This document shows, in pieces, positions 1 through 64,000 of a stretch of 64,000 nt of DNA. The notes under the pieces were generated by a model. That model searched no databases. It was not told the DNA's origin and saw nothing but the letters and a program-made list of their open reading frames with translations. A program made the position numbers and the translations under genes. Within the stretch, counting starts at the first letter, position 1. Every line of letters begins with the position of its first letter. Source of the stretch: Arcobacter aquimarinus (GTDB taxonomy: Bacteria > Campylobacterota > Campylobacteria > Campylobacterales > Arcobacteraceae); contig NZ_CP030944.1 in NCBI RefSeq assembly GCF_013177635.1, forward strand, positions 1,488,001 through 1,552,000, in the 5' to 3' direction.

Positions 1-1736
1 GTAAAAACTTAGCTTCTATTGCTATTATTTTTGCATGTACATTTGTATCAACTTCTTTACAAGCAAATGAAACAAAAGAAGTTGATACTACAGCACAAAC
101 TGTTGATTACTTAAATAAATTAAAAGATGAATCTTTACAAACATCTGAAAAATTTGGAAGACTTGTTGTTCAAAGTAACGCAGGAAGAATGAAACCTCTT
201 TCTACTTTAAATAGAGAAATTATTCAAAAATTAAGTGGAAAAGCAACTTTCTTAGGAATGACTCCTGATCAATTAATTTTAGGAATGTTATCTAAACCTG
301 ATGTTTGGAAAGATGTAAAAATGATAAAAATCCAAACTCCTAAATTAAAAAAATTTTTAGGTGTTAATGAAAATGAAAAATATGTAGCTTTTTCTGAAGT
401 ATTTAGAAATGGTGAATATTTATTAGCAGCTGAAGCAGAAAAAGCACTTCTTACCAAACCTATTGATAGAGGAACTTATGAAAGAGATATAATAAAACTT
501 GATGAAAGATTAAATATCATGTATTCTGTATTTAATGGTTCATTGTTAAATATATATCCAAAAGTAAAAGATGGCTCATCAGAAGATGATAATTATAAAT
601 GGTATTCACCTCTTGAAGCAATGCAAGTTTTTTCAGGGCAAAATCAAGCAGCAGTAGAAAGTATTACAAGAGGATTTATAAATGCTATTGTTGAAAATAA
701 ATGGGAAGATGTAAATAATTTTATTAATATGATATCTTTATATCAAGAAAAAGTAGGAGTTGATGTTATTCTTCCAAAATCAAAAATTGATGCAGAAATT
801 TGGTTTAATAAATTAGATATTTTCTTTAAATTAACTCTTGCTTATGTATTATTGGGTCTTGTTATGTTAGCTGTTGCATTTATTGTGATATTTAAGCCTA
901 CATTTGAACCTAAAAAAACAACTACAATTTTCTTTATAATACTAGCTACATTATTCTCTTTACATACTTTTGGTATGGGTTATAGATGGGTATTATCAGG
1001 TCATGCACCATGGTCAAATATTTATGAGACATTAGTTTATATTTCTTGGTCAGCAATATTTGCAGGAGTTATTTTCTTTAGAAAATCTCTTTTAGCTTTA
1101 AGTGCTGCTGTTATTATTGCTGGAATTTTTATGTTCACAGCTCATTTAACAGATGTTGACCCTCAAATTACAACTTTAGTACCTGTGTTAAAATCATATT
1201 GGTTAACTATTCATGTTTCAATTTTAACAGCATCTTATGGATTCTTTGGACTTAGTGCAATTTTAGGATTCTTAACTTTAATAATGTTTATATTTAGAAA
1301 AAACAGACCTCATTTAGATGGTATTATTAAACATGTAACAGCAATTAATGAAATATCTTTAATTATTGGATTAGCAGCGATTACAATTGGAAACTTCCTT
1401 GGTGGAGTTTGGGCAAATGAATCATGGGGAAGATACTGGGGATGGGATCCAAAAGAGACTTGGGCTTATGTATCAATTGTAGTTTATGCAATAGTAATTC
1501 ACTTAAGATTTGTAAAAGCACTTAATACTCCATTTGTATTTGCAACAGCATCATTATTAGCTTTTGCTTCAATTTTAATGACTTATTTGGGAGTAAACTT
1601 CTACTTATCAGGAATGCACTCTTATGCAACAGGTGATCCAGTACCAATTCCTACATGGGCTTATGTTACATTTACAATAGTAATTCTTACTATTTTACTT
1701 GCTATAAAAAATAAAGATTTAAAAGAATCTATCTAA
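1..1736 (+). CDS. ccsBA: CcsBA-type cytochrome c biogenesis protein, C-terminal part (5' end outside window)
   Basis: The frame is open from base 3 to the TAA at 1734-1736, so the start lies left of the window; the ATG at 189 is an internal Met, because upstream codons continue the same protein. The first visible residues form a hydrophobic segment ending in LQA (a signal peptide or ResB membrane helix), followed by a soluble periplasmic part. From about base 830 on there are several membrane helices and the haem-binding WWD motif (WGRYWGWDPKETW, about 1420-1466), which defines CcsA. Conserved His residues flank it (LHTFGMGYRW, SGMHSYATGDP). The family carries haem across the inner membrane and attaches it to CxxCH apocytochromes in the periplasm. 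Campylobacterota usually fuse CcsB and CcsA in one chain; the CcsB half would be mostly off-window. A strong hairpin follows the stop. Confidence 0.88.
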   Translation, partial: KNLASIAIIFACTFVSTSLQANETKEVDTTAQTVDYLNKLKDESLQTSEKFGRLVVQSNAGRMKPLSTLNREIIQKLSGKATFLGMTPDQLILGMLSKPDVWKDVKMIKIQTPKLKKFLGVNENEKYVAFSEVFRNGEYLLAAEAEKALLTKPIDRGTYERDIIKLDERLNIMYSVFNGSLLNIYPKVKDGSSEDDNYKWYSPLEAMQVFSGQNQAAVESITRGFINAIVENKWEDVNNFINMISLYQEKVGVDVILPKSKIDAEIWFNKLDIFFKLTLAYVLLGLVMLAVAFIVIFKPTFEPKKTTTIFFIILATLFSLHTFGMGYRWVLSGHAPWSNIYETLVYISWSAIFAGVIFFRKSLLALSAAVIIAGIFMFTAHLTDVDPQITTLVPVLKSYWLTIHVSILTASYGFFGLSAILGFLTLIMFIFRKNRPHLDGIIKHVTAINEISLIIGLAAITIGNFLGGVWANESWGRYWGWDPKETWAYVSIVVYAIVIHLRFVKALNTPFVFATASLLAFASILMTYLGVNFYLSGMHSYATGDPVPIPTWAYVTFTIVILTILLAIKNKDLKESI

Positions 1737-1742
1737 AAAATT

Positions 1743-1769
1743 AAAAGGAGCTAATAATTAGCTCCTTTT
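1743..1769 (+). terminator. Rho-independent terminator after ccsBA
   Basis: A perfect 12-bp stem (1743-1754 with 1758-1769, loop TAA) containing the GGAGC/GCTCC core, with a run of T at its 3' side. It lies 7 bp after the ccsBA stop and before the separately promoted regulator gene at 1858. Confidence 0.85.
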
Positions 1770-1857
1770 TAAATCACTTCTTAAAATATAAATTTTTTAA
1801 CCTTCTTAATATCATTATTTTCATATAATTTCCTAATTCGTAGACTATAGGAAACTC

Positions 1858-2577
1858 ATGCAAGTAGATAAAATAAAAGATATTATCATTTATACAAAAA
1901 ATCTTAATGTACTTTATGTCGAAGATAGTTTTTCTGTTCAACAGCAAACAATGAAAATGCTCTCCTCTTTTTTTAAAAAGATAGAACTTGCTAACAATGG
2001 GAAAATTGCCTTAGAGATATTTGAAAAATATGATTTTGATTTAATTATAACCGATATCAAAATGCCACTTCTTGATGGTATAGGTTTTATAGAAACAATT
2101 AGAAATTCAGATAAAAAAATTCCTATCATTGTTCTTTCAGCACATGATGATAAAGATTATTTCTTAAAAAGTATAAATGCTGGAATAGATGGTTATATTT
2201 TAAAACCATATACTCTTGAACAAATAATTCAAACATTAAGTAATATTGTCGAAAAATATGATTTTACTGTAAAAATAAAAAATACAATAAAACTGAAAAA
2301 TGAATTTATTTGGAATAAAGACACAAAACAACTCTCAAAAGATAATAAAACTATAAAATTATCAAGACTAGAACAAAAGATTTTTGATTTTTTTATCTCA
2401 TCTCCCCAGTCTGCTTCAAAATCTTATAGTGAAATTGAATATTATATGTTTGATAATTGTGAGGATAATACAAAAAAATTAAGAAATTTAATAAATAGAT
2501 TAAGATTAAAATTAAATTATGATTTATTTGAAACAGTTTACTCTTATGGTTATACTTTAAAATATGAAGATGAATAA
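1858..2577 (+). CDS. OmpR-like response regulator (REC + winged helix)
   Basis: 239 residues. The receiver domain (about residues 15-130) has the acidic pair E22-D23, phospho-acceptor D66 in ITDIKMP, switch S94 and K116 in ILKPY. The C-terminal half (about 150-239) resembles the winged-helix DNA-binding domain of OmpR/PhoB proteins and ends with the usual YGYTL hairpin. The stop overlaps the ATG of the following sensor kinase by one base (TAATG), so the two are almost certainly co-translated partners. An N-terminal extension of about 15 residues precedes the first receiver strand. The target genes cannot be deduced. Confidence 0.88.
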   Translation: MQVDKIKDIIIYTKNLNVLYVEDSFSVQQQTMKMLSSFFKKIELANNGKIALEIFEKYDFDLIITDIKMPLLDGIGFIETIRNSDKKIPIIVLSAHDDKDYFLKSINAGIDGYILKPYTLEQIIQTLSNIVEKYDFTVKIKNTIKLKNEFIWNKDTKQLSKDNKTIKLSRLEQKIFDFFISSPQSASKSYSEIEYYMFDNCEDNTKKLRNLINRLRLKLNYDLFETVYSYGYTLKYEDE

Positions 2578-5390
2578 TGAAATTTTTATTCACTTTTTTA
2601 CTCTTTACTATTGTAAATCTATTTTTAATAGCTAATGAAGAAGAGATAAAATTAACCCAAGGGGAAAAAAAATTCCTTTTAGAAAATCAACCTCTAAAAT
2701 TTCACAATGAACAATACTGGCCTCCATATAATTTCAATGAAAATAATACTCCTAAAGGGTTTATTATAGATTATGCAAATTTATTAGCAGAAAAATTGAA
2801 CATTAAAATAGAGTATATTTCTGGTCCTTCTTGGGATGAATTTATGCAGATGCTAAGAAATGATAAGATTGATGCTATTTTAAATATTTCAAAAAATAAA
2901 GAAAGAGAAAAGTATTTTAATTTTACTACACCTTTTCACTCTGCATCAAATGCAATTTATGTAAAAAAAGGGAATGAACATTTAGATTCTTTAAAAAAAT
3001 TAGAAGGGAAAACTATTGTTATGCCAAAAGGCTTTTTAGCACAACAATATTTAGAAAAAAACTATCCAAAAATCAATCAAATTTTAGTAAAAGATTCATA
3101 TGAAGCATTAAAACTCTTATCCTTGGGAAAAGCTGATGCAACAATTGATAAAAAAAATGTCTTAGATTTTATAATTTCTACAAAAAATATCTCAGAAGTT
3201 GTGCCATCAAACTATGTTGAAGAAGAGAAATTAATAAGTTTAATAAGTATTGGAACATCAAAAAATAAACCTTTATTAAACTCTATTTTAAATAAAGCCC
3301 AAAATAACATAAGTGAAACTGAATTATTAGATTTAAAAAGAAAATGGTTTGGTACTGCTGATATAAAAGATAAAAAAAGTTTTTTAACAATTGATGAAAA
3401 AGAGTATATAAACAAAAAAAGAGTAATAAAAGTTTGTACTATTACTGATTTAAAACCTATTGAATTTTATGAAGAAGAAAAAATTCAAGGAATAAATATT
3501 GATTTGTTAAATTTAATATCAAAAAAACTTGATATTAAATTTGAATATATTAAATATTACAATTCAAGAATTGCTGAAAATTCTTTAAGAAATGGAACTT
3601 GTGATATTTTTCCAACAACTAATCAAACTAAAAATCTAAAAGAAATTGCTCTTTTTACAAAATATATTACTAACTATAAATTAGCAATTGTTACACAAAA
3701 GAATAAACCTGTAGCTGAAAGTATAGAAGAAATTTTAGATAAAACTATGGCAAAAAAAGTAAATTGGGATAACCTAAATTATTTAAAATCTAAATATCCA
3801 AGTATTGATATTTATGAAACTTCAAGTGAATTTGAAACTTTAGAAGCTGTAAATAACAACAAAGTATATTATGCTATTGAACCTTTGCCTGTAATTGCTT
3901 ATTACTCTTCTAAATATGCTTTTAATGATTTATTTATTTCAAGATATACAGATATGTATTTATCTTCAAATATTGCTGTTTTAAAAGAAAATTTTGTTTT
4001 ATATGAAATCTTGAATAAAACAATTAATGAAATAACAGAATATGAAAAAACAAATATTTTTAATAAATGGACTAATTCTTTTATAAAAGAACCTTTTGAT
4101 TATTCAACTTTATGGAAAGTTTTAACTGTTATTTTTATTTTATTATCTATTTTAACTTATAGACAAATAATTTTAAATAGGCATAATAAAGCCTTAAAAA
4201 TAGCAAATAATGAAATTGAAGAAAAAACAAAACTAATTGCAAAACAAAAGGAACTTTTTGAAAAGCTATATAGTAAATCTTCAGATGGAGTTTTACTGAT
4301 AAAAAATAAAAAAATTTCAGATTGTAATGAAGCAATTCTAAAACTTTTAGAATACTCAAAAGATGAACTTTTAAACAAATCATTAGATGAAATTTCACCA
4401 AATTTTCAATCAAATAATAATTCAACTCTTATTTCAAATAAAAAAATAGATGAAACTTTAGAAAATGGTGTTTGTAATTTTGAATGGATATTTTTAACTA
4501 AGAATTCTATTTGTATTTGGGTAGAAATAGTTTTAACAGCAATAGAAATAGATAATAATGCTGTAATTCATGCCGTAATTAGAAATATAAATAAAAGAAA
4601 AGAGATGGAAAAAGAGATTGAATCTTTAAACAATAAATTAGAAGATAGGATTCTTGAAGAGATTAAAAAAAATGAAGAAAAAACAAAACAATTAATTCAA
4701 CAATCAAGATTAGCTCAAATGGGAGAAATGATAAGTATGATAGCTCATCAATGGAGACAACCATTAGCTGCTATTAGTGCTACAACAAATAATATACTTT
4801 TAAAAACAATGTTAAATGAAAAAATTCCAATGGAAGAATTATCTAAAGAATTAAATTTAATAACAGATTATTCTCAACATCTTTCACATACTATAGATGA
4901 TTTTAGAAATTTCTTCAAAACAGACAAAATAAAAACTGAAATATCTTTAGAAGAACTAATTGATAAAACAATAAATATAATAAAAATACAATTTGAGACA
5001 GAAGAGATAAAAGTAGAAAAAAATTATAAATTTAATGAAAAAATTTTATCTTATTCTACAGAATTACAACAAGTTATTTTAATTTTATTAAAAAATGCAG
5101 AAGATGCATTAGTAGAAAAAGAGATAAAAAATAAAAGAATTAAAATTTCTACTCACAAAGAAAATGATTTTGTAATTATTGAAGTAGAAGATAATGCAAA
5201 AGGCATTCCAAATAATATTATAGACAAAATATTTGATCCATATTTTTCAACGAAAAAAGAAAAAGAAGGAACAGGAATTGGACTTTATATGAGCAAAATT
5301 ATTATTGATGAACATTGTAATGGAAATTTAAGCGTTAAAAATAGTAAATTTGGTGCAATTTTTAAGATAAAATTGCCATTAAATATATAA
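2577..5390 (+). CDS. Sensor histidine kinase with two periplasmic SBP_bac_3-like domains and a PAS domain
   Basis: 937 residues. A signal-type N-terminus (about 1-20) is followed by two consecutive type-II solute-binding domains resembling amino-acid binding proteins (about 35-260 and 270-500). A membrane helix lies near 510-535 (WKVLTVIFILLSILTY), followed by a coiled coil, a PAS domain (about 565-680) and the kinase core. The H-box is MISMIAHQWRQPL with H724; the N-box (LLKNAEDAL) and G-boxes (DNAKGIPNNII, GTGIGLYMSK) are intact. The architecture resembles BvgS-like sensors but lacks receiver and HPt domains, which fits the separate regulator encoded just upstream. The ligand is unknown; amino acids or similar small solutes are the family precedent. 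Confidence 0.9.
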   Translation: MKFLFTFLLFTIVNLFLIANEEEIKLTQGEKKFLLENQPLKFHNEQYWPPYNFNENNTPKGFIIDYANLLAEKLNIKIEYISGPSWDEFMQMLRNDKIDAILNISKNKEREKYFNFTTPFHSASNAIYVKKGNEHLDSLKKLEGKTIVMPKGFLAQQYLEKNYPKINQILVKDSYEALKLLSLGKADATIDKKNVLDFIISTKNISEVVPSNYVEEEKLISLISIGTSKNKPLLNSILNKAQNNISETELLDLKRKWFGTADIKDKKSFLTIDEKEYINKKRVIKVCTITDLKPIEFYEEEKIQGINIDLLNLISKKLDIKFEYIKYYNSRIAENSLRNGTCDIFPTTNQTKNLKEIALFTKYITNYKLAIVTQKNKPVAESIEEILDKTMAKKVNWDNLNYLKSKYPSIDIYETSSEFETLEAVNNNKVYYAIEPLPVIAYYSSKYAFNDLFISRYTDMYLSSNIAVLKENFVLYEILNKTINEITEYEKTNIFNKWTNSFIKEPFDYSTLWKVLTVIFILLSILTYRQIILNRHNKALKIANNEIEEKTKLIAKQKELFEKLYSKSSDGVLLIKNKKISDCNEAILKLLEYSKDELLNKSLDEISPNFQSNNNSTLISNKKIDETLENGVCNFEWIFLTKNSICIWVEIVLTAIEIDNNAVIHAVIRNINKRKEMEKEIESLNNKLEDRILEEIKKNEEKTKQLIQQSRLAQMGEMISMIAHQWRQPLAAISATTNNILLKTMLNEKIPMEELSKELNLITDYSQHLSHTIDDFRNFFKTDKIKTEISLEELIDKTINIIKIQFETEEIKVEKNYKFNEKILSYSTELQQVILILLKNAEDALVEKEIKNKRIKISTHKENDFVIIEVEDNAKGIPNNIIDKIFDPYFSTKKEKEGTGIGLYMSKIIIDEHCNGNLSVKNSKFGAIFKIKLPLNI

Positions 5391-5401
5391 AAAGGATTTA
5401 T

Positions 5402-6694
5402 TTGAAAAATATAATAGAAATTTTTAAAACCATAACAAAAATTCCAAGATGCTCAGGAACTCATGAAGCATTTATAAATTATATGAAAGAGTTATCAAAG
5501 GATTTAGGTTATATTTGTTTAGTTGATGAAACAAATAATATTTTATGTAAAAAAGAGAACTCAAAAGCAAAACTAGCTTTTCAATCTCACTATGATATTG
5601 TTTGTTTAAGTGATAATTGTGTTCCACAAATCATACAAGATAGTGATTTATTAAAAGCTTTTGATTCAACACTTGGAAGTGATAATGGAATTGGTTGTGC
5701 TTATATGATTGCTTTAATGTATGAAAATTATGATGGAGAATTTTTATTTACAAGTGATGAAGAGATTGGTTTAATTGGAGCAAACAATTTAAATTTACCT
5801 CTAAGTGCTTCATATATGTTGAACCTTGATAGTGAAGAAGAAGGTGAAATTTGTATAGGTTGTGCTGGTGGAATTGATATCTTTGGAACAAACTATAATA
5901 AAAAGATAATTCCAAACACAAATAATCTTGATTTATATGAAGTTAGTATAGCAAAACTTCAAGGTGGGCATAGTGGTGTTGATATAAATAAAAATATTCC
6001 AAATGGTATAAAACTAATTGCAAAAACCATAAAAGAATGCAATGGAAAACTTTTAGATATAAATGGAGGTGAAAGAATCAACTCAATTCCAGTAAATGTA
6101 AAAGCAATAATTGCAAGTTCTACTCACCCTATTTCTAGTCATGAAAATATGAAGATAGAAAAAATAGATACAAAATCTGAACACCTAAATATTTACGATG
6201 ATAAAATTATAGATTTTATCTATGACTTTGAAAATGGAGTAAGAACTATGAATGAAGAGTTAAATGTAGTTCAAACTTCAATAAACCTAGCGATTATAAA
6301 AACAGGAATTGATGGAATAACTATTGAATTAAGTGGAAGGTCTATGGATAATGACGATTTAAAAAACCTAAAAAATGAAACAATAGAAATGCTAAAAAAC
6401 TATAACTTTGAAGTTACAACAAATGGAAAATATCCAGCTTGGAAACCAGATATTAATGAATTTACTTCAAAAGTTTTAGAAATTTATAAAGAATTTAATA
6501 AAAACGCTTCCCTTGAAGCAATTCATGCAGGACTTGAATGTGCAATATTTAAAGATAAATATCCCTATATAAAAATAGCATCAATTGGACCAACTATAAG
6601 TTTTCCTCATTCTAAAAAAGAACAAGTTTCTATAAAATCAGTTGAAAATGTCTATAAAATAGTAAAAAAAATAGCCTTAGATATACAAAACTAG
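5402..6694 (+). CDS. pepD: PepD-like aminoacyl-histidine dipeptidase (M20 family)
   Basis: 430 residues, starting with TTG at 5402 behind an AAAAGGA ribosome site. Metal-site motifs of M20 di-zinc peptidases are visible: H63-x-D65 (SHYD), D94 (GSDNGIG), the catalytic pair E120-E121 (SDEEIG), D143 (LDSEEEGE) and a late His (SFPHSKK). The GGHSG motif of the dimerisation lid is also present. PepD cleaves Xaa-His and other dipeptides in the cytoplasm. At 430 residues it is shorter than the roughly 485-residue E. coli enzyme. It follows the kinase gene by 11 bp and may be in that transcript, although no functional link is obvious. Confidence 0.88.
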   Translation: MKNIIEIFKTITKIPRCSGTHEAFINYMKELSKDLGYICLVDETNNILCKKENSKAKLAFQSHYDIVCLSDNCVPQIIQDSDLLKAFDSTLGSDNGIGCAYMIALMYENYDGEFLFTSDEEIGLIGANNLNLPLSASYMLNLDSEEEGEICIGCAGGIDIFGTNYNKKIIPNTNNLDLYEVSIAKLQGGHSGVDINKNIPNGIKLIAKTIKECNGKLLDINGGERINSIPVNVKAIIASSTHPISSHENMKIEKIDTKSEHLNIYDDKIIDFIYDFENGVRTMNEELNVVQTSINLAIIKTGIDGITIELSGRSMDNDDLKNLKNETIEMLKNYNFEVTTNGKYPAWKPDINEFTSKVLEIYKEFNKNASLEAIHAGLECAIFKDKYPYIKIASIGPTISFPHSKKEQVSIKSVENVYKIVKKIALDIQN

Positions 6695-6748
6695 ACTATT
6701 TTTTTAAAATCTTTTAAAAGAAATTATAAATATGAAATATCTAGAATA

Positions 6749-6778
6749 AGTGTTTAACTACCTTAAAGCACTTTTTTT
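6749..6778 (+). terminator. Probable Rho-independent terminator after pepD
   Basis: AGTGTTTAA pairs with TTAAAGCACT (one bulged G) around a CTACC loop, followed by seven T. It sits in the 126-bp space between the convergent pepD and 6821 genes. Confidence 0.6.
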
Positions 6779-6820
6779 AGATTTCTTACTTTGTAGATAT
6801 TTTGAAAAATTAGATATAAA

Positions 6821-7396
6821 CTATTTTAAATTTTCTAAAATTGTTTTTATATCTTTTTCTAATTCTTCTTCAGTGAGAGCTTTAGACAAAGCACCTTCTT
6901 TTACACTATCTTCTTTTACTTTTTCTATTTTCCCATCTAATCTTAACTTATAAATAAAATATTTATTTTGTTTATTATCATTTAAACCTAAATTCTTAAC
7001 AAAGATTCCATCTGAATCATTTATTAAAGGGATTTTCGAATCTTTATACATTTTTTCTAATTCACCATTAACTGCTATTTGTTTTATAAGCCAAGGTGTA
7101 TTTGAAATATTTGCTATCAACACTATACCTTTATCTATTTTTGTATGTAAATCTTTAAAAACAGCTAAAGCATCATGGTTTAATACAATAATAAACTTCT
7201 CTTCATTACTTTTAAATATCTCTTCAAATTTTGTATAAGGATTTCCACCAACAATATCAAAATATTTTGGAATTGACTCAATACTTAGAGCTTTATTTTG
7301 TTCAAAATTTTTATTAAAGTTTTCAGGCATTGTAAAATAAACCAATGCAGCAAAACCAATTATTCCTAAAAAAATAATTTTTAATGTATTTTTCAT
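6821..7396 (-). CDS. Membrane-anchored periplasmic protein, thioredoxin-fold-like
   Basis: 191 residues, not recognised with certainty. One N-terminal membrane anchor or signal (about residues 5-24) is followed by a soluble domain. The strand pattern KFIIVLNHDALAVFKDL, then NGELEKMYKD and KIPLINDSDGIFVKNLGL, looks like a thioredoxin or peroxiredoxin fold, but no CxxC or other redox Cys is present. It starts 9 bp after the MnmC-like gene and is probably the last gene of a three-gene minus-strand operon (8883 to 6821). Its function is unknown. Confidence 0.6.
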   Translation of the reverse strand: MKNTLKIIFLGIIGFAALVYFTMPENFNKNFEQNKALSIESIPKYFDIVGGNPYTKFEEIFKSNEEKFIIVLNHDALAVFKDLHTKIDKGIVLIANISNTPWLIKQIAVNGELEKMYKDSKIPLINDSDGIFVKNLGLNDNKQNKYFIYKLRLDGKIEKVKEDSVKEGALSKALTEEELEKDIKTILENLK

Positions 7397-7405
7397 ATAT
7401 AACCT

Positions 7406-8569
7406 TTATCTTTTTTGTTTTTTAGCCCATTTAGAAAAGAGCCGATAATTTGTAAGATTTTCATCTAATTTTTTATTATTTACAACATTTTCAACCAATT
7501 CTTGTGCAAGATATAATGATAAAACAAATCCTCTACCACCCACTCCATTTAGCACAAACAGATTATCTATCATGACTAAGTTTTCATTTTTTATATGTGT
7601 TCCATTTTTTATATGAGGATATTTTTCTATACTTTTTTTAGAATCAACTAATTTTCCAAGCATTGGAAAATAATCAATACTTGAAGCTCTTGCTCCAATT
7701 TTAATATCAATAACTTCAATATTCTCAAGTTTTTTTATATCATTTGCTTTTTTTAAGAGTTTATCAACATCATTTTTCATGATATTTTTCGTCTCTTCAT
7801 TGTGTTGTAGATTATTAATATTAGATAATTTTAAATTATAACTTGTATTATCCATATTTTTATCAAATCTATTATGTGTTGCACCAACTGATACTAAAAA
7901 TCTATTTTCTTTTATCTCTTTAGCTTTTGATAAAGAGCACTCTTTATGATAATTTATTTCTACATTAGTGGATGTAATAACATCAATTTTTTGACCCCAA
8001 ACAGCTCTTATATCAAAATATTCTTCATCTATCAATGAAATATCAGCACCTGTTGTTAAAAAAAGGTTTTTAGTTTTATATTCTTTATTTATAATCCAAA
8101 AATCATCTATCTTTTCAATTTTTGTAACTTCATAATTAAATAGTTTTTCCACATCTTTTGATAGTTTTTTACATATCTCATAAGGATTTACAATACTTCC
8201 TATAGAAAAAAAATAACCTTCTTCAAACTTTTTATATTCAAAATCCATATAAGGAATATATGTTTGAAATTTATCTTCATCTTCTTTATTTTTAGGAATC
8301 CTACAAGTCCCACAATTTATTATATTTTCAAAAAAATAACTTTTATAATAATCAATTGAAAAATTTAAAGCTTTTGTAACTAAATCTTTAAAAGCATTTG
8401 GTTTTCCTAAAAGTGGTGACAAAAATGCACCAGCTGCTCCACTTGCACCAAATGCTACATCTTCATTTTTATCAATCAATAAAATTGAATTTTTATATTT
8501 TCTTAAAAAATGTGCTAAAGAACAACCAGCAATTCCAGCACCTATAATAATATTTTCAAATTCTTTCAT
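7406..8569 (-). CDS. FAD-dependent oxidoreductase, MnmC C-terminal (DAO) type
   Basis: 387 residues. The N-terminal dinucleotide site GAGIAGCSLAHFL, an FAD-contact GASGAAGAFLSPLLG segment and a C-terminal GVGGRGFVLSLYLAQEL motif are typical of the D-amino-acid oxidase fold. The GASG...PLLGK...ALNFSIDYY stretch is closest in my memory to the FAD domain of MnmC. That domain removes the carboxymethyl group from cmnm5(s2)U34 of tRNAs to give nm5(s2)U34. The methyltransferase half (MnmD) is absent, so this would be a stand-alone oxidoreductase. Its start overlaps the rhodanese-like gene by 4 bp (ATGA). A rhodanese neighbour would suit sulphur or tRNA-thiolation chemistry, but that link is inference. 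Confidence 0.65.
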   Translation of the reverse strand: MKEFENIIIGAGIAGCSLAHFLRKYKNSILLIDKNEDVAFGASGAAGAFLSPLLGKPNAFKDLVTKALNFSIDYYKSYFFENIINCGTCRIPKNKEDEDKFQTYIPYMDFEYKKFEEGYFFSIGSIVNPYEICKKLSKDVEKLFNYEVTKIEKIDDFWIINKEYKTKNLFLTTGADISLIDEEYFDIRAVWGQKIDVITSTNVEINYHKECSLSKAKEIKENRFLVSVGATHNRFDKNMDNTSYNLKLSNINNLQHNEETKNIMKNDVDKLLKKANDIKKLENIEVIDIKIGARASSIDYFPMLGKLVDSKKSIEKYPHIKNGTHIKNENLVMIDNLFVLNGVGGRGFVLSLYLAQELVENVVNNKKLDENLTNYRLFSKWAKKQKR

Positions 8570-8883
8570 TTTAATTCTTCTAAAAGTTTAAAATTTGGTC
8601 TAAAATATGCTCGTCCACCCTTTAAACTAATACATTTGTGATTAGGAAATTTTTTCTTGTAATAAGATAATCGCTCTTTTGTACTTTTTCCTGTATCACA
8701 ATAAAAAACAAAAACTGTATCTTTAGGATATAAATTCATTTCGTAAGGATTATAAGTAATTACTTCTAAATTATCAAGAGGTTTTAGTATAGTATCAACA
8801 ATAATCACTTTAATTCCATCTTTTTCCAACAATTTTTTATTTTTTAATAACTCTACTTGTGTCCACTCATCTTTTGAAAACAT
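8566..8883 (-). CDS. Rhodanese-like domain protein
   Basis: 105 residues, a single rhodanese-fold domain. Late in the chain is the active-loop pattern VFYCDTGKST, with Cys where rhodaneses carry the persulfide-forming residue, followed by the usual SLKGGRAYF strand-turn. Family members transfer sulphane sulphur in the cytoplasm. No signal peptide is seen. It is the first gene of the minus-strand operon and overlaps the next gene by 4 bp, which implies translational coupling. The substrate is unknown. Confidence 0.7.
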   Translation of the reverse strand: MFSKDEWTQVELLKNKKLLEKDGIKVIIVDTILKPLDNLEVITYNPYEMNLYPKDTVFVFYCDTGKSTKERLSYYKKKFPNHKCISLKGGRAYFRPNFKLLEELK

Positions 8884-8997
8884 TAAGTACTTTTCCTTTT
8901 TATAAAAGCTAATATTAGTATATTCCCTATTAAATAAAAGTAATTCTTATATAAAATAAGATAAAATTATTCTTAAATAGAAAATAGGAAATACTTT

Positions 8998-9378
8998 ATG
9001 AAGATTCTAGTTACTGATGATTCTAAAATGGCAAGAAAAATGGTTATTAAGACTTTAAAAGAGTCTTCTTCTAATGAGTTAGAAATTATCGAAGCACAAA
9101 ATGGTCTTGAAGCTTTAGATTTATATAAACAACATCTACCTAAAATTGTCTTTTTAGACTTAACGATGCCTGTTATGGACGGCTTTGAAGCTTTAGAAAA
9201 AATTAAACAATTTGATGAAAAAGCAAGAGTTATAATTATTTCAGCAGATATACAAAAACTTTCAATGGATAGAGTTTTAGCTCTTGGAGCTTTTAATTTT
9301 ATTAAAAAACCTGTTGATACACAAAAAATGCAACAAATACTAAAAAAAATAGAAGAGTCGGAAAATAATGAAATCTAA
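8998..9378 (+). CDS. CheY-like single-domain response regulator
   Basis: 126 residues, a receiver domain only. Acidic pocket D7-D8, phospho-acceptor D54 (VFLDLTMPVMDG), switch S82 (IIISAD) and K104 (FIKKPVD) are all present. It has no output domain. It is the first gene of a tight operon: its last 11 bp overlap the CheC-like gene, whose stop overlaps the kinase start. The likely circuit is kinase to receiver with CheC-type dephosphorylation. The chemotaxis CheY itself is usually elsewhere, so this may be a second, specialised circuit. Confidence 0.88.
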   Translation: MKILVTDDSKMARKMVIKTLKESSSNELEIIEAQNGLEALDLYKQHLPKIVFLDLTMPVMDGFEALEKIKQFDEKARVIIISADIQKLSMDRVLALGAFNFIKKPVDTQKMQQILKKIEESENNEI

Positions 9379-9985
9379 TATTAATTTAACAGAAGATGAA
9401 AAAGATTGTTTACAAGAATTGATGAATATTGCGTATGGAAGTGCAACAGCTGCTATTACTGAAATTTTAAATTCATTTGCGAAACTATCTATTCCTAAAA
9501 TACAAATAATTGATGCAATTGAACTAAAACCGTATTTGGCAAAAGAGTTAAATCTAAATGAAGAACATTTAGTCTCTTTACAACAAATAAATGGAACGAT
9601 TAGCGGTGAGAATATGTTTGTAATAAATAAAAAATCTGCTAAAAATATTGCTTTTAAATTTGGTCTTGAAGAAGATGAAATAAATGATGAAGAGATTTGT
9701 GATATTGTTTTAGAAATTACAAATATACTATCTTCTTCAACTATTAGTAAATTAGCAGAAGATATTGATACAAATGTATCTTTTTCTGCACCAATAATAA
9801 AAAGTTTAACATCAATAAACGAATTAAATAATCTATTTATTACTAAATATGAAAAGGTTATTATAATTTCTACTCAACTAAATTTTGAAGATTTAAATAT
9901 TCATGCTGAACTATTTATTTTTACAACTGATAACTCTATTTTGTATATAAAAGAAAAATTAAATAAAATATTGGATGAACTTTGA
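9368..9985 (+). CDS. cheC: CheC-family phosphatase of phospho-CheY
   Basis: 205 residues. Both CheC phosphatase signatures (D/S-x3-E-x2-N-x22-P) are intact: D13-E17-N20-P43, within ELMNIAYGSATAAI, and D112-E116-N119-P142, within IVLEITNILSSSTI. Two complete sites mean an enzymatically competent two-site protein rather than the one-sided CheX or FliY type. CheC proteins hydrolyse the aspartyl phosphate of CheY-like receivers. The overlap with the upstream receiver gene and downstream kinase gene makes that receiver the obvious substrate. CheD, the usual CheC partner, is not encoded next to it. Confidence 0.85.
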   Translation: MKSNINLTEDEKDCLQELMNIAYGSATAAITEILNSFAKLSIPKIQIIDAIELKPYLAKELNLNEEHLVSLQQINGTISGENMFVINKKSAKNIAFKFGLEEDEINDEEICDIVLEITNILSSSTISKLAEDIDTNVSFSAPIIKSLTSINELNNLFITKYEKVIIISTQLNFEDLNIHAELFIFTTDNSILYIKEKLNKILDEL

Positions 9986-11475
9986 AACTAGATAATAACA
10001 AATTTGATATTATATGTAATACTGTAGATAATGGAATTATATTAATCAACAAAAATTTAGAGGTACAATTTTGGAATAAATGGCTAGAAATTAGAACAGG
10101 CATTAATTCTAGTGATATTGTTGGAAATAATCTATTAAATTTTTACCCAAATATTGATGAGAAAAAATTAGTAAGAAAAATTACTACTGCTTTAAAACTA
10201 AACTCTTCAACTTTCTATACTCCACAAATTAGTAAATTTCTTGTAGATATAGAACTTGGAAAAGTTGCTGATAAAGTTTTTGATAATATGCAACAAAGTA
10301 TCACAATAACTCCTCTTGATTTAGAAAATGAATTAGTTATTATTTATGTTTATGATGTAACTTTGTTATCAGAAATAAATTTTAAGTTAAATGAAGTAAA
10401 AGAGAAAGTTGAAGAAAAAAATGAAGAATTAAAACTTTTATTTGATACAACTATGGAAGCAATTATAGTATTTAAAGATAATAAAATTATAGATTGTAAT
10501 CAAGTTGCTATTGATTTATTTTCATTCTCTTCAAAAAAATCTCTTTTAGATAAAAATTTTGAGCAAATTATAAATAATAAAAATATTTTAGAAAAAACAA
10601 GTGATAAACCCTTTGAAACAACTATTCATAAAGAAGATGGAGCTTCTTTTAAAGCATTAATTAATATAAAAGATAATACTTTTAAATCTCAAACCTTTAA
10701 AATATTAACAATTGTAGATATAAGTGATATAAAAAGAAAAGAAACTCTATTAGCAGAACAATCAAAACTTGCTGCTATGGGAGAAATGATTGGTAATATT
10801 GCTCATCAATGGAGACAACCTTTAAATATTATTTCGATAACTGCTTCAAGTACAAAGTTAAAAAAAGAGATAGGTTTATTAACGGATAAAGTTTTAATTG
10901 ATGCTTTAAAACTTATTTCAGATACAACTGAACATCTATCTAATACAATTGATGTATTCAAAGATTTCTTAAAAGAAGACAAAGAAAAATCTTTATTTAA
11001 TTTATCTCAAAATATTCAAAATAATATCTCTTTAATTGAAACTATACTAAATGAAAATAAAATAAAAATCCAATTAGATTTAGATAATGACATATACTTA
11101 TATAATTATTCTAATGAATTTAGTCAAGCTTTTATAAACATACTAAATAATGCAAGTGATGCAATTAGTTTAAATTTATCTCAAGATGAATTAAGATTAA
11201 TAAGAATATCTACAAAACAGGAAAATAACAAAATTATTATATCAATAGTTGATAATGCAGGTGGTATAGACAAAAATATTATAAATAAGATATTTGAGCC
11301 ATATTTTACAACTAAACATAAATTCCAAGGAACAGGTTTAGGTCTTTATATGACTCATAAAATTATAAAAACAAGTATGAAGGGTAAAATAACCGTTTTA
11401 AATGAAACCTTTACTTACGAGGATAAACTCTATACAGGAGCTGCATTTAAAATTATCTTAGCAAGTCATACTTGA
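9982..11475 (+). CDS. Cytoplasmic PAS-domain sensor histidine kinase
   Basis: 497 residues. TTG at 9982 overlaps the cheC stop by 4 bp (TTGA). There are two PAS-like domains (about 1-120 and 145-255) joined by a coiled coil, with no membrane segment, so the signal is probably cytoplasmic. The H-box is GEMIGNIAHQWRQPL with H275; N-box (ILNNASDAI) and G-boxes (DNAGGIDKNII, GTGLGLYMTH) are intact. There is no attached receiver; the CheY-like protein at 8998 is the likely acceptor. The H-box closely matches that of the kinase at 2577. Its stop codon lies inside the HspR operator of the next operon. Confidence 0.88.
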   Translation: MKLDNNKFDIICNTVDNGIILINKNLEVQFWNKWLEIRTGINSSDIVGNNLLNFYPNIDEKKLVRKITTALKLNSSTFYTPQISKFLVDIELGKVADKVFDNMQQSITITPLDLENELVIIYVYDVTLLSEINFKLNEVKEKVEEKNEELKLLFDTTMEAIIVFKDNKIIDCNQVAIDLFSFSSKKSLLDKNFEQIINNKNILEKTSDKPFETTIHKEDGASFKALINIKDNTFKSQTFKILTIVDISDIKRKETLLAEQSKLAAMGEMIGNIAHQWRQPLNIISITASSTKLKKEIGLLTDKVLIDALKLISDTTEHLSNTIDVFKDFLKEDKEKSLFNLSQNIQNNISLIETILNENKIKIQLDLDNDIYLYNYSNEFSQAFINILNNASDAISLNLSQDELRLIRISTKQENNKIIISIVDNAGGIDKNIINKIFEPYFTTKHKFQGTGLGLYMTHKIIKTSMKGKITVLNETFTYEDKLYTGAAFKIILASHT

Positions 11476-11504
11476 TTGACATAGACTCAACCTTTTGATA
11501 TAAT
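11471..11504 (+). promoter_or_regulatory. cbpA-hspR promoter overlapped by a HAIR-type HspR operator
   Basis: CTTGATT (11471-11477), 7 bp, then ACTCAAC (11485-11491) matches the known HAIR consensus CTTGAGT-N7-ACTCAAG at 12 of 14 positions with the exact spacing. A consensus housekeeping promoter overlaps it: TTGACA at 11476-11481, a 17-bp spacer, and TATAAT at 11499-11504. Bound HspR would block the -35 element. The same repressor gene is in the operon, so autorepression released by heat shock is the expected logic. Confidence 0.88.
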
Positions 11505-11552
11505 TTTATTTTTAAAAATTTAAAAATTATATAAATACAAATAGGATTTAAA

Positions 11553-12422
11553 ATGGCAAAAAGTTTATATGAAACATTAGAAATAAATGAAAATGCATCA
11601 GCAGATGAGATAAAAAAAGCTTATAGAAAATTAGCAAGGAAATATCATCCTGATGTAAATAAAGATCCAAAGGCAGAAGAAAAATTCAAAGAAATAAACG
11701 CTGCATACGAAGTTTTAAGTAATCCAGAAAAAAAACAACAATATGACCAATATGGAGATTCTATGTTTGGTGGTCAAAATTTTCATGATTTTGCAAGAAA
11801 TCAAGGTTCAAATGTAGACTTAGATGAAATTCTAAGACAAATGTTTGGACAAAGTGGAGGATTTGGACGTTCTGGTTTCTCTCAAGGAGGTTTTGGTGGA
11901 TTTGGAGGGTTTAGTGAACCTGACTTAGATACAAATGCTCAAATAACTATTCCTTTTGATGTAGCTGTTCTTGGAGGAAAACAACATATTAGTTTAAACA
12001 ATGATTCTTTTGATGTAAAAATTCCTGAAGGAATAGAAGATGGTCAAAAAATTAGAGCAAAAGGAAAAGGAAAATCTTATCAAGGACAAAAAGGTGATTT
12101 GATTTTAAAAATTAATATAGCTCAAAGTCCTGAATATACAAGAGAAAATGATACATTAACTAAATATTTTGATGTTCCTTTGAAAATAGCTTTATTTGGT
12201 GGAAAAATTGAAATTAAAACGATTCATAAAGATATAACTCTAAAAATCCCACAAAATACAAAACAAAATCAAAAATTTAGAGTTAAAGAACTAGGTGTTT
12301 TAAATAGAAAATCTGGAATAAAAGGTGATTTATATTTGAAAGCAAATATTATTTTACCTAAGATTGAAGATTTAGATGAAGATTTTGTAAAAATACTTGA
12401 AACAAAACTTCCTGAAAAATAA
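11553..12422 (+). CDS. cbpA: CbpA-type DnaJ co-chaperone
   Basis: 289 residues. The J domain (1-70) has the DnaK-stimulating H32-P33-D34. A Gly/Phe-rich linker follows (about 75-130, GGFGGFGGF), then two beta-barrel substrate-binding domains (about 135-280). The Cys-rich zinc finger of true DnaJ is missing, which places it with CbpA. It works with DnaK on unfolded proteins. It precedes hspR by 12 bp, as in Helicobacter and other Campylobacterota, and is controlled by the HAIR element about 60 bp upstream of its ATG. Confidence 0.92.
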
Positions 12423-12434
12423 AAGGTTATTAAT

Positions 12435-12818
12435 ATGGAAACAAATAGTTACATTGAACCCGTATATCTAATCTCAGCAGTTGCTGAGATTTTAAATATT
12501 CATCCCCAAACACTAAGACAATATGAAAGAGAAGGACTGATTAAACCTTCACGAACAAATGGAAAAATAAGACTCTATTCTCAAAAAGATATTGATAATA
12601 TTAAATATGTTTTAACTCTAACTAGAGAATTAGGAGTGAATTTGGCTGGTGTAGACATAATATTACAACTAAATAAAAAAATAGAAGAATTAGAAAAAGA
12701 TATTTTTGTTTACAAAAATAAAATAAAAAGTATAAATAGTTTATCAGTTGTTCCAGATACAAAAGCATTAGTTGTTCAAAAAACATCTTTAGATATGGTT
12801 ATAGTTAAAAAATCTTAA
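12435..12818 (+). CDS. hspR: HspR, MerR-family heat-shock repressor
   Basis: 127 residues. The N-terminal MerR helix-turn-helix (about 10-80) contains LNIHPQTLRQYEREGLIKPSR and the RLYSQKDI wing, then a coiled coil (about 85-108). HspR binds HAIR inverted repeats and represses chaperone genes, usually with DnaK as co-repressor. The downstream gene of cbpA and a HAIR site in front of the operon support the call strongly. The family is short, so the length is normal. tRNA-Glu follows on the other strand 7 bp after the stop. Confidence 0.92.
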   Translation: METNSYIEPVYLISAVAEILNIHPQTLRQYEREGLIKPSRTNGKIRLYSQKDIDNIKYVLTLTRELGVNLAGVDIILQLNKKIEELEKDIFVYKNKIKSINSLSVVPDTKALVVQKTSLDMVIVKKS

Positions 12819-12824
12819 AAAATA

Positions 12825-12900
12825 TGGCGACCCCAGCAAGATTCGAACTTGCGTGTTTAGGAGGAAATCCTAACGTCCTTGGCCACTAGACGACAGGGTC
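12825..12900 (-). tRNA. tRNA-Glu (anticodon TTC)
   Basis: 76 nt with encoded CCA, reading from 12900 down to 12825. The acceptor 5' GACCCTG pairs with TGGGGTC, the D arm contains AGTGGCC, the anticodon stem TTAGG/CCTAA encloses loop ATTTCCT (anticodon TTC), and the T arm has GTTCGAATC. It reads GAA and GAG codons. It has no adjacent tRNA genes and lies between hspR and the Sua5-like gene. Confidence 0.95.
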
Positions 12901-12958
12901 AAATTTAAGAGGAATATTATATTTTAGTTTGTGTTTGTTTTTGCTTAAAACTTCTGTA

Positions 12959-13402
12959 TTATCGTAACTTTAAGCTTCGTTTTTTTGATAATTTTATTAT
13001 AGTTGATGCTTTTGTTTCATAAAAACCTCTATTATCTTCTACAATTATCTCTGCTCCATTTTGTGCAAAGTCTCTTTCAAACTTTTCAGTGGTTTTATTT
13101 GCAGAAGTAGAATACAAAACACCAAATTTATAAATAAAATTGTAAAAATCTGAATTCTTATCTACTACTCTAAAAGAGTGTCCATTTGGATAAATAAATG
13201 TAGTTCTTGTACTATTTCTTACTTTTTTTCTAAAATTTTTTGGAACTCTTGTATTTTTATTTAATGTACAAAATGAATCAACTGTATTTAAAATTTTTTT
13301 TGTTTGAGGTCTTTGTTTTAATAAAGATAGTTTCTCATCACTTGATGATGAGAAACCCACTGTTGTATCTGTTTGAACAAGATAAATTAGATTTGAATCC
13401 AT
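12959..13402 (-). CDS. Short Sua5/YrdC/YciO-like protein
   Basis: 147 residues. The N-terminus YLVQTDTTVGFSS and the KQRPQTKKIL segment match the start of the Sua5/YrdC fold, which binds ATP and threonine in threonylcarbamoyl-AMP synthesis. A later TSANKT motif (residues about 104-109) also fits. It is shorter than the usual 180-210 residues. The family makes the t6A precursor for tRNA, but this short form may not be catalytic. Its ATG overlaps the carB stop by one base, so it is co-translated with carB. A full-length Sua5 elsewhere would show whether this is an accessory paralogue. Confidence 0.65.
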   Translation of the reverse strand: MDSNLIYLVQTDTTVGFSSSSDEKLSLLKQRPQTKKILNTVDSFCTLNKNTRVPKNFRKKVRNSTRTTFIYPNGHSFRVVDKNSDFYNFIYKFGVLYSTSANKTTEKFERDFAQNGAEIIVEDNRGFYETKASTIIKLSKKRSLKLR

Positions 13403-16400
13403 TAGTCGTTTAAAAACTCTTGAATTGATTTTGGTGTTGAAACATCAGCTGTTTTTAAAACTTTTATTGCTTCAACAGCTGCAATTGCTGCAGCTACTGT
13501 TGTAAAATACGGAACATTATTTTTTAGAACAGTTCTTCTTATCTCTTTCCCATCATCTTTTGATGATTCTTTTGCTTCACTTGTATTAATAGCCATTGAA
13601 ATATCACCATTTGTAAGTAAATCTGTAATATTTGGTCTACCTTCACTAACTTTTAATACTTTTTCACATTCAATTCCTGCTTGAATTATTGTGTTATAAG
13701 TACCACCAGTTGCAACTATAGTAAAGCCATTTTGAGTTAAACCTTTTGCAATACTAGGAGCAAACTCTTTATCTAAATCACATAATGAAATAAATACTTT
13801 TCCAGCTTTTGGAAGATGGTTTTTAGCAGCACTTTGAGATTTTGCAAATGCCATACCAAAAGAATTTGAAATCCCCATAACTTCACCAGTTGATTTCATT
13901 TCTGGACTTAAAAGTAAATCAGCACCCGTTAATTTATTAAATGGGAAAACTGCTTCTTTAACAGCAACATGATTTTTTAATCTTGGCTTTAATACACCAT
14001 TATCTTCAAAAACAATATTTTTATCATATACATTTAAAGCATCTCTTAAAGATTGATTCCACATAACTCTTGTAGCTATTTTAGCTAACGGCATTCCTGT
14101 TGCTTTTGATACAAATGGAACTGTTCTAGAAGCTCTTGGATTTACTTCAATCAAATAAATTTGACCTTTGTGAATTGCATATTGAACATTCATAAGTCCA
14201 ACTACACCTAAACCTAAAGCCATCTCTTTTGTTTTTGTTTCTAACTCTTTAATTAATCTATCTTCTATTGAAACAGGTGGTAAAGAACAAGCTGAATCTC
14301 CTGAGTGAATACCAGCTTCTTCAATATGTTGCATAATTCCACCAATATAAACCTCTTTTCCATCACAAATACAATCAACATCAAGTTCAATTGCTCTATC
14401 TAGGAATTTATCAATTAATACAGGTGCATCATTTGAAACTGAAACTGCTTCATCCATATATTGTTTTAACTCTTCAGTTGAATAAACAATTCTCATTCCT
14501 CTTCCACCAAGTACAAATGAAGGTCTTACTAAAACTGGATAACCTATTTTTTCAGCAATTTCTATTGCTTCATTCACTTCAACTGCTGTTCCATTTTCAG
14601 GTTGTAATAATCCAATATTTTCAACAAAAGCAGAGAATTTTTTTCTATCTTCAGCTAAATCAATAGTTGCTGCACTTGTTCCTATAATTTTTCCACCAAA
14701 ATTATGAATTGCATTTGCAAGTTTCAATGGAGTTTGTCCACCAAAATGAACAATAATTCCATCTGGCTTTTCTTGCTCAATTACACTTCTTACGTGTTCA
14801 AAATCAATTGGTTCAAAATATAAAATATCTGATGTATCATAGTCTGTTGAAACTGTTTCAGGGTTACAGTTATACATGATAGTTGTTACTCCCATTTCAT
14901 TTAAAGCAAAACTTGCATGTACACAACAATAATCAAACTCAATACCTTGACCAATTCTATTTGGTCCTCCACCAATAATCATAACTTTTTTGTTAGTTGC
15001 TTCACTTTTCGTAACTTTTGGTAATTTTGTAATATTTGTAGTTGAATATAAGTATGGCGTTAAAGCTTTAAATTCAGCAGCACAAGTATCTACTTCATTA
15101 TACTCAAAATCTACTCCTAAAGCTTTTCTAGCTTCATAAACTTCATTTTCTGTTTTTCCAATTAGATTTGATATCATCTTATCACTAAATCCATTTGTTT
15201 TGATTTTTCTCATAAAAATTTCATCAGTTAAAATAGACTCATTGATTGAAGTTTCTAAATTATAAATTTCTCTAAATTTAGATAAGAACCAAGGATCAAT
15301 TTTTGATAATTCAAAAATATCTTCATTTGTTAAACCTTGTCTCATACCTTCCATTAGATATAAAAGTCTTTTATCATTTGGTCTTCTAATCTCTTTTTTG
15401 ATTAAATCTAAATCTCCAGCTATTCTATCAAAACCTACAAGTCCTGTTTCAAGAGAACAAAGTGCTTTTTGAATTGATTCATTAAATGTTCTTCCAATTG
15501 CCATAACTTCACCAACAGATTTCATAGAAGTTGTTAAAGTTGAGTTAGCTTTAGGGAATTTTTCAAAAGTAAATCTAGGAATTTTTGTAACAACATAGTC
15601 AATTACAGGTTCAAATGAAGCAGCAGTTCCTGTAATATCATTTGTAATTTCATCTAATGTAAATCCAACTGCTAAAAGTGTAGCAACTTTTGCAATTGGA
15701 TAACCAGTTGCTTTTGAAGCAAGCGCTGAACTTCTACTAACTCTTGGATTCATTTCAATTACTATCATTCTTCCAGTATTTGGACAAATTGAGAATTGAA
15801 CATTTGAACCACCTGTATCAACTCCAATTTCTCTAAGAATTGCAAAAGAAGCATTTCTCATATCTTGGTACTCTTTATCTGTAAGAGTTAAAGCTGGTGC
15901 TATTGTGATACTATCTCCTGTATGAACACCCATAGGGTCTAAGTTTTCAATAGAACATACAATAATACAGTTATCTTTGTGGTCTCTGATAACTTCCATT
16001 TCATACTCTTTCCATCCAAGCATCGATTCCATAATTTCGATTTCGTTGATTGGACTAGCCTCTAATCCTGCTGCTGCTAGAACTTTAAACTCTTCCATAT
16101 TATAAGCAACACCACTTCCACCACCTGCAAGTGTAAATGAAGCTCTTGAAATTACTGGAAATCCTATCTCTTTAGCTACTTTTATAGCTTCTTCTAAATT
16201 ATAAGCATTTGCACTTTTTGGTAAATCCATACCAATTTTTATCATCGCCTCATTAAAAAGATGTCTATCTTCACCTTTTTTAATAGCATCAGGATGAGCT
16301 CCAAGGAATTTTACACCTTCTAGCATACCTTTTTCATACATAGATGTGGCAACATTAAGAGCCGTTTGTCCACCCATAGTTGGTAAAATAGCATCTATTT

Positions 16401-16644
16401 TTTCTTTTTCAATAATCTTAGCAACAACTTCTTCTGTGATTGGTTCAATATAAGTTTTATCAGCAAATTCTGGATCTGTCATGATTGTAGCTGGATTTGA
16501 ATTTATTAAAACAACTCGGTATCCTAGTTCTTTTAGCGTTTTTGTAGCTTGAGTACCTGAATAATCAAACTCACACGCTTGACCAATTACAATTGGTCCA
16601 GAACCAATAAGTAAAATAGACTTTATATCTTCTCTTTTTGGCAT
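13402..16644 (-). CDS. carB: Carbamoyl-phosphate synthase large subunit
   Basis: 1080 residues, full length for CarB. Two homologous halves each carry an ATP-grasp domain: the first makes carboxyphosphate and carbamate (about 1-400), the second phosphorylates carbamate (about 550-930). Glycine loops [16 protein letters not shown] and [16 protein letters not shown], and the two [19 protein letters not shown]-type metal motifs, are present. The last 140 residues form the MGS-like allosteric domain ([15 protein letters not shown]...ATGGTYN). It supplies carbamoyl phosphate for pyrimidines and arginine; carA is not in the window. A preceding ATG start with clear spacing to the LysE gene suggests its own promoter in 16645-16715. 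Confidence 0.97.
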
Positions 16645-16715
16645 AAAAATTCCCCATATTTATTTTATAAAATTTGAATAGTGTATCTAAAAAGCGCTTA
16701 AAATTCGGTTATATA

Positions 16716-17342
16716 TTACTGTTTTGTAATCAGAAGTTTTATAGCAAGTGCTAAAAATATAAAACTTGTTAATCTATTTAAGATTTTTTGAGCCAAAATA
16801 GAATTAGTGAAAAATTTAGATAAATTTGAAGAAAAAATAGCTATTAAACCAAAAATTAAAATTGTTGAAAATATAAAAAGTAATCCTAAAATTAATATCT
16901 GTAAATTAATATTTCCTATCTTTTCATCTGTAAATTGAGGGAAAAAAGCTAAAAAGAAAATAAAAACTTTAGGATTTGTAATATTCATAAAAATACCTTT
17001 TAAATAGAGTTTTTTATAGTCTACTAAAATATTTTTATTAAATTTTAACTCAGACTTTGAACTTATAAAAAGTTGCCAAGCAAGGTATAAAAGATATATT
17101 GCACCTATTATTTTAAGTATTGTAAAGGCAAATAATGAAGTTTGAAAAATTACAGAAACTCCTATTACAACCATTAAAGTATGAAATAAAAGACCAGTAC
17201 ACAAACCCAAAATTATCATGAAGGCTGCTTTTTTACCTTGCATGATAGATTGAGTTAAAACATATATATTATCAGGTCCTGGAATTAAAGCTAATAAAAT
17301 AGAAGCTGTAAAAAAAGCTATTAAACTATCTATTTCTAGCAC
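16716..17342 (-). CDS. LysE/RhtB-family exporter
   Basis: 208 residues with six predicted membrane helices. The N-terminal LIPGPDNIYVLTQSIMQGKKAA motif region (LIPGPDN, GKKAA) is the hallmark of the LysE/RhtB superfamily, followed by GLCTGLLFHTL and the NPKVFIFFLAFFPQF motif. These proteins export amino acids or homoserine-lactone-like compounds by proton antiport. The substrate cannot be told from the sequence. It lies 6 bp after the ThiF-like gene in the same direction and probably shares its transcript. Confidence 0.9.
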   Translation of the reverse strand: MLEIDSLIAFFTASILLALIPGPDNIYVLTQSIMQGKKAAFMIILGLCTGLLFHTLMVVIGVSVIFQTSLFAFTILKIIGAIYLLYLAWQLFISSKSELKFNKNILVDYKKLYLKGIFMNITNPKVFIFFLAFFPQFTDEKIGNINLQILILGLLFIFSTILIFGLIAIFSSNLSKFFTNSILAQKILNRLTSFIFLALAIKLLITKQ

Positions 17343-17348
17343 TTTGAT

Positions 17349-18032
17349 TTATGCTTTTGGAAGATTAAATTTTTTTGTATTTAAAATACCTTCACTATCA
17401 AATGATAGATAATATAAAACATCTTTTTTTACTTCTAAACCTGCTAAATATCTCAAAGCTAAATTTGCTTGTAAAGAACCTATATGCATAACAATAGGAC
17501 AAGCTATTCCATTTGGTTTTCTATCATTTATCTGAAAAACAGCTTCATAAGAAGCTTTTTCAAAAAAACAAACTTGACCGTGAAACTCTTCAACACTTCC
17601 ATAAATCCAAGGTTGATTATGTTTCATACAATACTCATTTATTGCTGCTCGTGTTGGAAGATTATCAGTTGCATCTATGATTAAATCAAAAGTTAATCCT
17701 CTTTTAGCAAACTCATCAAAACTCTCTTTATAAGCATTTACTTTAACATAAGGGCATCTTGATTCCATCAAATCTTTTAAAACTTCAGCTTTGTATTTTC
17801 CATCATCACCTACTTTAAAACCAATTTGTCGATGGATATTATGAACTCCAACTGTATCAAAATCAACAAAAGAAAACTCCCCTATTCCAGAAGCTCCTAA
17901 AGCAATTCCTAAAGTACATCCTAATCCACCACTTCCAATAATTGCTATTTTTTTGTTTTGAAGTGAATCTTGTGTTTCTTGTCCCCAAAGTTTTATTTGT
18001 CTATTAAAATATTCATTAAATTCTTGATTCAT
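17349..18032 (-). CDS. ThiF/MoeB-family adenylyltransferase-like protein
   Basis: 227 residues, one E1-like Rossmann domain. The ATP loop GSGGLGCTLGIALGASGIG, the VDFDTVGVHNIHRQ segment and the IIDATDNLPTR motif are intact, so adenylation of a ubiquitin-like C-terminal Gly-Gly partner is plausible. The zinc CxxC pair expected before GIACPI is absent (the region reads AVFQINDRKPNG). It is also slightly shorter than MoeB (about 249). No ThiS or MoaD gene is adjacent, so the partner protein is unknown. It is transcribed divergently from the EAL-CBS-GGDEF gene. Confidence 0.85.
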   Translation of the reverse strand: MNQEFNEYFNRQIKLWGQETQDSLQNKKIAIIGSGGLGCTLGIALGASGIGEFSFVDFDTVGVHNIHRQIGFKVGDDGKYKAEVLKDLMESRCPYVKVNAYKESFDEFAKRGLTFDLIIDATDNLPTRAAINEYCMKHNQPWIYGSVEEFHGQVCFFEKASYEAVFQINDRKPNGIACPIVMHIGSLQANLALRYLAGLEVKKDVLYYLSFDSEGILNTKKFNLPKA

Positions 18033-18229
18033 TTTTATTCCTTACTATATTAGTTAAGATTATTATTTTTATACTATTTTGTAATAATATCAAATTAAAA
18101 TTAAAATCCTATGACTAAAATCAAATATAAAAAAATAATTTTTCTTTGTAACCTTATTGTAATAATTTCAACATAAAATAGAAAAAATATAATTAAAAAA
18201 TTTTATAAAATTAATCAAAAGGTAATTTA

Positions 18230-19966
18230 ATGTTACAAAAATGGATAGATATCCTAAAAGAGTTAGATTTTGCTTTTCAACCTATAATTCACACTTTTAC
18301 AGGTAAAATTTATGCAGTTGAAGCACTTCTTAGAAATGTTGAAATAGCAACAGATTTTCACAATATTCAAGACCTATTTGATACAGCATTTGAAGATGAC
18401 TTACTTTATCAAGTTGATTTAGAACTAAGAAGAAAAGCTATAAAAAAATTCAAAAAAATTGATATTGAAAATATCAAACTATTTTACAATTTAGATAACA
18501 GAATAATCTATAGTAAAAATTGTCCCCAAGGACAAACAGCTAAAATATTGGAAGAGAATGGTTTAAAAAAAGATGCCATTTATTTTGAACTAAGTGAAAA
18601 AGGCTCTATGATAGAGCAAAATGCTTTAAGTTCTATGATATATAAATACAAAAATGATGGTTATTCAATAGCTATTGATGATTTTGGGATAGGTATTTCT
18701 GGTTTAAAACTGCTCTATTATAGTGAAGCAAATATCATTAAATTAGATAGATTTTTCATTACAAATATAAATACTGATTCGAAAAAAAAACTTTTTTGCT
18801 CTTCGATAATTGATATGGCACATACAATGGGAATGAAAGTTGTAGCAGAAGGTGTTGAAACAAAAGAAGAGTATTATACTTGTAAAAATATGGGTGTTGA
18901 TTTTATACAAGGTTTTTTAGTACAAAGACCAACATTGCTAACTCATGAGGTTACTGAAAGTTACAAGCATATTATAAAATTTTTAAAAGAAGATAGAAGA
19001 GATAACTCAAAAAATTCTATTGATAAATCTTTTATTGAAGATATCAAACCTTTACATATTGATACCTCTTTACATGATTTATTTTTATATTTTAAAGAAC
19101 ATCCATATAATACTTTTGTTCCAATAATTGATACTTATAAACATTTAAAAGGTGTTATTTATGAAGTTGATGTAAAAAAAATCTCTTATTCTCAATATGG
19201 ATTTTCTCTAGCAAAAAACACCTCTTATTGCAGTAATATTTGTAAATATATAAAACCTGCATTATCTGTTGAATCAACATGGGGGATTGATAAAACTTTA
19301 GAACTTTATAATATGAATGAAACTGATTCAAAAGGTATTTTTGTAACTAATGCCAATAAATATCAAGGTTTTATAAATGTAAATTCTTTATTGTCTTTGT
19401 CTCATAAAAGAAATTTAGAAATTGCAAAAAATCAAAATCCACTCTCAAAACTTCCTGGAAATAATCAAATTGAAGAGTTTATTCATAAAAGTTTTAAACT
19501 AATAAAAGATGATAATACTTTTCATATGTTATATTTTGATTTCAATGATTTTAAACCATTTAATGATACTTATGGTTTTAGACAAGGAGATAGAGCAATA
19601 TTAATTTTTACAGAGATATTACAAAAATATCTTCCTTTAAACTCTTTTATAGCACATGTTGGAGGAGATGATTTTTTTGTAGGTTTCTCTTGTTTAAAGT
19701 ATGAAGAGGTTTATGAATATGCTTTAAAAATACAAAAAGAGTTTAAACTTAGTGTAAAAAATCTTTATGAAAAAAAAGATATAGAAAATGGTTATATAAC
19801 TTGTTATGATAGATTTAATGTTCAAAGAAAATTTGAATTATTAACTGTTTCTTGCGCTATTATAGAGATTAGTTTAAATAGTAAAAAGAAAAATTTTGAC
19901 TATATTTTAGGAATAATTAAAAAAAGTTCAAAAAAAATCAACTTCCCAGTTGGAATATGTATTTAA
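18230..19966 (+). CDS. EAL-CBS-GGDEF c-di-GMP protein
   Basis: 578 residues, no membrane segment. The N-terminal EAL domain (about 15-245) keeps E31-A-L-L-R, the FELSEKG Glu, the DDFG metal pair, KLDRFFI, VVAEGVET and the IQGFLV Gln, so phosphodiesterase activity is likely. A central region (about 265-400) looks like a CBS pair (FKEHPYNTFVPIID, then ESTWGIDKTLELY). The C-terminal GGDEF domain (about 405-575) has GGDDF at 478-482 instead of GG(D/E)EF. The EAL-CBS-GGDEF order is a known architecture in which the GGDEF part may be regulatory. It stands alone with its own AGG-type ribosome site. Confidence 0.9.
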   Translation: MLQKWIDILKELDFAFQPIIHTFTGKIYAVEALLRNVEIATDFHNIQDLFDTAFEDDLLYQVDLELRRKAIKKFKKIDIENIKLFYNLDNRIIYSKNCPQGQTAKILEENGLKKDAIYFELSEKGSMIEQNALSSMIYKYKNDGYSIAIDDFGIGISGLKLLYYSEANIIKLDRFFITNINTDSKKKLFCSSIIDMAHTMGMKVVAEGVETKEEYYTCKNMGVDFIQGFLVQRPTLLTHEVTESYKHIIKFLKEDRRDNSKNSIDKSFIEDIKPLHIDTSLHDLFLYFKEHPYNTFVPIIDTYKHLKGVIYEVDVKKISYSQYGFSLAKNTSYCSNICKYIKPALSVESTWGIDKTLELYNMNETDSKGIFVTNANKYQGFINVNSLLSLSHKRNLEIAKNQNPLSKLPGNNQIEEFIHKSFKLIKDDNTFHMLYFDFNDFKPFNDTYGFRQGDRAILIFTEILQKYLPLNSFIAHVGGDDFFVGFSCLKYEEVYEYALKIQKEFKLSVKNLYEKKDIENGYITCYDRFNVQRKFELLTVSCAIIEISLNSKKKNFDYILGIIKKSSKKINFPVGICI

Positions 19967-20020
19967 ATTATTTTACTTTTTAGGATATTATTTTAATCTA
20001 AATATTCTAAAAGGTATGAA

Positions 20021-20815
20021 ATGAACAAATTTTTCTCAATTTTCATCTTTCTTTTTCTTTTATCTTCAACTTTAAATTCAAACTCCTTTGATACAAAAAA
20101 TTATGAACAATTAAAAAAAGAGCTAAATGAAAAGTATAAAAATAAAAAACCCAAAGAGTGGGGAGAAAATGTGACAGGAGTAAAAAGTAAAATTAAAACA
20201 AATGATAAATTGATAGCTATTACAATGGATGCGTGTGGAAGTCCTCATGGTATGGGTTTTGATAAAGAATTAATAAATTTTTTAGAAAAACATAATATTC
20301 CTGCAACTTTATTTATAAATGCAAGATGGATAGATAGAAATCTTGAAATTTTTAAAACTTTAGCAAAAAAACCTCTTTTTGAAATAGGTAATCATGGACT
20401 TTTACATAAGCCAGCTTCAGTAAATGGTAAAAGTGTCTATAATTTAGAAGGAACTAAAAATATAAACGAATTAATTGATGAAATAGAATTAAATGCAAAA
20501 AAAATTGAATCTATTACAAATAAAAGACCTAAATATTTCCGTTCTGGAACAGCTTATTATGATGAAATAGCTGTAAAAATAGCAAATGAATTAAATCATG
20601 AAGTAATTGGTTTTTCAATATTAGGAGATGCAGGAGCTACATTTAATGCAAAAAAAGTAGAAGAGTCTATTTTAAACTCTAAAGAAGGAGATATAATAAT
20701 CGTTCATTTTAATCATCCTTTATCTCAAACGAAAGAAGGAATGAGTAAAGCCCTTTTAAAACTAAAAAAAGAAGGCTATAAATTTGTAAAATTATCTGAT
20801 TATTCTTTAAAATAA
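20021..20815 (+). CDS. Secreted polysaccharide deacetylase (NodB-like)
   Basis: 264 residues. Signal peptide at about 1-21 (FFSIFIFLFLLSSTLNS). The NodB domain (about 60-260) has D70 in the position of the catalytic/metal Asp (TMDACGS), the zinc His pair H125-x3-H129 (GNHGLLH), RSG at the groove motif and a late IIVHFNHP. The usual double Asp (DDG) is DACG here. Family members remove N-acetyl or O-acetyl groups from peptidoglycan or exopolysaccharide in the periplasm. The terminator formed by its own last codons separates it from the convergent SLC13 carrier. Confidence 0.85.
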   Translation: MNKFFSIFIFLFLLSSTLNSNSFDTKNYEQLKKELNEKYKNKKPKEWGENVTGVKSKIKTNDKLIAITMDACGSPHGMGFDKELINFLEKHNIPATLFINARWIDRNLEIFKTLAKKPLFEIGNHGLLHKPASVNGKSVYNLEGTKNINELIDEIELNAKKIESITNKRPKYFRSGTAYYDEIAVKIANELNHEVIGFSILGDAGATFNAKKVEESILNSKEGDIIIVHFNHPLSQTKEGMSKALLKLKKEGYKFVKLSDYSLK

Positions 20816-20823
20816 TCAGATAA
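20792..20823. terminator. Bidirectional terminator between the deacetylase and SLC13 genes
   Basis: A perfect 13-bp stem (20792-20804 with 20811-20823) and 6-nt loop CTTTAA. It starts inside the last codons of the deacetylase and ends before the SLC13 stop at 20829. The T-tract on the plus side is weak. Confidence 0.6.
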
Positions 20824-20828
20824 AACTT

Positions 20829-22163
20829 TTAGATAAAATATTGCCAATAAACTAAAGCAACAAAAGTTATCATTAAAATAGCTAAGATATTAATAAAAAA
20901 TCCAAATTTTGCCATATCCTTTACTTTAACAGCTCCACTACTCATAGCTATAGCATTTGGTGGAGTTGCTATTGGAAGCATAAAAGCATAAGAAGCACAA
21001 ATAGTTGCAACCATTAAAATCAATGTCATATCTACATTTGCAACCTGACCTAATGAATAAATTATAGGTAAAGCTATTGAAATTAAAGCTGTATTTGAAG
21101 TAATTTCAGTAGTGAAAGTAATAAGTGATGCAATCATTAAAATAAGAATAATTACAGGTAAATTTGTTAAAGCTAACATATAATTTGCAACCTCACTTGC
21201 TAATCCCGTTTTTGAAAAAGCTGCTGCTATTGTAAAACCTGCTCCAAATAAAAAAATTATTTCATAAGGAATTTTTCTTGCATCTTCCCACTCTATAAAT
21301 CCAATTTTTGGAACAAACATTAAAAGTCCAAAACTTAATAAAATAGCTGTTTCATTAAGCCCTAAACCAGAATAATAAGGCTCAATTTTTGAATTTACCA
21401 ATAAAGTTATAATTAAACCCAAAAGTATATAAAGCAATCTTCTTTGTGCAGGTTGTAATTCTTCTTTATGCTCAAGGGTATTATCAAGTTTTACATCGCT
21501 TAAACCTAAAGATAAGATATAAGGAATTATTAACAACATGATAAAAGCTAAAGGAGCTGTTAAAAATATCCATTGAATAAATGCAATTGGCTCAAGAGAA
21601 TTTTGTTGCATAAACCCTAATAATATTAAATTTGGTGGTGTTCCAATTGGAGTAATTATTCCTCCTATACTACATCCATAAGCAATAGCTAAAGCTAATC
21701 TTGCTTTTAACTTGATGTTTTCTGTTAAAAATATAGCAATTGGAATTAATAAAAGTGCTGTTGTAGAGTTTGATAAAACAGAACTTAACAATGCTCCTGT
21801 AAATGCCACAGAAAATATCATTCCCCTTGGAGTTTTAGGAAAAATTGTTAAAAGTTTATTTGAGATGTATTTATGTAAATCTATTTTTTGCGTAGCAATT
21901 GCTATCATAAATCCACCCATAAACAAAAATATCGTTGGATTAGAATAATTTGCAGTTGCTGTTTTTACATCAATTAAACCAAAAGCTGGAAATAAAACTA
22001 TGGGAAGTAAAGATACAACTCCAATAGGTAAAGCTTCATTTGTCCACAATATTACAAGTAAAGCTATTAAAGCTATTAAAATCGAATGTTGTGTTGAAAA
22101 AAACATTGTTGCAAGGAAAAAAAATCCAATAGATGCAACAATTGAAATAAATATATTTTTCAA
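20829..22163 (-). CDS. SLC13/DASS-family anion symporter
   Basis: 444 residues with about 11-12 hydrophobic segments. Features of the divalent-anion sodium symporter family are visible: the duplicated SNT-like motifs SNSTTALLLIPIA (about residue 130) and TSNTALISIALPI (near 365), and a C-terminal PIATPPNAIAMSSG. These carry succinate, other C4/C6 carboxylates or sulfate with Na+ across the inner membrane. It follows mogA by 19 bp, at the end of the long aroB-to-SLC13 minus-strand array. The substrate is not determined. Confidence 0.9.
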   Translation of the reverse strand: MKNIFISIVASIGFFFLATMFFSTQHSILIALIALLVILWTNEALPIGVVSLLPIVLFPAFGLIDVKTATANYSNPTIFLFMGGFMIAIATQKIDLHKYISNKLLTIFPKTPRGMIFSVAFTGALLSSVLSNSTTALLLIPIAIFLTENIKLKARLALAIAYGCSIGGIITPIGTPPNLILLGFMQQNSLEPIAFIQWIFLTAPLAFIMLLIIPYILSLGLSDVKLDNTLEHKEELQPAQRRLLYILLGLIITLLVNSKIEPYYSGLGLNETAILLSFGLLMFVPKIGFIEWEDARKIPYEIIFLFGAGFTIAAAFSKTGLASEVANYMLALTNLPVIILILMIASLITFTTEITSNTALISIALPIIYSLGQVANVDMTLILMVATICASYAFMLPIATPPNAIAMSSGAVKVKDMAKFGFFINILAILMITFVALVYWQYFI

Positions 22164-22182
22164 AGATATCCTTTATAAAATT

Positions 22183-22719
22183 TTATTTTTTAGGTCTAAA
22201 AGCTTTAATAACCTCTTCATTAGTTTCTAAATAAGGTCCATTCATTAAATCTATACAATAAGGAATTGCAGGGAATACTGCATCTAAACACTCTTTTATA
22301 GATTTTGGTTTTCCAGGAAGATTTACTATTAAAGAACTTCCTCTTAACCCTGCTGTTTGACGTGAAAGAATAGCTGTTGGAACAAATTTTAAAGACTCTG
22401 CTCTCATAAGTTCTCCAAAACCTGGCATCATTCTATCACATACAGCTTCTGTAGCTTCTGGAGTTACATCTCTTAAAGCAGGTCCTGTTCCACCTGTTGT
22501 AACTACTAAGCAACACTCTTCTATATCAACTAACTCTTTTAATGTTTGCTCAATAGTATCTTTATCATCAGCTATACATTTATAAACAGCTTCCCATGGA
22601 GATGTTAAATATTCATTTAATGTATCTATTATAGCTTTCCCTGATAAATCTTCATAAATACCAGCACTTGCCCTATCACTTGCTGTTATAATGCCAATTT
22701 TTGCTATTTTTTCACTCAT
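22183..22719 (-). CDS. mogA: MogA, molybdopterin adenylyltransferase
   Basis: 178 residues. The MPT-binding signature TTGGTGPALRDVTPEAT and a SDRASAG...DLSGKAI N-terminus identify MogA/MoaB-type enzymes. The C-terminal LPGKPKSIKECLDA motif (residue about 135) is the usual substrate loop. MogA adenylates molybdopterin before MoeA inserts molybdate, making cofactor for formate dehydrogenase, nitrate reductase and similar enzymes. Its start overlaps the bioV stop by 4 bp (ATGA). The length is normal for the family. Confidence 0.92.
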   Translation of the reverse strand: MSEKIAKIGIITASDRASAGIYEDLSGKAIIDTLNEYLTSPWEAVYKCIADDKDTIEQTLKELVDIEECCLVVTTGGTGPALRDVTPEATEAVCDRMMPGFGELMRAESLKFVPTAILSRQTAGLRGSSLIVNLPGKPKSIKECLDAVFPAIPYCIDLMNGPYLETNEEVIKAFRPKK

Positions 22720-23231
22720 AATAAATGTCCTTTATTTTTTATATAGTATGTAGTTGCAAAATTTTTAAAAAACTCTTTTACTTTTAAAGAGTCTATTATT
22801 TTGTCTTTTTCTCCCAAATAAACTTCAATAATTGTCCCTTTATCTACTAATTTTTGAAGTTTTTCTTCACTCCATTCATAAAATAAAAGTTCTTCTAACT
22901 CCTGTGCTGTTCCTACTTTAAAATATTTTGAAATATCAATCTCTTTTGGGTAGATAACATTTTTCAAAAAATTTTCTACATAAATATTTTCATCTTTTTT
23001 AAAATAATGTAATTGAGCTCTTTTAAACTTTTCATCAAAGTTTTGGAAAAAAGCAGGAGAAAAGAGTTGAAGTCTATCAACTCTATTTTTAGAATTTAAA
23101 GCCTCTTCAAATGCTTTAATAGCACCATAAGAAAAACCACTAATTGTAAAATCATTAGTTATTAAATATTCATTAAAAAGTTCTGATTCATTGAAAAAAC
23201 AAAAACCAGAAAAAAAATTTTTAGAAGTCAT
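22716..23231 (-). CDS. bioV: BioV-like pimeloyl-ACP methyl ester esterase
   Basis: About 171 residues from the ATG at 23231 (a TTG one codon earlier is possible). A small alpha/beta-hydrolase with nucleophile elbow GFSYG (SGFSYGAIKAFEEAL) and a C-terminal KGH for the catalytic His. BioV is the Campylobacterota enzyme that cleaves the methyl ester of pimeloyl-ACP to finish the biotin precursor, replacing BioH. It overlaps the AAA gene by 11 bp and mogA by 4 bp. The assignment rests on size, the motif and context and not on an alignment. Confidence 0.75.
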   Translation of the reverse strand: MTSKNFFSGFCFFNESELFNEYLITNDFTISGFSYGAIKAFEEALNSKNRVDRLQLFSPAFFQNFDEKFKRAQLHYFKKDENIYVENFLKNVIYPKEIDISKYFKVGTAQELEELLFYEWSEEKLQKLVDKGTIIEVYLGEKDKIIDSLKVKEFFKNFATTYYIKNKGHLL

Positions 23232-24690
23232 CAAGATTAATTACCTCATTTTTTAGCATTATCTCTTTTAATCTAATTATTTCATCTATATTTAAAGAAA
23301 TTTTAGTTCTTAAATCATTTTTAATATCCAATAAAAGCTCTTGAGTTGAAGTAGCCATTTTATATCTATTTACAATCTCATTTGCTATATTTTCCGCATT
23401 TTCTAAATCATTTGAATTTACAGCGTATTTCTCTTTTTTAATTACTTCAACACCAATAAAACCTGCTAAATCTCTTCTTATATTTTCACATAATTCTAAA
23501 TATGAAGGAAAAGTAGAATTTAATTTTTGAACACTCTCATCAAGAAGTGCTACTTTTGTTTTTGAAATAAATGCTTTTGAAGCTTGATATGTAGCTAAAA
23601 TATCCTTTTGTTCATCATCTAAAATTTTTATCTGTTTTTTTCCAAACTCAAGTTTATTTTTTGCTATTTCTATATCTTCATTTTCAAGTATTTTTTTACC
23701 AGTTTTAATCATATATAAAAGTGCTTCATTTATTAATGTAGCTAAAGAAGCAGAACTAAATCCTGCTGTTTCATTTACTAACTTATCTATATTTATCTCA
23801 TGATTTTTACCATTTAAATACAACTCTAATATTTTTTTTCTATCTTCAATATTTGGTAAACCTACATGAACACGTCTATCAAATCTTCCAGCTCTTAAAA
23901 GTGCATCATCTAAAACTTCTATTTTATTAGTTGCTGCTATTACAATAACTCCACTATCTCCATCAAATCCGTCCATTTGAGTTAGAAGTTCATTTAGCGT
24001 TGATTCTCTTTCATCATTTGATTTTCCACTTCTTGCTTTTCCAACAGCATCAATTTCATCAATAAACACAATAGCTGGAGCACTCTGTTTTGCTTTTGCA
24101 AAAAGTTCTCGAACTTTTTTAGCACCCATTCCCACATAAATATGTACAAAACTAGCACCACTTTGATAAAAAAATGGAACATCAGCTTCACCAGCAACTG
24201 CACGTGCTATCAAAGTTTTTCCAACACCAGGAGGTCCAACTAAAAGTACACCTTTTGGAAGTTTTACTCCAAATTCAAGATATTTTTTTGGATTATTTAA
24301 AAAATCAACTATCTCTTCAAGCTCTTCTTTTATCTCTTTAATACCAGCAACATCTTTAAAGGTTATATTTGAAGTTACGGCTTGAATACTTGAATTTAAA
24401 TCTTCATTTGAAATTTTAGCCCTTGTTTTTATAAGTTCATTATCAAAAGCTGTTGGTTGTTTCTTATTTTTATTAAAAAATGCCTTTACTTTATCCTCTT
24501 TAAATTTTAGTATTAAAGCTAAAAAAAGGAGTATAAATAAAAAAACAATTCCTACATAATAAGAACTTCCTTGAATATGTGAACTACTTTTATAAATAGT
24601 ATAAACAAATAATATCAGCAAAACTATTGCTGACATTGCCATTAATTTTAGATTTTTATCTATATTCTTTTTATTTGAATCTTGCAACAT
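23221..24690 (-). CDS. FtsH-like membrane AAA ATPase lacking the protease metal site
   Basis: 489 residues. Two N-terminal membrane helices (about 16-32 and 44-62) precede an FtsH-type AAA module with Walker A GPPGVGKT (152-159), Walker B VFIDEID (208-214), pore loop (YVGMGA) and Arg-finger RAGRFDRR. Where FtsH has the zinc motif HEAGH this protein has YQASK (368-372), and the whole C-terminal protease domain is short. It should still use ATP to pull on membrane substrates but cannot be an FtsH-type zinc protease. It overlaps mtaB by 20 bp and bioV by 11. From memory the same gene order (aroB, mscS, mtaB, this ATPase) occurs in Helicobacter and Campylobacter. Confidence 0.9.
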   Translation of the reverse strand: MLQDSNKKNIDKNLKLMAMSAIVLLILFVYTIYKSSSHIQGSSYYVGIVFLFILLFLALILKFKEDKVKAFFNKNKKQPTAFDNELIKTRAKISNEDLNSSIQAVTSNITFKDVAGIKEIKEELEEIVDFLNNPKKYLEFGVKLPKGVLLVGPPGVGKTLIARAVAGEADVPFFYQSGASFVHIYVGMGAKKVRELFAKAKQSAPAIVFIDEIDAVGKARSGKSNDERESTLNELLTQMDGFDGDSGVIVIAATNKIEVLDDALLRAGRFDRRVHVGLPNIEDRKKILELYLNGKNHEINIDKLVNETAGFSSASLATLINEALLYMIKTGKKILENEDIEIAKNKLEFGKKQIKILDDEQKDILATYQASKAFISKTKVALLDESVQKLNSTFPSYLELCENIRRDLAGFIGVEVIKKEKYAVNSNDLENAENIANEIVNRYKMATSTQELLLDIKNDLRTKISLNIDEIIRLKEIMLKNEVINLDDF

Positions 24691-25939
24691 TTTTATCTGC
24701 CTTTACTTCATACTCATCTAAGTATACCCAATCTCCAACTAAATCAACACTTGAATCAATCTCAACAGTATTAAAAAATTGATCAAGTCCTATATATTTT
24801 CCATTTTTTTCTTGCTCAATTAAAACTTCTAAAGTTTTTTTATTTGCTGTTCTAAAATCAAAGTTTTTTTGCTCTATTATGCTAACTAATTCATTATACC
24901 TTTGTTTTGCTATATCACCTTTTATTTCAGGTTTCATAGTAGCACTTGGTGTTCCATCTCTTTTTGAATAGGTAAATGCGTGAACATGAGTTAAAGGAAA
25001 TCTATGAAGATTTTCCATAGCTTCTTTCCAAATTTCAGCTGTTTCACCTGGATGTCCAACTATAAAATCTGTTCCTAAAGCATATCCGTTGTCTCTTAAA
25101 AACTCAAAAAGTTCTAAATCAGATAAAACTTTATTTCTTCTATTCATAATTTTTAGCATCTCTTTTGAAGTATGTTGAAGCGCAATATGAAGATGTTTTG
25201 CCATAAATGGCTCATTTATAAGTTCTTTAAACTCATCATCGATTTGAATAGGTTCAATACTTCCCATTCTTATACGTCTAACACCTTTGATTAATGCCAT
25301 TTTTTTAAGAAGTTTTGCCAAACTTGTATGTTGTTTTTTTCCATAACTTCCTACATTTGTTCCAGTTAAAATAAATTCACCAAAACCATTTGATGCTAAA
25401 GTTGTAACTTGTTCTAAAATTTTATCTTCATTATAACTTCTTGCATCGCCCCTTACATAAGGAATAATACAATATGAACATCTAAAATCGCATCCCTCTT
25501 GAATTTTGATAAATGCCCTACTTTTACCAACAAACTCTTCAACGATTGTTTCATCAATATGAGTTAAATCACCAGCGTTAAAAAATCTATTTTCATTTAA
25601 TAAAAGCTCATTTATTTTCTCTTTTTCAGAATGTCCAAAAAGTGAATCAACTTTATTTTCATTAAAAAGTGCTTCCCCTTTTGTCCATACTCCACACCCT
25701 GTAAAAACAACTCTTGGGTCTTTTGGAAGTTTTTTCAAACCATTTATATAACCCCTTGCAGTGCTATCAGCACTATTTGTAACTGTACATGAGTTTATAA
25801 CAACTACATCCGCTAAAGATTCATCTTGAGTTACTTCAAAATCTTTTAAATTACTCATCATAACTTGAGTATCAAATACATTTGTTCTACAACCAAAAGT
25901 TTTAAAATATACTTTTGGTTTATTTTGTGAAAAATTCAT
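24671..25939 (-). CDS. mtaB: MtaB, tRNA ms2t6A methylthiotransferase
   Basis: 422 residues. The UPF0004 N-terminal cluster domain (FGCRTNVFD, then SCTVTNSAD), the radical-SAM CxxxCxxC motif (GCDFRCSYC) and the C-terminal TRAM-like region define the methylthiotransferase family. The N-terminal TFGCRTN form matches MtaB rather than MiaB or RimO. It adds a methylthio group to t6A37 of ANN-reading tRNAs using two Fe-S clusters. It is 16 bp downstream of mscS and overlaps the AAA gene, in the conserved aroB array. Confidence 0.92.
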   Translation of the reverse strand: MNFSQNKPKVYFKTFGCRTNVFDTQVMMSNLKDFEVTQDESLADVVVINSCTVTNSADSTARGYINGLKKLPKDPRVVFTGCGVWTKGEALFNENKVDSLFGHSEKEKINELLLNENRFFNAGDLTHIDETIVEEFVGKSRAFIKIQEGCDFRCSYCIIPYVRGDARSYNEDKILEQVTTLASNGFGEFILTGTNVGSYGKKQHTSLAKLLKKMALIKGVRRIRMGSIEPIQIDDEFKELINEPFMAKHLHIALQHTSKEMLKIMNRRNKVLSDLELFEFLRDNGYALGTDFIVGHPGETAEIWKEAMENLHRFPLTHVHAFTYSKRDGTPSATMKPEIKGDIAKQRYNELVSIIEQKNFDFRTANKKTLEVLIEQEKNGKYIGLDQFFNTVEIDSSVDLVGDWVYLDEYEVKADKNVARFK

Positions 25940-25955
25940 AAATCTCTTTTCCTAA

Positions 25956-27692
25956 TTATCTTCTTATTATTTCATCTTCTAAATCTTTTGGAACAGGTCT
26001 TGGTTTTGAAGCTGGTCCATAAGCATTTTCTGTCTTATTTATATTGATTTGTTGAGTTGGGTAAGCTATGTGAATATCATCTTCTTTCATAAAAGCATCT
26101 AGTATTTCAGGACTTATCGTACTTCTTAAAACTAAAGCAGCATAAGAGTTTGTTAAATACCAAGATGAAATTACAATACCATGAGATTCTACAAAAGTAA
26201 ATACTCTAGGTTCAACTCCAGTTGCACGTAATTGGTACTTATTTCTCATTTTAGAAAGTTGTTTTCTTGTAATATCTGTATAACCTTTTGAATAGTGTTT
26301 TAAAATATCTCTTGCAATTTTTTGAGCTTTCTTATGATTTGAATCAAAAGTAATTGTAATATCAATTCCATCCCAAACAGTTCTTAAACCTGAGTGTGTA
26401 TAGTTTGAGATAAGCTCCGAAAAAATATAGTTATTTGGAATAAAGAATATTCTTCCACTTCTTCTATTTACCATATAAGAAGTCAAAGTAATATCTTCTC
26501 TTATTGTTATTTTAAATAAAGAAATATCCAAAACATCACCAACTGTTTCAACTCCACCTTTTGTAACTTTTATTCTATCTCCTACTTGAATAGAACCTGA
26601 AGTAACTATTACCATCCATCCAAAAATTGACATAAACCAATCTTTTAGAGCAATAGCAATACCAGCTGAAGCAAATCCAAGAATTGTTACAAGATATGAA
26701 ACATTATCTATATATGAAAATAAAACTACCATAACAACTAAAAAAACCAATGTAAAATTGATTATTTTATTTATCATATAGTAATTTTCATTTTGTGAAA
26801 AATACTTCTTAAGAGCTAGTTTTACCAAAAATGAAATGACAAATAAAACTAAAATAATCAAAAAGATAACAAACATTTTTTGGATTTGTTGAGAAATCTG
26901 ATTTTTAATCTCTAAAATTACTTGTTCTATTTTTCTTGTGTAAACCTCTTCACTTGTAGATACAATATCTAAAACCATAGAAAAATCTTTTTTTTGCTTA
27001 TCTAAAAAAGTGATTTTATCTTTATATTCTGCTTTTGGTTCTAAATTAAAAAGTTCCAAATATAAAACTAACTCTTCATCAAGTTTTGTCACTAAACTAT
27101 CTATTTGAATATCAAGACTTTTAAACTGTTTTTTATTATTTTCTAATTTTTTAATATGAGATAAAGCATTAATTATTCCAAAAGGATTAGTTATATTTTC
27201 ATACTTTTCTATATCAGGAGGATTGATTAAAGCCCCAATTGGTGAACCTCTATACTCTTCAATTAATTCTAACTCGTTCTCTTTTACTCTAATTTTATTA
27301 TGCAATTGGTAAATTTGTTCATCAGTTGTATTTGTTTTTTTCTTTAAACCATCTTTTAAAATCTCCAATTCTGTAGAAATTTTACTATAAGATAGATAGT
27401 TAGAATATCTTTTTAATAAAATATTATCTCTTAATTCGAAATCAATAGTAGCAATTTTTTGAAGTAAACTATTTATTTGAGCTAAATTTTTCATATTTAA
27501 CTCTTTTGCTTTTTGCTCTTCAAGTTCTTGAAGTTTTCTCTCTTCTTCAAGTTTTAAAGCCTCTTCTTGCTTCTCTTGAATAATATTTTGTTCAATTTTT
27601 GCTACTTCTGCTTTATCTTTTTTATTTAAAACATTCTCTTGTGAAAAACAAAAAGAGACTAAAAATACAAGAGTAAATATTTTTTTAAACAC
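25956..27692 (-). CDS. MscS-family mechanosensitive channel with N-terminal coiled coil
   Basis: 578 residues. Signal peptide (about 1-17), a long charged coiled-coil region (about 20-250) in the periplasm, then membrane helices at about 270-290, 305-325 and the Gly/Ala-rich pore helix (LGFASAGIAIALKDWFMSIFGW). The MscS beta and C-terminal domains (about 370-555) follow, with GDRIKV and FIPNNYIFSELISNYT. It would open under membrane tension and release solutes during hypo-osmotic shock. It starts 1 bp after the aroB stop. Confidence 0.93.
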   Translation of the reverse strand: MFKKIFTLVFLVSFCFSQENVLNKKDKAEVAKIEQNIIQEKQEEALKLEEERKLQELEEQKAKELNMKNLAQINSLLQKIATIDFELRDNILLKRYSNYLSYSKISTELEILKDGLKKKTNTTDEQIYQLHNKIRVKENELELIEEYRGSPIGALINPPDIEKYENITNPFGIINALSHIKKLENNKKQFKSLDIQIDSLVTKLDEELVLYLELFNLEPKAEYKDKITFLDKQKKDFSMVLDIVSTSEEVYTRKIEQVILEIKNQISQQIQKMFVIFLIILVLFVISFLVKLALKKYFSQNENYYMINKIINFTLVFLVVMVVLFSYIDNVSYLVTILGFASAGIAIALKDWFMSIFGWMVIVTSGSIQVGDRIKVTKGGVETVGDVLDISLFKITIREDITLTSYMVNRRSGRIFFIPNNYIFSELISNYTHSGLRTVWDGIDITITFDSNHKKAQKIARDILKHYSKGYTDITRKQLSKMRNKYQLRATGVEPRVFTFVESHGIVISSWYLTNSYAALVLRSTISPEILDAFMKEDDIHIAYPTQQININKTENAYGPASKPRPVPKDLEDEIIRR

Positions 27693-27693
27693 T

Positions 27694-28728
27694 TTAGAAA
27701 CCTTTTAATATTTCAATAACATCTGTTTTACTAACTTCATTAGTAATCTTACAATTTCCTATTCCAACAGGTAAAATAAACTTGATTTTATTATCCAATG
27801 ATTTTTTATCTAAGAAAAAATGCTCATAAAAATCATCAACATCTTTTATTTTATAAGTTGTTGGGATATCATACTTTTCAAGTAAATTTTTCACTCTTAA
27901 CGCTTCTTCTTGACTCATAAGTCCTATTTTTACAGCTAAAGCATTTGCCATACACATACCAATCCCTACAGCTTCACCATGTAAATATGTATCATAGTTT
28001 GTCTCATTTTCAATAACATGTCCAAAAGTATGACCATAATTTAAAGCTGCTCTTATTCCTAACTCTTTTTCATCTTGTGAAACCACATCAGCTTTTGTTT
28101 GAACAGATTTTGCAATAGCTGTTTGAATGTTTTTTTCATCATTTAAATCATTTTGCTCTAACCATTCGAAAAAATCTTTATTAAAAGTAACTGCCATTTT
28201 TACAATCTCAGCAACTCCTGCACCAAACTCTCTTTTTGGTAAAGTTTTTAGCATTGATGGGTCAATATAAACTGCAATTGGTTGATGAAAAACACCAATT
28301 AAATTTTTCCCAAATTTATTATTTATTCCAGTTTTTCCACCAACACTTGCATCAACTTGAGAAAGTAAAGTTGTTGGTATTTGTACAAAATCAATACCTC
28401 TTTGATAAATTGAAGCAGCAAATCCCGTCATATCTCCAATAACTCCACCACCAAAAGCCACAAGAAGTGATTTTCTATCTAATCTTTTTTCAAAACAATG
28501 TTCTAAAATAGACTCTAATGTTTGCATATGCTTATACTCTTCACCATCAGGGATTGTACAAACACTTAACTCTCGTGCTTTTAGCTTTGATTTTAAATAC
28601 TCTAAATGAAAACCACTAACAGTAGGATTTGTAACTATTACTACTTTTCTATCAAAATATAACTCTTTTAGCTCTTCTATAAAAATTTCGTATGAATTAT
28701 CATGGGGTAAATTTATTTTAACAGTCAT
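27694..28728 (-). CDS. aroB: 3-dehydroquinate synthase
   Basis: 344 residues, normal length. NAD-binding and metal motifs of DHQ synthase are visible: DGEEYKHMQTLESI, LVAFGGGVIGDMTGFAASIYQRG, PTTLLSQVDASVGGKTGIN, LNYGHTFGHVIE (metal His) and LHGEAVGIGM. It converts DAHP to 3-dehydroquinate, the second step of the shikimate pathway. First gene of the seven-gene minus-strand array 28728-20829; a divergent promoter region with the helicase lies at 28729-28866. Confidence 0.97.
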   Translation of the reverse strand: MTVKINLPHDNSYEIFIEELKELYFDRKVVIVTNPTVSGFHLEYLKSKLKARELSVCTIPDGEEYKHMQTLESILEHCFEKRLDRKSLLVAFGGGVIGDMTGFAASIYQRGIDFVQIPTTLLSQVDASVGGKTGINNKFGKNLIGVFHQPIAVYIDPSMLKTLPKREFGAGVAEIVKMAVTFNKDFFEWLEQNDLNDEKNIQTAIAKSVQTKADVVSQDEKELGIRAALNYGHTFGHVIENETNYDTYLHGEAVGIGMCMANALAVKIGLMSQEEALRVKNLLEKYDIPTTYKIKDVDDFYEHFFLDKKSLDNKIKFILPVGIGNCKITNEVSKTDVIEILKGF

Positions 28729-28830
28729 TTTATTTATCCAAATTATTTATTTAATAAGGTTTCTATATTAGCTAAATTGAGGTTAAACAAGGCTAAATTA
28801 TTTTAAATTCAAATCTAATATTCTTTTGGA

Positions 28831-28866
28831 TATAATAAAATAAAATCAAGATTAAAAGGATTTCTT
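28831..28866 (+). promoter_or_regulatory. -10 element and ribosome site of the DEAD-box helicase gene
   Basis: TATAAT at 28831-28836 is a good -10 box; the -35 is poor. AAAAGGA at 28854-28860 is a good ribosome site, 6 bp before ATT at 28867. This placement supports initiation at that ATT and argues against the TTG at 28969, which has no such site near it. Confidence 0.6.
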
Positions 28867-30174
28867 ATTAAAACTTTTACTTCATTAAACTTAGATGAAA
28901 AAATCATAAAAGCATTAGAAGATTTAAACTACGAAGAAGCTACACAAATACAAACAAAAACAATTCCTTTGGCACTTAAAAAAAGAGATGTTTTAGCAGC
29001 TGCACAAAGTGGTACAGGTAAAACTGCTGCTTTTTTATTGCCAATTTTAGAAGAACTATTAGAAAAAAAACAACCTAATACTCCTATTTTAAGAGCTTTA
29101 ATTTTAGTTCCAACAAGAGAATTAGCAAATCAAATAGCAAAAGCCGTTGATGATTATGCTAAATATATGGATATTGAAAAATTAGCTGTTTTTGGTGGAG
29201 TTTCAGCAAAAGAACAGGAAAGAAAAATAGTAAAAGGTATTGATATTTTAGTTGCTACAAGTGGTAGATTGATGGAGCACATAAAAAATAAAAGCGTTGA
29301 TTTATCAAGTGTTACAACTGTTGTAATTGATGAAGTTGATACTATGCTTGATATGGGATTTTTAGAAGATATCGAATCTATTTTACCAAATGTTGGACCT
29401 CATAGACAAATCATGATGTTTAGTGCAACAATGAATCAAAATGTAAAAAAACTTGCAAAAGAGTTTTTAACAGATCCTGTTGTAATTGAAGTAGCAAGCC
29501 AGCGTTCAACTGTAAAAATAATTGAGCAACAAATAGTTTTAGTTGATGAAAATAAAAAAGCTGAACTATTGTCTTATTTAATTGGGTCAAGAAACTACTC
29601 TCAAGTTTTAGTTTTTGTTAATATGAAAAAAGAGGCTGATGAATTAGTAGAACACCTTGAACTTGATGGACTAAGTGCTTTATGTATACATGGAGATGTA
29701 AGACAAAGTGCAAGAGGAAAAGCTCTTAAAAAGTTTAAATCAGGAGATATTAGAGTTCTAGTAGCAACAGATATTGCAGCACGTGGAATTGATATTGAAC
29801 TTTTACCTGTTGTTGTAAACTTTGCATTACCAGAAACAATTGCTGATTATACACACAGAATTGGAAGAACAGGACGTGCTGGAAACGCAGGAACTGCAAT
29901 CACTCTTTTAAGTGTAAAAGATTATAAGTTTATGATTGAAATTGAAAAAGAGTTGATTATAAATATTCCAAGAATTGAAGTTGAAGGTTTTGAAACAACA
30001 GAAAAAAAACCAAGACTTTTCAAAGCAAGACCAAAACAACTAAGTGTTAAAAAAGCTGAAGCAAAAAAAACTGCTAAAAAAACAGGTTACACAAAAACTA
30101 ATGCACCTGAAAAAAAACCTGCTAAAAAAAGAAAAACAACAAAAAGAGATTCAAATAGAAGTTTTGGAAAATAA
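28867..30174 (+). CDS. DEAD-box RNA helicase (probable AUU start)
   Basis: 435 residues from ATT at 28867. The first ATG/GTG/TTG in frame is TTG at 28969, but starting there would delete the conserved Q-motif region (LNLDEKIIKALEDLNY then ATQIQTKTIP), which is clearly encoded upstream. Motif I AQSGTGKT, Ia PTRELANQ, II DEVD (a variant of DEAD), III SAT, and motifs V/VI (ATDIAARGID, HRIGRTGRAG) are present. A Lys-rich tail (last 60 residues) probably binds RNA. It unwinds or remodels RNA in ribosome assembly or mRNA turnover, as RhlE/DeaD types do. Which subtype is not certain. Confidence 0.9.
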   Translation: MKTFTSLNLDEKIIKALEDLNYEEATQIQTKTIPLALKKRDVLAAAQSGTGKTAAFLLPILEELLEKKQPNTPILRALILVPTRELANQIAKAVDDYAKYMDIEKLAVFGGVSAKEQERKIVKGIDILVATSGRLMEHIKNKSVDLSSVTTVVIDEVDTMLDMGFLEDIESILPNVGPHRQIMMFSATMNQNVKKLAKEFLTDPVVIEVASQRSTVKIIEQQIVLVDENKKAELLSYLIGSRNYSQVLVFVNMKKEADELVEHLELDGLSALCIHGDVRQSARGKALKKFKSGDIRVLVATDIAARGIDIELLPVVVNFALPETIADYTHRIGRTGRAGNAGTAITLLSVKDYKFMIEIEKELIINIPRIEVEGFETTEKKPRLFKARPKQLSVKKAEAKKTAKKTGYTKTNAPEKKPAKKRKTTKRDSNRSFGK

Positions 30175-30197
30175 AAGTAGTAAAAAACTACTTTTAT
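30171..30197. terminator. Bidirectional terminator between the helicase and hemH
   Basis: A perfect 11-bp stem, ATAAAAGTAGT (30171-30181) with ACTACTTTTAT (30187-30197), and a 5-A loop. It begins within the helicase stop codon and ends 7 bp before the hemH stop. Confidence 0.75.
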
Positions 30198-30204
30198 TTA
30201 AAAA

Positions 30205-31134
30205 TCACTTCATACTTTCATAAATACCTTTTATAGCATCCATAAAATAAGGATGATGATTAGGAGCTTTTGCAACTCTATAATCTTTAATACCAAGCTC
30301 ATGGGCAACTTCCCCATACTCAAGAACTAATTCACCTTGTGTTTCTGAATTATCAACTGTAAATGAGATAGGATAGATTATTACTTTTGATTTTATCTCT
30401 TTTAATTTATCTTCCATATAAGGTCGTAACCACTCCATTGGTCCTAATCTTGATTGGTATGCAACATGGATTTTTTTAAAACTTATATTTTGTTCTTCTA
30501 ACTCTTTTTTTGCAAATTCCACATTTGCTAAAATATGTTTTTGATATAAATCACCCTTGTTTATAGTTCTTTGAGTTAAACCATGTGCTGAAAAAACCAA
30601 TTCAAAATCTTTTGAATCTTCACCATTTAAAGCCTCTTTTATTCTCTCAACTATTACTTTGTTATACAAAGGATTATCATAATAACTATCTATTGTTTTT
30701 ATTTTTTTATCAATATTATATTTTTTTGCAACTTTTATAAAATCTTCAATAGATGATTTTGTAGTTGTACTTGAATAGTGTGGATACATAGGAATTGCAT
30801 ATATCTCATCATAATTTTTAAGTTTTGGCATAATATCACTTGCGAATGGCGGTGTGTATCTCATTTCATAAAAAACATCAGCGTCAAGCTGTTTATTCAA
30901 TCTTCTTACTAATCTTTTTGTATGTCCAACAATAGGAGACATTCCACCTAATTCTTTGTAGTTTTGCTTTGCAATTTCCAATCTTTTAAACACAATTAAT
31001 GAACCAATCATTGCTCTTATTGGTTGAGGAGCACCTATTATATATTTATCATTAAACATATTTTTTAGAAAAACTTTTACTTCATTTAGGTTATTTGGTC
31101 CACCCATATTCATCAAAACAACTGCTCTTTTCAA
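30205..31134 (-). CDS. hemH: Ferrochelatase
   Basis: 309 residues, typical of bacterial HemH. N-terminal LMNMGGPNN loop, MYPHYSSTTT metal/substrate segment, catalytic His in VFSAHGLTQR, and a C-terminal SFTVDNSETQGEL with the conserved Glu. It inserts Fe2+ into protoporphyrin IX, the last step of haem synthesis, at the cytoplasmic face of the membrane. It overlaps the SRPBCC gene by 4 bp (ATGA) and is probably transcribed with it. Its place at the end of a photolyase cluster may reflect porphyrin phototoxicity, which is inference. Confidence 0.96.
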   Translation of the reverse strand: MKRAVVLMNMGGPNNLNEVKVFLKNMFNDKYIIGAPQPIRAMIGSLIVFKRLEIAKQNYKELGGMSPIVGHTKRLVRRLNKQLDADVFYEMRYTPPFASDIMPKLKNYDEIYAIPMYPHYSSTTTKSSIEDFIKVAKKYNIDKKIKTIDSYYDNPLYNKVIVERIKEALNGEDSKDFELVFSAHGLTQRTINKGDLYQKHILANVEFAKKELEEQNISFKKIHVAYQSRLGPMEWLRPYMEDKLKEIKSKVIIYPISFTVDNSETQGELVLEYGEVAHELGIKDYRVAKAPNHHPYFMDAIKGIYESMK

Positions 31135-31601
31135 TTTTTACCCTTTTCTAAAATCTCTTTTGTAGCTTTATGTCTATAATCAAACATTTTTTGTAAATCT
31201 TTTTTTACAAATCCCTCTAGTAATTTTCCAAAAATTCCAAAAGGCATTTTAAAAGTAATTACATCTTTCATTTCACACATATTTCCATGTTTTATAAAAA
31301 TATGTTTGTGTTCCCAATAGGAAAATGGTGATTTTAATGCAAAATCAACCAATAAATTTGGCTCATCAATCTTTTCTATTTTTACTTCCCAATTCATTGG
31401 TATAAAATATTTAGTACTTTTGATTTTTAATATTTGTCCAACTTGTGGTTTAAAATCTTTTGTTAAGAGTTCGACTTTTATATCTTTTGGAGTGATAAAT
31501 GTTAGATTATTTGTATCTAAGTGAAACTCAAATAGAGATTTTATATCACAACTTATATATGAACTTTTGATAAATGTTTGCATTTTTGTATCCTTGTACA
31601 A
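31131..31601 (-). CDS. SRPBCC-fold protein
   Basis: 156 residues. The pattern FIKSSYISCDIKSLFEFHLD, a strand-rich middle, and the C-terminal helix FGKLLEGFVKKDLQKMFDYRHKA (here shortened: KDLQKMFDYRHK) are typical of START/SRPBCC cyclase-like proteins of the cell-division-inhibitor SulA-like/YfcH-associated type. These bind hydrophobic ligands, and catalytic activity is not assured. Translationally coupled to hemH by a 4-bp overlap; similar genes are found beside photolyase genes in other proteobacteria. Confidence 0.7.
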   Translation of the reverse strand: MYKDTKMQTFIKSSYISCDIKSLFEFHLDTNNLTFITPKDIKVELLTKDFKPQVGQILKIKSTKYFIPMNWEVKIEKIDEPNLLVDFALKSPFSYWEHKHIFIKHGNMCEMKDVITFKMPFGIFGKLLEGFVKKDLQKMFDYRHKATKEILEKGKN

Positions 31602-31664
31602 AATATTTTATACAAAGGAAATTTACAAAAATAAAGGCTTGTTTAGTAGGTTGTTTTTGTAGGT

Positions 31665-32375
31665 TTATAAACTTCTTCTTTCAATATACTCTCTAAAATC
31701 TTTCGCACCCTCTTTTGAGCTTGTGATAATCTCTGCAATTCCGTCAAAAGAGATTTCAAGTTTTGATTGTTCTACACTTCTCATAGATTTTATTTTATCC
31801 ACATTTACGATGTAAGACCTATGAATTCTAAAGAAATTTTTTCCACTTAAAAGTGTCTCTAAATCCCCTATTTTTCTTCTTACATAAGCGTCTGCTTCTT
31901 TTATTTTTATTATTACTTCATCTAAGTCAGCTTTAATATAATAAATATCATTTATGTCTATTAAATATAACTTGTCTCCTCTTTTTCCTAAGATTTTTTT
32001 TGATTCTTCATTTGATGTAGTTTTGAAATTTCTTACTTTTTCTAATATATTTTTTATATCATTTGATTCTATTGGTTTTACTAAATATCCCATTCCACCG
32101 CTTTTATAAGCTTCAAGTGCAAACTCTGAATATGCAGTTTGAAAAATAATAAATGTTTTTGGCTCTAGTTGAATTATAGAATCAGCAAGTTCAAGTCCTG
32201 TAATATTTGGCATAGAAATATCTAAAAAAACCGCATCAAACTTTGTTTTTGTAATCTCTTTTAGTGCATCAATTGGATTATCAAAAGCTGTAATATCTTC
32301 AATTCCATTTTCATTTAATAACCTTTTTAATCTACTTAAAGCCAAACTTTCATCATCAACAATCATTATTTTCAA
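31665..32375 (-). CDS. LytTR-type response regulator
   Basis: 236 residues. Receiver domain (1-120) with D7-D8, D52 (VFLDISMPNITG), T79-type switch and K98 (LVKP). The LytTR DNA-binding domain (about 135-232) is recognised by FFRIHRSYIVNVDKI. It lies 3 bp after the LytS-like kinase gene and is its natural partner. The LytTR family binds direct repeats in promoters, but none was recognised with confidence here. Genes in this cluster are candidate targets. Confidence 0.92.
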   Translation of the reverse strand: MKIMIVDDESLALSRLKRLLNENGIEDITAFDNPIDALKEITKTKFDAVFLDISMPNITGLELADSIIQLEPKTFIIFQTAYSEFALEAYKSGGMGYLVKPIESNDIKNILEKVRNFKTTSNEESKKILGKRGDKLYLIDINDIYYIKADLDEVIIKIKEADAYVRRKIGDLETLLSGKNFFRIHRSYIVNVDKIKSMRSVEQSKLEISFDGIAEIITSSKEGAKDFREYIERRSL

Positions 32376-32378
32376 AAC

Positions 32379-33368
32379 TTATCCTTTTAACTCTATTATA
32401 AATACCATCTTATCATCTAAAATCTGATGACTCAAACTTCCAACATTTTGAAGTTCCAATCTTTTTTGAAGATTTGATAAACCTGTTCCAAATTTCACTA
32501 TGTTGGTTATTTTACCATTGTTTTGCACTATTATCTTATCTTTTGAGAATTTTATATCAATTTGTAAAATTTTTCCATAAAATCCATGTTTTATTGCATT
32601 TTCGACTAAAAGTTGAATAGAAAATTTTGGTATTTTGATGTTTTTAAATTCACTAAAATCTTTTATGTGTAAAACTATTTTTTCATCAAATCTCACATTT
32701 TCTATATTTACATAAGTTTTTACCATAGAAAGTTCAGTTTCTAAAGTAATCAAACTCTCTTTATTTATAGCATTTCGTAAAAATTTTGAGATTTCAATCA
32801 CTGCATTTTCAGCCTTTTTTTGGTCTTGATAAATAAGTTCAGAAACTGAATTTAAGGCATTAAATAAAAAATGAGGATTAAGCTCATTTTCCAAAGCTTT
32901 TAGTTTTGTTTCTAAAACTTGAGTTTTTATCTCTTCATTTTTGTATTTCATAGAGATAAATTGATGCAAAATAAGTCCAACTAAAAAAGTCAAAAAACCA
33001 ATAGTTATAGAGATAAAAATCCAAAAAGAGGAAAAAATATGTAAAATCTTAAAATCACCAAAAGAAAAAATGAAAAATGAAAAACTAAACCCTAAAAATC
33101 CTGATAAAAAAGAGAACACAAAACTAATCAAATACCAAAATCTCTTTTCAACTTTAGGAAGAATGAATTTATTTGAAATTGTTATTAAAAAAAATGCAAA
33201 TAAAGAGATAAAAATAGCTGTAGTTGTACTAAAAATAATAGTTGAAATATTTTGTAAATCATAACTTAGAAAATAAAAACATAAAGAGATAAAAAAACCA
33301 AAAAATGCCCCAATTATTATGATATAAAGCCAATCTTTAGGTGCTATTTTTAGTTCAACTGTTTGCAT
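32379..33368 (-). CDS. LytS/YehU-type sensor histidine kinase
   Basis: 329 residues. Four membrane helices (about 14-34, 42-62, 79-103, 110-135) are followed by a His_kinase domain with H166 in NPHFLFNALNSVSEL and a HATPase_c-like part (VENAIKHGF, GTGLSNLQKRL). The short loops between helices mean that the signal is probably membrane-embedded (for example a lipid, quinone or haem), which is inference. It overlaps the FAD oxidoreductase stop by 14 bp and is followed at once by the LytTR regulator. Confidence 0.9.
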   Translation of the reverse strand: MQTVELKIAPKDWLYIIIIGAFFGFFISLCFYFLSYDLQNISTIIFSTTTAIFISLFAFFLITISNKFILPKVEKRFWYLISFVFSFLSGFLGFSFSFFIFSFGDFKILHIFSSFWIFISITIGFLTFLVGLILHQFISMKYKNEEIKTQVLETKLKALENELNPHFLFNALNSVSELIYQDQKKAENAVIEISKFLRNAINKESLITLETELSMVKTYVNIENVRFDEKIVLHIKDFSEFKNIKIPKFSIQLLVENAIKHGFYGKILQIDIKFSKDKIIVQNNGKITNIVKFGTGLSNLQKRLELQNVGSLSHQILDDKMVFIIELKG

Positions 33369-34776
33369 TTAATTCCTTGTTTAAAACATTTACCCCAATA
33401 GCAACTCCTGGCCAGCCTTGACCTGCAAAAATTGTATCTCCAACATTGTACAATCCATCAAAAGGAGTGTTGCAACTTGGAAGTTGAAATATTGTTTTTG
33501 CGGTTATTGGTTTTCCACCGCAATTACTTCTATTTATGTATCTGTAAAAAGTTTTTGAAGTAGCACTAAAAAGGGTTTTTATATTCTCTTTTTTTATATT
33601 ATCAAAATTATTTAAAAACTCTGTTATTATAAAATTTTGTGTAAACTCTTTTTTTTCTTCATATTCATCTTTTGTTAAACCTTCCCAAAATATCGCTTTT
33701 GAGTGGGTTGAAATTGTTATACTATAACCATCACGTGATAATTTTTCATCATTTATATCAGAAACAGAAACAAAAAATGAGTTTGAAATACAATTTGGAA
33801 TATCCTCTTTTAAAATTATTTGATAGTGATGTAAAAGTTCCTCTTTTAAATCCAATTTTAAATAAACCACAAAAGCACTCTGGTCTGAAAATGAAAATTT
33901 ATCATAATATTTTTTTATATTTTCATCTAAAAATAGTTTTGAACTTTCAAAAATTGCAGAATTTAATATAACTTTTGAAGTCAAATACTCATTTTTTGTA
34001 GAAATTAATCTATATTTATTTTGCTCTTTTTTTATAGAAATTATTTCTTCTTTATTTTGAATATTTACATCTTTTAATAAATCTTCTATTATTTGTCCCA
34101 TTCCACCAATTGGATAAAAAACCTTATGAAATGGATAAGCTAAACCCAAACTCATAGCTAAAAGTGATAAATCTTTAGAAGTTGTTTGAAGAGTTATTAA
34201 AAGTTGTGAGTTTATAAAAGCTTTATACTCTTTTGAGATATTTGGTAAAACTTCGTTTATATATCCCTTTGCTGTTTTAAAAAGCATAAAACCAAACTCT
34301 TTTAGAAGTTCAGATACAAACAAAGCTGTTTTAGCGTAAGCTTGAAAGCCATATTTTGCAAAATATACTTTTTTTAAAGTCCAAAATTTCTCATCAATTT
34401 CTTTGATTGTTTTCCAAAAAACTCTATTATTTTTATGATAATAAACATTGTTTAGATTTGTTAAAAACTCCTCAAAATTTGCAACTCTATCAACTATTTT
34501 TTTGTTTTGTATTGTTCTAATTGCAATTTTACTCTCAAGAATATTTGGAATAACTCCTACTTCATCAAAGATATTTTTAATTGGATGATTGTTTTCATAT
34601 CCTACAAAAGTAGTTGCTCCTGCGTTAAAATAAGTTCCGAATCTTTTAAAAGTTGAAGCACAACCTCCAAGATTTTTATCTTTTTCAAAAAGAATTAAAT
34701 CTTTGTTTTTATTTAAAGCAGAAATCAGACTTCCACCTATTCCACTTCCAATAACTGCAATATCAATATTTCTCAT
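33355..34776 (-). CDS. FAD/NAD(P)-dependent oxidoreductase, CrtI/carotenoid isomerase-like
   Basis: 473 residues from the ATG at 34776. A TTG 48 bp upstream also fits the frame but the Rossmann motif starts immediately after this ATG (MRNIDIAVIGSGIGG). The dinucleotide loop GSGIGGSL, FEKDKNLGGCAST, and the C-terminal YNVGDTIFAGQGWPG motif are typical of the phytoene desaturase/CrtISO superfamily. No carotenoid synthase is seen nearby. In other marine bacteria similar proteins lie with photolyase and fatty-acid modifying genes in photo-oxidative stress clusters. It overlaps phrB by 14 bp. Confidence 0.82.
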   Translation of the reverse strand: MRNIDIAVIGSGIGGSLISALNKNKDLILFEKDKNLGGCASTFKRFGTYFNAGATTFVGYENNHPIKNIFDEVGVIPNILESKIAIRTIQNKKIVDRVANFEEFLTNLNNVYYHKNNRVFWKTIKEIDEKFWTLKKVYFAKYGFQAYAKTALFVSELLKEFGFMLFKTAKGYINEVLPNISKEYKAFINSQLLITLQTTSKDLSLLAMSLGLAYPFHKVFYPIGGMGQIIEDLLKDVNIQNKEEIISIKKEQNKYRLISTKNEYLTSKVILNSAIFESSKLFLDENIKKYYDKFSFSDQSAFVVYLKLDLKEELLHHYQIILKEDIPNCISNSFFVSVSDINDEKLSRDGYSITISTHSKAIFWEGLTKDEYEEKKEFTQNFIITEFLNNFDNIKKENIKTLFSATSKTFYRYINRSNCGGKPITAKTIFQLPSCNTPFDGLYNVGDTIFAGQGWPGVAIGVNVLNKELNANS

Positions 34777-36115
34777 TGTTTGCTCTTTTGAACTCTTCAA
34801 TAGCCCTATTTCTTGAGTATTCAATAGAAACTAATTGTTTTGGATAATCTAAAAATATATTTGATTGAACACCATTTTCGCTATGAATGAGTTTTGCATT
34901 TACATCTTTTAGTTCTGGAATTACTGATTTTATAAAAACAGCCTCTTTATCAAATTTCGCTGATTGTAAATAAGGATTAAAAACTCTAAAATATGGCACT
35001 GCATCAGCGCCAGTACTTGCTGCCCATTGCCAAGAACCAATATTTGAACTTGCTTCATAATCAAGAAGTTTTGAAGCAAAATACTCTTCTCCTTTTTTCC
35101 AATCAATTAGCAAATTTTTTGTTAGATATGAAGAAACAATCATTCTTAAACGATTGTGCATAGTTCCAGTTAAATTAAAATATCTCATAGCCGCATCAAT
35201 CAAAGGAACGCCAGTATTTCCTTCACACCATTTTTGAAAAATAGTTTCATCTTTATTCCAATTTACTTTTATATCATTTAGATTTTCAAATTCACTTTTT
35301 GGAAAATGAAACAAAATATAGTTATAAAACTCTCTCCAAAAAAGCTCTCTTATATAAAAATCTTTTTGGCTTTTTATAGCTCTCATTTTTTTGATTTTAT
35401 TAAAAAGTTCTCTTGGACTTATAAGACCAAATCTTAAATGAACAGCTAAATTTGAAGTTGCATTTTTATAAAAAAAATCTCGCCCTTCTTGATATTCTGA
35501 AATTTTTAAAGAAAATTCATTTATAAGTTCATCTGCACTTTTTTCTAAAAATTCTGGTAATTTTTGCTCATTAAATCCCATATCTTCTAAAGTTGGAATA
35601 AAATCATAATCAAACTCAATTTTTTTTAGATTTTTATTCCTTTCAAATAAAACTAAACTCTCACTCTCCCAAATAAACTCTAAAGATTTATAATATGGAG
35701 TAAAAACTTTATAAGGTGTGTTATCTTTTTTTAGACAATTATTTGGATGAGTAATAAATGAATCGGTAAAAGTTTGCATAGGGATGATTTTATTTATCTC
35801 TTCATCTCTTTTTTTTGCATAGTTATCAAAATCAATTGAACATAAAATAGAATCAAAGCCTTGATTTTTTAGAGTTTCAAAAATCTCTATAGGAGTTGAG
35901 TAAAATATAGCTAAATCTAGCCCTATTTCTTTCAAATCTTCTTTTAGTTGTAAAACACTTTTATAAATAAATGTAACTCTTTTATCATCTTTAGAAAATT
36001 TATCTAAGATATTTTTATCAAAAATAAAAATAGGCAATACTTCATCTTTTGCATTTGCTAATATCGCACTATCGTTTATTCTTAAATCTCTTCTAAACCA
36101 TAAAACTTGTTTCAT
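34763..36115 (-). CDS. phrB: Deoxyribodipyrimidine photolyase
   Basis: 450 residues. The N-terminal Rossmann antenna domain (about 1-130, VLWFRRDLRINDSAIL) and the FAD domain (about 185-450) match class I CPD photolyases. FAD and DNA contacts include the FGLISPRELF, FWREFYNYIL, MRYFNLTGTMHNRLRM and WQWAASTGADAVPYFRVFNP motifs. It uses blue light to split cyclobutane pyrimidine dimers. It overlaps the ybgA-like gene by 1 base at its start and the FAD oxidoreductase at its end, so the cluster is likely to be one transcript. Confidence 0.95.
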   Translation of the reverse strand: MKQVLWFRRDLRINDSAILANAKDEVLPIFIFDKNILDKFSKDDKRVTFIYKSVLQLKEDLKEIGLDLAIFYSTPIEIFETLKNQGFDSILCSIDFDNYAKKRDEEINKIIPMQTFTDSFITHPNNCLKKDNTPYKVFTPYYKSLEFIWESESLVLFERNKNLKKIEFDYDFIPTLEDMGFNEQKLPEFLEKSADELINEFSLKISEYQEGRDFFYKNATSNLAVHLRFGLISPRELFNKIKKMRAIKSQKDFYIRELFWREFYNYILFHFPKSEFENLNDIKVNWNKDETIFQKWCEGNTGVPLIDAAMRYFNLTGTMHNRLRMIVSSYLTKNLLIDWKKGEEYFASKLLDYEASSNIGSWQWAASTGADAVPYFRVFNPYLQSAKFDKEAVFIKSVIPELKDVNAKLIHSENGVQSNIFLDYPKQLVSIEYSRNRAIEEFKRANNEKY

Positions 36116-37071
36116 TATTTATAAGCCTTAATATCACTTCGTAAAGCTAATTCACTTGGATATGGATTTAAAAATTTTTGCACTTTTAAATACTGTACAT
36201 CAAATCTTTTTACATATAAATTTATTATTTTCATAACAGCAATTAAAGGAATAATTTTTTCTTTATATTCACCTAAAGCTTGTAAAATCTCCTCTTTTTC
36301 CTCTTTTGTTATAAGTTTTTTAAAATATCCAAAAATATGAAGTAGAACATTATAAGTTTTATTTACACTTCCTTTTTGACTAATAGCTTTTAAAAACTCC
36401 TCTTTATACTCTTCTAAAACTTCGTTTAGTTGATTTTTTTCTTTATTTGCAACAATTCTTCCTAAAGTTGTATATGATTTTTGAGATTTTGAATAAATAA
36501 GATATTTATATGAAGTGTGAAAAATCACTAAATCATTAAAAGTTGGATTTGATTTTAAAAACTCGTGTAGATGTTGATAAGCAAAAATCTGCATCAAAAA
36601 GTTTTCCCTAAGCCATGGGTCAATCAATCTTCCCTCTTCTTCAACTGGCAAATATGGATATTTCTCTTTTATTTTTCTTGCAAATACTCCAACTCCTTGT
36701 TTTACACTTGGAGCATTAAAAGGTTTATAGATTTTTACTCTTTCAAGTCCACAGGTTGGAGATGCTGATTTTAAAATAAAACCACACAAATCATCATTTT
36801 TAATTTCATCTGAACACTGTTCTGAAATATCATCAAGCTCTTTTGTCACATCTTTTGGATTTTTAGTAGAAGTTAGGATTTTTAATTCCCCATTTTCATC
36901 ATGAACTTGTCGTATAGCCTCTCTAGGGCTTCCCCAAATTATAGTTTCAGGACAATAAGGAACTGTTTTAAAATATTTTTGCAAAATATCAACTATAAAT
37001 TTATCACTAGCACCAACTCCATCATATCTACACTTTGTACCTATTAAACAAGATGATACGCCTAAATTCAT
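36115..37071 (-). CDS. DUF523/DUF1722 protein (YbgA-type)
   Basis: 318 residues. DUF523 (about 1-155) has Cys residues SSCLIGTKCRYDG, VPYCPE and SPTCGLERV. DUF1722 (about 185-300) has FHTSYKYLIYSKS and LGRIVAN. The same fusion (YbgA) sits directly before photolyase in E. coli and many other bacteria, as here. The Cys set suggests a metal or Fe-S site, and its activity is not established to my knowledge. A recent hypothesis of thiouracil desulfurase relatives for DUF523 may apply. Confidence 0.9.
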   Translation of the reverse strand: MNLGVSSCLIGTKCRYDGVGASDKFIVDILQKYFKTVPYCPETIIWGSPREAIRQVHDENGELKILTSTKNPKDVTKELDDISEQCSDEIKNDDLCGFILKSASPTCGLERVKIYKPFNAPSVKQGVGVFARKIKEKYPYLPVEEEGRLIDPWLRENFLMQIFAYQHLHEFLKSNPTFNDLVIFHTSYKYLIYSKSQKSYTTLGRIVANKEKNQLNEVLEEYKEEFLKAISQKGSVNKTYNVLLHIFGYFKKLITKEEKEEILQALGEYKEKIIPLIAVMKIINLYVKRFDVQYLKVQKFLNPYPSELALRSDIKAYK

Positions 37072-37135
37072 AAAAAATCCTTTTTATTTTATTTTATAAT
37101 AAAAAATGTATTACTTGTAGGACTATTTATACTTT

Positions 37136-37651
37136 TTATAGTTTTAGATTCATTCTTTTTAGAATTTCATAGGTTTTTGTCACATCATAAGTGGCACTAT
37201 GATATTTGTCTGCTTCAAATTCTATTCCATAATATAAACAAGTTTCATCAAGTTTTGGATTTTTTACTCTTCCGTTTTTTCCAAAAACATTTACAATCTT
37301 TTTATTTTCACTCATAGTACAAATGTGATTTTGAAACTTAACTCTATTATTTATATGTCTTAATTCAAAAGTTATGTTATGAGCAATCAAGGTCTCACTT
37401 TTGTAACAAAACTTTTCAAAATCTTCATCTTCACTAAAATAGGAACTATAAGATTTATCTTTTCTATAATCAAGGATTAATTCAGGAGTTAATCTATGAA
37501 CCGCATAAGAATAAAAATTAACTGGAAATCTTGAAAGATAATATCTATGAAATTTATCCAAAATTTTTAAATCTTTATCTATCTTAACTGCTGCTACTTC
37601 TATTACATCACCAATATTTGCTGTATTTGTCTCAAAATCTAAAATTATCAT
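37136..37651 (-). CDS. DnaQ-like 3'-5' exonuclease
   Basis: 171 residues. DEDDh motifs: Exo I D4-x-E6 (ILDFETNT), Exo II in LIAHNITFE, and Exo III HSATYDVTKT with the catalytic His five residues before the Asp. This is a stand-alone exonuclease domain without polymerase or helicase parts, so it is not identifiable as a subunit of Pol III. It overlaps the DUF309-like gene stop by 4 bp. It may act in repair or RNA turnover. Confidence 0.85.
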   Translation of the reverse strand: MIILDFETNTANIGDVIEVAAVKIDKDLKILDKFHRYYLSRFPVNFYSYAVHRLTPELILDYRKDKSYSSYFSEDEDFEKFCYKSETLIAHNITFELRHINNRVKFQNHICTMSENKKIVNVFGKNGRVKNPKLDETCLYYGIEFEADKYHSATYDVTKTYEILKRMNLKL

Positions 37652-37974
37652 TTTATATATTTTTCTCTTTTTTCATAAATTATCTCTTTTATTTTTCTAT
37701 AATTTGAACTATTTGTTGATTCTATTTCATCTGTTAAGTATTCATACTTTTTATAAGTATTCCAAACATTATTTGAATGTTCAAATCTTTTCATTTTATA
37801 AAGTTCAAAACTAACTGTTGCATTTACAAAAGCTTTTAAAATAAAAGACTCTTTTCTACTCTTTTCATCATTTTTATAAACCCTCCAAAGTCTTTCTAAA
37901 AAATCATGACTTTCTATAAATTCATCTTCTAATAATAAAAAAATAACTTTTCTCAAATCCTCTTCTAACTTCAT
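37648..37974 (-). CDS. DUF309-like small protein
   Basis: 108 residues, helical. The pattern EFIESHDFLERLWRVYK, then FILKAFVNATVSFELYK, recalls DUF309, whose HE...LE.LW and G.I..A.A signatures form a helical bundle; the match is partial. Its function is unknown. It is encoded 4 bp over the exonuclease gene and divergent to the flagellin gene, whose promoter space is shared. Confidence 0.55.
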   Translation of the reverse strand: MKLEEDLRKVIFLLLEDEFIESHDFLERLWRVYKNDEKSRKESFILKAFVNATVSFELYKMKRFEHSNNVWNTYKKYEYLTDEIESTNSSNYRKIKEIIYEKREKYIK

Positions 37975-37999
37975 TTATAAACCTATTGATTAATTATAT

Positions 38000-38014
38000 T
38001 TAGATTATATCTAA
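38000..38014. repeat. Small inverted repeat in the flagellin/DUF309 divergent region
   Basis: TTAGAT-TAT-ATCTAA, a perfect 6-3-6 inverted repeat 66 bp upstream of the flagellin ATG. It could be an operator, but in such AT-rich sequence a chance occurrence is possible. No sigma-28 or sigma-54 promoter was recognised here. Confidence 0.3.
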
Positions 38015-38079
38015 TACTTAATAATATTTTAAACTCTTAAATACTAGAATAAACTAATAATTAAAAAAAGGAGTTTAAG

Positions 38080-38907
38080 ATGCAAATAAATTCTAACTCT
38101 GTCTTAAATCAAAATGTATATTTAAATGCAAACCAAGCATTAAATAGAATTGCAACAGGTGTTGAACTAAATCAATCAAGTGATAATGCTTCTGGTTTAG
38201 CAATAGCAAATAATCTATTAACTCAATCAAATGGTTATGCCCAAGCAATAGAAAATACAAATTCAGCAATTGCAGCAACACAAATAGCATCAGGTGCAAC
38301 AAATGAACAATCAAAAATTTTGGATAATGTAAGAGAAAAACTTTTACAAGCTTCAACTGATACTACGAGCCAAGAAGGAAGAGATGCTATTTTAAAAGAT
38401 ATAAAATCTCAACTTGAACAGTTTGATAAAATAGCAAGTAGTACAAATTATAATGGACAAACTCTACTTCAAAAAAATGAAACTGATAGTTCAGCCTCAG
38501 ACGTACAACAATATCAATCAGGTTTAAAAGGTGAAAATTTAATTGAAACTTCTGCTGTTCAATCAAATACAACGGGATTGGGATTAAGTGATTTAGTAAA
38601 TCAAAATGCTTCTACTTTTACATCTGCCGATGCAAGAGGTTTTTTAGAAAAAATTGATACAGCTGTAAATGGATTAAATGATATTAGAAGTGAAATAGGA
38701 GCTGTTCAAAATCAGCTTGAAAGTTCAGGAAGAAGTTTAACAATGCAAAATACTAATACTTTAAATGCAGCTTCAATGTTTGATACAAATTATGCAAAAG
38801 AGTCATCAAACTTCTCTAAGCAAAATATCTTAGCTCAAATTGGAGCTTTTGGACAAGCTCAAGCAAATAATATAAACCAACAAATGGTTTCAAGGCTTCT
38901 TGGTTAA
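38080..38907 (+). CDS. Short flagellin
   Basis: 275 residues. The N-terminal D0/D1 region (about 1-130, IATGVELNQSSDNASGLAIAN) and C-terminal D1/D0 (about 190-275, GAVQNQLESS, ending SRLLG) are conserved. The variable D2/D3 domains of larger flagellins are essentially absent, as in other Arcobacter flagellins as I recall. It would assemble into the flagellar filament after export. Strong AAAAAGGAG ribosome site. The gene is isolated, with a bidirectional terminator immediately after it, and no flagellar assembly gene nearby. Confidence 0.92.
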   Translation: MQINSNSVLNQNVYLNANQALNRIATGVELNQSSDNASGLAIANNLLTQSNGYAQAIENTNSAIAATQIASGATNEQSKILDNVREKLLQASTDTTSQEGRDAILKDIKSQLEQFDKIASSTNYNGQTLLQKNETDSSASDVQQYQSGLKGENLIETSAVQSNTTGLGLSDLVNQNASTFTSADARGFLEKIDTAVNGLNDIRSEIGAVQNQLESSGRSLTMQNTNTLNAASMFDTNYAKESSNFSKQNILAQIGAFGQAQANNINQQMVSRLLG

Positions 38908-38923
38908 TCTTCTAAAATAAAAA

Positions 38924-38948
38924 AAGGCTTGAATAAAATTCAAGCCTT
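38924..38948. terminator. Bidirectional terminator after flagellin and the glycine-zipper gene
   Basis: A perfect 11-bp stem, AAGGCTTGAAT (38924-38934) with ATTCAAGCCTT (38938-38948), AAA loop. It is flanked by A-run on the left (serving the minus strand) and overlaps the stop codon of the convergent gene. Confidence 0.85.
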
Positions 38949-39402
38949 ATCTTCCGTAATAATGTTTTTTATAATGTTTTGGGTGTCCATGATAGTTTGG
39001 ATGATAATGTTTCTTATAATGATGTTTTGGATAATATCTATCATAATTTTGATAAACTATTGTAACCTGGGGTGATGGTCTATCGTAAATATAGCTTCTA
39101 TCATAACCATTATAATAGTGATTATTCACATAAGTTGTAGATCTTTCATAACCATTATCATAAGAGTTATTGTTGTAATAAGCATTATTATTTGAATATG
39201 TTGGTGTTCTTGAATTATTTGCAATTGCAGCACCTAATAAGCCACCTGCTACTTTCGCAACATCTCTGCCATTTCCATCTCCTATTTGATTTCCAATAGC
39301 AACTCCAATAGTAGCTCCAACTAAAGTATCTAAACCTATTGAGTTATTATTAGCAAAAAGTAAAGAACCAGAAAATAGTAGTATTGATAATAATTTTTTC
39401 AT
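38947..39402 (-). CDS. Glycine-zipper periplasmic protein with His/Tyr/Lys-rich tail
   Basis: 151 residues. Signal peptide (1-17, ends LLFA). A glycine-zipper 2TM-like segment follows (about 25-62, LVGATIGVAIGNQIGDG then GGLLGAAIA). The rest is low-complexity, rich in Tyr, Asn and, at the end, His and Lys (HHYKKHYH and similar). The zipper suggests outer-membrane or envelope association; the His-rich end could bind metal ions, which is inference. Related small proteins in other species are called surface or cold-shock-related antigens, without a clear function. Confidence 0.7.
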   Translation of the reverse strand: MKKLLSILLFSGSLLFANNNSIGLDTLVGATIGVAIGNQIGDGNGRDVAKVAGGLLGAAIANNSRTPTYSNNNAYYNNNSYDNGYERSTTYVNNHYYNGYDRSYIYDRPSPQVTIVYQNYDRYYPKHHYKKHYHPNYHGHPKHYKKHYYGR

Positions 39403-39472
39403 TTTGAAATCCTTATAAATATATGCAAGATTATAAGGGTTTATTGTGAACCTATTGTGTAAATAAAAAGAT

Positions 39473-39814
39473 TTATTTTAACTTATCAAAAACTTGATAT
39501 TTATCCCAATAAATATCTAAAGCTTCCATAAGTTTTTCATCTGATAATTTAGTTTTTTTCTTAATTCCAAATCTTGTAACAAAAGATTCAGCCATAATAG
39601 TTTTATCTTTATTAGGATTTTTCAAAAACTCAAACATAGCTTTTTTTACTTCCGTTTCACTACTATATTTTAGTAAATATCTATAAAAATACTTATCAAT
39701 AGTTACAGGTATTTTACTGTGACATTTAACACAATTGGTTTCATAAATATTTTTTTCATTTTTCGCAAATACTAAAATAGAAAAAAGACTCAATATAAAA
39801 AAAACTCTTACCAT
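39473..39814 (-). CDS. Small periplasmic c-type cytochrome-like protein
   Basis: 113 residues. A signal peptide (about 1-17) and one haem-attachment motif CVKCH (residues about 32-36). A possible axial Met lies in TIMAESF. It is a monohaem cytochrome c by motif only. The overlap of 7 bp with the kinase gene places it in the DUF1104-regulator-kinase operon, where it could be either a sensed redox partner or an output. Confidence 0.72.
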   Translation of the reverse strand: MVRVFFILSLFSILVFAKNEKNIYETNCVKCHSKIPVTIDKYFYRYLLKYSSETEVKKAMFEFLKNPNKDKTIMAESFVTRFGIKKKTKLSDEKLMEALDIYWDKYQVFDKLK

Positions 39815-40995
39815 CTCACTTTTACCTTTGTTCCAATATCAATTTTTGAACTAATATCTATTTTGAAGTCGTACTCTTTTGCAATCAAAGATACAATATT
39901 TAAGCCTATTCCAAAACCACCTACACTTTTATCAAATCTTGAATATCTTTGGAAGAGTTTTGATAAGTTTTCTTTATCTATTCCTTTTCCACTATCTTCA
40001 ATAATCAAACAATTTTTACTTAAAATAACTCTTATAAATCCTGAGATTTTATTATATTTAATAGCATTTGATAATAAATTATCTATTAATTTAGAGATTT
40101 TTTTCACATCACAAAATATAAAAATATCATCTTTTACATAAACTTGAAAATTTATTTTTTTCATATTTGCTAAGCTAGAAAAAAAATCAACTCTTTGCCT
40201 TACTATCGAAGATAGATTTATATTTTCATTATTTGAAATAATTTGATTATTTAATGTAACAAATGTTAAATCTTCATAAATATTTGATATAGTTTTTGCT
40301 CCTATTTCTATTCTATTTATCTTTTTTAACAACCTTTCATCTAATTTATTCTTATCTATCATCTCAATATTTGTAATAATAGCAGTTACTGGAGTATTTA
40401 ACTCATGAGTTGTATCTTTAATAAATCTATCCAATAAATGCAATGCATCTCTCATAGGTTTTAAAAAAAGTTTTGATATAAAATAACCTATAAAAATCAT
40501 AAATAAAAATGCGAAAGAAAAATAAATAGCAACTTTATATTTAATATTTTCAAACCAAATTTTATCATCAGGAACTTCAATAATAATATATTTTGCTCCT
40601 AAATAATAAGCTTCTGGTTCTTTTATAAAATGAATATAATCATCACTCAAATATATAACATCATCTAAACTTACATCCAAAGAATTTAAAGTAGAAAATA
40701 TCTTTTTTTTATCACTATCAAAAATAGCTGATTTAAATCTCTCATCTCTTGGATATATATTTTGTTTATCAATATTTATATGAAGTTCTTTTAAATTATA
40801 AATGAATTCATTTGAATAATTTTGTAAAATTTGTCTTTTTTCCTGTAACATTAAATCTTTTTGAAATTGATAATATAAAAAAGATATAACACCTAAAATA
40901 ACTAAAACAAGAAAAGAGTATAAAAGAGAAAAGCCTAGAAGCGTTCTAGTCTCACTCTTGGTTAAATCTATAACCGAGTTTTTTAAGACTAACAA
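39808..40995 (-). CDS. Membrane sensor histidine kinase
   Basis: 395 residues from TTG at 40995, which overlaps the regulator by 44 bp; a slightly later start is possible but no better codon is seen. Two membrane helices (about 20-42 and 155-175) bracket a periplasmic sensor of about 110 residues. The H-box contains H197 (FIKDTTHELNTPVTAI), with N-box (DNLLSNAIKYN) and G-boxes (DSGKGIDKENL, GGFGIGLNIV). It phosphorylates the OmpR-type regulator encoded immediately upstream. The periplasmic domain has no recognised fold. Confidence 0.9.
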   Translation of the reverse strand: MLVLKNSVIDLTKSETRTLLGFSLLYSFLVLVILGVISFLYYQFQKDLMLQEKRQILQNYSNEFIYNLKELHINIDKQNIYPRDERFKSAIFDSDKKKIFSTLNSLDVSLDDVIYLSDDYIHFIKEPEAYYLGAKYIIIEVPDDKIWFENIKYKVAIYFSFAFLFMIFIGYFISKLFLKPMRDALHLLDRFIKDTTHELNTPVTAIITNIEMIDKNKLDERLLKKINRIEIGAKTISNIYEDLTFVTLNNQIISNNENINLSSIVRQRVDFFSSLANMKKINFQVYVKDDIFIFCDVKKISKLIDNLLSNAIKYNKISGFIRVILSKNCLIIEDSGKGIDKENLSKLFQRYSRFDKSVGGFGIGLNIVSLIAKEYDFKIDISSKIDIGTKVKVRW

Positions 40996-41620
40996 TTTTA
41001 TCTTTTCCTAATATTTTTCTAAGATTTTTAATATAAGTTCTCAAAGAATTATCACTATATTCTTCATCATAATCCCAAACATAATCATAAATTCTATCAT
41101 GAATTAAAAGTTCATTTGGATGTTGTAAAAAGAATTTTAAAAGTTTTAATTCTTTTAAATTTAGTTTTATTTCAATACCATTCTCTTTTAATTCATTTGA
41201 AATTGGGTTAAAAGTAATCGTAGAAGAAATATTTACAAGTTCGCTTTTATGAGAAAATTCTCTTTTCAAAATAGTTTGAACTCTTATTAGTAATTCTTTT
41301 AATTCAAAAGGTTTTCTAATATAATCATCACATCCACTTGAAAATCCTTCTTCTAAAGAATCCATTGAATTTAAAGATGTAATAAAAATTGCTGGCACAT
41401 TTTTTTTGTCAACTCTAACTTCCTTTAAAACTTGAAAACCATTTTTTGAAGGAACATTTACATCAAGAAGAAGTAAATCAAAATGATGTTCATATATAGA
41501 TGAAACAGCATCATCTCCATCATATACGCAAACTACTTCAAAACCTTGCTCTTCAAAATAATCAGCAACCGTTTCACTTAGATTCAAATCATCCTCTAAT
41601 AATAATATTTTACTCTTCAT
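40952..41620 (-). CDS. OmpR-family response regulator
   Basis: 222 residues. Receiver E9-D10-D11, D53 (LLLDVNVPSKNG), T81 and K103 (DDYIRKPF); winged helix (about 125-222) with DNSLRTYIKNLRKILG recognition helix and GYRFN wing. It is the partner of the following kinase gene. Its start overlaps the DUF1104-like gene stop by 11 bp. Target genes are not known, but the operon itself is a natural candidate. Confidence 0.93.
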   Translation of the reverse strand: MKSKILLLEDDLNLSETVADYFEEQGFEVVCVYDGDDAVSSIYEHHFDLLLLDVNVPSKNGFQVLKEVRVDKKNVPAIFITSLNSMDSLEEGFSSGCDDYIRKPFELKELLIRVQTILKREFSHKSELVNISSTITFNPISNELKENGIEIKLNLKELKLLKFFLQHPNELLIHDRIYDYVWDYDEEYSDNSLRTYIKNLRKILGKDKIVSLKKLGYRFNQE

Positions 41621-41864
41621 CTTCTATTTTCTCTTCCAAAATTTCTTGATTTATTCTTCTGTCATACTGTAATTTTTCTTGTTCATTCATTTTTGGAATT
41701 CTAGAGTTTAATTCCTTTAAAAAAGATTCTTTATTTTGTTCTTTTATATACCCAATAATCTCTATCAACTCTTGGGTACTCATCTCTGAATAATCCTCTT
41801 TTTTAGCAAAAACTACACTTAGTAATAAAAAAAATACTAACAAAACCTTTTTCATCATAAACAA
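41610..41864 (-). CDS. DUF1104-like small secreted protein
   Basis: 84 residues. Signal peptide (about 1-20, ending VVFA), then a charged helical domain starting KKEDYSEMSTQELIEI, a pattern I associate with DUF1104 of Campylobacterota. It ends in an acidic run. It is the first gene of an operon with a two-component system and a cytochrome c-like protein. A periplasmic accessory or signal-modulating role is conceivable, but its function is unknown. Confidence 0.65.
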   Translation of the reverse strand: MFMMKKVLLVFFLLLSVVFAKKEDYSEMSTQELIEIIGYIKEQNKESFLKELNSRIPKMNEQEKLQYDRRINQEILEEKIEDEE

Positions 41865-41989
41865 ACTCTTTTTTTTGCTTTAATTGTAACATAACAACTG
41901 TATAATAATTGTTGAATATATGCTATTTTTCAACTCTTAAGGTTTAATATAATAAATTTTTAATAGAATCTAATAAAAAAGAGAGAGAG

Positions 41990-42289
41990 ATGATAAAAAA
42001 TTTATTGATTACTTGTTGTACTGTTTTTTTACTAAGTGGTTGTTTTGGTGGAGAAAAAGAAGAAAAATGGACGGCATTTATCTATCCAAATAAAGAAGAT
42101 GCAAAAAAGAACATTAAAAGTCCTATGACTTTTGCAACACTTCAAGAGTGTAAAGAAGTATCTATTTTAGAAATCAAAAAGCAAAATTTAGAAGATATTG
42201 CAACTTTTAAATGTGGTCTAAACTGTAAATATCATGATGGTATGAAACTAGAAATTTGTGAAAAAATGTTAAGTTCTGTTGAGGAATAA
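41990..42289 (+). CDS. Small lipoprotein
   Basis: 99 residues. Lipobox LLSGC with C18 following a short hydrophobic signal. The mature part has four further Cys (TLQECKEV, FKCGLNCKYH, LEICEK), which may form two disulfides. TATAAT at 41948-41953 and a GAGAGAG ribosome site precede it. It is not recognised as a named family. It lies 5 bp before the pseudo-receiver regulator, so the two may share a transcript. Confidence 0.7.
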   Translation: MIKNLLITCCTVFLLSGCFGGEKEEKWTAFIYPNKEDAKKNIKSPMTFATLQECKEVSILEIKKQNLEDIATFKCGLNCKYHDGMKLEICEKMLSSVEE

Positions 42290-42294
42290 TTGAT

Positions 42295-42942
42295 TTGAAA
42301 GAATTAAAAAGTTTTAATGTTTGCTCTCATTCAACTTTGATAGATGAAAGATTAAATAATTATCTTTCTTCTTATTCAAATAACTCTTTTAATTTTTTCA
42401 ATCAAAATGAATTGATTGATATAATAAACACAAAAGAAATTCATATAGTAATTACAAAATATAACTATGAATTATTAAAAAAAATTAGAATTTTAAATAA
42501 ACAAATTCACATAATTGCATACTTAGATGACTTAAATCATACACATTTTTTAGAGAGTTTAGAGTTGTCTCAAATAAAATTTATTCAAAATGTAGATTGT
42601 TTAAATACTTTTATAGATAGTTTAAAAGAGTGTATAAAAAATCTTGATTCTAATAATTCAAACATATTAGCTTTAAAAAATGGTTTTATTTATGATGAAT
42701 ATAATAAAAATTTATTTAAAGATAACAAAATGATAGTTTTAACAAAAAAAGGAAAACTTTTTTTAGATTTTTTAATAAAAAATAGAACAAAAGCTTTAAG
42801 TTATGAAGAAATAAATAGTGAAATTTGGAACAATTTGATGACTCAAGACGCCTTAAGATCCTTGATTAAAGAGATAAGAAAAAAAACTTATAAAGAGATA
42901 ATAAAAAATGTTTCAGGTATTGGTTATAGAATAGATTTATGA
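42295..42942 (+). CDS. Winged-helix regulator with degenerate receiver domain
   Basis: 215 residues from TTG at 42295. The C-terminal part (about 130-215) is an OmpR-type winged helix (TKKGKLFLDFL, QDALRSLIKEIRKKTY, GIGYRIDL). The N-terminal part (1-115) has the strand-helix rhythm of a receiver, but the acidic pair is lost (FNVCSHS), the phospho-acceptor strand reads IVITKYN with no Asp, and the Lys strand reads KFIQNV. It therefore probably works without phosphorylation. No kinase gene is adjacent. It precedes the ABC exporter by 9 bp and may regulate it. Confidence 0.8.
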   Translation: MKELKSFNVCSHSTLIDERLNNYLSSYSNNSFNFFNQNELIDIINTKEIHIVITKYNYELLKKIRILNKQIHIIAYLDDLNHTHFLESLELSQIKFIQNVDCLNTFIDSLKECIKNLDSNNSNILALKNGFIYDEYNKNLFKDNKMIVLTKKGKLFLDFLIKNRTKALSYEEINSEIWNNLMTQDALRSLIKEIRKKTYKEIIKNVSGIGYRIDL

Positions 42943-42951
42943 AGTTAACTT

Positions 42952-44724
42952 ATGAATGAAAAAATTACATTAAAATATATATTAAAACTTTTATTTGAAA
43001 ATAAAAAATCTCTTATTTTAGGGCAGTTAATAACAATCATAGCTATTGTTATAAGTGTTCCTATTCCTTTATTACTTCCATTATTGGTTGATGAAGTTTT
43101 ACTAAATAAACCTGACTTTTTTGTAAATAATATAAATGAATTACTAGGAAATGGTAGTGCTTTTTATTATATTGCAATAGTAACTTTTATTGTTTTATTT
43201 TTAAGATTAATATACTTTATTTTTGGTGTAATCATCACTAAAATTTTTACCAAAATCTCAAAATATGTAACTTTTAAAATTAGAGAAAAACTTTTAAATC
43301 ATTTAGAACTTGTAAATATGAACGAATATGAAAGTCTTGGGAGTGGAAGTATCGGTGCTAATTTAGTAACTGATGTAAATACTTTAGATAATTTTATAGT
43401 TTCAGTTGCAAGTAAATTTATAGCTTCAATTTTAACTTTAATTGCAGTTGCTATAGTAATTATAAAAATAGATTTGATTTTAGGTTTGATGATTTTGTTT
43501 ATTCAACCAATTATTATGATAATTTCAAAAAAAATAGCAAACAAAACAGGATTATTAAAAAAAGAAGAAAATAAAGCTATTGAAATTTTTCAAAATAATA
43601 TAAATGAAACTTTAGACCTTTTTGGACAAATAAAAGCAAGCAACAAAGAAAAATTCTTCTTTCAAGAATCTGTAAACAAAGCAAAAAATATACAAATAAC
43701 TTCAAATGAATTCAACTATAAAAGTGTAGCTTACGAAAGATTTTCTTTTACTATTTTTCTGTTTGCTTTTGAAATTTTTAGAGCAGTTGGTTTAGTTTTA
43801 GTAGCTTATAGTGATTTATCAATTGGTTTAATGTTTGCAATGTTTGGATATATTTGGTTTATTATGACTCCTGTTCAAGATATTTTAACAATGCAATACT
43901 CATATGCAAGTGCTAAAGCTGCAATAAATAGAATAAATAAAATTTTGGATTTGAAAGTTGAAAACAATGGAGAAAAGGAATTAGAAAAAGATATAAAAGA
44001 AATAGATATTTCCATAAAAAATCTATCTTTTTCATATAATGAAAATAAAAAGACTCTTCAAGATATAAGTTTTGAGATTAAATCAGGAGAAAAAGTAGCG
44101 ATAATTGGAGCTAGCGGAAGTGGAAAAACAACAATAGCACATATAATTTCAGGTTTTTATTCAAAAAATTCAGGTGATATTTTATACAACAATATAAGTA
44201 TTGATAAATTAAATCGACAAAGCTTAAGAGAGAATATCTTTTTAGTTTTACAGATGCCTATATTGTTTAATAACAGTTTACGATTTAATATTACAATGGG
44301 CAATGATAATATAAGTAACGAAAAAATTTATGAAGCTTTAAAAATCGCACAACTTTTTGAAACAGTTGAAAATATGCCTGAAAAACTTGATACAATTGTT
44401 GGAAAACATGGCATTAGATTAAGTGGTGGTCAAAGACAAAGATTATCAATCGCAAGAATGATTATTGCAAATCCTGCAGTTGTTATTTTTGATGAATCAA
44501 CTTCTGCTCTTGATGTTCATACAGAGACTAAACTTTTTAGTGATTTAGAAGAATTTTTAAAATCAAAAACTGTTATTACCATAGCTCACAGATTAAGTAC
44601 AGTAAAAAATGCTGATATGATTTATGTTTTAGAAGATGGTAAATTAGTTCAAAGTGGCAAACATGAAGAGTTGGAAGAACAAGAAGGTCATTATTTAGAG
44701 TTTGTAAAAAAACAGTTAATTTAA
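42952..44724 (+). CDS. ABC-type exporter (permease fused to ATPase)
   Basis: 590 residues. Membrane domain with six helices (about 15-325), then the ATPase with Walker A GASGSGKT (386-393), signature LSGGQRQR, Walker B VVIFDES and the switch His in IAHRLST. It resembles MsbA/LmrA-like half-transporters that flip lipids or export drugs or peptides as homodimers. There is no peptidase C39 domain. Upstream the pseudo-receiver regulator and downstream the AI-2E-family protein are in the same direction; the substrate is unknown. Confidence 0.9.
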   Translation: MNEKITLKYILKLLFENKKSLILGQLITIIAIVISVPIPLLLPLLVDEVLLNKPDFFVNNINELLGNGSAFYYIAIVTFIVLFLRLIYFIFGVIITKIFTKISKYVTFKIREKLLNHLELVNMNEYESLGSGSIGANLVTDVNTLDNFIVSVASKFIASILTLIAVAIVIIKIDLILGLMILFIQPIIMIISKKIANKTGLLKKEENKAIEIFQNNINETLDLFGQIKASNKEKFFFQESVNKAKNIQITSNEFNYKSVAYERFSFTIFLFAFEIFRAVGLVLVAYSDLSIGLMFAMFGYIWFIMTPVQDILTMQYSYASAKAAINRINKILDLKVENNGEKELEKDIKEIDISIKNLSFSYNENKKTLQDISFEIKSGEKVAIIGASGSGKTTIAHIISGFYSKNSGDILYNNISIDKLNRQSLRENIFLVLQMPILFNNSLRFNITMGNDNISNEKIYEALKIAQLFETVENMPEKLDTIVGKHGIRLSGGQRQRLSIARMIIANPAVVIFDESTSALDVHTETKLFSDLEEFLKSKTVITIAHRLSTVKNADMIYVLEDGKLVQSGKHEELEEQEGHYLEFVKKQLI

Positions 44725-44738
44725 ACAAAAGGAAATAG

Positions 44739-45782
44739 ATGGATGCAATCAATTTAAAAAATTATTTTTTTTATTTTGCAAGTTTTGTTGTAATAATAGC
44801 AGGTATGAAAATGGCAAGTGAAGTAGTTGTTATACTATTTTTAGCAATATTTATTTCTTCTATTTTTTCATCGGTTTTAAATCTATTACAAAGAAAACAT
44901 TTCCCTAAAATCATCTCTTATTTTATTTTATTACTCATAGTCGTAGCTCTTGGTTTTATGTTTGCTTATGTAATAAATATCTCTTTAAAAGACTTTCTAA
45001 CAAATCTTCCTACTTATGAAGATAAATTAAAAAACCTAATTTTAAATACTATTCATTTTGCTCAAGGTTATGGTTTAGAAATTGATAAAGCAAAAATTAT
45101 GGAAACATTAAATTTTGGCTCTTTCTTTGGATTAACTACAAATATAATTGGAAGTATTAGTGCATTCTTATCAAAGTTTTTACTTGTAATTATCGGAGTT
45201 GCATTTATACTTGCTGAATCAAAATCTTTTCAAACAAAATTAAGAGTAATTTTTAGAAATAATGCAAAAAAACTAGAACACTTTAATCTTTTTTCATTTA
45301 ATATTCAAAAATATTTTGTAGTTAAAACTTTCACAAGTTTTCTAACTGGATTTATAGTAACACTTATGTTAACTTTCTTTAATGTTGATTATCCTATTTT
45401 ATGGGGTGTTATAGCAATGCTGTTTAATTTTGTACCTGTTGTTGGGTCAATTATTGCTTCTATTCCTGCTATACTTTTAGCATTAATGAATCTTGATATT
45501 TTTTCTGCTATTTGGGTTATTATTTTATATATGATCATAAATATTTCAATAAGTAATATTTTAGAACCAAAATTAATGGGAAGAGAATTAGGATTATCTC
45601 CTTTAGTAATCTTTTTCTCTTTAATATTTTGGGGTTATATATTAGGACTTGTAGGAATGTTTTTAGCAGTTCCAATTACTATGACTTTAAAAATAGCTTT
45701 TGATTCAAATACAAGTACACACTGGCTTGGTATTTTAATGTCTAATTTATCAAGAAAAAGAGAAAAGAAAAAGGAAGTTTAA
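44739..45782 (+). CDS. AI-2E/PerM-family membrane protein
   Basis: 347 residues, seven or eight membrane helices, with the family block of conserved residues near the end (FVPVVGSIIASIPAILLAL, then EPKLMGRELGLSPLVI). The name reflects TqsA, an exporter of the autoinducer AI-2; most members have no proven substrate, and several act as Na+/H+ antiporters. The stop is immediately followed by the TTG start of the next gene, so these two are translationally linked. Confidence 0.9.
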   Translation: MDAINLKNYFFYFASFVVIIAGMKMASEVVVILFLAIFISSIFSSVLNLLQRKHFPKIISYFILLLIVVALGFMFAYVINISLKDFLTNLPTYEDKLKNLILNTIHFAQGYGLEIDKAKIMETLNFGSFFGLTTNIIGSISAFLSKFLLVIIGVAFILAESKSFQTKLRVIFRNNAKKLEHFNLFSFNIQKYFVVKTFTSFLTGFIVTLMLTFFNVDYPILWGVIAMLFNFVPVVGSIIASIPAILLALMNLDIFSAIWVIILYMIINISISNILEPKLMGRELGLSPLVIFFSLIFWGYILGLVGMFLAVPITMTLKIAFDSNTSTHWLGILMSNLSRKREKKKEV

Positions 45783-46661
45783 TTGCTTAAAAAATCTATA
45801 TTTTTACTATTTACTATTTTTATTTTTACTTCATGTTCAATACAAGAAAATAAAAAATTAAAAATAGCAACAACTTCTTGGATTGGATATACTCCTTTAT
45901 TATATGCACAAGAAAAAGGTTGGCTTGAGCCTTTGAATATAAAACTATTAAATGTTGTTTCTCTTAGCGAAAGTATGTATTTATACAAAGGAAATAATGC
46001 AGATGTATATATGGGAACACAATACGAATATAATTTTTTAGCTCAAAAAATAGAATCTTTAATTCCTATTATGTTGATGAATAAATCAAATGGTGGAGAT
46101 TTAGTAATGTCAAATTTTTCTGTTGATGAATTGCAAAAAACAGAACAAGAAATAGATGTATATTTAGAAATGGATTCTATAAATTCTATTTTATTTGAAG
46201 TCTTTATAAAAAAATATAATCTAGAAAACAAACAAATCAACTATATAAACAAAGACCAAGCATATATTTCAGAGTTAAAAAATATAAATAAACCCACAGT
46301 TATTGTAACTTATGTACCATATAATAAAATTTTAGAAAAAAATGGATTTAAATCATTAGAAACAACAAAAAATAATTATGATTTGTTGGTGATTGATGGA
46401 ATGATTACAACAAAAGAGACTTTAAATGAAAATAAAAAAACTTTCTTAGAGTTAAAAAAATTGATTAACAAAGCTATTGAAAACTTACAAAATGATCCAA
46501 AAGAGTATTATGAAACTATAAAAGATTATTTAATAGATGCAAATTATGAAGAGTTTAGTGAATCTTTAAATGATATTATTTGGATAAATAAAAATATCCC
46601 TGAAAAAATAATTGAAAATTTAAGTAATAACAACTTTCCAACTAGAGATTTAATAAAATGA
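45783..46661 (+). CDS. Lipoprotein solute-binding protein (NMT1/SsuA-like)
   Basis: 292 residues from TTG at 45783. Lipobox FTSC with C18. The mature protein is a type-II periplasmic binding fold (KIATTSWIGYTPLLYAQEKGW, ADVYMGTQYEY) like aliphatic sulfonate, taurine or thiamine-precursor binders. No permease or ATPase gene for it is nearby. Its stop overlaps the start of the GGDEF-EAL gene by 4 bp, so it probably acts as the sensor for that membrane enzyme and not as a transport component. Confidence 0.85.
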   Translation: MLKKSIFLLFTIFIFTSCSIQENKKLKIATTSWIGYTPLLYAQEKGWLEPLNIKLLNVVSLSESMYLYKGNNADVYMGTQYEYNFLAQKIESLIPIMLMNKSNGGDLVMSNFSVDELQKTEQEIDVYLEMDSINSILFEVFIKKYNLENKQINYINKDQAYISELKNINKPTVIVTYVPYNKILEKNGFKSLETTKNNYDLLVIDGMITTKETLNENKKTFLELKKLINKAIENLQNDPKEYYETIKDYLIDANYEEFSESLNDIIWINKNIPEKIIENLSNNNFPTRDLIK

Positions 46662-48649
46662 TATACAACATTCAAAAATTTATACTATTTTTTATCTCTT
46701 TAATTTTAATTATTTTTTACACTATTTTTGGATATTACTTTTTTAAACAAGAAGAAGAAATTTCAAATATAATTTTGAAATCTTTAGAAAATAATATAAT
46801 AGAAACAAGCTACAAACTTGCAAAAAGTATTGAAGAAAAAAGTGATATTTTAAACCATAGATCTTTACTTGATAGAATCTCTTCTAATGAAGATTTTATT
46901 CAAGCAATTTTAGTATTTGATAATGAGAAATTATTATTAACAACTAATCCGAAAATAAAAACTATTAATAGAAATTTAAAAAACTACAAACTGAATAGTT
47001 CTTATGAAAAATTAATGAATCAAGAATATATAGAAGAAGAAATTACTTTTTATGAAGGTAGAAATCTTAGAAAACTTCTTTTAGTCTTTGTTTTTGAAAA
47101 AGAAGAAATATATACTCATTTTGTAAAAAATAAACTAGATTTTATAATATATTTTGGACTTTTCCCTATTTTAACTCTTTTATTATTACTAATTATTTTA
47201 AGAATTTATATTTCAAAACCTTTAGAACTTTTAAGACAATATGCTTATTATCATAATATTGTTCCAAAAGCTTTTAAATTAAAAGAATTAGAAGCTATAC
47301 GACACTCTATGGTTGATTCATTTACAAGATTGGAAGCTGAGAAAAAAGAACTCTATTTAATGGCAAGAACAGATTCATTAAGTGGTTTAGCAAATAGAAA
47401 TTCACTAAATGAATACTTAGAAAGATTAATCCCTACAATGCAAAGAAATGAAAAAGAATTTGCTTTTTTATTTTTAGATATTGATCATTTTAAAACTATA
47501 AATGATTCATTAGGTCACAATATTGGGGATGAACTCTTAAAGAACATCTCTTCTATCATAAAAAAAACTTTAAGACCTAGCGATTTTGTAGCAAGAGTAG
47601 GAGGAGATGAGTTTGTTATAATTATTCAAGACTATAAATCTTATATTGAATTATCAAATATTATACAAAGAATTCAAGACTATTTATCACAAACTTGGCT
47701 TATACAAACTCATCCTATAAACATTGGTTGTAGTATAGGTGTTGCTTTTTTTCCAAAAGATGGAGAAGATATTGTATCTTTGATGAAAAATGCTGATATA
47801 GCTATGTATGAAGCAAAAAAATTAGGAAGAAATCAGTATCATTTCTTCACTGAAGAGTTAAATGAAACTGTTCAAAAAGTTATAACTTTAGACAAACAAA
47901 TGAGACAAGCTTTAATTGATAATGAATATATACTTTATTATCAACCAAAAATTGATTTATCAAGTGGAAAAATTTTAGGTGTTGAAGCACTGATTAGATG
48001 GATAAATAAAACAAATAAATTTGTCCCACCTAGTGATTTTATACCACTTGCTGAAGAAAATGGTTTTATAAAAGAACTGGGTATTTGGATTGTTGATGAA
48101 GCTTTAAATCAATATGTAAAATGGAGAGATATGGGAATAGATATATCTATTGCTATTAATATTTCTGCTAAACAATTTTTAGAAAAAGATTTTGAGATAA
48201 AATTTATTGAAAAATTAGAAGAAAAAAAGATAAATCCAGCAAAAATAAATCTAGAAATAACAGAATACATTTTAATGGATAAATCAGATTATGTACAAGA
48301 TATTTTAAATATATTACATGATTATGGAGTTAGAATCTCTTTAGATGATTTTGGAACGGGCTATTCTTCTTTATCTTATTTGAAAAAATTCCCAATAGAT
48401 TATCTAAAAATTGACAAAGCTTTTTTAGATGATTATGAAAGTTCAAGTGGAAAGATTTTTTTAGAAACTATTGTAAAAATGGGTCAAATGTTAAAAATGA
48501 AAGTAGTTGCTGAAGGTATAGAAGAACAAGAACAAATAGACTATTTAAAAACTATTTCTTGTGATGAATATCAAGGTTATTATTTCTCAAAGCCACTGAA
48601 TAATGAAGATTTTGAAAAATTATATTTCAATAATTTAAAAGATGAGTAA
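46658..48649 (+). CDS. Membrane GGDEF-EAL c-di-GMP enzyme
   Basis: 663 residues. Two membrane helices (about 8-28 and 165-185) enclose a periplasmic domain of about 135 residues. The GGDEF domain has GGDEF at 315-319 and an RxxD-like region; the EAL domain has E443-A-L-I-R-W, DDFGTGYSSL, YLKIDK, VVAEGIE and YQGYYFSKP, so both look catalytically complete. A HAMP-like linker runs between the second helix and GGDEF. The overlapping upstream lipoprotein is its probable periplasmic input. The balance of synthesis and hydrolysis of c-di-GMP cannot be read from the sequence. Confidence 0.93.
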   Translation: MIYNIQKFILFFISLILIIFYTIFGYYFFKQEEEISNIILKSLENNIIETSYKLAKSIEEKSDILNHRSLLDRISSNEDFIQAILVFDNEKLLLTTNPKIKTINRNLKNYKLNSSYEKLMNQEYIEEEITFYEGRNLRKLLLVFVFEKEEIYTHFVKNKLDFIIYFGLFPILTLLLLLIILRIYISKPLELLRQYAYYHNIVPKAFKLKELEAIRHSMVDSFTRLEAEKKELYLMARTDSLSGLANRNSLNEYLERLIPTMQRNEKEFAFLFLDIDHFKTINDSLGHNIGDELLKNISSIIKKTLRPSDFVARVGGDEFVIIIQDYKSYIELSNIIQRIQDYLSQTWLIQTHPINIGCSIGVAFFPKDGEDIVSLMKNADIAMYEAKKLGRNQYHFFTEELNETVQKVITLDKQMRQALIDNEYILYYQPKIDLSSGKILGVEALIRWINKTNKFVPPSDFIPLAEENGFIKELGIWIVDEALNQYVKWRDMGIDISIAINISAKQFLEKDFEIKFIEKLEEKKINPAKINLEITEYILMDKSDYVQDILNILHDYGVRISLDDFGTGYSSLSYLKKFPIDYLKIDKAFLDDYESSSGKIFLETIVKMGQMLKMKVVAEGIEEQEQIDYLKTISCDEYQGYYFSKPLNNEDFEKLYFNNLKDE

Positions 48650-48664
48650 ATCTCATCTTTTAAA
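48634..48664. terminator. Bidirectional terminator between the GGDEF-EAL gene and trxA
   Basis: A 13-bp perfect stem (48634-48646 with 48652-48664) around a 5-nt loop that contains the GGDEF-EAL stop codon. The arms hold AAAAGATGAG and CTCATCTTTT. Confidence 0.8.
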
Positions 48665-48669
48665 AATAT

Positions 48670-48987
48670 TTATAAATGTGCGTTTAATTTCTCTTCAAGT
48701 TTAGCTTTTGTAGTAGCCCCTATTAATTGGTCAACTATTTTTCCATCCTTGAAAAAAAGAATAGTAGGAATTGATCTTACTTGATATTGTGCTGTCAAAT
48801 CTGCCTCTTCTTCAGTATTTACCTTACAAATTTTAGCTTTTCCATCAAACTCAACTGCAAGTTGGTCGATTACTGGAGAAATCATTCTACAAGGTCCACA
48901 CCAAGGTGCCCAAAAGTCAACTAAAGAAACTCCCTCTTTTATTGTATCTTCCATATTATTCTGATTTAATTCTATATATTTTCCCAT
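48670..48987 (-). CDS. trxA: Thioredoxin
   Basis: 105 residues. The active site WCGPC has C30 and C33 (FWAPWCGPCRM), and the cis-Pro (IPTILFF) is present. It reduces disulfides in the cytoplasm with thioredoxin reductase. Encoded 18 bp downstream of the peroxiredoxin gene, and this peroxiredoxin is a natural electron acceptor. Confidence 0.96.
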   Translation of the reverse strand: MGKYIELNQNNMEDTIKEGVSLVDFWAPWCGPCRMISPVIDQLAVEFDGKAKICKVNTEEEADLTAQYQVRSIPTILFFKDGKIVDQLIGATTKAKLEEKLNAHL

Positions 48988-49005
48988 AATTTTTTATTCC
49001 TTATT

Positions 49006-49602
49006 TTATAATTTATTTTCATTTTTCGCTAAGTATTCAGCAACACCTTTAGTATCTGCTTTCATACCCTCATCACCTTTTGCCCAACCAGCTGGACAAA
49101 CTTCACCATACTCATTTGTAAATAACATAGCATCAACCATTCTAACCATTTCATCAACATTTCTTCCAAGTGGTAAGTCATTGATAACTGCATGTCTAAT
49201 TGTTCCATCTGCATCAATCAAAAATGAACCTCTAAGTGCAACTGATTCTCCAAATAAAACATCATAATCTTTTGAAATTTGTTTATTTAAATCTGCAACC
49301 ATTGGGAATTTCACTCTTCCGATTCCACCATTTTCAACTGGTGTTTCTCTCCATGCGAAGTGAGAAAACTGAGAATCAACAGAACAACCAATTACTTGAA
49401 TTCCTCTTTTTTCAAACTCATCAACTCTTTTTGAAAAAGCGATAATTTCAGAAGGACAAACAAAAGTAAAATCTAAAGGCCAGAAAAATAGTACTGCACC
49501 CTTTTCCCCAATATTTTGATATAAATTAAAATCTTCAACTATTTGACCATCTGCTAATACAGCTGTTGCTGTAAAATCTGGAGCTTTTTTTGTAACTAAC
49601 AT
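49006..49602 (-). CDS. ahpC: Typical 2-Cys peroxiredoxin (AhpC/TSA)
   Basis: 198 residues. Peroxidatic Cys C49 in FTFVCPSE and resolving Cys C169 in VCPAGW, plus the GVLFFWPLDF-type strand. Reduces H2O2, organic peroxides and peroxynitrite using thioredoxin, encoded immediately downstream. It has an upstream minus-strand TATAAT at 49646-49651 and a 16-bp palindrome across its -35 position, which could be a PerR-type site. Confidence 0.95.
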   Translation of the reverse strand: MLVTKKAPDFTATAVLADGQIVEDFNLYQNIGEKGAVLFFWPLDFTFVCPSEIIAFSKRVDEFEKRGIQVIGCSVDSQFSHFAWRETPVENGGIGRVKFPMVADLNKQISKDYDVLFGESVALRGSFLIDADGTIRHAVINDLPLGRNVDEMVRMVDAMLFTNEYGEVCPAGWAKGDEGMKADTKGVAEYLAKNENKL

Positions 49603-49645
49603 ATTAAATCCTTTTTTATATTATATTTATTTTTTAAGTATTGAA

Positions 49646-49683
49646 ATTATACATAACAAATCTTAAATATTTATTAATAAATA
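49646..49683 (-). promoter_or_regulatory. ahpC promoter with a 16-bp palindrome at the -35 position
   Basis: On the minus strand TATAAT (plus 49646-49651) lies 44 bp before the ahpC ATG. TATTTATTAATAAATA (49668-49683) is a perfect palindrome that covers the expected -35. Its position and symmetry suit a Fur/PerR-family repressor, as expected for a peroxide-response gene in this class, but AT content makes chance palindromes more likely. Confidence 0.5.
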
Positions 49684-49721
49684 ATATCAAATGATAATTT
49701 TTATCCATTAAAGAAAATGAT

Positions 49722-49738
49722 TCATTTATTATAAATGA
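49722..49738. promoter_or_regulatory. 17-bp perfect palindrome in the ahpC/ModA-like divergent region
   Basis: TCATTTATTATAAATGA has arms of 8 bp around a single T, the symmetry (8-1-8) of Fur-family boxes. It lies 65 bp upstream of the ModA-like gene ATG and just ahead of its probable -10 (TATAAT, 49763-49768). A second weaker repeat, GATAA-TTT-TTATC, is at 49693-49705. Confidence 0.45.
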
Positions 49739-49803
49739 TACTTTTATAGTACTATTTTCTATTATAATTTTAATAGATATCTAAAATAATTAAAGGATTT
49801 TAA

Positions 49804-50598
49804 ATGTTTAAAAAAATTATAAAAATCTTTATATTAACACTAATGGTTTTATCAAACTCTTATGGGAATAACAAAAAAGAATTGATTTTTTATGTTGGAA
49901 TAACAATGATTAAACCTATTGATTTATTGGCAAAAGAGTTTGAAAAAGAGTTTAATTGTAAAATAAAAATCTTACAAGGAGGAAGTCAAGACTTATATAA
50001 TAGTATAAAGTCTAGTCAAATTGGAGATTTATATTTACCTGGTTCTTTATCATATAGAACAGATAATTTAAAAGATGGATTATTACTTGATGGGCAATTT
50101 GTTGGATTTAATAAATTGTCATTTATCGTAAAAAAGGGAAATCCAAAGAATATTAAGCCATCTTTAGAGGAATTGATAAACGAAGAATTAAGTGTTGTTT
50201 TAGGAAATGACCAAAGTGGAAGTGTAGGTCTTGCAACGAAAAAACTATTAGAAAAATTTAATCTTTATGAAAAAGCAATAATGAATGCTACTTTTCTTGC
50301 AACTGATTCAAGAAATCTAATAAGTGCTATAAAAGAGAACAAAGCAGATTTAACCCTAAATTGGTATGCAACTATTTTTTGGGATGAAAATAAAAATTTT
50401 GCTGAAGTAATTTCATTGGATGAAAACTTATCAAATAAATCTAAACTTGTAATAAATTTATTAAAAACTTCAAAAAATCCCCTACTTGCTAAAAAATTTA
50501 TGGATTTTGCATCTTCACAAAGAGGTAGAGATGTTTTCAAAGATTTTGGTTTTCTCAATGAAAATGAATTAAAAGAATTTAATAAAGTGACTTTTTAA
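49804..50598 (+). CDS. ModA/PstS-like periplasmic binding protein
   Basis: 264 residues. Signal peptide (about 1-21). A type-II binding fold with the start ELIFYVGITMIKPIDLLAKEFE, QGGSQDLYNSIKSSQ, and DQSGSVGLATKK resembles molybdate or phosphate/oxyanion binders (ModA, PstS). No ABC transporter components are nearby. Its last base overlaps the start of the hybrid kinase (TAATG), so it probably provides the ligand input of that kinase. Confidence 0.85.
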   Translation: MFKKIIKIFILTLMVLSNSYGNNKKELIFYVGITMIKPIDLLAKEFEKEFNCKIKILQGGSQDLYNSIKSSQIGDLYLPGSLSYRTDNLKDGLLLDGQFVGFNKLSFIVKKGNPKNIKPSLEELINEELSVVLGNDQSGSVGLATKKLLEKFNLYEKAIMNATFLATDSRNLISAIKENKADLTLNWYATIFWDENKNFAEVISLDENLSNKSKLVINLLKTSKNPLLAKKFMDFASSQRGRDVFKDFGFLNENELKEFNKVTF

Positions 50599-52880
50599 TG
50601 TTTAAAAATAATACTATTCTTAATGGCTTATTAGCTTTAGTATTTACTTTTATCTTAGGTTATATAGGATTGATTTTTATTAATAATATATTTAAAAATA
50701 TGGTTACGACTTTAGATTTAAAAGTAAAAAATGAACACGCAAGATATAAAATTGGGGAATATATCTTAAAAGAGATTAGTTCAGTAGAAACTAACTACTA
50801 TAAAATTGCTATTTTAACTAACCTAAAAAGTGTACAACCAATTGAAAAAGAGATTAAAAAAGAGATTAATGATATAAAAAATGCAATTGATATTTTAAGT
50901 AAAGGTGGAGTTTTAGAGAATTATATTAGATTAAATCTTATTGAAGCTTCACAAGCAACTGATAAAATAGAATTTATTCCATCTTCAAATCAAAAATATA
51001 CTTTTGAAGAGATAGATTTATCTCCAAAACTTGATGAGTTAGAAGAAAAACTTTATCAAATGGAAAATATAATCAAAATTAAATTATCATCAAATACAGC
51101 AAGCCAAGAAGAGATTTTTCAAATTACTCTTTTCTTTAAGCAACTCCCAACTCTATTTACAAGAATGAAAGAAAATGCTAGTAGATTGCTTTATGATAGC
51201 AAAAAAAACATATCTCAATTAGAAATTGATATACAAAAAGAGAAAGAAAACTATGAAAAATTAAAGTATATTTTTAGCTATTTTATTATGTTTATAATTA
51301 TTTTCTTATGTTATTTTTTAATAAAACAAATTATCAAAAAGAGCAAAGAATTAGAATCAATTACAAAAAAAGCTCAACTTTCAGAACAAGAAGCATTAAA
51401 AGCAAATGAAACAAAATCACAATTTTTAGCAAATATGTCACATGAAATTAGAACACCATTAAATGCTATTATTGGCTTCGCTGATATATTATCAAATTCA
51501 AAGTTAGATTCAAAAGATTCTGAAAAAGCAACTATCATATCAAAAAGTGCAAAAGCATTACTAAATATTATCAATGATATTTTAGACATTTCAAAAATCG
51601 AAAGTGGTAAATTTGAAATTTCAAAAAGCCCTTTTAATTTAAGAGAATTAATAGAACAAATAGTTCAACTTTATACAGTAAATACTAAACAAAAAAATAT
51701 TAGATTTCTATATAGATTAGATAAAAATATTCCAGAGTTTATTATAAGTGATGAAACAAAAATAAAACAAGTTTTATCAAATATTTTAAGTAATGCTATT
51801 AAATTTACTCCAAAAGATGGGAAAATCACTTTTGATATAGAATTAATAAAATTTGAAAATAATATTGCAAAAATAAAATTTTCTGTAAAAGATGAAGGAA
51901 TTGGAATTTCTATTGAAGATCAGAAAAAAATCTTTGAACCTTTTTCTCAAGCAGATGGAAATATCTGTAAAAAATATGGAGGAACAGGTTTAGGATTAAC
52001 AATAAGCCTAAATATTGTAAAAATGTTAGGTTCACAAATTCAATTAGAGAGTGAAATAAATAAAGGAAGTACTTTTTCTTTTGAACTTGATTTAGAAGTA
52101 GAAAATGTAAATAATATTATTACTTCAAAATTTAAATATGATTTTGCAATTTGTAATGTTATTGATGATAGTGAAAATATAAAAGAGCATCTATGTAATG
52201 TAGTTAAATATTTTGGAAGAATTCATCAAAATGATGATATTGATAAATGTGAAAAAATAGATTTAATATTCTGTTTTGGTGAGCCTCAATTTTATAATAG
52301 ATTAAAAGGAAGAAAAAATAGATTTAATTGTCCTGTAGTTTTTGTAGGAAATATAGAAAAACTAAATAATAATATAATGAAAGATTTGATGGATTATTTT
52401 TTAGATGTGCCTATTTATGGTTCTAAGATATTCAATATAATTGCAGAAGCTAAAGCAATTGAAAAAAATAATCAAATTTTAGAAGAATCAAATAAAAAAT
52501 ATAAAGGCAAAATACTTGTAGCAGAAGATAATACTAATAATCAGCTATTAATGGAAATAATATTAAATAACTTAGGATTAGATGTTACTATTGTAGAGAA
52601 TGGAAAAATTGCTTTTGAAAAATACAAAGAAAATCTTTACGATTTAATATTTATGGATATAAATATGCCTATTATGGATGGTATTCAAACATTAAAAGAG
52701 ATTAAAAAATATGAAAAAGAGCATCAAAAAATTCATATTCCAATAATAGCTCTTACAGCAAATGCTATACAAACTGACAAAGAAAAGTATATAGAAGATG
52801 GAATGGATGGATATTTAAGTAAACCAATTGAAAATATTGAACTAGTTAAATTGCTAGATTTATATTTAGATAAAAATTGA
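50598..52880 (+). CDS. Hybrid sensor histidine kinase with C-terminal receiver
   Basis: 760 residues. Two membrane helices (about 10-32 and 225-245) enclose a helical periplasmic region of about 190 residues. Cytoplasmic part: H282 in MSHEIRTPLNAIIGF, N-box (NILSNAIKFTP), G-boxes (DEGIGISIEDQ, GTGLGLTISL). A degenerate receiver-like stretch (about 505-610) follows, then a true receiver with D687 in LIFMDINMPIMDG. There is no HPt or output domain, so a separate phosphotransfer protein or regulator is required. Input from the ModA-like protein encoded immediately upstream is likely. Confidence 0.9.
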   Translation: MFKNNTILNGLLALVFTFILGYIGLIFINNIFKNMVTTLDLKVKNEHARYKIGEYILKEISSVETNYYKIAILTNLKSVQPIEKEIKKEINDIKNAIDILSKGGVLENYIRLNLIEASQATDKIEFIPSSNQKYTFEEIDLSPKLDELEEKLYQMENIIKIKLSSNTASQEEIFQITLFFKQLPTLFTRMKENASRLLYDSKKNISQLEIDIQKEKENYEKLKYIFSYFIMFIIIFLCYFLIKQIIKKSKELESITKKAQLSEQEALKANETKSQFLANMSHEIRTPLNAIIGFADILSNSKLDSKDSEKATIISKSAKALLNIINDILDISKIESGKFEISKSPFNLRELIEQIVQLYTVNTKQKNIRFLYRLDKNIPEFIISDETKIKQVLSNILSNAIKFTPKDGKITFDIELIKFENNIAKIKFSVKDEGIGISIEDQKKIFEPFSQADGNICKKYGGTGLGLTISLNIVKMLGSQIQLESEINKGSTFSFELDLEVENVNNIITSKFKYDFAICNVIDDSENIKEHLCNVVKYFGRIHQNDDIDKCEKIDLIFCFGEPQFYNRLKGRKNRFNCPVVFVGNIEKLNNNIMKDLMDYFLDVPIYGSKIFNIIAEAKAIEKNNQILEESNKKYKGKILVAEDNTNNQLLMEIILNNLGLDVTIVENGKIAFEKYKENLYDLIFMDINMPIMDGIQTLKEIKKYEKEHQKIHIPIIALTANAIQTDKEKYIEDGMDGYLSKPIENIELVKLLDLYLDKN

Positions 52881-52884
52881 GAAT

Positions 52885-52912
52885 AAAATCTAACAATTAA
52901 TTGTTAGATTTT
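52885..52912. terminator. Bidirectional terminator between the hybrid kinase and OM barrel gene
   Basis: A 28-bp perfect palindrome: AAAATCTAACAATT (52885-52898) followed without a spacer by its complement (52899-52912). The T-run on each side and the overlap with the barrel gene stop codon point to two-way termination. Confidence 0.8.
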
Positions 52913-53642
52913 AAAAGTGATAAAATAGTCCTGCATAAGCACCTTTAACCTGAATATCAGAATAAACATCACTTACATCATCTAGCTCTATTTTTTGAGT
53001 TCTATATCCTACTGTTGCTCCTAAACCAAATGATGTTTCATAAGATAACCCACCTTTTAAATCATAAAAAGTATTTGAATCATAAGTTATATAACTAACA
53101 TCTGTTTCAAGTGACAAACCACTAAATGGTAAATCAAATTTAGCTTTTGCATAAACCATAGGAATAACATAATTTAAATCTTTTGATGAAGCTATTTGAG
53201 TAGTTGAATTAACTTGCGTTGAAGCATCAATATATTTAGCATTAAGTCCAAAATCAAAATTTACCCAATTATCTAATAATTCATAATAAAAAATAAAATC
53301 TGTTTGATTTAATTTTAAAGTTGAATTAATAGCTCCTGTATATGCTTTATTATCAAAAACAAAACTTGAATTTTTAGAAGAGTTTTCGTCAAGTTGTGTA
53401 TGTTGAATTTTTAAATTTGGAATAATTGGAATTGGATGTTCAAAAGTTGCCCAAACAAAGTTTGTATTAAAATCTTTATATCCTAAATCTCTATCTAAAT
53501 CAATTTTATCACCTTTATATCTAAAATCACCAGAAGTTTCTGCTCCCCAATAAGCACCACCTAATTCAAAACCAAAAGTATCAGCATTAGCTCCTAGAGC
53601 TAAGATTGTACTTAAAGATAATAAAACAATATTTTTTTTCAT
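52911..53642 (-). CDS. TIGR04219-family outer-membrane beta-barrel protein
   Basis: 243 residues. Signal peptide (about 1-20, ending GANA). The mature part starts DTFGFELGGAYWGAETSG and shows alternating strands with aromatic ends, ending in a C-terminal YAGLFYHF with terminal Phe for BAM recognition. It resembles the TIGR04219 barrels, which have no established substrate. It follows the NagZ-like gene by 8 bp and may be in the same transcript. Confidence 0.85.
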   Translation of the reverse strand: MKKNIVLLSLSTILALGANADTFGFELGGAYWGAETSGDFRYKGDKIDLDRDLGYKDFNTNFVWATFEHPIPIIPNLKIQHTQLDENSSKNSSFVFDNKAYTGAINSTLKLNQTDFIFYYELLDNWVNFDFGLNAKYIDASTQVNSTTQIASSKDLNYVIPMVYAKAKFDLPFSGLSLETDVSYITYDSNTFYDLKGGLSYETSFGLGATVGYRTQKIELDDVSDVYSDIQVKGAYAGLFYHF

Positions 53643-53650
53643 AATTTTCC

Positions 53651-54745
53651 TTATATTTTAGATAATAAACTATCTATTTTTTTATTTGCTTCAATTATAG
53701 TTTCTAAAGATATCTCTTCACTTAAAATTTGAGAATAAACTGTATCAACTATTTGCTTTAAAGTTATAGGTTTTGCAAGTTGATTTGCAAATAAAAGCAT
53801 ATTTACACCTGAATTTATAGCTAAAGTTAAAGTTTGTTTTAAATCATAATGTTTAGAAATAGCTTGCATTTGTAAATCATCACTAATTAAAACTCCATCA
53901 AATCCAAGTTTATATCTTAATAACTTAGTATTTATTTCATAAGATAAGGTTGCAGGATAAGTTTCATCTAAATTTTTATTAAAAACATGTGCTGTCATTA
54001 TCATATCAACTTTGTTATTTTTAATAAAATATTTATATGGTTCTAACTCTTTTTCATTCCAAGTTTTTGTAATATCCACAAATCCCAAATGAGAATCAGC
54101 TAAAGAAGAACCATGTCCTGGAAAATGTTTTAAAACAGAGATAACTTTTTGTTTTTTTAATTCTTCCACAAAAATAGAAGAGTACTTTATCACCTCTTTT
54201 GGATTTTCACCAAATGAACGCCCTCTTGTTACTATTACTTTATTATTTTTATTTATAGCCAAATCAACAACAGGTGCAAAATCCACATTAATTCCTGATT
54301 CTTTTAAATCTTTTGCCAATAATTTATAAGTTTGTTTAGCAAAATCTTCACCTTTTAATGCCACATCAATAGCCTTTGGAGTATTTACAAATCCTGCATC
54401 ACTTTTTAGTCTTTGAACAATTCCACCTTCTTGGTCTATTGATATAAATAACTTTTGTTTTGAAACAGCTTGTAATTGAGAATTTAGATTTTTTAACTGT
54501 TCTTTATCTCTTACATTTTTTATCTTATTTTTATCATTTGGATCTTTATCAAATAAAATAACACCACCTAGACCTGCTTTTATATCTTTATAAATTTCGT
54601 CATTACTATTTACTTTTTCACCATGAAAACCCAAAACTACCATTTTTGCAATCATCTTTTCTATATCTTGTTTTGAATAACCATTATTTGCAAAAAGATT
54701 CAAACCAAACAACAAAATAACTAAAACTAAAACTTTTTTTTGCAT
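53651..54745 (-). CDS. NagZ-like glycoside hydrolase family 3 protein, secreted form
   Basis: 364 residues. GH3 N-terminal domain with KHFPGHGSSLADSHL, the MTAHVF strand and the nucleophile region ISDDLQM. It begins with a signal peptide (about 1-19, ending LFA), whereas the muropeptide-recycling NagZ of E. coli is cytoplasmic. It likely removes N-acetylglucosamine from peptidoglycan fragments in the periplasm. Neighbours (PsiE-like upstream, barrel downstream) do not clarify the role. Confidence 0.88.
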   Translation of the reverse strand: MQKKVLVLVILLFGLNLFANNGYSKQDIEKMIAKMVVLGFHGEKVNSNDEIYKDIKAGLGGVILFDKDPNDKNKIKNVRDKEQLKNLNSQLQAVSKQKLFISIDQEGGIVQRLKSDAGFVNTPKAIDVALKGEDFAKQTYKLLAKDLKESGINVDFAPVVDLAINKNNKVIVTRGRSFGENPKEVIKYSSIFVEELKKQKVISVLKHFPGHGSSLADSHLGFVDITKTWNEKELEPYKYFIKNNKVDMIMTAHVFNKNLDETYPATLSYEINTKLLRYKLGFDGVLISDDLQMQAISKHYDLKQTLTLAINSGVNMLLFANQLAKPITLKQIVDTVYSQILSEEISLETIIEANKKIDSLLSKI

Positions 54746-54757
54746 TATTGCCCTTTT

Positions 54758-55177
54758 CTAATCAACTTTTTCTGTATCTTTAAAAATATATCTTTGAGAA
54801 GAGATAACAGATAAATATCTAACTACTAATAAAAATATAATAACCCCTGCTAAAATCAAAAGATTATAATTTACAGCGCTTGAAAATATAGCTTCAAAGG
54901 TTGTTAATTCTTCTTTATTTACTTTTACAACATTTACTATAAATTCTCTTAAAGCTAATATTATAAAAGCATCAACTAATAAACTCATGGTTACTCTTTG
55001 TTCTCTTATATAATTTACAACTGCTCTTACTATTTCTAAAAAAATAATAAAATAAAGCATATAAATAATAAAATCCATTAGCATATCTAAAGCTAAAGCT
55101 ATTAAAAATAGTGTTCCTGCTATTGATAGTTCTATATATAACTTATCTGAAAAAAAACTAATTATTCTTCTTCTCAT
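54758..55177 (-). CDS. PsiE-family membrane protein
   Basis: 139 residues with four membrane helices (about 18-35, 38-55, 62-80, 100-122). The pattern IIYMLYFIIFLEIVRAV, REQRVTMSLLVDAFIILALREF matches the phosphate-starvation-inducible PsiE family. Its function is unknown in the family. No Pho box was recognised. It lies 15 bp from the preceding ADP-ribosylglycohydrolase-like gene and 12 bp from the NagZ-like gene. Confidence 0.8.
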   Translation of the reverse strand: MRRRIISFFSDKLYIELSIAGTLFLIALALDMLMDFIIYMLYFIIFLEIVRAVVNYIREQRVTMSLLVDAFIILALREFIVNVVKVNKEELTTFEAIFSSAVNYNLLILAGVIIFLLVVRYLSVISSQRYIFKDTEKVD

Positions 55178-55192
55178 AAATTCCCCCTAATT

Positions 55193-56047
55193 TTAAATCT
55201 TTGCATTAATTGATAACCACTCTTTTGGTAATTGATTTATCTCTTTGTTTGCCATAAATATTATAGTTGCAATCATTGCTCTAGCACTTGAGTCACCACC
55301 TGCTTTTGCATTATTTATAATCATCTGTTTTAAATTATCATATTTAACTAAAAGATGAATAACTCCACTGATTCCATCATGAATATCACAAGCAACTCCA
55401 AAACCTCTCAAAGTTTCGAATGTATTTTGATTTTTTGAATCAATTCCTTTTTGAATTAACTCTTTAAAAGAGTCATCATATTGCTCTTTTAGTTTTAAAA
55501 TAGAGTCTAAAATATCATTTTTTTCTAAAGCTAAAATCAATAATTTTGCAAAAAAATCAGCACACATTAAAGCTAAACTACTATTATGAGTTATTTGTAC
55601 AAATTTTTGAACATTTATAAAAAACTCCTCTTTATTTTTTGAAATTTTTAATAAAGGAGCAATTCTTCCAACTATTGATAAATCTGTAGATGAAGCTCCA
55701 CTTGGAGATACTTTATTTTCAATATTTAAAACTGTATTTCTTGAAGAACCATCTATATAACCTGTGTAATTCTTCATTTTCTCATACCAGTATTTTGAAT
55801 ATAATTCTTCATCAAAACTATCTTTATCTTTCAAAAATTCATATAACCAAAGAGTTTGATCTCCATAATGAGTAAAATCACCCTCTTTTTTACCTTTATG
55901 CCAAATAGCCCTAGGAGCATTTAGTTTTTGCCAATCAAAATCTTTTTCTAAAAGTGCTAATTCATCATAAATCCAATGCATTCCTAAACAATAAGAATCT
56001 ACAATCAACGAACTAAATACTAAATCTTTTATTTTTTCTTCAAACAT
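55193..56047 (-). CDS. ADP-ribosylglycohydrolase-family protein with altered metal motifs
   Basis: 284 residues from the ATG at 56047, chosen because AAAGGA lies 6 bp upstream and the family block (FSSLIVDSYCLGMHWIYDE) starts right after; longer upstream starts add an unrelated 25 residues that overlap the J-domain gene. The overall helical fold is that of DraG/ARH enzymes. The usual TDDT Mg motif is GDQT (62-65), and the GGDTD motif near the end is GGDSSAR (250-256). Removal of ADP-ribose is the family activity, but the altered ligands make a different substrate or loss of activity possible. Confidence 0.75.
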   Translation of the reverse strand: MFEEKIKDLVFSSLIVDSYCLGMHWIYDELALLEKDFDWQKLNAPRAIWHKGKKEGDFTHYGDQTLWLYEFLKDKDSFDEELYSKYWYEKMKNYTGYIDGSSRNTVLNIENKVSPSGASSTDLSIVGRIAPLLKISKNKEEFFINVQKFVQITHNSSLALMCADFFAKLLILALEKNDILDSILKLKEQYDDSFKELIQKGIDSKNQNTFETLRGFGVACDIHDGISGVIHLLVKYDNLKQMIINNAKAGGDSSARAMIATIIFMANKEINQLPKEWLSINAKI

Positions 56048-56057
56048 TTTTTTTCCT

Positions 56058-56324
56058 TTATTTAACCCAGTTTTTATAGTTCGTAAAAGCTGGAAATTGA
56101 TGCCTAAATTCATCTTTATCAAAAGAGTAACAATAAGAATCCATATAAGCTAACAAAATCTCATAGTTTTTTTTCAATTCAATAAATTTTTCATCACTAC
56201 CCTCTGGCATATCAGGATGATATTTTTTTGACAATTTTAGATACTTTTTTTTCAAATCTTTTTTTGAAACTCTTGTCAATATCCCAAACATATCAACAGC
56301 TTTTTCAAATTCACTATAATCCAT
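56058..56324 (-). CDS. Small J-domain protein
   Basis: 88 residues, essentially a J domain alone. Helix II/III (KDLKKKYLKLSKKYHPDMPEG, shown in part) carries H36-P37-D38, so DnaK stimulation is expected. Helix I is replaced by an acidic start (MDYSEFEKAVDMFG). There is no substrate-binding region. It is 10 bp upstream of the ADP-ribosylglycohydrolase-like gene and probably co-transcribed, which suggests that the DnaK system attends to that protein, though this is inference. Confidence 0.82.
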   Translation of the reverse strand: MDYSEFEKAVDMFGILTRVSKKDLKKKYLKLSKKYHPDMPEGSDEKFIELKKNYEILLAYMDSYCYSFDKDEFRHQFPAFTNYKNWVK

Positions 56325-56492
56325 ATAAATCCTTTAAAATTCTTTAGTATTGTACACAAAAAGTTTTAAATAACATTTGGATTTGTTTTAAGAATGATAA
56401 AATAAGTATATAAAACTATTAGTAGAATTTTTTATAAAAAGATTTTAAACAAATAGAGGTTACTTTGTATAAAGTAAAAATACAAGAAGAAA

Positions 56493-56515
56493 TAAAAGGG
56501 AAAAATTCCCTTTTA
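56493..56515. terminator. Terminator at the lctP stop codon
   Basis: TAAAAGGGAA (56493-56502) and TTCCCTTTTA (56506-56515) form a perfect 10-bp stem with loop AAA. The right arm contains the lctP stop. A-rich sequence on the left gives the U-tract for the minus-strand transcript. Confidence 0.75.
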
Positions 56516-58204
56516 TTTCATAAGTGGATCCATTAAACCTAAACCGTAGATTCCAACAACTCCAATAATTCCAACTATAATACAATAATAAATTGTAGGT
56601 ATAATCGTTTTTCTTAAAGTCTCTCCTTCTTGGTCAAGTAATCCAACAGTAGCACTAGCTGCAACCACATTGTGAATTGCTATCATATTTCCAGCTGCTG
56701 CTCCAACTGCTTGAAGTGCAACCATAAATGCTGTAGAAATTCCCAAAGCATCAGCCACACCAAATTGGAACTGTGCAAGCATCATATTAGAAACAGTATT
56801 ACTCCCAGCAATAAATGCTCCTAAAGCTCCAATCATTGGGGCAAAAAATGGATATACATCTCCAACACTATGAGCAATAAAATTTGCCATAGCTATTGGC
56901 ATAGAGTCAAATCCAGATTCATTTACACCTGAATTTATTAAAACTCTAACAAGTGGAATAGTAAATATAAGTACAAACCCAGCACCTATCATAACTTTTG
57001 AAGACTCACTAAAAGCTTCTTTTAACTCTTTAAATTCCATTTTATGTATAAAGTAAGTTATTAAAACAACCACTACTAAAATTCCACCTGGTAAATATAA
57101 AGGACTCATAGAGAAATTTAATCCCTCTCCTAAAATATTTTTGTATGAAAAACTTAAAGATGAAACAAAAGCTTTAACTTCAGGGCTAACTCTTGTAATT
57201 ACTAAAATAATAGCAACTAAAATATATGGAATCCAAGCTTTAGTTAAAGACATAGGAATTTTAGATGTTATTGCATCAAATTTCATCTCAAATTTAGAAA
57301 CCCAAATAACTGGCCATTTTTCTCTTGGAGCAAAATCCCAAATCTTTTTTGGAACTAAAAAACCTTTTTTAGCAGCAAAAATAACTATAGGAAGTCCAAC
57401 TAATGCACCAATTAAAGATGGAAATTCAGCGCCTAAGAAAATTCCTGTTAAAGCGTAAGGAATAGTAAATGCAAGACCTGCAAAAATTGCAAAAGGCAAA
57501 ATTGATAACCCTTCTGTCCAAGATTTGTTTTCTCCAAAGAATCTAGTAAGCATTACAATCATAAATAGTGGAATCATAGTTCCAGCAATCGCATGAGTAA
57601 TAGCAACTTGTGAAGTAATAACTTGTAAGTAAACATCCCAAGATGAACCAGCTGCTTCTAATTGAGCACTAATTGTTTGAGTATCTAAACCTTTATTTAC
57701 TCCAATTAAAATAGGTGTTCCAACTGCTCCAAAAGATACAGGTGTACTTTGAATCATCATACCAGCCATAACAGCAGCCATTGCTGGAAATCCAATAGCT
57801 ACAAGTAATGGTGCAGCAATAGCAGCAGGTGTACCAAATCCAGAAGCACCTTCAATAAATGAACCAAATAACCAAGCGATGATAATTACTTGAATTCTTC
57901 TATCAGGACTTATATTATTAAATCCTTCTCTAATTACAACAATTGCACCTGAATGTTTTAATGTATTTAAAAGCAAAATTGCTCCAAAAATAATCCATAA
58001 AACAGAGATTGTAATCAAAATCCCCTCAATTGTAGATGCAAGAACTCTTGAAAAAGATACTTCCCAAACTATAAAAGCTATAGCAGTTGTTGCTATATAA
58101 ACCAAAGGCATTGCTTTTTTAGCTGATACTCTAAGCCCTACAAGTAAAATACCTGCAAAGATTATTGGTAAAGCTGCAAAAAAAGCTTGTAAACCTAAAC
58201 TCAT
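56513..58204 (-). CDS. lctP: L-lactate permease (LctP family)
   Basis: 563 residues from the ATG at 58204, which has a very strong GGAGGAG ribosome site; an upstream start would add 14 residues lacking such a site. About 13 membrane helices. Family motifs include [19 protein letters not shown], the [15 protein letters not shown] block and [14 protein letters not shown]. It imports L-lactate (also D-lactate and glycolate) with protons. Lactate is a common carbon source for the class. No lactate dehydrogenase genes adjoin it. Confidence 0.94.
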
Positions 58205-58406
58205 ACTCTCCTCCTTATATAATTGTAAGAGAAGAATAGTTTTCATATATGATATTTTTATGATAAAAAATTCTAAACAATAAAATAGTTTAGATTTATA
58301 TAAGAAATTGATAATTTTTGTAACAAAATAGTTTAATCTTATAGGATTAATTTACTTATAGTAAAAAGGATTATATAATACGCAACTATTTAAAAAGGGT
58401 ATTTTT

Positions 58407-58877
58407 ATGTACAACAACACCGTTATTTATATTTTTAATAGATTAGTTAGACTTGCTATTTTATTTTTTATTTTATATTTAATCTTTACCAATTTTGGAA
58501 CTTTTTTGATGATTTTGGGAGTATTTTTTGTAATTATTGCTTTTTTAGTTTATAACTTTAGAAAAAAGATGAGAGAAACTAGTTATAGATTTAGATTTGA
58601 TAGTACAAATTTTCAAAATGGACAAAATTTTAATTTTAATGATTTTAGAAATTTTAATCAATCAGATTTTCAAGGTTTTGCAAATGCTCCTAGATTTGAT
58701 GAAGTTGCAAAAGCAAAAGAATTTTTTGGATTTACTTCAACTCCTTCAAAAGAAGAGATAAAGAAAAGATATAAAGAGTTAGCAAAAAAATACCATCCAG
58801 ATATAAACGATGGTAATGATGAAAAAATGAAAGAGTTAAATCATTACAGAGATATTTTGATGAAAACTGTAGAGTGA
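58407..58877 (+). CDS. Membrane-anchored J-domain protein
   Basis: 156 residues. Two close N-terminal membrane helices (about 10-30 and 33-50), an Asn/Phe-rich linker (about 60-95, RFRFDSTNFQNGQNFNF) and a C-terminal J domain (about 100-156) with H130-P131-D132. The arrangement is reminiscent of DjlA, with the J domain in the cytoplasm where it would recruit DnaK to the membrane. It is a single gene, divergent to lctP. Confidence 0.8.
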   Translation: MYNNTVIYIFNRLVRLAILFFILYLIFTNFGTFLMILGVFFVIIAFLVYNFRKKMRETSYRFRFDSTNFQNGQNFNFNDFRNFNQSDFQGFANAPRFDEVAKAKEFFGFTSTPSKEEIKKRYKELAKKYHPDINDGNDEKMKELNHYRDILMKTVE

Positions 58878-58893
58878 ATTTAAAATTCACTCT
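58871..58893. terminator. Bidirectional terminator between the J-domain and M50/HlyD genes
   Basis: AGAGTGAATT (58871-58880) and AATTCACTCT (58884-58893), loop TAA. It contains the stop codon of the J-domain gene and overlaps the end of the convergent M50 gene. Confidence 0.7.
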
Positions 58894-61015
58894 CTCTTAT
58901 TAAAACTGAAGCTACTTTTTTAAATATTTTAGAAAAAATCGAAGCTGTCTCTCCACTTGTTACTAAAACCCCTTGTTTTCTTGTCGTTAAGTTTAAATTT
59001 TCTTCTTCAAGATTTACCAAAATTTTATAATAAGCTTGTTCTGTTTTTATTTGCTTATTTAAATCTTGTCTTGTAGCAATATCTCCACCAAAATCAGAAG
59101 ATAATTCAGGAAACTCTAAATATGGTATAGAAACCTTTGAAATAGTTGTGATTTTTGTATTTATATCTTTTACATCACCTGAACTAAAAATAAATTTTGC
59201 TTCACTATTTTGTTTTAATAATTTAAAATCATTTTCATTACAAAAACCAACAATTTTATAATTCAAATTATCATACAAAACAAATACAGGCTCTTTTTTA
59301 CTAATCCATTGATTTTGTTTAAAGCTATTTGTAAAATAGATTTTTCCATCAAAAGAGGCTCTTACTTCAAATTTTTCTTTTACTTTTTGTAATCCTTCTA
59401 GTTCATTCTCTTTTTTTAATAAATTTTCTTCTAAAACAAATCTTCTATTTAAATTCTCTTTAAATCCTGCTTGTTTATTTATCTCTAGTTTTATTTGTTC
59501 TAACTCTTTTAAAACCTGCTCTATTTTATGCTCAACCATAGGAGATTTTATTTTTAAGAGTAAATCATCTTTTTTTACAATTTGAGCATTTGAAAAATAA
59601 ATCTTTTCTATATAAGCATCTTCTGCTGGATAAAACTCAAAATAGTTTTGTGTTTCGATAATCGCTGGCATTTTAATACTACTATTCCAAGGTATAAAAA
59701 TAAGCAATAAAAATACGAATATAAAAGTTAAAGAACTAATATTTCTTTTATTTAAACTTACATTTTCCCTCTTGCTCCACCAAATTTTCAACTCTTTATA
59801 AACAGGAAGTAAAATAAACCAAATAATCTCTACTAAAAATAGAATAATTCCTAAAACTTTAAAAGCAAAATAGTAAACTAATAAAGCAATTCCAAGAAAT
59901 AAGAAAAATCTATAAATCCAAGTTAATATTGCATAAATAATGAAAAAATTTTCTTTTTTCTTTGTAAGAAACTCTGGCTTTTGTTCATTTAAACCTAGAA
60001 TATTTTTTCTAATAAACCATCTAGCCATAGCAAAAGAACGCGGTTGTAAATTTTTGCTATCAGTCATATCAGATAAGGCATAATAACCATCAAATCGTAA
60101 AAATGGACTAATATTAATCAAAAGTGAACTAATCCAACTTGTAGTTGCAATAATAAATAAAATACTTTTAAAAATTCCCTCTGGAGCAAAAGACCATAAA
60201 AAAGTAGCAATTAAAGCAAGATATAACTCAACTTTTATTCCAGCTACAACAATTTTTAATCTTTGATATTTTGATTTTAATTTCCATGCATTTGTGGTAT
60301 CAGTGTATAAAACAGGAAATAAAACTAAAAATGCAACTCCCATAGTTGGGACTTTACAGCCAAGCCTTTTTGCAGTAAATGCATGACCTAATTCATGCAA
60401 ACTTTTTACAAAAACCAATGATAAAAAGTAGTAAAAAAATCCCTCTTTAGAAAAGAGATACATAAAAGTAGAAATAAAATTTTCCCAATCTCTTAATACA
60501 AAAATAATACCAATAAATCCTAAAAACAAGACAATATTTTGCCAAAGATTAGAGTATAAAAAATCCACTTTTTTTTTGTTTTTTTCAAGCCAATAATCTG
60601 GTTTTACTAGAGGAATTCTAATAAATAAATAGTTATGAATTAACCATTTAAAAATATTTTGTTTAGATTGTTTTTGAATATTTTTCATTCTAGAAGTATA
60701 TTTTAAATCTTCACAAACTATCAAATTATTATTTATCAAAAAATCCACAAAAGTTTGAAGAGATTCTGTATCTATTTCATAATCTTTTTGCTCTAAGATT
60801 TTTATAAACTCTTCAAGTTCAATATCACTTTGCCAGTTTGAAATCAAATCAAAAGCATCAATTCCTATGTTGAAATATTTATTTTGAATAGGATCAAATA
60901 AAAGCCACCTTTTAGAACCATCTTCAGCAACGGAAGTTTCTAAAAGTTTTAAATCATCTCTTATTTTTGGTAATATTATTTTTTGTTCTTGTGCAAACAT
61001 TACCAACCTATCCAT
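58880..61015 (-). CDS. PqqD-like/M50 metallopeptidase/HlyD-like fusion
   Basis: 711 residues. An N-terminal PqqD-like domain (about 12-100). A multi-helix membrane part (about 155-440) contains the zinc-peptidase motif H207-E-L-G-H211 and a SPFLRFDG motif with D309, as in site-2 proteases of the YydH type. After a last helix (about 417-438) a HlyD-type adaptor part (about 445-711) has coiled coils and a barrel. It overlaps the GAF-HlyD gene by 16 bp; ATG at 61000 is a possible alternative start. The likely role is proteolysis or export of the large repeat protein from the same operon, which is inferred. Confidence 0.85.
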   Translation of the reverse strand: MDRLVMFAQEQKIILPKIRDDLKLLETSVAEDGSKRWLLFDPIQNKYFNIGIDAFDLISNWQSDIELEEFIKILEQKDYEIDTESLQTFVDFLINNNLIVCEDLKYTSRMKNIQKQSKQNIFKWLIHNYLFIRIPLVKPDYWLEKNKKKVDFLYSNLWQNIVLFLGFIGIIFVLRDWENFISTFMYLFSKEGFFYYFLSLVFVKSLHELGHAFTAKRLGCKVPTMGVAFLVLFPVLYTDTTNAWKLKSKYQRLKIVVAGIKVELYLALIATFLWSFAPEGIFKSILFIIATTSWISSLLINISPFLRFDGYYALSDMTDSKNLQPRSFAMARWFIRKNILGLNEQKPEFLTKKKENFFIIYAILTWIYRFFLFLGIALLVYYFAFKVLGIILFLVEIIWFILLPVYKELKIWWSKRENVSLNKRNISSLTFIFVFLLLIFIPWNSSIKMPAIIETQNYFEFYPAEDAYIEKIYFSNAQIVKKDDLLLKIKSPMVEHKIEQVLKELEQIKLEINKQAGFKENLNRRFVLEENLLKKENELEGLQKVKEKFEVRASFDGKIYFTNSFKQNQWISKKEPVFVLYDNLNYKIVGFCNENDFKLLKQNSEAKFIFSSGDVKDINTKITTISKVSIPYLEFPELSSDFGGDIATRQDLNKQIKTEQAYYKILVNLEEENLNLTTRKQGVLVTSGETASIFSKIFKKVASVLIRESEF

Positions 61016-62346
61016 TGTCTAGTAGCAGTAATTGGTTTTCTAAATAGATAAAAAAACAAACTTACTTGTTTTGAGTAAATTTTTGCTGTTCCTCTAAGTC
61101 CAATAGATGGAATATAACCATTCTCATTTATATCATCAAACTGGGCAATAATTTTATATGATAAAACATTTTGCTCTGTAAGTTCGGGTTTATATGAAAT
61201 ATATTTAACTTTTGCTTTCCAAGAGTTTGTTGGGTCATTATCAAAAAAAGCTTTGACTATTGCGTTCTCTTCTAAAAAAATAGCATCACTAACAGGAAGC
61301 ATAATTTTAAGTTCTATACTATTTGGATTTGCTATTAAAAATATTCTCTCTCCTGTATTAACTGGTTTTCCTTTCCAATCATTTGGATTATTTATTATTG
61401 CTATTCCTTCTTCTTTTGCATAGATTTTTGTTTTATCTAATTGCTCTTTTGCAAAATTTAACTCAGCCTCTTTTAGTTTTACTTGATTTTCAAGTTGTGA
61501 AATTTGGCTTTTTTGTTTTGGGTCTAAAAAACTACTCTGTTTCGTACTAAAAAGTTCTGCATTTGTAACATCTAAAGTTCGTTTTGCTACTAAATAGTTA
61601 TTCTTAAAATCTACATCATCAAATTGAACTATTAATTGTTCTTTTTCTATTTTATCATTTGGAAAAATCTTCACCTCTTCAATTACAGCATTTAAAGGAG
61701 AAGTTACCACATAAGGATTTTTTGCATCCACTTCAAGGGGAGCTAAAACTGATAATCTAACAGGTAAAAACATCAAAGCAATGATTAAAATAAGGGCGAT
61801 TTTAAAATATCTATTTTTAAAAGAGATTTTTTTTAGAGTTTGAAAAAAACCACAATTTCTCATAGCAAATAAAAAATATGATAAAGAAGAAGAGAGATGT
61901 TTTAACATCAAAATATCATTTTCAAGCCAACTATTTTCTCTAAATAATAAAAAAACATAGTTAATATCACTATTTTCTTTTGTTGTATTTAAAGGTATAT
62001 ATAAAATATTTGAGGGTGCAAATTCAAAAAGAGATTTATAATTTACCTCTTTTAAATCATTTTTAGCTTCAACCACAAAAATTTCTTTTGATTTAGAATT
62101 TTCATTTAAATCTTCAACTACATTTTCAATCCATTGAACATAAGGAGAAGTTGAATCAATAACTGAAATATCAGATATTCCTACAACTTTGTATTTACCT
62201 TTTAAATCAGTTGTTAATAAAACTCCTTGTGAATAAGGAACTATATTTCTTGTTTCATTTACAATTTGAAAATATAACTCTTTTATATTTTCACAATTTC
62301 TACAGTTATGTTCTAACTGTAGAAGTTTTGAGATGTTTGATTCCAA
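61000..62346 (-). CDS. GAF-like/HlyD-family membrane fusion protein
   Basis: 448 residues. A cytoplasmic GAF-like domain (about 1-165), a single membrane helix (about 181-200), then a periplasmic HlyD/biotinyl-lipoyl adaptor (about 205-440) with a coiled-coil hairpin (about 265-310). In type I secretion these adaptors link an inner-membrane transporter to TolC; the GAF domain is unusual and could allow control by a small molecule. It follows the repeat-protein gene by 22 bp and overlaps the M50/HlyD gene. No ABC ATPase gene is present beside it. Confidence 0.82.
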   Translation of the reverse strand: MESNISKLLQLEHNCRNCENIKELYFQIVNETRNIVPYSQGVLLTTDLKGKYKVVGISDISVIDSTSPYVQWIENVVEDLNENSKSKEIFVVEAKNDLKEVNYKSLFEFAPSNILYIPLNTTKENSDINYVFLLFRENSWLENDILMLKHLSSSLSYFLFAMRNCGFFQTLKKISFKNRYFKIALILIIALMFLPVRLSVLAPLEVDAKNPYVVTSPLNAVIEEVKIFPNDKIEKEQLIVQFDDVDFKNNYLVAKRTLDVTNAELFSTKQSSFLDPKQKSQISQLENQVKLKEAELNFAKEQLDKTKIYAKEEGIAIINNPNDWKGKPVNTGERIFLIANPNSIELKIMLPVSDAIFLEENAIVKAFFDNDPTNSWKAKVKYISYKPELTEQNVLSYKIIAQFDDINENGYIPSIGLRGTAKIYSKQVSLFFYLFRKPITATRQWIGW

Positions 62347-62368
62347 TCTTTATTTTATCCTTTATTTT

Positions 62369-64000
62369 TTAAGCAAATAATCTCGTAAGATATGAACCAT
62401 AATCATCAAGTTTTTGATTCTCTAAAGCTATTTGCTCTTTTAATCCCATATATTTTTCATCTGCATCAACTTGATTTTTTTGAGCTTTTTTCAACTCTTT
62501 TAAATCAAGTTTTAGATTTAACACTCTTGTTGTTCCATCTTGATTAATTGCTTTTATACTTATTTCTAACTTTTCTAAATCTTCTGGAATTGTTCCTGAA
62601 ATATTACCAGTTCTTGGGTCAAAAAACAATCCTGCTGGAAGTGCTGTTCCATCAATCTGTGTAACTATGAAGTTTTGAGAAAGATTTGTATCTACTACTT
62701 TTATCTCTATAGAGTTATTTTCAATTTTTATATCTTCTATTGTAATTCCAACTATTGAAAAAGAGTCTTGATTTGCTTCATTAAATACAATTTGTCCATT
62801 TGTTAATACATTTAAATCAACATTTGCTTGTAATACTCCTCTTGAATCATTTGTATTTGATGTATTATTTGTTGAAAAATTATTTGAACCTTCTGTTCCA
62901 CCATTTTGATTATTAGAAGAAGTTAATTCAAAACCATTTGTTGTTGAACTATTTGAAGTATCTAAAAAACCAATTCCCGTATCAACTAATAAACCATCAT
63001 TTGAATTAAAATTTAAAACACCTAGATTAGTAGTATTATCTGTAAAAGTATTTAAGCCATCTATTAAATTATTTGTATTTGTATCACCATTAGTCGTTGA
63101 AATAAAAGGTGAACTAGGTTTTGCAGAATCTGTAATTCTTGCTGGTGCAACAACTAACATATTATAAGTTCTTGTTACACTAGCTCCTGATGAATCAATT
63201 CCCGTTATAACAATTACAAAATTTCCTGATTGCGCTACTCTTCCCGAAATAATTCCAGTATTAGAATCAATAGTTAAACCTAAAGGTAAATTTGTTGCTT
63301 CAAATTTAAATTTATTAGTTAAATCCTTATCACTAAATAAAGATGAAATATCCTTATTATAAACTTCTCCAAAAGGTATTTCAAAATCAATATTTTCAAA
63401 AGACACTGTTGGAATATCATTACTTCCTATTATTGTTACAGTTACATCTTGAGTTAATTCTACACCATCATCATCTGTTACTGTTATACTAAATACTGCT
63501 GTTACGGTTTCTCCTGCTCCTAAAAAGTTTATTTTATCTTGACTTATTGTGTAATCCCAAGTTATAGTACCATTATTTACATTTGTTGGTAAATTCATAA
63601 TAGAAAATGCATTTTCTATATCACTTATTTGTTTTTGCGTTAAAGATAAGTTTGTTCCATCTTGTGCTTTTCCTATAATTGATTTTGTATTTTCTACTGC
63701 CGTTGGTCTATCTGTAATATCAGCATCAGTAAATTTAATACTTCCTTTATCATTTAATTTACTTCCATCAATAATAGATCCTGTAACATCTACTACCTCT
63801 ATTTGAGGAATATCATTTACAGAGTTGATTGTAAAATTAATAGTTTGATTAGAAATCTTATTTCCACCCTCTCCTGAAGCACCCAAATCATCTAAAATAA
63901 TAGTTAAATAATCTTTTCCAAAATAGTTATTTTTTGGTGTATATATCAAATTTTTAATTGTTTCTTGAAGATTATCTAAAGTTCCTCTTAAAACAATTTT
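62369..64000 (-). CDS. Large Ig/cadherin-like repeat surface protein, C-terminal part (5' end outside window)
   Basis: The frame is open through the right edge; the TTG at 63949 is not the start, since upstream codons still encode the same repeat type (TLDNLQETIKNLIYTPKNNY). About 543 codons are visible. They contain a tandem-95-like unit (YTPKNNYFGKDYLTI), a VCBS-like unit (VTDDDGVELTQDVTVTIIGSND), and two putative-Ig units (GLTIDSNTGIISG and GLFFDPRTGNISG). A Ser/Thr/Asn-rich linker (about 63070-62850) and a charged helical C-terminus ending SYLTRLFA follow. Probably an exported adhesin. It lies upstream of the GAF-HlyD and M50-HlyD genes, which are likely to handle it. Confidence 0.82.
   Translation of the reverse strand, partial: KIVLRGTLDNLQETIKNLIYTPKNNYFGKDYLTIILDDLGASGEGGNKISNQTINFTINSVNDIPQIEVVDVTGSIIDGSKLNDKGSIKFTDADITDRPTAVENTKSIIGKAQDGTNLSLTQKQISDIENAFSIMNLPTNVNNGTITWDYTISQDKINFLGAGETVTAVFSITVTDDDGVELTQDVTVTIIGSNDIPTVSFENIDFEIPFGEVYNKDISSLFSDKDLTNKFKFEATNLPLGLTIDSNTGIISGRVAQSGNFVIVITGIDSSGASVTRTYNMLVVAPARITDSAKPSSPFISTTNGDTNTNNLIDGLNTFTDNTTNLGVLNFNSNDGLLVDTGIGFLDTSNSSTTNGFELTSSNNQNGGTEGSNNFSTNNTSNTNDSRGVLQANVDLNVLTNGQIVFNEANQDSFSIVGITIEDIKIENNSIEIKVVDTNLSQNFIVTQIDGTALPAGLFFDPRTGNISGTIPEDLEKLEISIKAINQDGTTRVLNLKLDLKELKKAQKNQVDADEKYMGLKEQIALENQKLDDYGSYLTRLFA

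Follow-up and report, generated by a model that had tools for sequence, protein, structure and literature searches.

In Escherichia coli, the gene pcnB begins at an AUU codon and its product is poly(A) polymerase. The gene described here is likewise an RNA-metabolism gene with an AUU start, though the product of pcnB is not a helicase. Not many genes that start at non-canonical codons have been studied by experiment (PMC5472188). IF3 represses starts other than ATG, GTG and TTG, including those of infC and sigR (PMC5472188), and in vitro it disfavours weak pairs at the third base, such as AUU with the anticodon CAU (PMC10158994). The start codon of infC is ATT in E. coli and ATC in Streptomyces and is repressed by IF3 (PMC5472188). 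The second described case is sigR of Streptomyces, which has a GTC start and a strong RBS, is repressed by IF3, and has been mis-annotated in databases; across species its start is GTC in 32/34 and GTT in 2/34 (PMC5472188).

The start of the helicase gene studied here is of the AUH class (AUU, AUC or AUA), which in infC confers sensitivity to IF3 (PMC5472188). Unlike infC, the gene encodes a product that is not an initiation factor, so that no direct feedback is implied. With sigR it shares a conserved non-canonical start, a strong RBS and a place outside the initiation machinery, though sigR encodes a sigma factor and uses GUC or GUU whereas the helicase uses AUH. The two cases also differ in breadth, since sigR is described for one genus and the AUH start of the helicase is found in two families and in one genome of a third. 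A 2018 study of the Epsilonproteobacteria, the bacterial class to which the clade also belongs, dealt with DEAD-box helicases, including RhlE subfamilies; in it, three N-terminally partial sequences were corrected as annotation errors (PMC5874925). The text of that study does not specify the partial genes or name a start codon; our guess is that the three belong to the AUH clade. Among the literature matches listed, we found none that deals with the start codon of this helicase.

The helicase gene and its clade

The window, i.e., the whole 64,000-nucleotide stretch analysed here, covers positions 1488001-1552000 of a 2.52-Mb single-contig genome. On its forward strand, a stop-to-stop frame at 28819-30174 contains a DEAD-box RNA helicase of 435 amino acids (28867..30174). 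Both helicase domains score above their cut-offs, PF00270 with 163.5 bits and PF00271 with 113.8 bits. RhlE is the best NCBIfam model, ahead of the CsdA model. Since the protein reaches 437.2 bits against the RhlE equivalog NF007882, for which the curated cut-off is 743, we name it RhlE-like only; one member from a second family (f6) scores 369.7 bits, likewise under 743. The closest helicase proteins among the named records of the genome collection are from Aliarcobacter and Arcobacter. At the C-terminus, many members of the window's family share a basic tail whose core is K-K/K-T-T-K-R-D (window 30100-30174); in alignment A1 it is seen in L008, L060, L071, L081 and L097, among others, and is absent from the aligned f6 members.

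Upstream of the helicase lies a divergent gene on the reverse strand (27694..28728 in the list of open reading frames), which is probably an aroB-like 3-dehydroquinate synthase. In the intergenic space, the sequence TATAAT (28831..28836) is a probable -10 box, and if it is one, the 5' leader of the helicase mRNA would be about 24 nt long. Boxes of this kind occur within 60 nt upstream in 30/30 members of the genus and, once further patterns are allowed, in 103/126 members of the clade, both counts being made in A+T-rich DNA without a chance control. A Shine-Dalgarno site, AAAAGGA (28854..28860), ends six bases before the putative start codon ATT (28867..28869). Codons 2-34 (28870..28968) cover that end of the DEAD-box core at which the Q-motif lies, and they are followed by TTG (28969..28971), which is the first in-frame canonical codon and probably not a start. 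A first-pass annotation of this DNA had placed the TATAAT at 28831 and the AAAAGGA 6 nt ahead of ATT 28867, and had described the frame as free of ATG, GTG and TTG before 28969. All of these positions agree base by base.

To define the relatives of the gene, searches covered the genus (31 genomes), the family (104), the order (398), f6 (150) and the phylum (397). In the genus, 30/31 genomes have a match. With a profile of 35 rows, clade members reach about 540 bits or more, against 495 at most for other DEAD-box proteins among the matches listed. The clade is present in 81/104 genomes of the window's family and in 45/150 of f6, and a third family contributes one genome (G247), which was found in the order search with a single protein and placed by a tree. 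In the phylum draw of 397 genomes, the window's family and f6 are the only ones that exceed 600 bits. Within the window's family, no clade member is found at the threshold in 4/4 genomes of g5, 7/8 of g7 and 4/4 of g12, and thus these groups may have lost the helicase or be able to do without it.

Of the 127 members, 126 have a readable start (81 genomes in the window's family, 44 in f6 and 1 in the third family); in the remaining one, G505, the hit begins at a contig end. The codon is AUC in 72 members, AUA in 28 and AUU in 26, and AUG, GUG or UUG in none, so that all 126 carry a start other than the canonical three, though as related sequences they do not count as 126 independent cases. In 123 of them the codon was obtained directly by alignment. 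The other three (G067, G068 and G041) carry 1-3 inserted codons, and re-anchoring on the Shine-Dalgarno site gave AUU, AUA and AUA. The sequence AAGGA lies 5-7 nt ahead of the codon in 122/126 members; counted on AGGN, the spacing is 6 nt in 113/126, 7 nt in 9 and 5 nt in 4. For comparison, AAGGA at 4-9 nt precedes 37/171 control genes of the window's genome, a set limited to genes in which no competing codon lies near the first canonical one. Among these 171 genes, which come from a 464-kb sample, TTG is the start of 22 and GTG of 9.

This survey leaves next to no chance that the missing ATG is a sequencing error or the mark of a decaying gene. Nothing but the lack of a canonical codon in the window's genome speaks for such an artefact, and it is refuted already by the AUH class in 126/126 genomes. 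In addition, the helicase frame of the window's genome is intact. In one draft copy (G513:C152:2367-3545, L202) seven internal stops interrupt the helicase, and the Shine-Dalgarno site and an AUC start are still kept.

Alternative starts upstream and downstream

Could the AUH codon be an ordinary internal isoleucine codon, with translation beginning further upstream, in frame or by frameshift? Some members offer the means for it. An ATG, GTG, TTG or CTG stands upstream in frame in 14/126, either ahead of the Shine-Dalgarno site or abutting its edge. The weakest cases for the AUH start are G537 and G544, each with an ATG six codons upstream, G077, with a GTG six codons upstream, and five f6 genomes, where a TTG precedes the AUH codon by five codons. 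In 57/126 members, and in none of the other 69, an ATG occurs within 60 nt upstream, in whichever frame, which leaves some chance of a frameshifted start there; the window's genome has no such ATG in any frame within 60 nt of ATT 28867. Against these cases, 112/126 members have none of the four codons anywhere from the preceding in-frame stop to the AUH codon, and that stop is at most 5 codons away in 51/126 and at most 10 codons away in 86/126. The position of AAGGA described above also fits a start at the AUH codon and not upstream of it. Furthermore, the third base is used differently from that of inner isoleucine codons, AUC making up 57% of the clade starts (72/126) and 16% of the isoleucine codons at positions 2-360 of the same genes (699/4466), which sets the AUH codon apart from them. 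We thus regard an upstream start as very improbable.

A downstream start, which would be TTG 28969 in the window or codon 7 in certain relatives, would leave the conserved stretch before it untranslated. A gene caller confined to ATG, GTG and TTG would pick it, and codon 7 is the first canonical codon in 19/126 members. However, the first downstream canonical codon falls at many different places among the members, and within 60 codons there is none in 26/126 (a count made before three members were re-anchored). The stretch upstream of it also looks coding. Residues F4, T26 and Q29 are invariant among 35 aligned members, and the clade profile aligns from its position 2 to residue 2 of the solved structure of CshA (5ivl). 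Over 435 genus pairs, pN/pS is 0.45 for codons 2-34 and 0.27 for codons 35-60; the former are less constrained than the latter, yet their ratio is well under 1. These three lines of evidence make downstream starts unlikely, and initiation at 28969 would in addition delete the Q-motif, so that we hold this alternative to be barely credible.

Initiation of the helicase at AUU 28867 is therefore well supported, as far as conservation, the Shine-Dalgarno site and the exclusion of most other starts can establish it. The codon, its conservation, the Shine-Dalgarno site and the lack of canonical alternatives in most members are all read directly from the genomes. The first-pass annotation had proposed this start and had assigned the Q-motif end to 28867-28968, in keeping with the three invariant residues, and it had recommended a comparison of the codon in related genomes. 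That comparison returns the AUH class in every member read and ATG in none, with AUU itself in 26. The original observation is thus confirmed as correct, and it extends more widely than had been noted.

Probable selection on the codon and its specificity

On a tree of the 126 members, the third base of the start has changed at least 22 times among AUU, AUC and AUA, with no change to G. The tree is a quick one (LG+G4, first residue omitted) in which 33/123 inner branches are weak, and poorly supported forks could make the count of changes too high. With equal odds for each change, the chance of seeing no G in 22 changes is (2/3)^22, or about 1e-4 by our own estimate, which ignores transition bias. 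The weak class has been conserved though one base change would restore AUG. Since every member read has AUU, AUC or AUA and never AUG, selection appears to hold the codon within the class that IF3 disfavours. As with infC and sigR, selection thus seems to preserve a weak codon discriminated by IF3, and the comparison suggests that the whole helicase branch has a deliberately weak, fidelity-sensitive start that is maintained in this way.

The codon apparently accompanies the gene from locus to locus, because the upstream neighbours differ among 13 loci (compared by eye from translations only, two of them with short flanks). We also asked whether a conserved operon partner might hint at function, and the differing upstream neighbours at these loci gave no such hint. 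In G058 a small gene (LNENDxVVGxxFENGTIQDY..., L187:1156-1488 and L094:2806-3135) immediately precedes the helicase, and in G031 it immediately follows it. An exonuclease-like gene, recognised by eye (MIILDFETNS...), follows the helicase in three genera (L060:2801-3334, L094:3149-3667 and L181:3308-3838); in the window it is located at 37136-37651, about 7 kb from the helicase.

The AUH start sets this helicase apart from other helicases and from other genes of the genome. Eleven of 12 other DEAD-box homologues of the same order start with a plain ATG, and the twelfth, L222, is not counted either way. Of 13 more distant helicases (from Bacteroidales, Rhodobacteraceae and relatives, and Lutispora), 11 contain the N-terminus, and these have GTG, TTG or ATG at or beside the aligned start, as judged by eye. 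We scanned 410 coding open reading frames of at least 100 codons for a Shine-Dalgarno site followed by ATH, with 15 codons or more separating ATH from the first canonical codon. The scan covered 464 kb (the window and 20 pieces of 20 kb), or about 18% of one genome, and gave two matches, the helicase and L235:9045. The coding score of the upstream stretch is 0.54 bits per codon for the helicase and -0.16 for L235:9045. Thus, the helicase is the sole gene in the 464 kb scanned that combines a Shine-Dalgarno site, an AUH codon and a coding stretch behind it. RNA structure at the start was considered as a regulator and rejected, since the folding energy from -25 to +20 resembles that of controls (mean -1.87 in the 126 members and -2.02 in control genes).

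A proposed link between IF3 and helicase dosage

We propose, with some confidence, that the helicase starts at AUU 28867, that selection keeps a codon disfavoured by IF3, and that the dosage of the helicase is in this way tied to the initiation machinery. The strong Shine-Dalgarno site six nucleotides upstream would guide initiation to AUU 28867. We infer that initiation uses fMet, and the initiator fMet-tRNA would then mispair with AUU at the third base. IF3 sensitivity is carried over from published work on other genes, by which strict IF3-dependent proofreading would hold initiation on the helicase mRNA low. When fidelity drops, with little IF3 per ribosome or with altered 30S subunits, initiation on this mRNA would rise. 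Since strict or lax proofreading by IF3 would set the rate of initiation, helicase dosage would follow the state of the initiation machinery. By analogy with the described genes, the combination of a strong Shine-Dalgarno site and an AUH codon leads us to expect low, IF3-sensitive expression of the helicase. Its use in regulation is something that we infer.

The AUH start could also be real and do no more than set a constant low dose of helicase, relaying no change in IF3 or ribosome state. A weak codon by itself lowers expression, and a strong Shine-Dalgarno site might just as well serve to set a fixed low rate. However, a weaker Shine-Dalgarno site with AUG, GUG or UUG could give such a rate too, and no member read has switched to that arrangement, AAGGA being kept together with AUH in 122/126. 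We consider a constant dose rather unlikely, with perhaps a modest chance of being correct.

A bolder form of the IF3-dependent reading is that the AUH codon has acted as a sensor of 30S quality, giving homeostatic control of a ribosome-assembly helicase since the ancestor of the clade. If assembly faltered, in the cold or for lack of helicase, immature or low-fidelity 30S subunits would accumulate or too little active IF3 would be available per ribosome. Poor 30S subunits or scarce IF3 would then allow more initiation at AUH and hence more helicase, and the added helicase would help the folding of rRNA and close the loop. In the cold, E. coli has immature 30S subunits and selects its initiator tRNA less faithfully (PMC7949028), and an Hfq mutant with defects in 30S maturation initiates more on alternative start codons (PMC9032327). 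The sensor is weakened as a proposal because the result in the cold, as that paper gives it, concerns the choice of initiator tRNA and not the fidelity of start codons. We regard it as speculative and doubtful.

In the window's genus, we considered infC as a further gene with an AUH start and rejected it, as UUG is the first canonical codon in the 17 loci parsed out of 30 (L089, L117-L145). The infC gene of the genus thus appears, from these loci, to start at UUG, and an AUG further down is also possible as its start. With UUG at infC, the classical IF3 loop seems to be absent from the genus, and it is the helicase that holds the sensitive codon instead. The interpretation in the first-pass annotation, by which the helicase may also be autoregulated in the manner of infC and pcnB, is therefore supported in part. 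An infC-like loop for the helicase is not implied, since the helicase is not IF3; in autoregulation of the infC type the product itself represses the codon, and the product here is a DEAD-box helicase.

Since the clade appears to start at AUH, gene callers that accept only ATG, GTG and TTG would be expected to truncate the protein, which would lose its Q-motif. For a weakness that is itself selected, the comparison gives clean evidence, as the codon rotates among AUU, AUC and AUA and no member read has AUG. The helicase clade provides a natural series in which to ask what purpose IF3-sensitive starts may serve.
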